This document shows, in pieces, positions 1 through 46,620 of a stretch of DNA of 46,620 nt (position 1 is the stretch's first letter; the number at the start of each line of letters is the position of its first letter). The stretch is from assembly GCA_003696105.1 (NCBI GenBank), contig RFGE01000326.1, forward strand, positions 1 through 46,620. The letters are read 5' to 3'. The notes under the pieces are model-generated. The model did not search any database and had not been told where the DNA came from. It saw only the letters and a program-made list of their open reading frames with translations. The DNA comes from Deltaproteobacteria bacterium. Its GTDB lineage: Bacteria > Myxococcota_A > Polyangia > Haliangiales > J016. The translations under genes and the position numbers were made by a program.

Positions 1-1413
1 CCCTTTTACCGCGGCAATTTGGTGCACCTGGGCCGGATGCTGCACGCGATGGGCGACATCGCGGTGCCCGGCCACGTGAGCGGACGGCTGCTGCACCCGG
101 AGCATCTGGTCGTGGAGGGCACGGCCCACGCCGCCATGCAGCAGTTTTACACCTACGCCGACGGCGACGAGACGACGTCCGCGACCGGCGCGGTGCAGGC
201 GCGCTACACGACGGTGGGCGACACGTCGTACGAACTCGAGGGGCTGATCGACGTCGAGGCGGCGCAGACCTTGATCGCAGAGCAGGTGACAGACTCCGAG
301 TTCGCGAGCCGGTCGATCGAGGACATCGCGGAGGACGCGGCGAAGCGGGCCAGCACTGTAGCTCAGAATTATCGGAGGGCCGGCGCCTTCGACTCCAACA
401 GCACCGAGTCGGGCATCGTGTCGCCGGCGATCCGCCGCGAGTTCCTGACCTACGCGTTCGCCAACAACGTCGTCGCGCTCACCCGCGCGGTGCAGATGTT
501 CTACCAGGAGAAGTCGTCGCGGCCGTGGAGCGAGATGGTCGCCGAGGTCACGTGGACCGAGCGCGACGCCGAGCTCGCCGAGCAGCCGTCGATCGACCCG
601 GACATGCCGCCGACCCGGCTCTGGTTTTCTCCCAACCTCACCGGGCCCTACGGCTACAACCTCAACGTCGACGCGTTCTACGAGGAGCGCCAGTGGATCG
701 ACCGGTGCTTCGTCGACCCGTCGAAGTCGTCGCCGGTGGGGCCGGCGCTGCCCAACTTCGTGCCGACCGACCAACTCGCGGTCGACCTGGTGCTCGCCGG
801 CGCTCTGCCCGAGGAGGGCGGTGACAAGGCGCCGATCGGCGGCGACAGCAACCTGATCCACGTCACCGGCGCGTACTCGGCCGGCAAGATGCACGTCGAG
901 TACTACCGCGGCAGCCTGAAGGACTCGGCCGGCGCGGTCGTGCGCCTGCCGGCCGGCGCGATCGCCGAGGGCGTGGCCGTGTGGTGCTCGGGCCCCGACG
1001 TGTGGAACACCGAGCGCCTCGACGAAGAGGGCAAGGCGGCCCCGGCGCTGCCCTGCGGGATCGCGGAGATCCGCCCGGTGAACGCGCGGGAGTGCACGCC
1101 GCGCGAGTCGATCCAGTTCCTCGGCGACGACCCGGTGCTGGTGGACGACGGCGGCACCGGCCATCAGCCGCCGCCGATCGGCGGCGTCGGCGTGGTGCCG
1201 ATCCGAGACGTCGCGGTGTCGCTCGGCGCGCGGCCGGAGGCGGTGAACACGGCGCTCGCGCCGGTGTCCGGCGGGAAGGCGACGCTGGTCTACCCGGCGG
1301 CGACCGGGCGCGCGGCGATCGTGTGGAAGCGCAGCGGCGAGACCAACGTGGTGTCGATCGGCGACGACGGCGGCGTGTCGGTCATGCGCACGCGCAAGTT
1401 CGCGCCGCGCTGA
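1..1413 (+). CDS. Zinc-dependent phospholipase C / P1-nuclease-like protein, 5'-truncated
   Basis: The frame is open to the left window edge, so the start lies outside; the internal TTG at 19 is only the first possible start inside the window. The visible 470 residues end at TGA 1411-1413. Near the left edge is a helix with the spacing HLGRMLHAMGD followed by PGH, which resembles the HxxxxxHxxGD...PxH metal-ligand helix of the phospholipase C / S1-P1 zinc fold (family knowledge; only part of the ligand set is visible). The rest is rich in Asp, Glu and Pro with scattered Cys (for example CFVDP, WCSGPD, PCGI, ECTP), as in exported proteins. The last 90 residues look like a separate beta-rich domain. 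Enzyme class is inferred from one motif; substrate is unknown. A long stem-loop follows the stop. Confidence 0.55.
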   Translation, partial: PFYRGNLVHLGRMLHAMGDIAVPGHVSGRLLHPEHLVVEGTAHAAMQQFYTYADGDETTSATGAVQARYTTVGDTSYELEGLIDVEAAQTLIAEQVTDSEFASRSIEDIAEDAAKRASTVAQNYRRAGAFDSNSTESGIVSPAIRREFLTYAFANNVVALTRAVQMFYQEKSSRPWSEMVAEVTWTERDAELAEQPSIDPDMPPTRLWFSPNLTGPYGYNLNVDAFYEERQWIDRCFVDPSKSSPVGPALPNFVPTDQLAVDLVLAGALPEEGGDKAPIGGDSNLIHVTGAYSAGKMHVEYYRGSLKDSAGAVVRLPAGAIAEGVAVWCSGPDVWNTERLDEEGKAAPALPCGIAEIRPVNARECTPRESIQFLGDDPVLVDDGGTGHQPPPIGGVGVVPIRDVAVSLGARPEAVNTALAPVSGGKATLVYPAATGRAAIVWKRSGETNVVSIGDDGGVSVMRTRKFAPR

Positions 1414-1724
1414 GCGCGGGCGGCCGGCGGCGGACCGCCCGGTCGGGCCTCGAGGCTCGGCCGGGCGCCCGCCGCGCGGGCCGGCCTCGCGCACCGGGGT
1501 CGCGCGCCCCGCCCACCCGCCGGCGGACGCCGGCGGTTCGCGCGTCCGGAGGATGACGCCGCGGCGAGATCCGGCGCGTGGGCCGGCGCGGCGCGGGCGG
1601 CCGGCGACGGGGTTCGCGGGCCGGCCGAGGCGGCGAACCCCTCGGCCGAGGACGGCGCCGCGGGCACGGCATCGCCGCGGCAGCGGGCGCGCGAGCCGTC
1701 CGCCGCGCCGGGGATCGGGCTACG
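1414..1724. other. Intergenic region, no gene seen
   Basis: This 311-base gap separates the phospholipase-like gene from the epimerase gene. Besides the stem-loop at 1436-1467 I see only GC-rich sequence. Reading frames crossing it have arginine/proline/alanine-heavy composition typical of shadow frames, and no convincing promoter stands out. A GGG-rich stretch at 1710-1719 can serve as ribosome binding site for the start at 1725. Confidence 0.6.
1436..1467 (+). terminator. Stem-loop 23 nt after the first gene
   Basis: The 32 bases form a nearly complete palindrome centred on CCTCGAGG. Up to 14-16 pairs can form, including two G-U pairs. No T-run follows, so it is either a GC-type intrinsic terminator, an mRNA 3' end protector, or a protein-binding palindrome. 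Confidence 0.4.
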
Positions 1725-2717
1725 ATGGCCGCCATGCGGGTGCTCGTGACGGGCGCGACCGGGTTCATCGGGCGTCGGCTGGTCGGCCGGCTGCGCGACG
1801 AGGGCGTGGACGTCCGCGCCCTCGCGCTGCCGGATGAGCCGGCCGGCGGGCTCGGTCCGGTCGAGGTCGTACGCGGCGACGTGGTGGATGCCGGCAGCGT
1901 GCGCGCCGCGGTCCGCGGCGTCGGCTGCGTGTACCATCTCGCGGCCGTCGTGACGGACTGGGGAGACGAGGATGTGTTTCGGCGCGTCAACGTCGACGGC
2001 ACGCGCAACGTGATCGACGCGGCCGCCGACGCGGGGTGCGGCCGGGTCGTCGTCGCGTCGAGCATCGTGTGTTACGGCACCGGCCTGCTCGGCGACGTGT
2101 GCGACGAGGTCGCGACGCCGCGGGAGTACGGCATCGGCCCGTACAGCCGCACCAAGCGGGAGGCCGAAGAAGTGGCGCTCGACGCCCACGCGTTCGGCCG
2201 CGTGCCGGTCGCGGTGGTGCGCCCCGGCAACGTGTGGGGGCCGGGGTCGCGGCTGTGGGTCGGCGAGATCGTCTCGGCGCTGCGCCGCGGGCTCGCGCCG
2301 TTGATCGACGGCGGCGCCGGCGATGCGGCGCTGGCCTACGTGGACAACGTGGTGGACGTGCTCGTCCGCGCCGGCCGGGCGGACGACGCGCCCGGGCGCA
2401 TCTACAATGCGGCCGACGGCGAGGGGATCACCTGGCGCCAGTATCTGGACGACCTCGCGCGCGCCGCCGGCGTGCCGCCGCCGCGCCGGTCGATCCCGGC
2501 GGCGGCGGCGACGGTGGCCGCGTCCGCGCTCGAGCGGCTGTGGCGGGTGCGCCGGCGCGCCGATCGGCCGCTGCTCACGCGCGAGGCGGCGCTGCTGCTG
2601 CGGTCGCGCGCCCGCGTGGCGATTGACCGCGCGCGGCGCGACCTGGGGTACGAACCGTTGGTACGCTACCGCGACGGGATGGCGCGCGTCGCGCGCGCCC
2701 TGCAGGACAATCAATGA
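1725..2717 (+). CDS. NAD-dependent epimerase/dehydratase (extended SDR)
   Basis: A 330-residue extended short-chain dehydrogenase/reductase. The N-terminus carries the Rossmann dinucleotide motif TGATGFIG and further on the family's active-site YSRTK (YxxxK). HLAAVV and the SSIVCYG strand also fit sugar-nucleotide epimerases and 3-beta-hydroxysteroid-dehydrogenase-like enzymes. The C-terminal third, which sets the substrate, is Ala/Arg-rich and not diagnostic. I chose ATG 1725 because GGG at 1717-1719 is well placed; ATG 1734 would start exactly at MRVLVTG and is equally possible. The stop overlaps the next start as ATGA (2714-2717), so the lipoprotein gene is probably translationally coupled. 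Cytoplasmic; exact reaction not assignable. Confidence 0.85.
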   Translation: MAAMRVLVTGATGFIGRRLVGRLRDEGVDVRALALPDEPAGGLGPVEVVRGDVVDAGSVRAAVRGVGCVYHLAAVVTDWGDEDVFRRVNVDGTRNVIDAAADAGCGRVVVASSIVCYGTGLLGDVCDEVATPREYGIGPYSRTKREAEEVALDAHAFGRVPVAVVRPGNVWGPGSRLWVGEIVSALRRGLAPLIDGGAGDAALAYVDNVVDVLVRAGRADDAPGRIYNAADGEGITWRQYLDDLARAAGVPPPRRSIPAAAATVAASALERLWRVRRRADRPLLTREAALLLRSRARVAIDRARRDLGYEPLVRYRDGMARVARALQDNQ

Positions 2718-3652
2718 GGATGCAACGGATTTTGTCGGTGTCTTGGCTGGCCGTCGCGGCGGCCGCGTGCGACCCCGCCGCCACGGCGACGGGACAAGGC
2801 GGGCCGCTCGACGAGCAGCAGCGGTCGCAGCTCGGCGAGACGTGCGACACGTCGCTTCACTGCGCGCCGGGGCTGCGATGTCTCGACGGCGTGTGCCGCG
2901 CGGCGCAGTCGTCGGTGCTCGGCGAGTTCTACGCGGCGGTGGGGGCGGTCGCGCTCGGCCGCGGCGACACGGCGGCGGCGATCGACGCCTATACCCAGGC
3001 GGTCAACCAGTACGAGGCGGATCGCGTCGACCCGCCCGCGGACCTGCTGTGCGCGTTCGGCGGCGCGCTGGTGCGCGATCGCGACGATCGCACCCACGCC
3101 GAGATGGCCGCGCGCGTGCTGCACAAGTGCGTGTTGGGGGCGCCGCCGGGCTCGGCGCTGCGCGCGACCGCGATGCGCCACCTGGCGCGGCTGGTCGACG
3201 CGGGTCTCGATCCGTTGCTGCTCGCCCGGGCCGAGCCGGCCGACGTCTACTTGACGAAACAGCCCGCGCTGCCGCCGGTCGACGCGGTGAAGGTGACCGC
3301 CGCGCCGCAGGGGCGAGCGCCGCGGTCGCGCACGTTCACCGGGTGGATGAATCTGCTGGCGTCGCCAAAGGTCAAGGCGGCGCTCGCGCCGTGCTGGGAG
3401 GCGCACGCCAAGGCGACGCGGCAGACGGAACTCAAGGTTCGCCTCGGCCTGCACTACCACTTCCGGCTCGACGAGTACGACGACTTCGATCGGTCGTTGC
3501 TCGACATCGTCGACGCGACGCCGGTCGGCGGCGCGACGCCGGACGCGGCGGCGTGCGTCCGCGACGCGCTGGCGCCGGTCGCCGACGAGTTCGCCCGCAC
3601 GGGCCCCGAGGCGACCTGGCGCGCCGTCGTCGACCTGACGATCGGCGCGTGA
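2714..3652 (+). CDS. Putative Cys-rich lipoprotein with AgmX-like C-terminus
   Basis: 312 residues. The N-terminus has two Arg, a hydrophobic stretch and AAAAC at Cys19, a weak lipobox because position -3 is Ala rather than Leu/Val. Next comes a compact cysteine motif of the form CDTSLHC...GLRC..GVC, a four-Cys module common in secreted proteins of myxobacteria. The middle has one or two TPR-like helical pairs (the segment with AAIDAYTQAVNQYE). The last ~90 residues contain CWEAHAK...LKVRLGLHYHF...ACV, reminiscent of the C-terminal domain of AgmX/PglI-type proteins. Probably anchored in the envelope; function unknown. Its start overlaps the epimerase stop by 4 nt. Confidence 0.7.
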   Translation: MRMQRILSVSWLAVAAAACDPAATATGQGGPLDEQQRSQLGETCDTSLHCAPGLRCLDGVCRAAQSSVLGEFYAAVGAVALGRGDTAAAIDAYTQAVNQYEADRVDPPADLLCAFGGALVRDRDDRTHAEMAARVLHKCVLGAPPGSALRATAMRHLARLVDAGLDPLLLARAEPADVYLTKQPALPPVDAVKVTAAPQGRAPRSRTFTGWMNLLASPKVKAALAPCWEAHAKATRQTELKVRLGLHYHFRLDEYDDFDRSLLDIVDATPVGGATPDAAACVRDALAPVADEFARTGPEATWRAVVDLTIGA

Positions 3653-3674
3653 CGCGGCGAGGCCGCCCGCCGCG
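3653..3674. terminator. Hairpin between convergent genes
   Basis: Directly after the lipoprotein stop, CGCGGC (3653-3658) pairs with GCCGCG (3669-3674) around a 10-base loop. It sits in the 26-bp gap between the lipoprotein gene and the convergent PilZ gene, so it could act on both strands. No T-run; tentative. Confidence 0.35.
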
Positions 3675-3678
3675 GAGG

Positions 3679-4065
3679 TCAGCGCTCGGCCGCCGCGCGC
3701 GCCTGCGCGATCGCGCGGTTGGTGAGCGGCACGATCCAGTCCGCGTAGGCGCGCTTGTCGTCGGCCGGGAGCTGGCCCAACCGCAGCCGCAGGCCGACCT
3801 TGTCCGCCGCGGCCCACACGACGCGCGCGGGGATGTCCAGCGGCGTGCCGTCGGCCGAGAACCGCAGCGTCACGATCGTCCCCGGGATGAGGCGGGCGCC
3901 GTCGGCCGGGCTCACGACGAGCTCGGCCCCCTGGCACGAGATGTCCTTGAACCGCGCCTCGACGGTCACCGTGCCGGCGCCGGGGTTGGCGTGGCTTCGC
4001 GGGACCTCGAGCTGCCCGGGTTCGGTGAAGGGAATGCGCGGGTAGCGTCGCTGTTCGACTCCCAT
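3679..4065 (-). CDS. PilZ-domain c-di-GMP-binding protein
   Basis: A 128-residue protein that is little more than one PilZ domain. Both c-di-GMP motifs are intact: RRYPR (RxxxR, residues 6-10) and DISCQG (D/NxSxxG). A later GLRLRL strand fits the domain's beta barrel. ATG 4065 is preferred over longer readings because AGGAGG lies 6-8 nt upstream on this strand and the domain begins immediately. Likely a soluble effector in motility, exopolysaccharide or development (family role; target not shown). It is divergent from rlmN and convergent with the lipoprotein gene, so it is probably monocistronic. Confidence 0.88.
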   Translation of the reverse strand: MGVEQRRYPRIPFTEPGQLEVPRSHANPGAGTVTVEARFKDISCQGAELVVSPADGARLIPGTIVTLRFSADGTPLDIPARVVWAAADKVGLRLRLGQLPADDKRAYADWIVPLTNRAIAQARAAAER

Positions 4066-4142
4066 ACCGACCTCCTGGCGACACGATAGCAGCCGCGGCC
4101 GCCGGGGGTACGAAAATCGGCGCTTGTCGGGCCGCGGCCGGC

Positions 4143-5225
<1,083 letters not shown>

Positions 5226-5232
5226 CGGAGGC

Positions 5233-6663
5233 TCACGGGACGTCGTCGGGGTCGACGGGCTCGTCGGCCGGCGCGGCGCGCAGCACGTTGCCGAAGTACG
5301 CGAACGCCGCGAGCCCCAGGCCGAACAGCAGGGCCGGGCTGGCGTGGCCCCAGTCGCGCGCGGCGAGCCGCAGGCCGCCGTAGGCGAGCAGCGCCGCCGC
5401 GGCGAGGCCCGCGAACCCGCGGGCGAGAGCGCCGATGGACGGGCGGTCGGTCTTCGGGGGCGCCGCGGCGACCGCGTGCGGCAACCGGCGCCACAGCAGC
5501 AACGCCGGGGCGGCGAGCGCGATCGTGGTGGAAAAGAACCCGACCCAGCCGACCAGGTCGATCACGTAGCCGGAGGTCGCGTTCAGCACTCGGCCGAGGA
5601 CCGACGACGCGCTCGACAGCAGCGCATATTGGGTCGCGCTGTAGCGACGGTTGCAGATCGACATGAGGTAGGCGACGAACGCCGCCGTGCCGAGCGCGTT
5701 GCAGAAGTTGTCGACGGCGACGGCGGCGATCAGCCCCGCGTGGCTGCGGCCGGTGACCGCGAGCAGCGCGTAGCCCGCGTTGGTGAGGGCCTGCGCGGCG
5801 CCGAAGTACAGCAGGCCGCGGCGCGTGCCGACGCGGTCGATCACGGCGCCGCCGGCGGCGACGCCCACGATCGTGGCGCCGGAGCCGACCAGCTTCTGGA
5901 TCCAGGCGATGTCGGCGAGCGAAAACCCCTGCTCGCGCAGCAAGAACGGGACGACCATCTGGCCGGCCACCGCGTCGCCGAGCTTGTAGAGCATGACGAA
6001 CGCGAGCGCGACGACGGCGCCGCGGCGGGAAAAGAAGTCGGCCAGCGGATCGACGATGGCGGCGCGCAGCGATGCCGGGGGGCGGATCGCCGGCGGGGCA
6101 GGGGCCGCGAGCGACGCCGCGACGCCGACGGTCATCAGCGCCGCGAGGATCCAGTAGACGTTGCGCCAGCCGATGGTGCTGGCCATCAACAGGGCAGCGA
6201 ACCCGGACGCGAGCATGCCGATGCGGTAGCCGCCGACGTACGCGCCGGTGCCGCGGCCGCGCTCGTCGTCGGGGAGCACCTCGGTGCGGTACGCATCGAC
6301 CACGACGTCCTGGCTGGCGGACAGGAACGCGACGGCGAACGCGAGCAGGGCGACCACGCCGGTCGACGCGGCCACGTCCATCGCGCCGAGCGCCGCGATC
6401 GCGATCGCGAGCAGCGCCTGCGTGACGATCATCCAGCCGCGCCGGCGGCCGAGCAGCGGCGGCGCCCACCGGTCCATCGCCGGAGCCCACAGCCACTTGA
6501 AGTTGTACGGCAGGCTCACGAGCGCGAACGCGCCGATCGTCTTGTAGCTGAGCCCCTCTTGCGTGAGCCAGGCCGCCAGCGTGCTGCCGGTGAGATACAG
6601 CGGCAGACCGGACGAAAACCCGAGCGGCGCCTGGATGCCGATGCGGCGCGCGCGCGAGGTCAT
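5233..6663 (-). CDS. AmpG-like MFS permease
   Basis: 476 residues with about 12 hydrophobic segments. Sequence order matches the AmpG/muropeptide branch of the major facilitator superfamily: a GFSSGLPLYLTGSTL opening, LPYNFKWLWAPAMDRW, then a SASQDVVVDAYR loop. AmpG carries anhydro-muropeptides into the cytoplasm for cell-wall recycling; related permeases carry other substrates, so the substrate is inferred. The last two helices extend beyond the 12-helix core. ATG 6663 overlaps the preceding gene's stop as ATGA (6660-6663), so this is the last gene of the long minus-strand run. No ampC/ampD-type gene is nearby. Confidence 0.82.
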   Translation of the reverse strand: MTSRARRIGIQAPLGFSSGLPLYLTGSTLAAWLTQEGLSYKTIGAFALVSLPYNFKWLWAPAMDRWAPPLLGRRRGWMIVTQALLAIAIAALGAMDVAASTGVVALLAFAVAFLSASQDVVVDAYRTEVLPDDERGRGTGAYVGGYRIGMLASGFAALLMASTIGWRNVYWILAALMTVGVAASLAAPAPPAIRPPASLRAAIVDPLADFFSRRGAVVALAFVMLYKLGDAVAGQMVVPFLLREQGFSLADIAWIQKLVGSGATIVGVAAGGAVIDRVGTRRGLLYFGAAQALTNAGYALLAVTGRSHAGLIAAVAVDNFCNALGTAAFVAYLMSICNRRYSATQYALLSSASSVLGRVLNATSGYVIDLVGWVGFFSTTIALAAPALLLWRRLPHAVAAAPPKTDRPSIGALARGFAGLAAAALLAYGGLRLAARDWGHASPALLFGLGLAAFAYFGNVLRAAPADEPVDPDDVP

Positions 6664-7892
6664 GACGACTTGCGCGCGCGGATGATGCGCGCGAATGCGT
6701 CGCCGGCGGCCGCGCACACGTCCGCGAGACGGTGGCCGGCGGGCAGCGGGCCGCCGTCGGCCGCGTGGGCGTACACCAGGTTGACGACGCGCGTGCCGAT
6801 GACCACGGGGACGACGATGACCTCGGCCGGGGGCGGACAGCGAAGCAGCTTCCACAGCCGCCGCTGCACGTCGTCGCCGTCGGCGGGCGGCCGGCCGGCG
6901 AACGGAGCGCGCGCCGCGTACGCGCGCTGAAATGCGGACGGCGCAGACAGCGGGATCGCGATCGATTCGATCAGGTCGGCATCGACCTCGGGGAAGCTGC
7001 CCAGCCAGCCGAGCGCCGCGTCCTGTTTGCAGATGAGGACCGCACCGCAGCCGAACGTCATGCGCAGATAGCCGACGATCGCGGCGCCGACCGCGTCGCG
7101 GTCGTCGGCGGTCGCGAGGACGGCGAGCGCGTCGTCGGCCGACAGCAGCGATGGCGCGGCGCGCGGTGGCGCGATCGCGGCGGCGGGCGGTGCCGGCGGC
7201 GGCAGGTCGACGGGCAGATCGTCCCAGCCGGCGTCGACGGTGGACAGGCGGCCGGATGCGGGCGCAGGGCCCGGGCTGGCGTCGCCCGGCGGGGTGGGGG
7301 GCGGCGCGGCGAGGACCGGCTCGAGCGGAGGCAGGCGCGGCGCGGCCGCGGGCGTCGCCGGCGGCGCGGCCGGCCGTGCGGCGGTTCGGCCTCCGGCGTC
7401 CGCGGGGTCGAGCGCCGCGTCGAGCGCCGCGACCTGGGGCGATCGCAGGAACCGCCGCGGCGGGATGCCGTACAGGCGGTCGAGGTACTGGATGATGTAG
7501 TACTCGGGGGCGACCGACGGCCGCACGGGCATCCCGGCCGCGAAGCCGACCTCGTCGACCGCCGCGATGTCGTCGGGGTCGAGGAAGGCGACGACCAGCT
7601 CGCGCCCGTACCGGGTGGCGATGCCGATGGGAATGGCGCTGTGGCGCTCGGCGATGTGGCGCGGCACCAGGCGGAGCAGCGACCGGTCCACCGCGTCGAG
7701 GTGCTTGCGCCGGGCGGCCGGGACGCCCTTTTGCTGGGCGAGTGCGTTGGCCACCTGGTCGCCGGTGACGGCGCCCAGCTCGATCAGGTTGGTGCCGATC
7801 CGGCCGCCGAGCGCTGCCTGCGAGCGCAGCGCGCTGGCGATCGCGGCGTCGCTCGCGAGCCCGTCGGCGTGCAGTATCTCGCCGAGGCGCAC
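6660..7892 (-). CDS. MshEN (GspE N-terminal) domain protein with GAF-like C-terminus
   Basis: 410 residues, GTG start. Residues 1-60 carry two copies of the MshEN pattern RLGxxLxxxGxxxxxxxxxxLxxQ: RLGEILHADGL...ALRSQ and RIGTNLIELGAV...ALAQQ, which in MshE-type proteins bind c-di-GMP. The GspE N-terminal region continues to about residue 150 (YYIIQYLDRLYGI). A Pro/Ala-rich linker spans roughly 155-250. The C-terminal ~150 residues (CGAVLICKQDAALGWLG...IVVPVVIGTRVVNLVYAH) look like a GAF-type sensor fold. No secretion ATPase Walker motif is present, so this is not a PilB/GspE motor. It lies 20 nt downstream of pntB and overlaps the permease gene. A free-standing second-messenger effector is the best guess. 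Confidence 0.7.
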   Translation of the reverse strand: MRLGEILHADGLASDAAIASALRSQAALGGRIGTNLIELGAVTGDQVANALAQQKGVPAARRKHLDAVDRSLLRLVPRHIAERHSAIPIGIATRYGRELVVAFLDPDDIAAVDEVGFAAGMPVRPSVAPEYYIIQYLDRLYGIPPRRFLRSPQVAALDAALDPADAGGRTAARPAAPPATPAAAPRLPPLEPVLAAPPPTPPGDASPGPAPASGRLSTVDAGWDDLPVDLPPPAPPAAAIAPPRAAPSLLSADDALAVLATADDRDAVGAAIVGYLRMTFGCGAVLICKQDAALGWLGSFPEVDADLIESIAIPLSAPSAFQRAYAARAPFAGRPPADGDDVQRRLWKLLRCPPPAEVIVVPVVIGTRVVNLVYAHAADGGPLPAGHRLADVCAAAGDAFARIIRARKSS

Positions 7893-7912
7893 GAGCGCAC
7901 GATATCACGTCC

Positions 7913-9295
<1,383 letters not shown>

Positions 9296-9325
9296 GGTGG
9301 AACCCCCGCGCGAGCCGTGACGGCG

Positions 9326-9604
9326 TTACTTCTTGCGGAACATGCCGAGCATGCGGTGGGTGACCAGGAAGCCGCCGACCACGTTGATCGTCGCCATCGC
9401 CACCGCCGTGACGCCGAAGATCGTCGCCAGCGTGTCGTGTTGCTGGCCGGCCGACAGCACCGCGCCGACGAGCGTGATGCCCGAGATGGCGTTCGACCCC
9501 GACATCAGCGGCGTGTGCAGCGTCGGCGGGATCTTCGTGATGATCTCGAAGCCGACGAAGATCGCCAGCACGAATACGGTGAGGTAGACGATGAGCAGGT
9601 CCAT
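9326..9604 (-). CDS. pntAB: NAD(P)+ transhydrogenase, alpha subunit part 2 (membrane)
   Basis: 92 residues with three hydrophobic helices and the family block HTPLMSGSNAISGI. This is the membrane part of the alpha subunit as a separate polypeptide, the three-gene arrangement known from Rhodospirillum and many other bacteria, as opposed to the fused PntA of Escherichia coli. The ATG (9604-9602) directly abuts the TAA stop of pntAA (9607-9605) with no spacer, implying coupled translation and equal dosage. Confidence 0.94.
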   Translation of the reverse strand: MDLLIVYLTVFVLAIFVGFEIITKIPPTLHTPLMSGSNAISGITLVGAVLSAGQQHDTLATIFGVTAVAMATINVVGGFLVTHRMLGMFRKK

Positions 9605-10726
9605 TTAGCCCCCAAGCAGCGCCTTGATTCGCTCGTGGACGACCTGGCCGTCGCGGCACAGTAGGGTCCCGGCGGTGATCTCGTCGTTCGTATCCAGCAC
9701 GAGCTGGCCGTCTTTGATCAGGTGCGACAGCAACGTCTGAACGTTCTTCGCGTACATCTGGCTCGCGTGGTACGGCACGGTGGCCGGCAGGTTGAGCGGC
9801 CCGAGGATCGTCACGCCGTGCGCGACCACCCGCTCGCCGGCCTTCGTCAGCTCGCAGTTGCCGCCGCGCTCGGCGGCCAGGTCGACGATCACCGAGCCGG
9901 GTTCCATCGCCTTGACCATGTCCTCTGTCACCAGCACGGGCGACCGCTTGCCGGGGATCGCGGCGGTGGTGATCACGACGTCGTTGCGGGCGACCACCTG
10001 GCCCATCTGTTCGCGCTGGCGCCGGAGGAACTCCTCGCTCTGCTCTTTCGCGTAGCCGCCCTTGTCCTCGGCGTCGCCGGTGTCGAGGTCGAACTCGACG
10101 AACTTGGCGCCGACGGACACGACCTGGTCCTTGACCGCCGGCCGGACGTCGTAGCCTTCGGTCTTGGCGCCGAGCCGTTTGGCGGTCGCCAGCGCCTGCA
10201 GGCCCGCGACTCCGGCGCCGACGACGAACACCTTGGCCGGCGAGATCGTGCCGGCGGCGGTCATCATCATCGGGAACATCCGCGGCAACTCCGACGCGGC
10301 CAGCAGCACCGCCTTGTAGCCGGCGATGGTGGCCATCGACGACAGCGCGTCCATCGACTGGGCCCGCGTGATGCGCGGGATCGTCTCCATCGCCAGCGCC
10401 ACCAGCCCGGCTTGCGCCATCTGCTGGACGCGCTGCGGGTTGCCCAGCGGGTCCATGAAGCCGATCAGCGTGGCGCCGGAGCGCAGCGACGCCGCCAACT
10501 CGCCGGCGTTGACCGCGACGACGATGTCGGCGGCGAGGACCGCGTCGCGGTCGGCGATCTCCGCGCCCTTTTCGCGGTACGCCTCGTCGGTGTAGCCGGC
10601 GTCGGCGCCCGCGCCGGCCTCGACGCGCACCGTCAGCCCGGCCTTGGTCAGCGGCGGAATGACCGCGGGGACGAGCGCGACGCGGCGCTCGCCCGGGACG
10701 ACCTCCTTCGGGACGCCGACGATCAT
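9605..10726 (-). CDS. pntAA: NAD(P)+ transhydrogenase, alpha subunit part 1 (NAD-binding)
   Basis: 373 residues: the soluble domain I of transhydrogenase, related to alanine dehydrogenase. Opening [21 protein letters not shown]-binding [12 protein letters not shown] (GxGxxG) and the [16 protein letters not shown] block are all present. A charged linker around [12 protein letters not shown] is the expected mobile-loop region. ATG 10726 has GGAGG about 8 nt upstream, and the gene follows ndk by 15 nt. It lacks the membrane segment supplied by pntAB. Confidence 0.95.
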
Positions 10727-10741
10727 GGTGCGGACCTCCGG

Positions 10742-11179
10742 TTACGCGGGCCGCGCGGTCGAGGTGAGATCGGCCTGCGAGAAGAAGAACGCGATCTCGG
10801 TGCGCGCGGTGTCGGGGCCGTCGGAGCCGTGGACCGCGTTGCGCTCGATGTCCGTGCCGAACTCGGCGCGGATGGTGCCCGGCGCCGCCTCTTTCGAGTT
10901 CGTCGCCCCCATGATCTCGCGGTTGCGCGCGATCGCGTTTTCGCCTTCGAGCACCTGGACGACGACGGGGCCCTCGGTCATGAACTTGACCAGGTCGTTG
11001 AAGAACGGGCGCTCGGCGTGCACCGCGTAAAAGCCCCGCGCCTGCGCCTCGGTGAGCCGGATCATGCGCTGCGCCACGACGCGCAGGCCGCCGGCCTCGA
11101 GCTTCGCGATGATCGCGCCGATCGCGTTTTTCGCGACGGCGTCCGGTTTGATGATGCTCAACGTCCTCTCGATCGCCAT
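10742..11179 (-). CDS. ndk: Nucleoside diphosphate kinase
   Basis: 145 residues, standard length. It transfers gamma-phosphate between nucleoside triphosphates and diphosphates through a phospho-histidine. The active-site motif is NAVHGSDG with the catalytic His; the N-terminal [12 protein letters not shown] strand and the R-x-x-M-G-A-T-N segment are typical. AGGAG lies 8 nt before ATG 11179. It is 17 nt from sucD and 15 nt from pntAA. The sucCD-ndk neighbourhood makes functional sense because succinyl-CoA synthetase and Ndk exchange ATP/GTP. Confidence 0.97.
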
Positions 11180-11196
11180 GGTACGTCTCCTGTGGG

Positions 11197-12074
11197 TTAC
11201 AGCAGCGCCGCGAGCGTCTTGCCCATTTCGGCGGGAGTCGGTGCGACGGCGATGCCCGCCGCTTGCAGCGCCGCGATCTTTTCGTCCGCGGTGCCCTTGC
11301 CGCCGGCGATGATCGCGCCGGCGTGGCCCATGCGCTTGCCCGGCGGCGCGGTGCGACCGGCGATGAACGCCGCGACGGGCTTTTTGACGTGCTCTTTGAT
11401 GTAGGCCGCGGCCGCTTCCTCCGACGAGCCGCCGATCTCGCCGATCATGAAGATGGCCTCCGTCTCGGGGTCGGCGTTGAACAGCGCGAGGCAGTCGATG
11501 AAGTCCAGCCCCTTGACCGGATCGCCGCCGATGCCGATCGCCGTGCTCTGGCCGAGGCCCAGCGCGGTGAGCTGGTGGACGATCTCGTAGGTGAGCGTGC
11601 CGGACCGCGACACGACGCCGACCTTGCCGGGCGTGTGGATGTAGCCCGGCATGATGCCGATCTTGCACTGGCCGGGGGTGATGATGCCCGGGCAGTTCGG
11701 CCCGATGAGCACCGTGTCGGGATAGTCGGCGGCCAGGGCGGCGCGCACCCGGACCATGTCGGCCACCGGGATGCCCTCGGTGATGGCGACGACGACGCGC
11801 ACGCCGGCGGCGGCCGCCTCGAGGATCGCGTCGGCCGCGAACGGCGGCGGCACGTAGATCACGCTCGCGTTGGCGCCGGTCGCGGCCACCGCCTCGCTAC
11901 ACGTGTCGAACACGGGAATGTGCTCGAGGCCGTCGACCTTCGCGCCGGCCTTGCCGGGCGTGACGCCGGCGACCACGTTGGTGCCGTACTCGACCGCCTG
12001 GCGCGTGTGGAACGCGCCGGTCGAGCCGGTCATGCCCTGGACGATCAGCTTGGTTTCGGTTCCGACGAGTACGC

Positions 12075-12078
<4 letters not shown>
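11197..12078 (-). CDS. sucD: Succinyl-CoA synthetase, alpha subunit
   Basis: 293 residues, full length. The phosphorylated histidine is in [14 protein letters not shown], and the CoA-binding Rossmann domain ([13 protein letters not shown]) and [12 protein letters not shown] are present. With SucC it makes ATP or GTP from succinyl-CoA in the TCA cycle. The ATG at 12078 overlaps the sucC stop as ATGA (12075-12078), indicating coupled synthesis of the two subunits. Confidence 0.97.
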
Positions 12079-13247
<1,169 letters not shown>

Positions 13248-13278
13248 GGGCGCTCCTTGGCCGCGTCGCTTTGCGGCG

Positions 13279-14544
13279 TCACATGTGGTCGATGATCGCC
13301 TCACCGAACGCCGAGCAGGACAGCAGCTTGGCGCCGTCCATCTGGCGCTCGAGGTCGTAGGTGACGGTCTTGGCGCCGATCGCGCCGCCGAGCCCCTTGA
13401 TGATGAGGTCGTGCGCCTCGTCCCAGCCGATGTGCTCGAGCATCATCGCGGCCGACAGGATCAGCGAGCCCGGGTTGACCTTGTCCTGGCCGGCGTACTT
13501 CGGCGCGGTGCCGTGGGTCGCCTCGAACACCGCGGCCGCGTCGCCGATGTTCGCGCCGGGCGCCATGCCGAGGCCGCCGACCTGCGCGGCGCACGCATCG
13601 GACAGGTAGTCGCCGTTGAGGTTGGTCGTGGCGATCACCGAGTACTCGTCGGGGCGCAGCAGCAACTGCTGGAACATCGCGTCCGCGATGCGGTCCTTGA
13701 CCACCAGCTTGCCCTCGGCCGGCTTCCAGTCGGGCCGCGCGCTCACCGGCCACTCGGGCGCGGTGTCGGCGCCGAACTCGTCCGCGGCCAGCTCGTAGCC
13801 CCAGTCGCGGAAGGCGCCCTCGGTGAACTTCATGATGTTGCCCTTGTGCACCAGCGTCACCGACGGCAGGCCTTTGCGCAGCGCGTAGCGGATGGCCCGG
13901 CGGATCAGCCGCTGCGAGCCAAACCGCGACACCGGCTTGATGCCGATGCCGACGTGGTCGGCGCCGATCGTGATCTTGCGGCCCTCGGGCGCGAGCTGGT
14001 TGACGAAGTCGACGACCTTCTTGGCGCCCTCGCTGCCGGCCTTCCACTCGATGCCCGCGTAGATGTCCTCGGTGTTTTCGCGGAAGATGACGACGTTGAG
14101 CTTGTGCGGCTCGCGCATCGGCGACGGCGTGCCGTCGAAGTAGCGAACCGGGCGCACGCACGCATAGAGATCGAGGATCTGGCGCAGCGCGACGTTCAAC
14201 GATCGAATGCCGCCACCGACCGGCGTGGTGAGCGGCCCCTTGATCGCGATGCCGTAGTCGCGGATGGCGGCGATCGTGTCCTCGGGCAGCCACTGGTCGT
14301 CGCCGTACTCGCGGACGGCCTTTTCGCCGGCGAAGATCTCGAACCAGACGATCTTGCGCTTGCCGCGGTAGGCCTTGAGCACCGCGGCGTCCACCACGGC
14401 GCGCATCGCCGGGGTGATGTCGACGCCGATGCCGTCGCCCTCGATGAACGGAATGATCGGCTGGTCGGGCACCGTCAGGCTGCCGTCGGGGCCGATGTGA
14501 ATCTTCGCGCCTTCGGTCGGTGGGGTGAGCTTGTCGTACGCCAT
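13279..14544 (-). CDS. icd: Isocitrate dehydrogenase, NADP-dependent
   Basis: 421 residues, of the E. coli Icd type. The regulatory/substrate serine lies in [13 protein letters not shown] specificity is supported by [17 protein letters not shown] (Lys-Tyr pair) and TYDLER (Tyr...Arg contacting the 2'-phosphate). It oxidises isocitrate to 2-oxoglutarate with NADPH production. First gene of the minus-strand run; ATG 14544 has only a short GAGG upstream. The likely promoter is at 14584-14612. No kinase/phosphatase gene (aceK) is nearby. Confidence 0.97.
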
Positions 14545-14583
14545 GGCAAATCCTCGTGTTTTCTTGCGATCGGTCGCGGCGCC

Positions 14584-14612
14584 CTTGTAACGCGGTCCGC
14601 CGCCGGCTTCAA
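14584..14612 (-). promoter_or_regulatory. Candidate housekeeping promoter of the icd run
   Basis: On the minus strand, TTGAAG (14612-14607) and TACAAG (14589-14584) are separated by exactly 17 bases, a fair match to the sigma70 consensus. The -10 box lies about 40 bases upstream of icd ATG. Read by eye only. Confidence 0.45.
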
Positions 14613-14685
14613 GCGCCCGGCCGCGCGTAAAGATTGCGTGTCGCCGGCCCTGCGGACCCGCGCGCGGCCGGCGATCGGTTCGAGC

Positions 14686-14720
14686 GGCGTCTCGCCGGGA
14701 CCCGCGTGCGGCGAGACGTC
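14686..14720. promoter_or_regulatory. Perfect inverted repeat upstream of mdh
   Basis: CGTCTCGCCG (14688-14697) and CGGCGAGACG (14709-14718) are perfect inverted repeats with an 11-base loop; one more G-U and one G-C pair extend the stem to 12. It ends about 50 bases before mdh ATG, in the divergent icd/mdh region. It could be an operator, a leader-RNA hairpin, or a block to read-through. Confidence 0.55.
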
Positions 14721-14771
14721 GTCCGGGCTGGATGGTTTGGCAGCGACCGGGGTTTGTGGTTGACTGCGGCC

Positions 14772-15752
14772 ATGAAAACGCCCGTTCGCGTCGCAGTGAC
14801 CGGCGCCGCCGGTCAAATCGGTTACTCGTTGCTGTTCCGCATCGCCGCCGGCGAGATGCTCGGCCGCGATCAACCGGTGATCCTGCAACTGGTCGAGATC
14901 CCGCCGGCGATGAAGGCGCTCGACGGCGTGGTGATGGAACTCGAGGACTGCGCGTTTCCGCTGCTGGCGGGCGTCGAGACGGCCGACGATCCCCGCGTCG
15001 GGTTCAAGGACGCCAACATCGCGCTGCTCGTCGGCGCCAAGCCGCGCGGCAAGGGGATGGAGCGCAAGGATCTCATCCGCGACAACGGACCGATCTTCGT
15101 CGGCCAGGGCAAGGCGATCAACGACGTCGCGGCCGACGACGTGCGCGTCCTCGTCGTCGGCAATCCGGCCAACACCAACTGCTACATCGCGATGAAGCAC
15201 GCGCCGGACCGGCCGCCAGAGCGGTTCACCGCGATGGTCCGCCTCGATCAGAACCGGGCGATGTCGCAGATCGCCAAGAAGCTCGGCGTGCCGGTGTCGT
15301 CGGTCAAGAAGATGACGATCTGGGGCAACCATTCGGCGACTCAGTATCCCGACGCCTACACGGCCGAGGTCGACGGTGTGTCCGCGGCCGAGCGCATTGG
15401 CGACGACACGTGGATCGCCGAGACGTTCATCCCGACCGTGCAGCAGCGCGGCAAGGCGATCATCGAGGCGCGCGGGTTGTCGTCGGCGGCGTCGGCGGCC
15501 AACGCGGCCATCGACCACGTGCGCGACTGGTTCCTCGGCACGGCCGAGGGCGACTGGGCGTCGATGGCGGTGCCGTCCGACGGCAGCTACGGGGTGCCGG
15601 AGGGGCTCGTGTGCGGCTTCCCGTGCCGGGCCGGCCGCGGTAGCTACGAGATCGTACAGGGCATCGAACTCAACGCATTCGGCAAGGCCAAGTTCGAGGC
15701 GAGCGTGGCCGAACTCAAGGAAGAGGCGGCGGCGATCGCCGACCTGGTGTAG
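14772..15752 (+). CDS. mdh: Malate dehydrogenase
   Basis: 326 residues of the cytosolic-type (type 2) NAD-dependent malate dehydrogenase. The Rossmann motif [25 protein letters not shown] with the Asp of the catalytic pair, and [11 protein letters not shown] with the catalytic His are all intact. It interconverts malate and oxaloacetate in the TCA cycle. ATG 14772 is the only start that leaves a normal N-terminus; upstream in-frame codons are arginine-rich shadow. Divergent from the icd-sucCD run, with a perfect inverted repeat in its leader. The next gene follows after 12 bases. Confidence 0.97.
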
Positions 15753-15764
15753 CGGGGGACCGAG

Positions 15765-16319
15765 GTGGCGGCGAACGCGGAGGCACTGGTCGACACGATC
15801 AAGGAGTGGGTCGGGTCGCTGCGCGAGGACGTGGCGACCTGCAAGGCCGTGGTGGAAGCGGAGGCCGCGGATCCGGCGGCGCGCCGATTCGCCGCCACGG
15901 CGCTCAACTACCTGGTGACGCGGCTGGACCTGATCCCGGACCACGAGCCGGCGATCGGCGCGATCGACGACGCGATGGCGATCCGCGTGTGTATGCGGCT
16001 GGCGTCGGACCACGACCTCGACAAGGGGTTGGGCGCCGACGTCCTGGTCGAGGCGATGCGCCTCGCCAACGAGGCCGAGCGTCTCGACGAGCTGCTCGGC
16101 GAGGAGCTGGCGGCGGCGTTTCGCAAGCACGTCGAGCGAATGTCCGACGACGCCGTGCGCGGGCGCACGCCGGAGCAGATCGTCGAGGACGCGGGCGCGC
16201 GGGCGCGGCTGTTCGAGGAAGTCGAGGCCGACCTGTTGCGCATGCCACCGGCGGCGTTCGGCGACGCGGCGGACGTCGCGCGCCAGCTCACGAGCTACTT
16301 GAAGATGAAGCTGTCATGA
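15765..16319 (+). CDS. DUF1232 (YkvA-like) protein
   Basis: 184 residues, GTG start 12 nt after mdh with a GGGGGACCGAG stretch as weak ribosome binding site. The central segment NYLVTRLDLIPDHEPAIGAIDD is the DUF1232 signature; in most members it is hydrophobic and membrane-associated, whereas here it is short and more polar. The C-terminal half is a long helical, charged region (about 100 residues), possibly coiled coil. Function of the family is unknown. It overlaps the next start as ATGA (16316-16319). Confidence 0.7.
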   Translation: MAANAEALVDTIKEWVGSLREDVATCKAVVEAEAADPAARRFAATALNYLVTRLDLIPDHEPAIGAIDDAMAIRVCMRLASDHDLDKGLGADVLVEAMRLANEAERLDELLGEELAAAFRKHVERMSDDAVRGRTPEQIVEDAGARARLFEEVEADLLRMPPAAFGDAADVARQLTSYLKMKLS

Positions 16320-17374
16320 CCGGGGAGCGGATCGTCGAGTTCGTGAAGTGGACGGCCATCGCGGCGGTGGCGGCCGCCGCGCCGGCGGCGCGCGCGGAGC
16401 CCGCGTTCGAGGACGCGGCGGCGCGGGCCGAGCCGGTGGAGGGGGCCGAGGGGTTGGCGGCGCTGGTGTGGTTTCGCGTCGCCGACTGCGCGCGCGAGGC
16501 CGACGACCTGGCGCGGCGCCAGTGCGAGGCGGTTCGGGCGGCGCGCGCCCGGCAGCGCGGCCAGCGCACGTTCCTGTTCGACATGCCCGGCGCGGGCGTG
16601 GTGACGGTCGGCGACTGGGATCCGAAGAAGAAATCGGCGCCGGTGACGCTGTCGCCGTGTCTGGCGTGTGGCGACGGCGTCGACGTCGACGGGCGCCGGT
16701 TCCAGGTGGTCGGCGGCAAGGCCGGCGTCGACGGCGGCCGCGCGGTCGCCGCGCCGCTGGCGACGACGGCGAGGGTGTTCGCGGACGAGGCGGCGTATCG
16801 CGCGTGGCGCGACGGCCCGGCTGGCCGGCTGCGGGTGCAGTGGATCGTGCGGGTGGACGGCGCCGAGGTGTGGACGCGCGGCGGCGTCGACGGCGTGTCG
16901 GTGCGCGTGGTCGGCTACCGCGCGTACGACCCGTGCACCGGCGAGGTCGTGGTGTCCGACCCGGCGAGCCGAGTGCCGGCGCCGGTGGATCGGGCGGCGT
17001 GCGGCGGCGACGCCGGCGACCGCGGCGGCGAGCCTGCGCCGCCGGACGATGGCGGTGGCGATGCGGCTCCGGCCGCAGGCGCGAAGCCCGCGCCGCCGCT
17101 GCCGCGGAGGTTGAGCCCGATGCAGATCAACGCGGCGATGGCCCCCGTGCGCAAGCGCGCGATCGAGTGCTTCGACGCCTACGGCGTCGCCGGACGCGCG
17201 TCGTTCCACATCACGGTGCGCGGGGCCGACGGCAAGGTGGTCGAGGTCGAGCAGTCGGGCGACTTCGTCGGCACGCCGACCGGAACGTGTCTCGAGGACG
17301 CCGTCCGCGCGGTCACGTTCCGTCCGTTCCGGAAGGCGACCATCACGTTCGACTTCCCGGTGATCTTGCAGTAG
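16316..17374 (+). CDS. Secreted AgmX/PglI C-terminal domain protein
   Basis: 352 residues. An N-terminal hydrophobic segment ending in AAPAARAEP looks like a cleavable signal peptide. The middle domain has Cys pairs (CLACGDG, DPCTGE, RAACGG) and WIVRVDGAEVW. A Gly/Asp/Pro-rich linker (about 235-270) leads to a C-terminal ~85-residue domain: a helix with RKRAIECFDAYG, then FHITVRGADGKVVEVE and a TCLEDAVRAVTFRPF strand, the pattern of AgmX/PglI and TonB-like C-termini used in myxobacterial gliding and envelope proteins. Probably periplasmic or envelope-attached. Last gene of the mdh run, overlapping DUF1232 by 4 nt. Confidence 0.7.
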   Translation: MTGERIVEFVKWTAIAAVAAAAPAARAEPAFEDAAARAEPVEGAEGLAALVWFRVADCAREADDLARRQCEAVRAARARQRGQRTFLFDMPGAGVVTVGDWDPKKKSAPVTLSPCLACGDGVDVDGRRFQVVGGKAGVDGGRAVAAPLATTARVFADEAAYRAWRDGPAGRLRVQWIVRVDGAEVWTRGGVDGVSVRVVGYRAYDPCTGEVVVSDPASRVPAPVDRAACGGDAGDRGGEPAPPDDGGGDAAPAAGAKPAPPLPRRLSPMQINAAMAPVRKRAIECFDAYGVAGRASFHITVRGADGKVVEVEQSGDFVGTPTGTCLEDAVRAVTFRPFRKATITFDFPVILQ

Positions 17375-17506
17375 GCGGGGCGGCGGCCGCGCGCGGTTCG
17401 GCTTCCGGCGCAGCCGGCCGTCGCCAGCGCAGGTGCTCGCGTGCGGCTCGCGCCCCGGCGCGCGGCCGGCGCACGAGCCGTGGGGACATCGAGCCCCGGC
17501 AACGGG

Positions 17507-17522
17507 GGCAACTCGAGTTGCC
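17507..17522. promoter_or_regulatory. Perfect 16-bp palindrome, possible activator site
   Basis: GGCAACTCGAGTTGCC is a perfect palindrome. It lies about 100 bases upstream of the -24 element at 17622, the usual range for enhancer-type activator binding. A second, smaller inverted repeat, CATCGC...GCGATG, sits at 17584-17602. The rest of the 298-base gap 17375-17672 shows only GC-rich sequence and no gene. Confidence 0.45.
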
Positions 17523-17621
17523 GATGGCCGCGGGCTGGAGGGGAGCGTTGACCCCCCTGGAGGGGCGCCGTGACGCGCCAAGTCATCGCGATCGTTGCGA
17601 TGTGGTCGCGGGTGGGACATG

Positions 17622-17637
17622 TGGCACGACGGCTGCA
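17622..17637 (+). promoter_or_regulatory. Sigma54 (-24/-12) promoter
   Basis: TGGCAC, five bases, then CTGCA: a full -24 box and a -12 box with one change from TTGCA, with the correct fixed spacing. It is 35 bases upstream of ATG 17673, leaving a leader of about 20-25 nt with an AAGGGGA ribosome binding site. A sigma54 activator gene lies next door at 19201-20562. Confidence 0.6.
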
Positions 17638-17672
17638 CAACGGCCGGGCGCACACCGAGAAAGGGGACCACG

Positions 17673-19037
17673 ATGAAGACCACTCGCTCCTACGCCCGTT
17701 TGACCGCGATGCTGGCTGCGCTCGCGCTGGCGCCTGCGTGCGCCGCGACGGACACCGGCGGCGACGACGACGACGACGTCCTGCCGGACACGGCCTATCT
17801 CACGATCGTGGGGGACCGCGACGTGTTCCTCGAAAACGGCTGGACGTACCGGCTGTCGGTTCGCTACCACGACGCGGCGGGCGAGCCCCTCGCCGGTCGG
17901 GTCGACTTCCGCATCGTCGGCCCGGCGGCCGGTGCTTCGCTGCTGGACGACGGCGGCGTCACCAACGGGGACGGCCTGGTCGCGGTCGACCTGGTCGCCG
18001 GCGCGCAGGGCGAGGCGGTCTTCACCGTCGAGGCGACCGCGGCCAACGCGGAGCCGGCGATTTGGAACATCGCGGTGAGCGAGGGCGTGCCGCCGCTGCC
18101 GCCGCTCGACGTCACCGGCACCTACGACGTAGATAACCACTTCGATATCGTGTCGGGGCTGCCCGGGACCGCCGGCGACATCGTCAACACGTTCATCGAA
18201 CTCACCGACGATCCCTACGACCCGGCCACGTTCCTGCTCGACAAGCTGCAAGACGAGATCGACAGCGGCGTGATCAACGACCTGGTCGATGCCGCCCGCC
18301 CGGCGCTCGACGGGTTCCTCAACGATCTGATCCGGTCCTACTCGCCCGACTTCGTGTCCACGCTGCTCGACATCGGCGACAAGCTCGGCCAAGTGACGCG
18401 CAACCTCGGCCTCGAGTCCACGCTCAAGATCGAGATCGTCGGTGGCGTCGAGGGCGACGATCTGTCCGCGACGCACACGGTGCGCGGCGTGACGTTCCGC
18501 ATCGACGGCGTCGAGTACGCTTACTCGATGGCGGACCTGTCGATGGACGACATCACGGTCGAGGGCGTCGGCGTCAGGATGGATGGCGAGACGAAGGTCT
18601 ACATCGACGAACACAGCTTCCCGGTGTCGTACGGCGCGATCGCCATGCTCGCGCTCGACGAAGTCATCATCCCGCTGGTCGATTCGTCGGCGACCAACCT
18701 GCAGGAACTGCTCAGCCACCTGGTCGACTGCTACACCGTCGGCGTCGAGATCGCGAACTACATCGGCGTCGGATCGCCCGGCCTGTACGAGGGCGCGTGC
18801 GAGTTGGGTATCGCGGCGGCGGCCAGCGAGATCGAAAACCAGATTCGGTCGATCGACGACGCCGGGATCGTGCTCACGATTCACGGCGACGCGAAGCCGC
18901 AGGACACGAACACCGACCGCAAGGTGGATGTGTTGCTCAACGGCCGCTGGGAGGGCACGATCAGCTACGCCGGCACCGACGCGGCGCTGTCGCGCGACGA
19001 CAACACCTTCCGGGGGGAGCGGATGCCCGTTCCGTAG
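17673..19037 (+). CDS. Putative lipoprotein with N-terminal Ig-like domain
   Basis: 454 residues. N-terminal signal with APAC at Cys23 (weak lipobox), then a Gly-Asp-rich spacer with five Asp. Residues about 40-140 (LTIVGDRDVFLENGWTYRLSVRY...VAVDLVAGAQGEAVFTVEA) look like a bacterial Ig-like domain of the Big/invasin type. The remaining 300 residues begin with a TYDVDNHFD strand and contain alternating helices rich in Asp/Leu/Ile and two Cys pairs; I do not recognise this part. Its codon use is less extreme than the neighbours'. It has its own sigma54-type promoter and a strong terminator, so it is monocistronic. Likely outer-membrane or surface lipoprotein; function unknown. Confidence 0.68.
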   Translation: MKTTRSYARLTAMLAALALAPACAATDTGGDDDDDVLPDTAYLTIVGDRDVFLENGWTYRLSVRYHDAAGEPLAGRVDFRIVGPAAGASLLDDGGVTNGDGLVAVDLVAGAQGEAVFTVEATAANAEPAIWNIAVSEGVPPLPPLDVTGTYDVDNHFDIVSGLPGTAGDIVNTFIELTDDPYDPATFLLDKLQDEIDSGVINDLVDAARPALDGFLNDLIRSYSPDFVSTLLDIGDKLGQVTRNLGLESTLKIEIVGGVEGDDLSATHTVRGVTFRIDGVEYAYSMADLSMDDITVEGVGVRMDGETKVYIDEHSFPVSYGAIAMLALDEVIIPLVDSSATNLQELLSHLVDCYTVGVEIANYIGVGSPGLYEGACELGIAAAASEIENQIRSIDDAGIVLTIHGDAKPQDTNTDRKVDVLLNGRWEGTISYAGTDAALSRDDNTFRGERMPVP

Positions 19038-19038
19038 C

Positions 19039-19093
19039 GCGCAACGGTCCTCTGTTGCGCAGGCGGCCCGCGCCAGCGGGCCGCCTCAGTTTG
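19039..19093 (+). terminator. Tandem hairpins, rho-independent terminator
   Basis: A 7-bp hairpin (19039-19045 with 19054-19060) starts just after the stop. It is followed by a perfect 11-bp GC-rich stem (19061-19071 with 19076-19086, loop GCCA) and then CAGTTTGT. The second is a convincing intrinsic terminator despite a short T-run. The rest of the gap to 19200 shows no gene. Confidence 0.8.
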
Positions 19094-19200
19094 TGCGCCG
19101 GCGCCGCATCCCGGCGCGGCAGTCGCCACACGACATGCCATGCCCCTGCAACCGCATGCTGCATCGCCCGCCGGTTCCTCGGGCCAGCGAGCGCCTTGTC

Positions 19201-20558
<1,358 letters not shown>

Positions 20559-20562
<4 letters not shown>

Positions 20563-21830
20563 CGTCGCCTGCGCTCGCGCGGAGCCACTGCGAGCAGGAG
20601 GGCGCAGACTACCAGCGCCGCGGCCGGCGCGCCAGCGCCGCCGCTGGTGCATCCGCAGCCGCCCTCCGGCGCGACGTCGCCGCCGCCGTCCGGCGTCGGC
20701 CCGGCGTCCGGATCCGAGCCGGCGTCCGGCGTCGCGGTCGCGTCCGGCTCCGGTCCGGCGTCGGGTAGCGGACCGGCGTCCGGCGTCGGGCAACCGGTGA
20801 CCGGCGCCAGGCCGATCGAGTTGAACGTCACCACCGACGGCTGGACCTGGCGGCACTGGGTCTTGGTGACGTAGCCCGGCTTCGACGCCGTGACGCACGC
20901 GAGCCGCGGCGTGAGGTTCGGAAACGAGTAGCGGCCGTCGGGGCCGGTCACCTGGCGCTGGCCGTCGTCGAGTTCGACCGCGACGCCGTCGAGTTCGGCG
21001 CCTTCGTTGAGGATGTCGCACTCGCGCACGATGCCGAACAGTTCGCCGGGGGGCAGGCTGCCGAATCGGATCGCGAGGTGGTTCGCGACCGGCCGCTCGA
21101 CGCCGTCCGACGGCGACGACACCAGGCCGCCCTCGGCGTCGATGACCAGCGCCGACGATGCGCCGCCGTCGAGCAACAGCGCGTCGTGCGCGCCCAGGCC
21201 CTCGAGGAACGCGCCGAGTTCGGCTGCGGTCATCCCCGCGGATCCGGTCTGCCAGCCGTCGACGACCGCGAGCCACATCCGCTTGCGGTCGACCGACAGG
21301 GCTACGGCGGTCCGCGGCGCGCGAATGCACGGCATCGCGATCAGGTCGTCGCAGTCGAACGAGCTTTGCTGGATGCCGGCGCGCACGATCATCGGCCGGC
21401 CGCTCACCACGCCGATCGTGCCCACCGGCAGCGCCATCGCGTCGACGACCTCCTCCGGGGGCGAGATGGACGCGCCGTTTTCGTCTGCGTTGCGGTCGAA
21501 GCGAAAGAACCCGCTGCGCGCGTCGTCCGCCGTGCCGGTCCACACGGTGCCGCCCCCCATCGCGAGTCCGGCCGGCTGGAAATCGACCGGGGAGAACGCG
21601 TCGCCGTTGACGACGATCTGCAGGTCGTTGGCGACGGCGAAGTCGCTCGGTCGGGCGCCGCGCTGGCCCGGTTCGGTGGCCACGAGGTGGAGTTCCTTGG
21701 AGGACAGGTCGATCGCGACCACGTGGACGCGCGCGCCGGCGACGTCGTCGAAATACACCGAGTAGTCCACGCCCGGGTACGGCGCGCTCGATGACACGAG
21801 CGCGGCGGCGAGCACGGCCGGGTACAACAC
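20559..21830 (-). CDS. Phosphodiester-glycosidase-like exported protein with MYXO-CTERM-like tail
   Basis: 423 residues, GTG start, with a short hydrophobic N-terminal signal. Residues about 20-265 are a DUF2233/NAGPA-type domain (NGDAFSP, PRTAVALS, LLLDGGASSALVI), related to the enzyme that uncovers mannose-6-phosphate and to bacterial exopolysaccharide phosphodiesterases. A carboxypeptidase-regulatory-like beta domain follows (about 280-350). Six hexapeptide repeats of PxPDAG type come next, and the end is GGCGCTSGG, a hydrophobic helix and RERRRR: the MYXO-CTERM surface-sorting arrangement. Expected at the cell surface, cutting sugar phosphodiesters (inference). It overlaps the sigma54 activator by 4 nt and follows the PEGA gene by 18 nt. 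Confidence 0.8.
20682..20789 (-). repeat. 18-bp coding repeat (PxPDAG)x6
   Basis: Inside the MYXO-CTERM protein gene, six hexapeptides follow without gap: PTPDAG, PLPDAG, PEPDAT, ATPDAG, SDPDAG, PTPDGG. DNA copies differ at several positions. They form a flexible wall- or membrane-spanning spacer. Confidence 0.85.
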
Positions 21831-21848
21831 GACTTGATTGTACCGGAA

Positions 21849-24029
21849 TCAGGGAACGGTCACGGGTTGGTCGGCCGTGACCTGGACGGTCGCCTTGGCG
21901 CGCTCCGTGCCGTCGCCACACAATACCTCGACGGACCGCGTTCCGGGCAGCAGCGCCACCTTGTCGACCGATCGCCCGCGCCGCGTCTGGATGCGGCAGC
22001 CGTCGGCCGCCTGGACGATGCCGAAGTCGACGTGGCGGACGACATGGTCGCCCTGGACCCGGACGGGGATGTCCACCGACGCGTACGGGCGGGGCGACTC
22101 GATGCGGACCTTGTACTTGCCGTTGCGCACGGGGCAGTTGCGCAGCGGCAGCGGGACCCGGGTGCAGGCGCGAACGCCCAGAACCGTCGCGCGGCCGTCG
22201 ATGTTCGCCGTGACGGTAATCGAGCCGCCCGCCGCGAGCTTTGCGTGGACCGGTTTGCGGCGCTCGCCCGGCGCCACCTCGACGCCGACGGTGGCCGGCA
22301 TCCGCCCGGGCAGCCGAAGCGTGAACGTATACCGCTTGCCGGCTTGCACCAGCAGCTCGTCGACCGGCGTCGTGACGCCGGCGAGCAGCTCGCCGTTTTG
22401 CAACACCTGGGCCCCCGGCGGATCGCTCGTGATCGACACGGAGCCGAAATCGGGGGACATCGCAAGGCTCACCGCGACCACCGACGATCCTCCGGGCGGC
22501 GGTACGGTGACGCGACGTACGACCTCGCGGTAGCCGGTTTTGCGGAACGTGAGGTCGACCGTCTGTCCGGCCGGCAGGGACGTCACCGTCAACGGTGTCG
22601 TCCCCAGTTCCTCGGCCCCGTGCAGCACGGTCGCGCCGGGAGGATCCGACTCGATCGTCACGGTCGACGCCAGGGGTTCGAGCGACAGGGCGATCGCGAC
22701 GACGTGGTCCGCCGACGGCTCGGCGATCGCCGTCGCCGGCGCATAGCCGTCCTTCGACGCCGTGACCTTGTACGCGCGGCCGACGTCCAGATCGTCGACG
22801 ACCAGCGCGCCGCCGTCGGTCGTGCCGCGGACGCGGCCGTCGATCTCGACGCGCGCTCCGGCCGGCTCGGTGACGACGCGAATCGACGCCTTGGCGGGCG
22901 CCGCGAACCGCGGGTAGGCGACGAGGGCGATGAGCGCGAGCAACAGTGCGATGGCGCCGGCGAGCCCCCACACGACCGCGGGCGACGCGGGCGGCGGCCG
23001 GTCGCGACGGCGCTCGACCGGCGACCCGGTTGGCCCCGGGCCCGTGCCGACGAGCTGCGATCGGCCGCCGACGAGCCGCCCGGCCGCGTCGATCTTCTCG
23101 GGGAAGAAGCCGAACTCCTTGAGCATCACCTTGGGCGCCGTGAGGTCGAACGTGCAGATGACCTCCGTCGCCACGCCCGGCAGCGAGTTGAACACCAGCC
23201 GGGTGGATGCGTTCGCCATGATGTACAGCCCGAGCCCGGCGCCGCCCGCCTTGCGGTCGATCTGCTGGTCGGCGTACAGGCACTTGTGTAGATACTTGAT
23301 GACGGTGCCGCGGTCGAGCGTGCCGAAGCTGTCGCGCACCGAGATGGCGAACGTCGTGCCGTCGCAGGCGTACTGGACGACGGCCTTTTGCTCCATCCGC
23401 AGTGAGATGCGCGTCTTGGTCGGCACGTCCGCGAACATCGGCTTGCCCGCGCGGTCGACCGGCGCGTCGTACAGCGCGTTCATCAGCAGCTCGTCGGCGA
23501 CCTGCTCGATCGCTTCGCGGTACTTGCGCCGGACGCCCATCGACGCGGCGAACTCCGACAGCTCCGCGATGCAGATCGATTTTTCCTGGTAGTCGCCGAC
23601 GAGGGCCGAGTAGACGCGCGTGCCCCAGGGCACGACTTTTTCGAGGCCGAACACGTCGCCGTGCAACGCACGGGTCACCATCGCCGCGACGCTGTGGACG
23701 TTCAGGTCGTCCTCGACCAGCACGCCCGCGAGCCGGTCGCTCGCCTGCAGCGCCGCGACGGCGAGCTTCAGGTCGCTGCGCGGCAGGACGACGAGGATCC
23801 ACGCGTCCTTGCGCAGGCGGGCGGCGCACTCCTCGACCGCCGCGCGGACTGCGTCGACGTCGCCGTCCGCGATGTGCAGGACGACGAGCGCCGCCTGGAT
23901 CTCGCCTTTGGCCAGATCGTCGAGCGACGCCGCCGTCTCGGCGGTGCAACCCGCCGCCATCAGACCGGACGCGATTCGCTTCGCGATCCCTTTGTCCGCG
24001 GACACGGCAATGGCCCGGCGCGCCAACAT
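21849..24029 (-). CDS. Pseudo-receiver / HATPase / transmembrane / triple-PEGA protein
   Basis: 726 residues. Residues 1-125 resemble a response-regulator receiver, but the acceptor position at the end of strand 3 (AALVVLHI) is His, so phosphorylation is unlikely. About 150-300 is a GHKL ATPase fold with an N-box (ADELLMNAL, E180/N184), VRDSFG (D233) and a G2 loop GGAGLGLY (262-269), closer to anti-sigma/RsbW-like ATPases than to histidine kinases because no phospho-acceptor His domain is seen. A basic Pro-rich linker leads to one transmembrane helix (about 351-372). Three PEGA domains follow (about 381-610), each with a variant of EPAGA/DPPGA and GY, plus a beta-rich end. Topology predicts a cytoplasmic ATPase and extracytoplasmic PEGA. 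Gene order with the sigma54 activator suggests a signalling link. Confidence 0.8.
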   Translation of the reverse strand: MLARRAIAVSADKGIAKRIASGLMAAGCTAETAASLDDLAKGEIQAALVVLHIADGDVDAVRAAVEECAARLRKDAWILVVLPRSDLKLAVAALQASDRLAGVLVEDDLNVHSVAAMVTRALHGDVFGLEKVVPWGTRVYSALVGDYQEKSICIAELSEFAASMGVRRKYREAIEQVADELLMNALYDAPVDRAGKPMFADVPTKTRISLRMEQKAVVQYACDGTTFAISVRDSFGTLDRGTVIKYLHKCLYADQQIDRKAGGAGLGLYIMANASTRLVFNSLPGVATEVICTFDLTAPKVMLKEFGFFPEKIDAAGRLVGGRSQLVGTGPGPTGSPVERRRDRPPPASPAVVWGLAGAIALLLALIALVAYPRFAAPAKASIRVVTEPAGARVEIDGRVRGTTDGGALVVDDLDVGRAYKVTASKDGYAPATAIAEPSADHVVAIALSLEPLASTVTIESDPPGATVLHGAEELGTTPLTVTSLPAGQTVDLTFRKTGYREVVRRVTVPPPGGSSVVAVSLAMSPDFGSVSITSDPPGAQVLQNGELLAGVTTPVDELLVQAGKRYTFTLRLPGRMPATVGVEVAPGERRKPVHAKLAAGGSITVTANIDGRATVLGVRACTRVPLPLRNCPVRNGKYKVRIESPRPYASVDIPVRVQGDHVVRHVDFGIVQAADGCRIQTRRGRSVDKVALLPGTRSVEVLCGDGTERAKATVQVTADQPVTVP

Positions 24030-24086
24030 CTCGGTCGATCCTACCCTACCGCGCGCTAGCGCCCAAATGACAAGTTGGCAGACGGG

Positions 24087-25481
24087 CTACTTCTTTATGC
24101 GCTTGTGTAACGGTGCATGTGGAACGACTACGTCGTAGTGGTCGTAGTCGTAGTAGGTCGGCGACGGAAACGTGACCGCGCCGAACAGGTTGACCGCGAT
24201 GCCGAACGCGACGAGCCCGCGGGCCGCGCGTCCGAGTGGGCGCATCCCGATCGCGAGCAGCAAGAACAACAGCGGCATGTAGTCGAGGCTGAACCGGTAG
24301 CCGAACTGAAGCCAGCCCGAGTTCATGTAAAGCAGGGTAGGCGCCGCGACCAGCGCGGTCGTGATCCACAACGGGCGGTGCAGCGGCCCGCGCTGCCGCG
24401 GCCACAATACGAGTACGAGTATCGGCGTCGTGAACCACAGCGCGAGGCCGTGGCCGTTGATGAACACGTAGGGCGGTTCGGACTGTACGTTCGGCAGCAG
24501 CGCCAGGGCGACGGCGAGGTTGCGACTGAGATAGGCGTAGTGGAACTTGCCGTAGGTCTCCATGTTCGCCTGTTGGCGCACGTCGAGATACGAGTGGCCG
24601 AACTCGAACGGGTCGGCGAAACGCGCGTAGTTGTGCGCCATGGCGGCGACCGCCAGGATCGCCACGGGCACCGCGAATCGCACGAGGGCGCGGGCGAGCG
24701 CGGCGCGGTCGCCGCGGTGGACGCGCCACGCCTCGCACGCGAACAGCGGGAACAAAAACGCCAGCGGGACGCGCGACAGGGCCGCGCAGCCGAGCAGCAC
24801 CCCGGCCCACGCCGGCCTCCGCGCCTCGATCGCACACAGCAGGTAGCCGAGCGCCAGCGCGGTGCCGACGACGTGCGCCGTGTACCACACGCGGCCCTGC
24901 ACCGCGCTGAAGTACAGCACCGTCCCGAACGCAAACGCGATCGACAGCCACACCGCGTCGCGATCGGTTCGCTCGCACAGGCCGGCGTCGCGTACCCGGC
25001 GGATGACGAGAAACAGCAGCGGCGCACACAGTGCGGCGACGATGAAGGTCGGCCACACGTCGTTGGCGATGCGGCCGTGGATCAGCACCTGCGGAATCAT
25101 GAGCACCGCGGGAAACGGCGGGAACGACACGTAGTGCTCGGTGGACACCGCAAAGTGGCCGTACCGGTCCCTGGTGCCCTCGGGTCGGATCGCCGACACG
25201 GGGATCTCGTCGCCGTCGACCGTGTGGAACGCGCTTCGCGTCCGCAGGTAGCGGCCGCGGACGAGGCGGCCGTCCGCGAGCCGGACGGTGGCGACCTTGG
25301 CCCAATCGTCGCCCTTGGCGGGGGGCGGGTCGGCGATCGCGAGCCGGCCGTGCAGCCACGCGTCGGCCAGGTAGACGAAGTGCGGGTCGGACGACTGGCG
25401 CCGCAGCCGCCGGCCGGCGGTCGCTCCGAACACGACGAGGCTCACGCCGAACAGGATCAGCGGTATGCGCCAGCGCTGCAT
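24087..25481 (-). CDS. Polytopic membrane protein, GT-C glycosyltransferase-like
   Basis: 464 residues with a signal-like first helix, a ~90-residue polar loop (SSDPHFVYLADAWLHGR, RYLRTRSAFH) and about 9-10 more helices. The layout of one long extracytoplasmic loop after helix 1, FPPFPAVLMIP, and an aromatic C-terminus fits the GT-C superfamily of polyprenyl-phosphate-sugar transferases; no catalytic residue can be fixed by eye. The tail contains TYYDYDHYDVVV, encoded by short imperfect repeats. It is divergent from the gene at 25542 and lies 58 nt upstream of the PEGA gene on the same strand. Substrate unknown. Confidence 0.65.
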   Translation of the reverse strand: MQRWRIPLILFGVSLVVFGATAGRRLRRQSSDPHFVYLADAWLHGRLAIADPPPAKGDDWAKVATVRLADGRLVRGRYLRTRSAFHTVDGDEIPVSAIRPEGTRDRYGHFAVSTEHYVSFPPFPAVLMIPQVLIHGRIANDVWPTFIVAALCAPLLFLVIRRVRDAGLCERTDRDAVWLSIAFAFGTVLYFSAVQGRVWYTAHVVGTALALGYLLCAIEARRPAWAGVLLGCAALSRVPLAFLFPLFACEAWRVHRGDRAALARALVRFAVPVAILAVAAMAHNYARFADPFEFGHSYLDVRQQANMETYGKFHYAYLSRNLAVALALLPNVQSEPPYVFINGHGLALWFTTPILVLVLWPRQRGPLHRPLWITTALVAAPTLLYMNSGWLQFGYRFSLDYMPLLFLLLAIGMRPLGRAARGLVAFGIAVNLFGAVTFPSPTYYDYDHYDVVVPHAPLHKRIKK

Positions 25482-25541
25482 CGGGCGGCCGAGGGTAGCA
25501 TTTCGCCGGGCGGTGGCGGCGGCCGGGCGACGTGTGCGAGG

Positions 25542-26378
25542 ATGCCAGCCGTGCGGCGTTCGGTGATCGCCGTCGCTCCGGCGGCGCTGCTCGTGGCCAT
25601 CAGCGGGTGGGAGATCGCGACGATCGCGCGCGCGGGGCGGGACACCGGGACGGACGCCGAGTGGCGCGCCGCCGCGGGTGCGGTTCGCCAGCGCTACCGG
25701 CGCGGCGACCTGATCGTGTTCGCCCCGCGCTGGACCGATCCGATCGGCCGCATGGTGCTAGGCGACCTGATCCCGGTCGAGACGGCCGCGCGCATGGATG
25801 CGGCGCGTTACGGCCGCATCTGGGAGCTGTCCGTCCGGGGTGCGCGCGCGCCGGAGGGCCGCGGGGCACGCGTCGCGTGGCACGCCGCGTTCGGCGCGGT
25901 CACGGTTCGGCTGCTCGAGCGCGAGCCGGTCGAGGTGGTGACCGACTTCGTCGACGCGTTTTCGCGCGCCGCCGTGGCCGGCGCATACGCGACGCGCAGT
26001 CGCGATCGCGACGTCGCGCCGGCGGTCGACATCGAGGAGGTCGGTTTCGAGCCGCACCGGTGCGTCCGCGTCGTGCCGCGGCCGGACCAGACCGTCCGCG
26101 TGACCTACTCACCGGTCGCGCTCGGCCGGTCGCTGGTCGGCTACGTCGGCCTCGCGGACGTGTTCACGCGCCGCGACCGGCGCGAGCCGGCCCGGCTGCA
26201 GGTGGAGGTCGACGGCCGGCCGGTGGCGGACGTGACCGTGGGCGTCGACGACGGCTGGGTGCGGTTCGAGGCGGACACCGAGCCGTCGCCGCGGGCGACG
26301 GTCACGTTCGCGGCGACCGCGCTCGGCGGACGCGCGACCGATCGCCTGGTGTGCTTCGCCGCGGAGGCGCGCCGGTGA
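25542..26378 (+). CDS. Membrane-anchored accessory protein, glycosyltransferase-associated
   Basis: 278 residues: one N-terminal hydrophobic helix (about 7-24), then a soluble extracytoplasmic domain. The stretch with GDLIVFAPRWTDPIGRMVLGD, then RIWELSVRGA, resembles domains normally found at the C-terminal end of GT39-type glycosyltransferases, here as a separate protein. A beta-sandwich follows (VTYSPVALGRSLVGYVGLAD...ARLQVEVDGRPV). GTG 25551 is an alternative start. The gene ends in GTGA (26375-26378), giving the start of the GT39-like transferase, so the two are likely made together. Function inferred from context only. Confidence 0.6.
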   Translation: MPAVRRSVIAVAPAALLVAISGWEIATIARAGRDTGTDAEWRAAAGAVRQRYRRGDLIVFAPRWTDPIGRMVLGDLIPVETAARMDAARYGRIWELSVRGARAPEGRGARVAWHAAFGAVTVRLLEREPVEVVTDFVDAFSRAAVAGAYATRSRDRDVAPAVDIEEVGFEPHRCVRVVPRPDQTVRVTYSPVALGRSLVGYVGLADVFTRRDRREPARLQVEVDGRPVADVTVGVDDGWVRFEADTEPSPRATVTFAATALGGRATDRLVCFAAEARR

Positions 26379-28018
26379 CCGAGCGGGGCGCGCGCCGCGT
26401 CGCGGCGGCGACGGTCGCGGCGGCCGCGCTGGTGTGGGTCGTGGCGGCCCAGCGTTCCCAGGGCGTCGCACGCGACGAGGTGGTCTACATGCGCGCGGGC
26501 TCGAACTACGCCGCCTGGTGGATCGATGCGGTTCGCGGCGTCCCCGGCGCGCGGACGGCGCGCCGCATCGAGGCGGTGTTCGGCGGGCGGCCCGGCGGTT
26601 CCGCCAACCCGGAGCACCCGCCCCTGATGAAGACCCTGTTCGGGTTCAGCGAGCGGCTGTTCCACGACCGGCTCGGCTGGATGTCGGAGCTGACGGCCTA
26701 CCGGTTCCCGACGGCGGTGATGGCGGCTCTGCTCGTCGCGCTGATCGTGTCGTTCGCCGGACGGGTATGGGGTTGGACGACTGGCGCGGTGGCCGGGGCG
26801 CTCGCGCTGCTGATGCCGCGGACGTTGTTTCACGCCGGGCTGGCCGCGTTCGACCTGCCGGTGATGACCTTGTGGGTGGCCACGCTGTACTGCTACTGGC
26901 GGGCGCTGGCCGCCCGCCGGTGGTGCGTCGCGCTCGCGGTCGCGTTCGGTTGCGCGCTCGCCACGAAACACAACGCGCTGATGCTCCCCGCCGTGGTGGC
27001 CCCGCACTACGCGTACGTCGCGTGGCGGCGTCACCGGCACATCCGCGGCTTGTGGCGGCTGCGGCCGTCGATCTGGGGGGCGTTGGCGGTAGGCGGCCCG
27101 CTCGTGCTGTTCGCGTCGTGGCCGCACTTGTGGGTCGATCCGATCGGCCATGCCGCCGAGTGGATCGGCTTTCACCTGCGCCACGTCCACTACAACTACG
27201 AGTATCTCGGCCGCAACTGGAACGCGCCGCCGTTTCCGTGGCACGTGCCGTTGGTCACCACGGCGCTGGTCGTTCCGGTGGCGACCCTCGCGGCGGCGGT
27301 GATCGGCGCGGTCGCGCTGGCCGCCCGCGCGCGCGCCGGCAATGCGGCGGACGCCGACCGGGCGCCGGCGCTGCTGCTGTCGTTGTCGGCGGCGGTGGCG
27401 ATCGGCCCGTTCGTGCTGCGCACGACGCCGATCTTCGGCGCGGAGAAGCACTGGATGCCCGCGTTCGCGACGCTCGCCGTGTTCGCGGCGGTCGGCGTGC
27501 GGGCGGCGGCGCTCGCGGCGGCGCGCGCCGCGTGGCCGGCGGCGACGCGGCGGCACGGCGCGGCCGTCGCGGCCGTCGCGATTGCGGTCGTCGCGGCCGC
27601 GGCGGTCGAGACGGTCGACGCGCATCCCTACGCGCTGTCGCACTACAACGCGCTCGCGGGGGGCGCCCCCGGCGGGGCAGACCTGGGCATGAACCGCCAG
27701 TTCTGGGGCTATGCGGCCCGCGGAGTGCTCTCCGTTCTGGCCGAGCGGGCCGCGGCGCGCAACCGCTGGCGCGTCTACACCCACGATGCGCAACCGGCGT
27801 GGCCGGTGTATGCGCGCGCCGGGCTGATTCCGCCGAAGCTGCGCGACTCCGGCCGCGAGCTGCCGGGCATTCGCGCGTCCGACTTCGCGCTCGTCATCCA
27901 CGAGCTGCACTTCAATCGCCACGACTACATGGTGTGGAAGACCTACGGCACGGTGCAGCCCATCTACGTGCTGCGCACCGACGGCGTACCGATCGTGTCG
28001 GTCTACGAGCGGCCGTGA
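26375..28018 (+). CDS. GT39/PMT-like polyprenyl-phosphate glycosyltransferase
   Basis: 547 residues, GTG start overlapping the previous stop by 4 nt. About 11 transmembrane helices. The first extracytoplasmic loop carries the acidic pair in RDEVVYMRAGSNY, and NPEHPPLMKTLFG matches the PMT/ArnT pattern of a His-Pro-Pro following the loop. The C-terminus has HPYALSHYNALAGG, a motif shared with the gene at 44493. Family members transfer a sugar from a lipid carrier to lipid, polysaccharide or protein on the outer face of the inner membrane; acceptor and donor are not defined. Convergent with the gene at 28040. Confidence 0.82.
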   Translation: MTERGARRVAAATVAAAALVWVVAAQRSQGVARDEVVYMRAGSNYAAWWIDAVRGVPGARTARRIEAVFGGRPGGSANPEHPPLMKTLFGFSERLFHDRLGWMSELTAYRFPTAVMAALLVALIVSFAGRVWGWTTGAVAGALALLMPRTLFHAGLAAFDLPVMTLWVATLYCYWRALAARRWCVALAVAFGCALATKHNALMLPAVVAPHYAYVAWRRHRHIRGLWRLRPSIWGALAVGGPLVLFASWPHLWVDPIGHAAEWIGFHLRHVHYNYEYLGRNWNAPPFPWHVPLVTTALVVPVATLAAAVIGAVALAARARAGNAADADRAPALLLSLSAAVAIGPFVLRTTPIFGAEKHWMPAFATLAVFAAVGVRAAALAAARAAWPAATRRHGAAVAAVAIAVVAAAAVETVDAHPYALSHYNALAGGAPGGADLGMNRQFWGYAARGVLSVLAERAAARNRWRVYTHDAQPAWPVYARAGLIPPKLRDSGRELPGIRASDFALVIHELHFNRHDYMVWKTYGTVQPIYVLRTDGVPIVSVYERP

Positions 28019-28039
28019 TCGGGCGCGCGCGGCCGGCAC

Positions 28040-30111
28040 TCACGGCTCGCCGTCGTGCTCCCAGAACTCATCCGCGTTCAGATGCCCCCACGGACCGCGC
28101 GCGCGGTCGACCAGCACGATTTTCGCGCGCCGACCGCGCAGGTGTGCGACGTTCCAACCGGCGACGGTCATGCGCTCGCTGTCGGCGCTGCTGGTCGCCT
28201 GGTCGACGAGCTTGCCGTCGACCCACAGCTCCGCGCGCAGCCGCGATGCGTCGCTCCCTCCGCTGATGCGAAACGTAATGCGCGCCCCGCGGATGGTGAA
28301 CTCCGGAGACGTGAGCGTACCGACGGCCGCGTCGCCGCCGTGCATGCTGCTCACGTAGTAGCGGCCGAGATAGTTGCGTACGGTGCCTTTCTGGCCCGGC
28401 AGGCGCCTCGACGTCGGCCCGCGCCCCCACGCCGTTCCGGTCGCCGTCCAGCCACCGAAGGTGCCGTCTTCGAAGTTCCACAGCACCCGCGCTCCCGGCG
28501 GCGGCGCGACCGGTCGCGCCGGCACCCACACCGTGAGCGGCACGACGCGTGCGCCGGTGAACGTCCGCGGCCTCGCGTGTCGGGGCACGTCGTCGGCGGG
28601 GCGGTACCACCGCGTCCAGTCGGGGAAGTAACGGCGGTCGCGGTTGTCCCACACGATCGCCGCGAACCGCGTGTCGCGCAGCGCCCGTTCGAGGCCGGCG
28701 ATCGGCCACGGTGGCGGGTTGCGCGGTGTCCGGCCTCGAGCCCACACGCATCGGGTGTTGGGCGGGGAGTGGTTGACGTGCGAGACGTCCATCACGCCCA
28801 TTCGATGCACATACACTGGTTTGCCCGCCAAGTGCGCGTACCAGGGATGAAATGGGATGAGCACATCGCCGTCGATGGAACGCAGCCAGGCGATCAGCGC
28901 GTCGCCCGCCCGGCGATCCGCCTCGGTCGGTACGAACGCGGACGGCGACCAGCGCGCGGCGTATAGCTGACCGGCGAGCGCGAATCCGGCGGCGAGCGCG
29001 GCGGCGCACGCCCACCGGCGCGCGCCCGCGAGCGCCGACAGCGCACCGGCCATGGCGGGCAGCGCGGCCCCCGCCGCGGCGGCGCCGGCGATGAAAGCGG
29101 GTGCGTAGGCGTTCTTTTCCGCCCACTGGGTCGCGAAGCCGACGGCGCCGACCGCGCACGACACGGCGTACAGCCACGCCCATACCAACAGCGGCCCCGC
29201 CGACGGCGGCCGCTGGCGGCGCGCGATCCACGCGGCGGCCACCGCGGCGAGTCCGACCGCGATGACCGCGGTGGCGATCGGGAACGCCGCGAGGATTGCG
29301 CCGAACGAGTCGACGAAGCGCCGGTGGTTGCAATCGTGCGCCTGATGGACCTCGAACACGTAGGTCCAGAACCAGCCGCCGGTCGCGCGGTCGAGCAGCC
29401 ACGTGCCGCCCAGGCCGATTGCGCCGGCGGTGGCGACGTAGGTCGGCAGCCGCCGCCACGCGGTCGCGGCCACGATGGCGCCGCCCGCGGCGACGTACAG
29501 CACGCCGGTCTGCTTGCAGAAGAACGACAGGGCGAGCAGGGCGGCGGCTCCGGCGACGCGCGCGTGCCCGCGCCAGCCGCTGCCCGCGGCCGACCACCGC
29601 CACAGGGCGATCGCCCCGCCGAGCGCCATCACCAGGAACAGCGAGTCGGCGCGGGCGATGTCGTACCACCCGTCGACCACGGGGTAGGCGGCGGCGATCA
29701 GGCCGCCGGCCGCGAGCGCGCCCGCGACCGCCGGCCACCGGTGGCGTCGCTCGCTGCCGCGCACGATCGACGTCGCGACAACCGCGAGCACGCCGGCGAT
29801 CGACGCGATGGATACGGCGCGTGCGACGGCGTACGAGATGCCGACCGCGCCGGACAGCGCGGCGAGCACGCCGGGGTACAGCGGCGTGTACAGAAACGGG
29901 ATGAAGTCGACCGACGGCCGCTGGTAGATGCCGGCGCCCGCGGCGATGCGGGCGGCGTGCGCCAGCGTGCCGCCCTCCATCCACTCCAGGTCGTACGGGT
30001 ACAGCCATCGCCGCAGCATCGCGGACCACAGCACCGCCAGCTGCGCGGCGCCGGCGACCGCCACGACGGCCCACACCAGTCGTTGCCAGCGAGGCGTGGG
30101 TGCCGAGGTTG

Positions 30112-30115
<4 letters not shown>
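28040..30115 (-). CDS. GT-C glycosyltransferase with C-terminal lectin-like domain
   Basis: 691 residues. After one helix, the extracytoplasmic loop YPYDLEWMEGGTLAHA and RPSVDFIPFLYTPLYPG place it in the GT-C superfamily. About 9-10 helices follow to about residue 390. The region around 420-530 is periplasmic (VLIPFHPWYAHLAG). The last ~150 residues start at LWNFEDGTFGGW and contain GYLGRYYVSS-like and SPEFTI...ITFRISGG segments and WGHLNADEFW, a beta-sandwich otherwise seen as a carbohydrate-binding appendage of glycosidases and planctomycete/myxobacterial enzymes. Such fusions are uncommon. It overlaps the alkaline-phosphatase-superfamily gene as ATGA (30112-30115). Confidence 0.78.
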
Positions 30116-32769
<2,654 letters not shown>

Positions 32770-32826
32770 GTGGCTCGTAGCGTACCGAAAACTGAGGGCT
32801 CGGGCAGTCGGCCGGCCGCCGGTCGA

Positions 32827-33711
32827 TCACGTGTCGGCGGGCGCGCGCGCCAGCGCGGCCGCCAGGTCGCCGAGCGTCTCGTTCGGCGCACCGATCAGCT
32901 CGGCCGGGCGCACGTCCTCGAGCCCCCACTTGCACACGCGGCCGCGCGTCACCGCGAACCCTCCGCCGTCGATGCGGCCGACGATTCCGTAGCCGCCTGC
33001 CAGCTCGGCCACCTCGTGTGCCACGACGTCCTCGGGCGCGCCGCTGATGTCCAGTTCCACGATGCCGCGCTCGCAACTGAGCGCGAGCCGGTAGCCGAGG
33101 ACGCGGCGCTCGACCAGCAGCACGTTACCGAGCGGGCTTTCGTAGATCGGCTCCCACGCATCGAGCGCGCCGCGTTGGGCGAGGTTCTTCCACGACAGGT
33201 AGTACAGGTACGGTTCGTCGATGCGCCGGGCCATCAAGCCGACGTGACTGACCGTGGCGTCGACGAAACCGCGCAGGTGCAGGGCGGTGACCGCCGAGCG
33301 ATCGTCCGGGCACCACCACGCGCCCGGCTGATGGGGCGTGCAGCCGAGAAACAGGCTCTTGGCGCTCGACCCCCATAGCCACTCGGACACGGACATGGCG
33401 ACCTCCTGGGCGCTGCCGGCGTCCGCGAGCCGCCGGTCGCCGGTCCACAGCAGCGTGTTGCCCGGAAGCCGGTGGATGGAGTCGAAGTGAAAGTAGCGCC
33501 CCTCCCACGGTGGCTTCAGAGTGAGTTTGGCCCCGACCTTCATCTGGGTGACCGCGTCGAGGTCGTCGGGCACCGCGATGTGGGTCTCGCCTCGGGGGTC
33601 GAGCGCAATGAACAGAATCCCGCGCGGCGTGAGGCCGCGTTTGCGCAGGTCTTCGAGCCCGAGGAACACGGCGGCGGGGTTGTGAAAGCGATAGACGCGG
33701 GCCGGGATCAC
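32827..33711 (-). CDS. Conserved-looking protein of unknown function
   Basis: 294 residues, GTG start (33711). I recognise no domain. It has no signal peptide or membrane helix. Features: PARVYRFHNPAAVFLGLEDL at the N-terminus, WEGRYFHFDSIHRLP with many aromatics and His, CTPHQPGAWWCPDD with a Cys pair, and DEPYLYYLSWKNLAQRG. A C-terminal helical end follows a GIVGRIDGGGF stretch. Composition is ordinary, so it is a real soluble protein. The start overlaps the hybrid kinase stop as GTGA (33708-33711), which ties it to that signalling protein; 57 bases separate it from the membrane enzyme. It could be a partner or output of the kinase. Confidence 0.6.
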   Translation of the reverse strand: MIPARVYRFHNPAAVFLGLEDLRKRGLTPRGILFIALDPRGETHIAVPDDLDAVTQMKVGAKLTLKPPWEGRYFHFDSIHRLPGNTLLWTGDRRLADAGSAQEVAMSVSEWLWGSSAKSLFLGCTPHQPGAWWCPDDRSAVTALHLRGFVDATVSHVGLMARRIDEPYLYYLSWKNLAQRGALDAWEPIYESPLGNVLLVERRVLGYRLALSCERGIVELDISGAPEDVVAHEVAELAGGYGIVGRIDGGGFAVTRGRVCKWGLEDVRPAELIGAPNETLGDLAAALARAPADT

Positions 33712-35297
33712 GAGTCGAGCACCTCGCGGAGAACGCCGAGCAGACGCTCTTCGGTAAACGGTTTGGCGATGAATGCGATGTCCCGGTCGCCGATGCGACC
33801 GGGCACGGTGGCCGTTGCATACCCGCTCATGAGCACCGCGTGCAACCCCGGCCGCCGCGCGATCGCGCGTTCGATCACGTCGATCCCGGATGCATCCGGC
33901 AGCATCAGGTCCGACAATACGAGCTGAATGTCGCCGGCGTCGCGGTCGAGGGCCGACAGCGCATCCTCTGCGCTGCCCACGGCGATCGCGCGGTAGCCGG
34001 CGCGGTCGAGCACGTGGGCGATGACCGCGCGCACGCGCGCGTCGTCCTCGACCAGCAAGACGGTCTCGCCGGCACCTTGCAGGCGGACGGCCGGGATCGT
34101 GCGGCTGCGGCGCTCCGGTTCTTCCGTGGCCGGCAGGTAGATCGAAAACTGCGTGCCGCGTCCGATCTCGGATGCGACCTGGATCGCGCCGCCGGCCTGA
34201 TCGACGATGGCGCGCACCGTCGCGAGTCCGAGGCCGGTGCCCTTGCCCTCGGGTTTCGTGGTGAAAAACGGCTCGAACGCCTGCGCCACGACCTCGGGCG
34301 CCATGCCGACGCCGGTGTCCTCCACGGACAGGCGCACGCACCGCGAGGGTTCGATTCCGAGCGAGCGCGCGTCGTCGGGCGACAGGGGGGCGTTGGCCGC
34401 GGTCACGCGGATCTCCCCGCCGTCCGGCAGCGCGTCGCGCGCGTTGACGACGAGGTTGACGACGAGTTGTTCGAGCTGCCCGCGGTCCATCTTGACAGGC
34501 CACAGGTCGTCGGCGGCCGACACGGACAGCACGACGTTGTCCGGTAGGGTGCGGGCGAGCAGTCGCTGGACCGCCGCGAGGACGTCTCCAACCGACAGCA
34601 CCTCGGGGGCCACTACCTGCTTGCGGCTGAACGCCAACAGCTGGCGGGTGAGCGCGGCCGCGCTGCGGCCGGCGTCGACCACGTTGGCGAGGTACGCGCG
34701 CAGGTCCGCCGGCGCATCGACGTCCTCGGCTACCTGCGCGGCGAGTTGCGCGTAGTTGAGAATGACGACCAGCAAGTTGTTGAAGTCGTGAGCGATGCCG
34801 CCGGCCAGCCGGCCGACCGCCTCCATCTTTTGCGCCTGCACGAGCTGGCGCTGGGTCTCGTCCAGCTCCTGGGACAGCGCGGTCGTCGCCGCGCGCAGGC
34901 GCCGCTTGTCAGCCGCGTTGCGCAGCTTGACCCGCAGGTCGTTGACGTCGTCGAACGGCTTGAGCACGTAGTCGTAGGCGCCGACGTGCAGCGCTTCGAT
35001 CGCCGAGTCGAGCGAGGCGTAGCCCGTCATCAGGATCGTCTCGCAGTCGGGTTGGTCCGCCTTGATCGCCCGCATGACGTCGAGGCCGGAGCCGTCCGGC
35101 AGGTTCTTGTCGACCAGAGCGACGTCGATCGGTGCGTACGCGCGCGCGCAGGAGATGGCGGTGGCGACCGTGTCCGCGAGGACGACTTCGCACCCGTCTT
35201 GCGCGAGCACGGTCTCGAGCAACATCTGGACGACCTTCTCGTCGTCGACGACGAGCACGCGGACGGGATCGGCCGTCGGTTGCAACGGGGTCGTCAT
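33708..35297 (-). CDS. Hybrid histidine kinase (REC-HisKA-HATPase-REC)
   Basis: 529 residues, soluble. N-terminal receiver with phospho-Asp63 (ALVDKNLPDGSG) and VVDDE. HisKA with H170 (GGIAHDFNNLL), N-box (NLVVNARDAL), D/G1 (EDTGVGM) and G2 (KGTGLGL). The C-terminal receiver has D463 (LSDLMLPDASG). It has no sensor or transmembrane domain, so input must come from another kinase through the first receiver or a partner. ATG 35297 is chosen because the longer frame only adds Arg/Thr-rich sequence upstream. No DNA-binding output domain is present, so the phosphorelay partner is elsewhere. It heads the minus-strand run down to 28040. Confidence 0.93.
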   Translation of the reverse strand: MTTPLQPTADPVRVLVVDDEKVVQMLLETVLAQDGCEVVLADTVATAISCARAYAPIDVALVDKNLPDGSGLDVMRAIKADQPDCETILMTGYASLDSAIEALHVGAYDYVLKPFDDVNDLRVKLRNAADKRRLRAATTALSQELDETQRQLVQAQKMEAVGRLAGGIAHDFNNLLVVILNYAQLAAQVAEDVDAPADLRAYLANVVDAGRSAAALTRQLLAFSRKQVVAPEVLSVGDVLAAVQRLLARTLPDNVVLSVSAADDLWPVKMDRGQLEQLVVNLVVNARDALPDGGEIRVTAANAPLSPDDARSLGIEPSRCVRLSVEDTGVGMAPEVVAQAFEPFFTTKPEGKGTGLGLATVRAIVDQAGGAIQVASEIGRGTQFSIYLPATEEPERRSRTIPAVRLQGAGETVLLVEDDARVRAVIAHVLDRAGYRAIAVGSAEDALSALDRDAGDIQLVLSDLMLPDASGIDVIERAIARRPGLHAVLMSGYATATVPGRIGDRDIAFIAKPFTEERLLGVLREVLDS

Positions 35298-35312
35298 GGT
35301 CGTGCGCCAACC

Positions 35313-35328
35313 GGTACGACAGCGTACC
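35313..35328. promoter_or_regulatory. Inverted repeat between divergent kinase genes
   Basis: GGTACG and CGTACC flank four bases in the 55-bp gap between the two divergent kinase genes. It could be a shared operator. No confident -35/-10 pair was found on either strand. Confidence 0.35.
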
Positions 35329-35352
35329 ATAGGGTCACGGAGAGCCTGCCGT

Positions 35353-37194
35353 TTGGGGGTGCGCCCAAAACTCGTCGTCATCGTCCTGTTCGTCGCGCTC
35401 GTGCCATTGGCCGTGTCCGCGTTCACGGCGCTGCGCGTCCATCGCGCGGCGTTCGACCGCGAGGTGGCGGCGCGCCAGCGGGATGCGGCGCGCTACGGCG
35501 CGGCCCTCGCGAGCGCGGCCCTCGACGACGCGCGCCGCACGTTCGCGGCGGCGGCGCGCCCGATCCCGTGGGGCGAGCTGTCGGCAGACGAACTCGCCGG
35601 AGCGGTGTCCCTCGTGTACCAGCAACGTGACGACGTGGTCGTGGCTCAACTGCTCGACGAGGCTGGCGACGGCGTGGGGCCGGCCGCATACGTGGACGCG
35701 CGAGCAGCGGCCGGCGGGGCGCACGCCGCGCACCCCGCGGCGACCGGTGCATTGCTCGAGCGCGTCGCGGCCGCCATCCCGGTCGGCGCGCGCCAGCGCG
35801 ACGAGGTGGCCGTCGGCGCTCCGTTTGCCGGGCCGCACGGGCGCACGTACGTCGCGTTGGCCGTGCCGGTCGCCGGGCCGGCGGGCCGGCCGTGGACGCT
35901 CGCGGTGGCGATCGACCTGGCGCCGCTTTGTGCTGCGCTGCAGGGCGCGCCGTCGGACGGCCTGCAGATGGTGCTGGCCGACCGCGACGGCCGCGCGGTG
36001 TGCCACGCGCCCGGCGCGCCGCCGCTGGCGCCCGTGGCCGACGTGGTGCGGCGTGCCGCCGGCGGGCAGTTGGTTTCGTTCGACGGTCCGACCGGCGAGC
36101 GGCTGGTCGCCGCGGTTGCCCCCGCGGCGTTGGGCTGGTCGGTGATCGCGCAGCAGCCCGCCGCGCGCGTGAGCGCGCCCGCGCGCACGATGCGCGCGCG
36201 CACCTGGTACTGGCTCGCCGTCAGCGCCGTCGTGGCGGTGGTCGCGGGGCTGGTGCTCGCGCAGGGGATCGTCGGCCCGGTGCGCGCGCTGCGCGCGGGC
36301 GCGGGCGCGCTGGCGAGCGGCGATCTGTCGCACCGCATCGCCGTGACCGGGCGCGACGAGTTGGCCGAACTGGCCCGGGCGTTCAACGACATGGCCGCGC
36401 AGATCCAGGCGCGCGACGACGAGATTCGCCGGTGGAACCGCGAGCTGCAGCAGCGCGTCGACGAGCGCACGCGCGAGCTGCGCGAAGCGCAACGGCAACT
36501 GTTGCAGTCGCAGAAGATTGCGGCGGTGTCGTCGTTGGCGGCCGGCATCGCTCACGAGATCAACAACCCGCTCACCGGCGTGCTCGGGCTCACGCAGGTG
36601 CTCCGGGCCCAGGCGCCAGAGGCGCAGCGCCCCACGTTCGACATGATCGAGCGCGAGGCCCGTCGCATCCGCGACATCGTGCAGACGCTCCAGGGCTTTT
36701 CGCAGGAGTTCGCAGGCGAAGGTATGGCGGCCGTCGACGTGCGGGGCGTGGTCGACGCGGCGGTGGAGATGGTGGCGGCCCGGGTCGACCGCGGCGAGAT
36801 CGAACTCGTGTGCGACCATGCCGCGGATCTGCCGCCGATCCGCGGCAACGCGGGGCAGCTGCGCCAGGCGGTCCTGCACGTCCTCACGAACGCGATCGCT
36901 GCGACCCCGCCGGGCGGTCGCGTGACCGCGTCGACGCGATCGGTGGAGGGCGGCGCGGTGAGGGTCGCCGTGTCCGACACCGGCGCCGGGATCGCTCCAG
37001 AGATTCTTGATAGAATCTTCGAGCCCTTCTTCACCACCAAGCAGGAGTGGGAGGGGCGGGGGCTCGGTTTGACGGTCGTCTACCGCATCGTCGAGGAACA
37101 CGGCGGCTCGATTCACGTCGACAGCGAGGTCGGGCGAGGTACCACCGTGGCGATCGTGCTGCCCGCCGCGCGTGGCGGCGCTCATCTGGTGTAG
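35353..37194 (+). CDS. Membrane sensor histidine kinase (sensor-HAMP-HisKA-HATPase)
   Basis: About 613 residues. TTG 35353 is preferred because GGAGAG (35339-35344) is 8 nt upstream; GTG 35359 would shorten it by two codons. Helix 1 (LVVIVLFVALVPLAVSAF), a periplasmic sensor of about 250 residues with an Arg/Ala-rich first helix, and helix 2 near residue 290. HAMP (GPVRALRAGAGALASGDLSHRI...DELAELARAFNDM), then a coiled coil. HisKA phospho-His is in AAGIAHEINNPLTG, with N-box NAIAATPPGG, DTGAG and GRGLGLTV. The G2 spacer TTKQEWEG is unusual, but the loop is intact. It is separated by 3 nt from a second kinase core. Confidence 0.92.
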   Translation: MGVRPKLVVIVLFVALVPLAVSAFTALRVHRAAFDREVAARQRDAARYGAALASAALDDARRTFAAAARPIPWGELSADELAGAVSLVYQQRDDVVVAQLLDEAGDGVGPAAYVDARAAAGGAHAAHPAATGALLERVAAAIPVGARQRDEVAVGAPFAGPHGRTYVALAVPVAGPAGRPWTLAVAIDLAPLCAALQGAPSDGLQMVLADRDGRAVCHAPGAPPLAPVADVVRRAAGGQLVSFDGPTGERLVAAVAPAALGWSVIAQQPAARVSAPARTMRARTWYWLAVSAVVAVVAGLVLAQGIVGPVRALRAGAGALASGDLSHRIAVTGRDELAELARAFNDMAAQIQARDDEIRRWNRELQQRVDERTRELREAQRQLLQSQKIAAVSSLAAGIAHEINNPLTGVLGLTQVLRAQAPEAQRPTFDMIEREARRIRDIVQTLQGFSQEFAGEGMAAVDVRGVVDAAVEMVAARVDRGEIELVCDHAADLPPIRGNAGQLRQAVLHVLTNAIAATPPGGRVTASTRSVEGGAVRVAVSDTGAGIAPEILDRIFEPFFTTKQEWEGRGLGLTVVYRIVEEHGGSIHVDSEVGRGTTVAIVLPAARGGAHLV

Positions 37195-37197
37195 CGA

Positions 37198-37911
37198 GTG
37201 GCGGACGACGACAACGATCGCGCGCAGGTCAACCGGCTCGCCGCCATGGGCGAACTGGCGGCCGGCATCGTCCACGAGGTGCGCAACCTGCTGACGTCGG
37301 TCCGAGGGTTCGCTCAGGTCGGCCGCCGCGAGGCGGACATCGACCGGGCTCACGAGCTGTTCGCGGCGATCGACCGCGAGTCCGCTCGCTGCGTCGATAC
37401 GCTGCAGAGCTTTTTGCGGTTCGCGCGCAAGCGCGCCGTGGCGCGGTCGCGCGTCGACCTCAACGACCTGGTCGACGCGGCGGCGGGCCTGGTTCGCCAC
37501 CAGTTGTCGGCGCACGATGTTCGCCTCACGATCGAACGGGCGGACCGGCCGCTGTTCGTCTGTGCGTCGGCGGACGCCATCGTCGAGGTGATCGTGAACC
37601 TCGCGCTCAATGCGCAGCAGGCGATGCCGCACGGCGGCGAGGTGTCGGTTCGGACGTGCGCCCGCGGCGGCGGCCGCGTCGCCGCGATCGTGGAGGACGA
37701 CGGCCCCGGCGTGCCGCCGGAGCTCGCCGATCGCGTGTTCGAGCCGTTCTTTACGACCAAACCCGAGGGCCAGGGCACCGGGCTGGGCCTCGCGATCGGC
37801 GCGGCGGTGGCGGCGGACCACGGCGGCAGCTTGCGGCTCGAGTCGACCGCGCGCGGGGCGCGGTTCGTGCTGGAGTTGCCGGCGGCGCCGGAGGAGGCCG
37901 GCGTGGCGTGA
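37198..37911 (+). CDS. Soluble histidine kinase core without sensor
   Basis: 237 residues, GTG start 3 nt behind the previous stop. It is only HisKA plus HATPase: phospho-His in AAGIVHEVRNLLTSVRGF, N-box NLALNAQQAMPHGG, EDDGPGVP, and TTKPEGQGTGLGLAIG. No sensor, membrane or receiver domain. NtrB-like core features. It may be phosphorylated by, or form heterodimers with, the upstream membrane kinase. The stop overlaps the next start as GTGA (37908-37911). Confidence 0.9.
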   Translation: MADDDNDRAQVNRLAAMGELAAGIVHEVRNLLTSVRGFAQVGRREADIDRAHELFAAIDRESARCVDTLQSFLRFARKRAVARSRVDLNDLVDAAAGLVRHQLSAHDVRLTIERADRPLFVCASADAIVEVIVNLALNAQQAMPHGGEVSVRTCARGGGRVAAIVEDDGPGVPPELADRVFEPFFTTKPEGQGTGLGLAIGAAVAADHGGSLRLESTARGARFVLELPAAPEEAGVA

Positions 37912-38843
37912 GCAGGCGGCTGGCGGCGGCGTGTGCGCTCGCGGCGGCGGTGGTCGCGCTCGCGGTGGCGGTGTCGCGCACCCTGTTCGAGGACGCGCCG
38001 GTCGTCCCCGCGGACGCCGCGCCCGCACGGGCCGCCGCCGCACCGCCGAGGCCGCCGGACGCCGCACCGGCCGGCGGCGTCGCGTGGGTCGTCGACGTCA
38101 CCGGTGTCGTCGAACGCGCGACGTCGGGCGGCCGATGGACGCCGGTCGCTGCCGGCGACACCCTGTCGGTCGACGACGTGTTGCGCACCGGAACCCTGGG
38201 GCGCGTCACGATCGCCGTCGGCGACGCCGAGGTTCGACTCGACCCGGACACGGTGTTCGCCGTGAGCGCGCTTACCGACGCGGTCACGCGGGTCCAACTC
38301 GGCGAGGGTCGCATCGCGGCCACCGTGCGCGACGGCGGCCGCCGCTTCGGCGTCGCCGTGCGCGGCAGCGACGCCGTCGCCGAGACGGCGGCGGGCGCGT
38401 TTTCCGTGCTGTCGGCCGGGCACGGGGATGCGACGGTCGCGGCGACGCGGGGCGAGGTGACGCTGTCGGCCAACCGGCGGACCGTCACCGTTCGCGCCGG
38501 CCAGCAGTCGGTCGTCGCGCCGGGATCGGCCCCGACCGCGCCGGCGCCGATTCCGCCGTCGCTGTTTTTGAAGGTCAAGGCCCCGGGGCGCGTCGCGCGC
38601 TCCCGCGAGGTCACGCTGCGCGGTCGGACCGCGCCCGGAGCCGTCATTCGCATCAACGGCGAGCGCGTGGCCGTCGATCCGTCCGGCGCCTTCGAGCACT
38701 CGGTGGCCCTGCGAGAGGGGAGAAACCGCGTCGACGTCGAGACGCGCGACGCCACCGGCCGTGCGCGCACATCGCAGGTCGACGTCGAGGTCGACACGAC
38801 CGGTCCGGCGGTGGGAGGGGACGTGGTATGGGGCGCGCCGTAG
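37908..38843 (+). CDS. FecR-domain protein with C-terminal Ig-like domain
   Basis: 311 residues, GTG start. An N-terminal hydrophobic segment (about 4-24) acts as signal or anchor. Residues about 55-200 are FecR-like: VVDVTGVVERATSGGRWTPV, GDTLSVDDVLRTG, RVTIAVGDAEVRLDPDTV. A Pro-rich spacer leads to an Ig-like fold of the glucodextranase-B type (VKAPGRVARSREVTLRGRTAPGAVIRINGERV). Periplasmic. FecR normally relays an outer-membrane signal to a sigma factor; none is present here, and two kinases precede it. It overlaps the next gene by 16 nt. Confidence 0.82.
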   Translation: MSRRLAAACALAAAVVALAVAVSRTLFEDAPVVPADAAPARAAAAPPRPPDAAPAGGVAWVVDVTGVVERATSGGRWTPVAAGDTLSVDDVLRTGTLGRVTIAVGDAEVRLDPDTVFAVSALTDAVTRVQLGEGRIAATVRDGGRRFGVAVRGSDAVAETAAGAFSVLSAGHGDATVAATRGEVTLSANRRTVTVRAGQQSVVAPGSAPTAPAPIPPSLFLKVKAPGRVARSREVTLRGRTAPGAVIRINGERVAVDPSGAFEHSVALREGRNRVDVETRDATGRARTSQVDVEVDTTGPAVGGDVVWGAP

Positions 38844-41050
38844 CGGCGACCGCCGCGGTCGCGGTGGCGCTCGCCGCGCCGTCCGCGGGTGCGGATGCAG
38901 GCCGCTCGCGGGCCCCCGCGCTGGCGATCGACGCGCCGGCGGTCGCGATCGGAGACGGCAGCCGCGAGCTGGAGGTCGTCGTGCGCGCGACGCCGCCGGC
39001 CGCGGCCGCGGCCGTCGCGCTCGTCGCCAGCGCCGGGACGGTGGGGCCGCGTCGCCCGGCGGGGGAGGGTGCCGTCGCGTTCGCGCTGCGCGTGCCGCGC
39101 GTCGCCGCCGAACTGCGCCTCGCGCTCACCGCGCGCGCGCGGTTCGGTCGCCGGTCGCTCGCGGCCACGGCGTCGATCGCCATCCAGCCGCCGCCGGCGG
39201 AGTCCGTCGGCCGGCGCAGCACCGCGGGGCCCTTCGACCTGCGCGTCCCCGAGCGCGTCCGGCTCGGCCGCGATCGCGCCGTCGATCTGTCGATCGCCGC
39301 GGCGGGCGGCGAGCCGCCGGACGTGCACGCGAGCACCGGCAGCGTGTCGGCGTGGCGCGCGGGAGCGGACGGCCGGCTGCACGCCACGTTCACGCCGCCG
39401 GACGCGCTCGCCCCGCAACTTGCGCTGATCGCGGTCGCGTCGGCCGACCGGTCTCGGGTCGACTGGGCGGCGATTCCGCTCGTCGGCATCGGCTCGGTGC
39501 GCTTGCGCAGCGAGCCGCGGGCGTCGGTCGTCGTGCGCGTCGGCGGCGTCGACTTCGGTCCGGTGCGGACCGACGGGCGCGGCCGCGCGACGCTCGCGAT
39601 CGAAGCGCCGCCCGGCGTGACTGCCGCGCAGACCGTCGCGACGGACGCGGCAGGCAATACGCGGGCCGGCACGCTGCCGCTCCAGCCGCCGCCGTTCGCC
39701 CGCGCGCTCGTGCTGTGCCCCGCGCGCGGGCGGGACGTCGTGTGGGTCGTCGTCGACGGCGCCGGGGCTCCGGCCGCGCGGGCCGACATCCGTGCGACGG
39801 CGTCCGTCGGCACGCTGTCGCCGCCGCGGAACGAGGCGCCCGGGTTGTGGCGTGCGCAGCTGTCGCTGCCGTCCGGCGTCGCGCCCGGTGCGCGTGTCGC
39901 GATCCGCGGCCAACTCGCGGGCGATCCGCACTCTGCGTTCTCGTGCGACGCGCCGGTACCCGTCGCATCGCCTACCGCGATCCGAGTCGCCGCCCGCGCG
40001 CCGCGCTACGTCGCGGGATCGGGGCGCCAACTGGCGGTCGACGTGCGGCTCGACTATCCGACAGCGCTGCCGCCGGCCGACGTCGCCGTCGACGTCCGAG
40101 CCGAGGTGGGCGACGTCGAGGGAGTTCGCCAGGTCGCGCCCGGGCATTTCGTTGCGACCTGGCGGCTGCCCGATCGGTTCGCCGGCCGGCGGCGCGCGCG
40201 CGTCGTCGCCACGGCACCGGGGCTCGCTCCGGCCGAGGCGGTGGTCGACCTCGTGCCGGGCGCACCGGCGCACGTCGTCGCGCGCGTGACGCGACGCCGG
40301 CTGCGGGGCGACGGAGTCGCCGTCGCGCAGGTGGACGTGACGGTAACCGACGCCTACGGCAATCCGGTGGACGGGCCGCTGCCGGTGGCGACCGCACGCG
40401 GCGCCGTCGGGCCGTTCGTGAGACGGGCTCCGGGGCGGTTCGCCGCCCGTTACCGGGCACCGGTCGCGACGCGCGCGGCGGTGGACGCCGTGCACATCGC
40501 GGTGGGCGCCGCGGAGACCGAGGTGTCGATACAACTCCTCCCCGTCCGCCGCCGCTGGTCGATCGCCGCGGGTGCCGGTTACGTCGCCAACTTCGGCAAG
40601 GTCGCCGGACCGGCCGCGTGGCTCGGCGCGCGCGCGCGTCTGCCGGTGTGGCGGCGGCGCATTGCCGTCGGGGTGGCCGCCGCGGCGTACGCGAGCGACG
40701 ACGTGCGCGCGGCGGCCGACGGCGGCGACGACGTGCGCACCCGCGTGACCGGACTGCCGGTGATGGTGCGGGCGATGGTCGAGGCCGGCGGCGGGCGCAT
40801 GGCCGGTTACGGCGGCGTCGGCGCCGGCGCGCTGTGGACGCGCCGCGAGCTGGCGTCGGCGCGCGCCGGTACGGTCGTCCGCACCGGCGCGCACCTGGCA
40901 GCCTCGGCGTTCGCCGGCGGCGAGGTCGGAGTCGGTCCGGGCCGCGCGTTCGTCGAACTCGGCTACTGGCTCGCGCACGTCGACGACGGCGTCACGGCAG
41001 GCAACCCGGCGGGGTTGCGCGCCGTCGCCGGCTATCGGCTCGATCTGTGA
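38828..41050 (+). CDS. Large Ig-like repeat protein with barrel-like C-terminus
   Basis: 740 residues with a signal peptide (AVALAAPSAGADAG). It consists of several beta-rich Ig-like repeats (about 20-560), marked by patterns such as RVGGVDFGPVRTDGRGRATLAI and DVTVTDAYGNPVDGPLP (invasin-like). The last ~180 residues (about 565-740) show alternating amphipathic strands: WSIAAGAGYVANFGKV, RIAVGVAAAAYASDD, MAGYGGVGAGALWTRRE, AFVELGYWLAHVDD, ending in GYRLDL with hydrophobic residues at alternate positions. This fits a small outer-membrane beta barrel. Start ATG lies inside the FecR gene end. Surface or outer-membrane function unknown. The stop abuts the convergent REC-EAL gene. Confidence 0.68.
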   Translation: MGRAVAATAAVAVALAAPSAGADAGRSRAPALAIDAPAVAIGDGSRELEVVVRATPPAAAAAVALVASAGTVGPRRPAGEGAVAFALRVPRVAAELRLALTARARFGRRSLAATASIAIQPPPAESVGRRSTAGPFDLRVPERVRLGRDRAVDLSIAAAGGEPPDVHASTGSVSAWRAGADGRLHATFTPPDALAPQLALIAVASADRSRVDWAAIPLVGIGSVRLRSEPRASVVVRVGGVDFGPVRTDGRGRATLAIEAPPGVTAAQTVATDAAGNTRAGTLPLQPPPFARALVLCPARGRDVVWVVVDGAGAPAARADIRATASVGTLSPPRNEAPGLWRAQLSLPSGVAPGARVAIRGQLAGDPHSAFSCDAPVPVASPTAIRVAARAPRYVAGSGRQLAVDVRLDYPTALPPADVAVDVRAEVGDVEGVRQVAPGHFVATWRLPDRFAGRRRARVVATAPGLAPAEAVVDLVPGAPAHVVARVTRRRLRGDGVAVAQVDVTVTDAYGNPVDGPLPVATARGAVGPFVRRAPGRFAARYRAPVATRAAVDAVHIAVGAAETEVSIQLLPVRRRWSIAAGAGYVANFGKVAGPAAWLGARARLPVWRRRIAVGVAAAAYASDDVRAAADGGDDVRTRVTGLPVMVRAMVEAGGGRMAGYGGVGAGALWTRRELASARAGTVVRTGAHLAASAFAGGEVGVGPGRAFVELGYWLAHVDDGVTAGNPAGLRAVAGYRLDL

Positions 41051-42766
41051 TCAATCGCCGATGATCGCCGACAGCGGTTGCGGGCGGGCAAACAGGTAGC
41101 CCTGTAGCAGCGGGCACCCGAGCGACACCAGCGCGTCGCGCTGCTCTTCGGTTTCGACGCCCTCGCCGATCACGGTCATGCGCTCGTCGGCGGCGAACTC
41201 GATGATGTGCTTGACCAAACGGCGCGCGCTGGTGTCGCGCTGCATGCTGTGGACGAGCTTCATGTCGAGCTTGACGAAGTCCGGCTGCAGGATCGCCAAC
41301 GAGTTGAGTCCCGAGTACCCGGCGCCGAGGTCGTCGAGCGCCACGCGGTAGCCGATGCGCTTGAGCTGTTGGACGACCGCCTTGACGCGGTCGTAGTCGG
41401 TGATGCCGGCGACCTCGGTGATCTCGAACACGATCCGGTCGGTCCACGGCGCCAGGTACGGCTGCGGCTCGACGATCTCGGGATCGTTGACCTCGTGCGG
41501 GTGCAGGTTGATGAACAGCAGCGTGCCAGCCGGCAGGTTTTCGATCGCCGGAATGCTGCCTTCCCGCAGAGACCGGCCCAGCTCGCGCAGCCGGCCGGCC
41601 CGCTCGGCGGCGCGAATCAGCACCAGCGGGTTCTTGAACTGTTTGTCGCGCGGGCGGACGAGCGCTTCGAAGCCGAACACCTCGCCCGTCCCCGCGTACA
41701 CGATCGGCTGATAGACGAAGTCGAAGTCGCACTTGACGATGGCGGCGTCGAGCGCTTCGAGCCGCCGTGCTTCGGTCGCCGACGTTCGCGTGCCGCCCGC
41801 CTTGTCCGGCAGCGACGCCTCGTAGGCGATCGCGCGATTGCGGCCGCTGCGTTTTGCGTTGTACAGGGCGACGTCGGCGCGCTCGATCAGCAGGAGCCGA
41901 TCGGCGGCGTCGTCGGGCACCGATGCGATGCCGATCGACAGGGTCGGCCGCGGAAGGTCACGCGACGCGAAGTCGAACGCGGCGACGCGCTGCCGGAGCA
42001 GTTCCGCCCGCTCGAGCGCCGTCTTCTTGTCTGTGTCGGTGAGCACGACGGCAAACCGGTCGGCGCCGAACCGGGCGACGATGTCGTGCGGGCGCACGCG
42101 CAGGCCACCCTGCGATCCGATCCCGGCGAGGATTTCGGCGATCGCGACCAGCAGTTCGTCGCCGACCGCGTGGCCCAGCGCGTCGTTGATCTGGCGGAAG
42201 TTGTCTATGTCGATCAGCAGCAGCGACAGCTGGCCTTCGGTCGCCTCGGCGCGGCCGATCTCGCGCTCGAGCGCCTCCTGAAACAGCGCGTGATTGTACA
42301 GGCGGGTGAGCGGGTCGCGCACCGCCAGCTCTTCGAGCAGCCGGTTCTTCTCCTGCAACTCGGCGAGCAGGCGGCGGTTCTCCTGTTTGATCGCGTGCAG
42401 GCGGATGACCCGCTCCAGGCACGCATACACGCTGTCTACGTCCGAGAACGGCTTTTCCAGGTACTCCGCGACGCCGGCGCGGAGCGCGTCGATGGCCGAC
42501 TGGAGGTTGCCGTACGCCGTGACGATGACCGTCTCACACGTCAGGTCCTGGTCGCGCACGTAGCGCGCGACGTCGAGCCCCGACGCGTCCGGCAAGTTCT
42601 TGTCGATGAGGGCGATGTCGAACGCGCCGACGCGCAACAGCTCCATCGCCCGCGCCGCGGTGTCGACCAGCTCGACCGAAAACCCCTGCGGTTCGAGGAT
42701 CATCCGCAAAAACTCGCGCACCGAGGGCTCGTCGTCGACGACCAGGACCGACAGGCCCGTGCCCAT
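41051..42766 (-). CDS. Response regulator with degenerate GGDEF and intact EAL domain
   Basis: 571 residues. Receiver (D55 in [12 protein letters not shown]) at 1-120, a coiled coil at 125-148, and a GGDEF domain at about 150-315 whose signature reads GADRF (234-238) instead of GGDEF, so cyclase activity is improbable; it may bind GTP. EAL domain at about 335-565: E367 in [44 protein letters not shown] and LLQGYLFA are all conserved, so c-di-GMP phosphodiesterase activity is expected. ATG 42766 leaves the receiver starting at [11 protein letters not shown] 42790 is the longer option. The receiver closely resembles that of the hybrid kinase at 33708. It ends tail-to-tail with the Ig-barrel gene. 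Confidence 0.93.
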
Positions 42767-42891
42767 GTACTCGCGTGGACCCCCCAACACGCGCCAGTGT
42801 AACGCACCGCGGGTGCGCGCGAAAAGGCCGCGCCCGGCCGCAGTGGCGGCTTCGTGCGCCCGTCACCGAAATCCGATAGAAACGCGGGGCA

Positions 42892-44492
42892 GTGCCATCG
42901 ATCCGCGCCCGCCGTGTCCTCGTTCGCTACGCGCCGCTGGCGGTGTGCGCCGTGTTCCTCGTGTGGCACAGCCTGCAGTACGCGTTCATCACGGACGATG
43001 CGTACATTTCGTTCGTCTACGCCCGCAACCTGGCCGAGCACGGCCAGCCCGTGTTCAACCTCGGGCTCGATCCGGTCGAGGGCTACACCAACTTCTTGTG
43101 GGTCGTGCTGCTGGCGGCGCTGATGCGCGCCGGCGTGGCGCCCGAGATCGGTGCGCCGGTGTGCGCCGCGGCGTTCGCGATCGGCACGCTCGCTCTCACG
43201 TTCCGCTGGATGGAGCGGGTGCGCGACGATCGGGACGATCGGATGTGGTCGTACGTGCCGGCCGCGCTGCTCGCCGCGTCGGCCGGCTACGCGTGCTGGA
43301 CGTCGGGCGGGCTCGAGACCCAGATGTTCACGTTCTTCACGGTCTGGGCGCTGGTCGTCTACGCCCGCGGCGACGATCGGCCGGGCGCGTTCCGGCAACT
43401 CGGCGTCGTCCTGGCGCTTGCCGCGCTCACCCGTCCCGAGGGCTTGTTGGTGGCGGCCGTACTCGCCGGCCACCGCGCCGCCGTTGCCGTCGCACGGCGC
43501 CGCCTGCGGCCGAGTCGCGACGAGCTGTGGTGCGTCGGCGCGTTTTTCGCGATCTGGGTGCCGTATTTCGCGTGGCGCTGGTGGTACTACGGCTACCCGC
43601 TGCCGAACACGGCGTACGTCAAGGCGGGCGACGCGCCGCCCGACTATCTGGCCAAACTTCGCGCCGCCGGCTGGCACTACGTGTGGGTGTGGGCGCGCCA
43701 GACCGGCATGGTCTACGCCGCGCCGGTCGCGCTCGCCGGGGCGGTGGCGGCTCGCCTCGGTTCTCGCGGGCTCGTCGCCGGGACCGCGGTGCTCGCGGTG
43801 GCGTGCGCCTACCTCGCGTACACGGTGCGCGTCGGTGGCGACTTCATGGGCCTGCACCGATTCATCATGCCGGTGTTCGCGTGCAGCGCCCTGCTGGTCG
43901 CGCGCGGGGCTGCCTGGTCGTCGCGGCTCGACCGGCGGGTCGGCTGGGCGGTCGCCGCCGCGCTCGTGGCCGGCTTTGCCGTCCAGCAGCAGGCGCTCAC
44001 GCGCGAGTCGATGCGGTGGGGCAACTGGGCCAGCGACCGCGGCATCGACACGCCGGCGTTCCTGAAGGTGTACACCGCGGATCGCGCGCGCATCGGCCGC
44101 CACATGCGGCCGTGCATGCGCGAGGACGATTTTTCCATTTTCGGCGGCGCCGGCGCCAAGCCCTACTATGGCCGCATGCGCGGGGTGGACGTGTTCGGTC
44201 TGGTGTCGGAGGAGATCGCGCATCAGATCCCGCCGACGCGCCCGCGACCCGGCCACAACAAGTGGGCGCCCGATTCGTTTCTATACGACACGTACCAGCC
44301 GACGTTCGCGTTCCACTGCTATTCGATCCACACCCGGCCGGACAATCCGCGCTTCAACTGCAATCCGGCGTTCTGGCTGCGGCGCGGGTACGAGCGGGTG
44401 ACGTTACACATTCCGGGGCTGCGCCAGCAGGGCGAGTACTACTCGTTCTTCAAGCGCGCCGATCGGGAGTTCACGTGCCCGGGGCGCGTGCC

Positions 44493-44496
<4 letters not shown>
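42892..44496 (+). CDS. GT-C glycosyltransferase (AftB-like layout)
   Basis: 534 residues, GTG start. The first extracytoplasmic loop reads [23 protein letters not shown] followed by EGYTNFLW, the pattern of arabinofuranosyl/prenyl-phosphate-sugar transferases of the AftB type and related bacterial membrane proteins (family knowledge; not proof of substrate). About 10 helices to residue 360, then a soluble extracytoplasmic C-terminal part of 170 residues with three Cys (CMRED, FHCYS, FNCNP). The stop overlaps the next start as ATGA (44493-44496), so these are a transferase pair. Divergent from the REC-EAL gene across 125 bp without a clear promoter. Confidence 0.8.
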
Positions 44497-46502
<2,006 letters not shown>

Positions 46503-46508
46503 CGCCGA

Positions 46509-46620
46509 TCAGCGAGCGCGGCGTTCGGCCGGCCGGTGGCGGGCGGCGCGGCGCTTGGCGGCGGCGCGGCGCTTGGCGGCGGCGCGGCGCTTGGCGGCGG
46601 CGCGGCGCTTGGCGGCGGCG
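46509..46620 (-). CDS. 3' end of a gene coding a basic AKRRAA-repeat tail (partial)
   Basis: On the minus strand the frame is open from the right window edge to TGA at 46511-46509, about 36 residues. It reads AKRRAA repeated, then RHRPAERRAR and stop. Basic Ala/Lys/Arg hexapeptides resemble tails of histone H1-like or other nucleic-acid-binding proteins; the body of the protein lies outside the window, so its identity is open. A sensible stop and a coherent basic frame make this strand the coding one. It ends 6 bases from the convergent glycosyltransferase gene. Confidence 0.6.
   Translation of the reverse strand, partial: AAAKRRAAAKRRAAAKRRAAAKRRAARHRPAERRAR
46543..46620. repeat. 18-bp tandem repeat
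   Basis: Four identical copies of GCGGCGCGGCGCTTGGCG (46543-46560, 46561-46578, 46579-46596, 46597-46614) and the start of a fifth continue past the edge. No differences between copies, so recent expansion or gene-conversion-like slippage is likely. Its length is unknown because it is cut off. Confidence 0.95.

Follow-up and report, generated by a model that had tools for sequence, protein, structure and literature searches.

The right-hand end of contig C326 raises a simple question: does the run of identical units with which this contig breaks off belong to the end of a gene and, if so, what kind of protein would that gene encode? The window (the whole stretch of DNA analysed here, 46,620 nucleotides) is the whole of C326, one of the 381 contigs that make up a draft genome, probably myxobacterial, of 5.34 Mb and 98% completeness. 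Its right edge is the contig end, and the array, which the preliminary description had reported as cut by the window edge, is therefore cut there by an assembly break.

46542..46620, no strand: exact tandem array of an 18-bp unit, four units and 7 bases (Tandem Repeats Finder, period scan, contig end)

The exact 18-bp period spans 79 bp, enough for four full units and another 7 bases, in agreement with the four identical copies and partial fifth first described. Of the limits then given to the repeat, 46509-46620, the right one stands, while the left one does not, as 46509 belongs to the stop codon of the minus-strand frame discussed below and the array begins at 46542. As the array is cut at the contig end, the copies counted may fall short of its true length. 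Tandem Repeats Finder places it at 46537-46620, with 4.6 copies and a 98% match. The run of matching bases at period 18 is 61 bp long in the array; elsewhere in the window the longest run for periods 4 to 40 reaches 17 bp, and none of 20 Markov-simulated windows went beyond 16 bp. The array is far beyond simulated chance, and the repeat is real.

46509..46619, minus strand: 3' part of a putative gene, (AAAKRR)4 AARHRPAERRAR stop (open frame; no start in the window)
45060..46502, plus strand: PMT_2-type glycosyltransferase (Pfam PMT_2, 1.7e-11), the 480-residue C-terminal stretch used as query, with its stop; the start lies upstream

Read on the minus strand from 46619 to 46512, this end of the contig gives AAAKRRAAAKRRAAAKRRAAAKRRAARHRPAERRAR, that is (AAAKRR)4 followed by AARHRPAERRAR and a stop at 46511-46509, which lies 6 bp from the stop of the convergent PMT-like glycosyltransferase gene; as had been pointed out before, the frame has no start codon in the window. 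If this frame is the one translated, it would specify tandem K/R/A-rich repeats of high net positive charge, with 4 K, 13 R, 1 E and no D in 36 residues (17/36 K or R) and a charge of about +3 for every six residues of the (AAAKRR)n tail. All six frames are in fact open through 46512-46619 and, with a G+C content of 90% in the array, the open frame is accordingly weak evidence. Codon use was tried as proof of the frame and dropped, since scores of synonymous codons trained on four ordinary genes of the same genome favour the plus-strand AALGGG frame (+15.3 bits, the best of the six) over the minus AAAKRR frame (-4.5 bits), with the other minus frame, RRRQAP, at +12.8 bits. Repetition inflates such scores about fourfold, a few codons being counted roughly four times, and for this reason no frame is settled by them. 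With codon use trained on two other K/A-rich tail pieces of the genome, the AAAKRR frame, the only one rescored in this way, reached +4.0 bits; its GC3 minus GC2 is 0.94 minus 0.83. The placement of its stop and a period divisible by three agree with a coding role, and the minus frame is, in our judgement, the likelier of the frames, if unproven. The earlier claim that the repeat codes for a basic hexapeptide on the minus strand thus holds to the extent that the frame does read (AAAKRR)4, but codon use fails to single that frame out.

The chance of three further units with identical codons is 3e-6 under ordinary codon use and 5e-4 under the codon use of the two K/A tail pieces, and both figures uphold the original view that such identity implies recent duplication. 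Duplication by slippage or recombination is the simple explanation for the identical units, as an array that had grown by replication slippage or unequal recombination would repeat its codons exactly. Given growth by slippage, copy number may well vary between strains, which makes the array on C326 a candidate for length variation of this kind. The repeat probably also broke the assembly, and the N-terminal part of the protein would for that reason be missing from C326.

The product, if made, would be a small protein ending in a tandem (AAAKRR)n tail, and such a tail would most likely bind DNA or RNA non-specifically, lysine and arginine contacting the phosphates, by analogy with histone H1-like tails. 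"Histone H1-like", the label attached to it at the outset, is best taken as a statement about composition: the strongly basic make-up stands if the minus frame is used, but the 36 residues had no match in Pfam, PDB or NCBIfam. The HC2 profile (PF07382), in particular, gave no Pfam match to them at E up to 10, a weak test with so short a query. Hc2 of Chlamydia trachomatis and BpH1 of Bordetella have basic regions in which the number of repeats varies, and Hc2 is reported to bind DNA (PMC2848022). Hc2 and Hc2-like proteins (BpH1, and those of Burkholderia and others) are basic proteins whose size varies through in-frame lysine-rich repeats, and in this they resemble the AAAKRR tail; their repeats, however, are lysine-rich pentamers or 36-residue elements, whereas here the unit is an arginine-rich hexamer. 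AlgP of Pseudomonas aeruginosa, with its KPAA-repeat tail, and PhaF share with our case a tandem tail at the C-terminus. KPAA peptides of AlgP are reported to bind DNA in vitro and the number of AlgP repeats changes in clinical isolates (PMC9239181). The AlgP unit as given there is a tetrapeptide with proline, a residue absent from the AAAKRR unit, and a putative helical N-terminal domain is described for AlgP, while the C326 gene is known here from its C-terminal part alone. If translated, the AAAKRR tail would work like the basic repeat regions of Hc2 and AlgP. Basic repeat tails are already known in bacteria; the AAAKRR unit is unusual, but its kind is ordinary, and the C326 tail alone gives no reason to see the action of such tails differently.

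The pattern RRAAAKRRAAAKRR, searched for in any codons, was present in the genome of origin only, both among the genomes of the order (1/35) and in a sample of the phylum (1/377). In its form with GC-ending codons, the tail pattern had no exact match in the GTDB-r220 contigs, from which the genome of origin was possibly left out, and was absent from viral contigs. In the collection of papers searched, the strings AKRRAA and KRRAAAKRR were not found, and AAAKRR appeared only in two works titled on other subjects.

If C326 holds just the tail, gene order in relatives may indicate where the remainder lies. The C-terminal stretch of the glycosyltransferase, found in 33 of the 38 genomes searched (own genome included), was our anchor for this comparison. 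In a separate search of genome contigs 35 loci had a match, of which L095 and L096 were dropped as weak, leaving 33. A gene for a small protein lies convergent within 4 kb downstream of the glycosyltransferase in 15/33 loci, and within 1 kb in 10/33, with an S41 peptidase gene next to it on the same strand in 12 of the 15. This protein, which shows a SWNVSG-type C-terminus and, by eye, a signal-peptide-like N-terminus, had no Pfam or NCBIfam match and is conserved and probably secreted. Its C-terminus varies in length and charge. Eighteen of the 33 loci lack the order: 11 of them have less than 2.6 kb of downstream sequence, and the other seven (L084, L085, L086 and L088-L091) have more than 5.7 kb; in L085 and L086 the S41 gene stands alone, with the secreted-protein gene absent downstream. 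The order is, in short, common without being universal. In relatives, the secreted-protein alignment lies between 12 bp and 3.8 kb from the glycosyltransferase stop (distances were taken to alignment ends, not stops), and in five of the ten close relatives it ends 12-124 bp past that stop.

In the own genome the search for the secreted-protein gene gave one copy, on contig C207 (7901-8353, plus strand), which ends SWNVSGVKQ and is preceded by an S41 peptidase gene. C207 breaks off 139 bp beyond the stop of this gene and C326 118 bp beyond that of the glycosyltransferase gene; each such coincidence has a chance of about 1% by simple arithmetic (381 contigs in 5.34 Mb). Based on these short distances and on the gene order in relatives, it is very likely that the ends of C207 and C326 face each other, with the tail gene between them and on the strand of the secreted-protein gene. 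A partner could not be named through a common repeat, in that neither a 24-mer of the array, allowing a single mismatch, nor the 36 residues of the tail, at E up to 1, matched any contig of the own genome but C326; C207, in fact, stops short of the repeat, and the gap is not closed. The only ATG open to the end of C207, at C207:8472, begins ATG CGA CGC GAG GTT CGG CGC (MRREVRR) and has GAGG 7 nt upstream; in another frame, a TTG likewise stays open to the end. We tentatively regard C207:8472 as the start of the tail gene, bearing in mind that, with the gap between C207 and the repeat unclosed, MRREVRR may not belong to this gene. Simple scans showed no promoter-like or terminator-like site at the end of C207 or of the window. 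That the tail might be the C-terminus of the secreted protein itself was also considered and rejected, as the C207 copy is complete and ends in GVKQ and a stop; in one relative (L070) the C-terminus of the secreted protein does reach the glycosyltransferase stop.

Our best reading, with a probability of roughly 55%, is that a small, lineage-specific minus-strand gene sits between the glycosyltransferase gene of C326 and the secreted-protein gene of C207, and that the array forms its 3' end and encodes a slippage-grown, H1/AlgP-like nucleic-acid-binding tail. The stronger proposal, that the whole protein is a protamine-like R/K/A peptide (MRREVRR ... (AAAKRR)n AARHRPAERRAR) with no folded domain, unique to the lineage, tunable by slippage and condensing the nucleoid, seems to us unlikely. 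Among relatives, the highest K+R fraction in C-termini beside the glycosyltransferase (last 30 residues, 29 loci) was 0.27 versus 17/36 here, although this count passed through a coding filter (GC3 minus GC2 above 0.25), which would have excluded the AAAKRR frame too, and is thus weak evidence of absence. When minus-strand frames of at least 45 residues starting within 700 bp of the glycosyltransferase stop were listed unfiltered in 24 loci, the long ones being viewed in part, no tandem K/R/A tail was seen directly beside the glycosyltransferase. The nearest K/A-rich extension among these loci, in L044, lies 547 bp past the stop and forms the C-terminus of a protein that we take to be a peroxiredoxin from features of its sequence.

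46536..46619, plus strand: open frame from a GTG, MAGGAALGGGAALGGG..., running off the contig (open frame, codon score)

Next to this reading we place, as an improbable one, a gene on the opposite strand that would start at GTG 46536, right after the glycosyltransferase, and in which the array would encode a Gly/Ala/Leu-rich (AALGGG)n stretch near the N-terminus. Its frame is the one that ordinary codon use prefers, and a plus-strand gene of one family, presumably YkgJ-like judging from its CxxC motifs, does lie directly 3' of the glycosyltransferase in 6 of the 32 loci examined. The stretch, however, has no ATG and, by eye, no clear ribosome site before the GTG, and the codon score draws on a single unit that enters the count about four times; furthermore, the AALGGG frame shows no visible likeness to the N-terminus of that family, which the own genome matches only weakly (E 0.011, on C137). 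Less probable still, and behind this, comes the possibility that the array is the tail of a larger protein with another job (a ribosomal or RNA-processing protein, or an enzyme with a basic extension) and that the gap holds a long gene. The upper range of the distances seen in relatives would leave space for one, and the L044 protein offers an example of such an extension, but the 139 and 118 bp by which C207 and C326 outrun their anchor genes fit a short gap; a long unique gene might moreover have been assembled into a separate contig, yet the repeat occurs on C326 only (short contigs were possibly omitted from the draft genome).

Slightly less credit goes to a minisatellite, GC-rich and untranslated, in the space between convergent genes. 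In its favour are the base composition and the six open frames; against it are the period, a multiple of three, for which there was one chance in three, and the 12-124 bp spacing in five of the ten close relatives, which leaves little room for satellites there. Finally, it is very improbable that the copies are an artefact produced by a loop in the assembly graph. Assembly graphs do loop at repeats, and the array ends exactly where the contig ends; a loop, however, needs a truly periodic stretch, so that the copy number alone would be in doubt, and the 79 bp of the array are shorter than a typical short read.

The gene that we propose at the end of C326 may have a counterpart elsewhere in the same genome. 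The HC2 profile, at E up to 1, gave sub-cut-off matches at the very ends of contigs C363 and C7 and two on C297, and the C326 tail was absent among them. This profile matched 36/38 genomes at E up to 1, over its cut-off in 6 only, and 4/14 control genomes, none above cut-off; with matches so broad and mostly below the cut-off, controls included, we read it here as a detector of composition. On C363 (3-383, minus strand) a domain of about 70 residues is followed by TAAKK repeats that run off the contig, and C7 (1-159, plus strand) starts inside a TAAKK tail, which ends in AAAKKAAAKRKRRN and a stop. Of 19 relatives, 9 have the genes neighbouring these two pieces on either side of the orthologous gene, with order and strand conserved, and for the remaining 10 the C7-side gene was not found within the flank examined; on the strength of this order C363 and C7 very probably hold the two halves of a single gene, broken at the tail.

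The C363-type family occurs in 32/38 genomes searched, own genome included, and K/A-rich tails were present in all 20 of its loci that were read; in two loci, that of the own genome and that of G001, a contig end cuts the tail. In Pfam the family had a sub-cut-off match only (DUF4884, 14.5 bits, cut-off 30), and in NCBIfam none. In the own genome its domain was matched once, on C363 (E 3.2e-48), and not on C326 or C207, which would each hold only part of the tail gene. Like the C326 case, the C363 protein is small and has a K/R/A tail running off the contig, here after a conserved domain, but its units are of the TAAKK or PAKK type rather than AAAKRR. The C7 tail contains GCC GCC GCC AAG CGC, five codons with which the 18-bp unit also opens. 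Either contig as the other half of the AAAKRR gene was rejected, given their TAAKK units and the gene order that pairs them with each other.

More broadly, small proteins with basic tails built of repeats can drop out of draft genomes, as their own repeats end the contigs. The present genome holds two likely cases of genes broken at the tail, on C326 and on C363/C7, which calls for caution in surveys of bacterial nucleoid proteins.

Weaker DNA matches to the array numbered 38 in the own genome, the window itself excluded, and our reading of them covered five of those at or near a contig end (C184, C271, C96, C309 and C274); C313 has another match near an end. Translated at the contig end, none of the five reads as AAAKRR, and they were discarded as carriers of the tail. 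On C184 (1320-1596, plus strand), a frame that looks lipoprotein-like by eye carries GAPDAA/PPPDAA repeats and is cut by the contig end; this is another coding-like repeat, in one frame, in that position. Within the window, a degenerate G+C-rich tandem array with periods of 18 to 54 occupies 20675-20791 and reaches a Tandem Repeats Finder score of up to 149.
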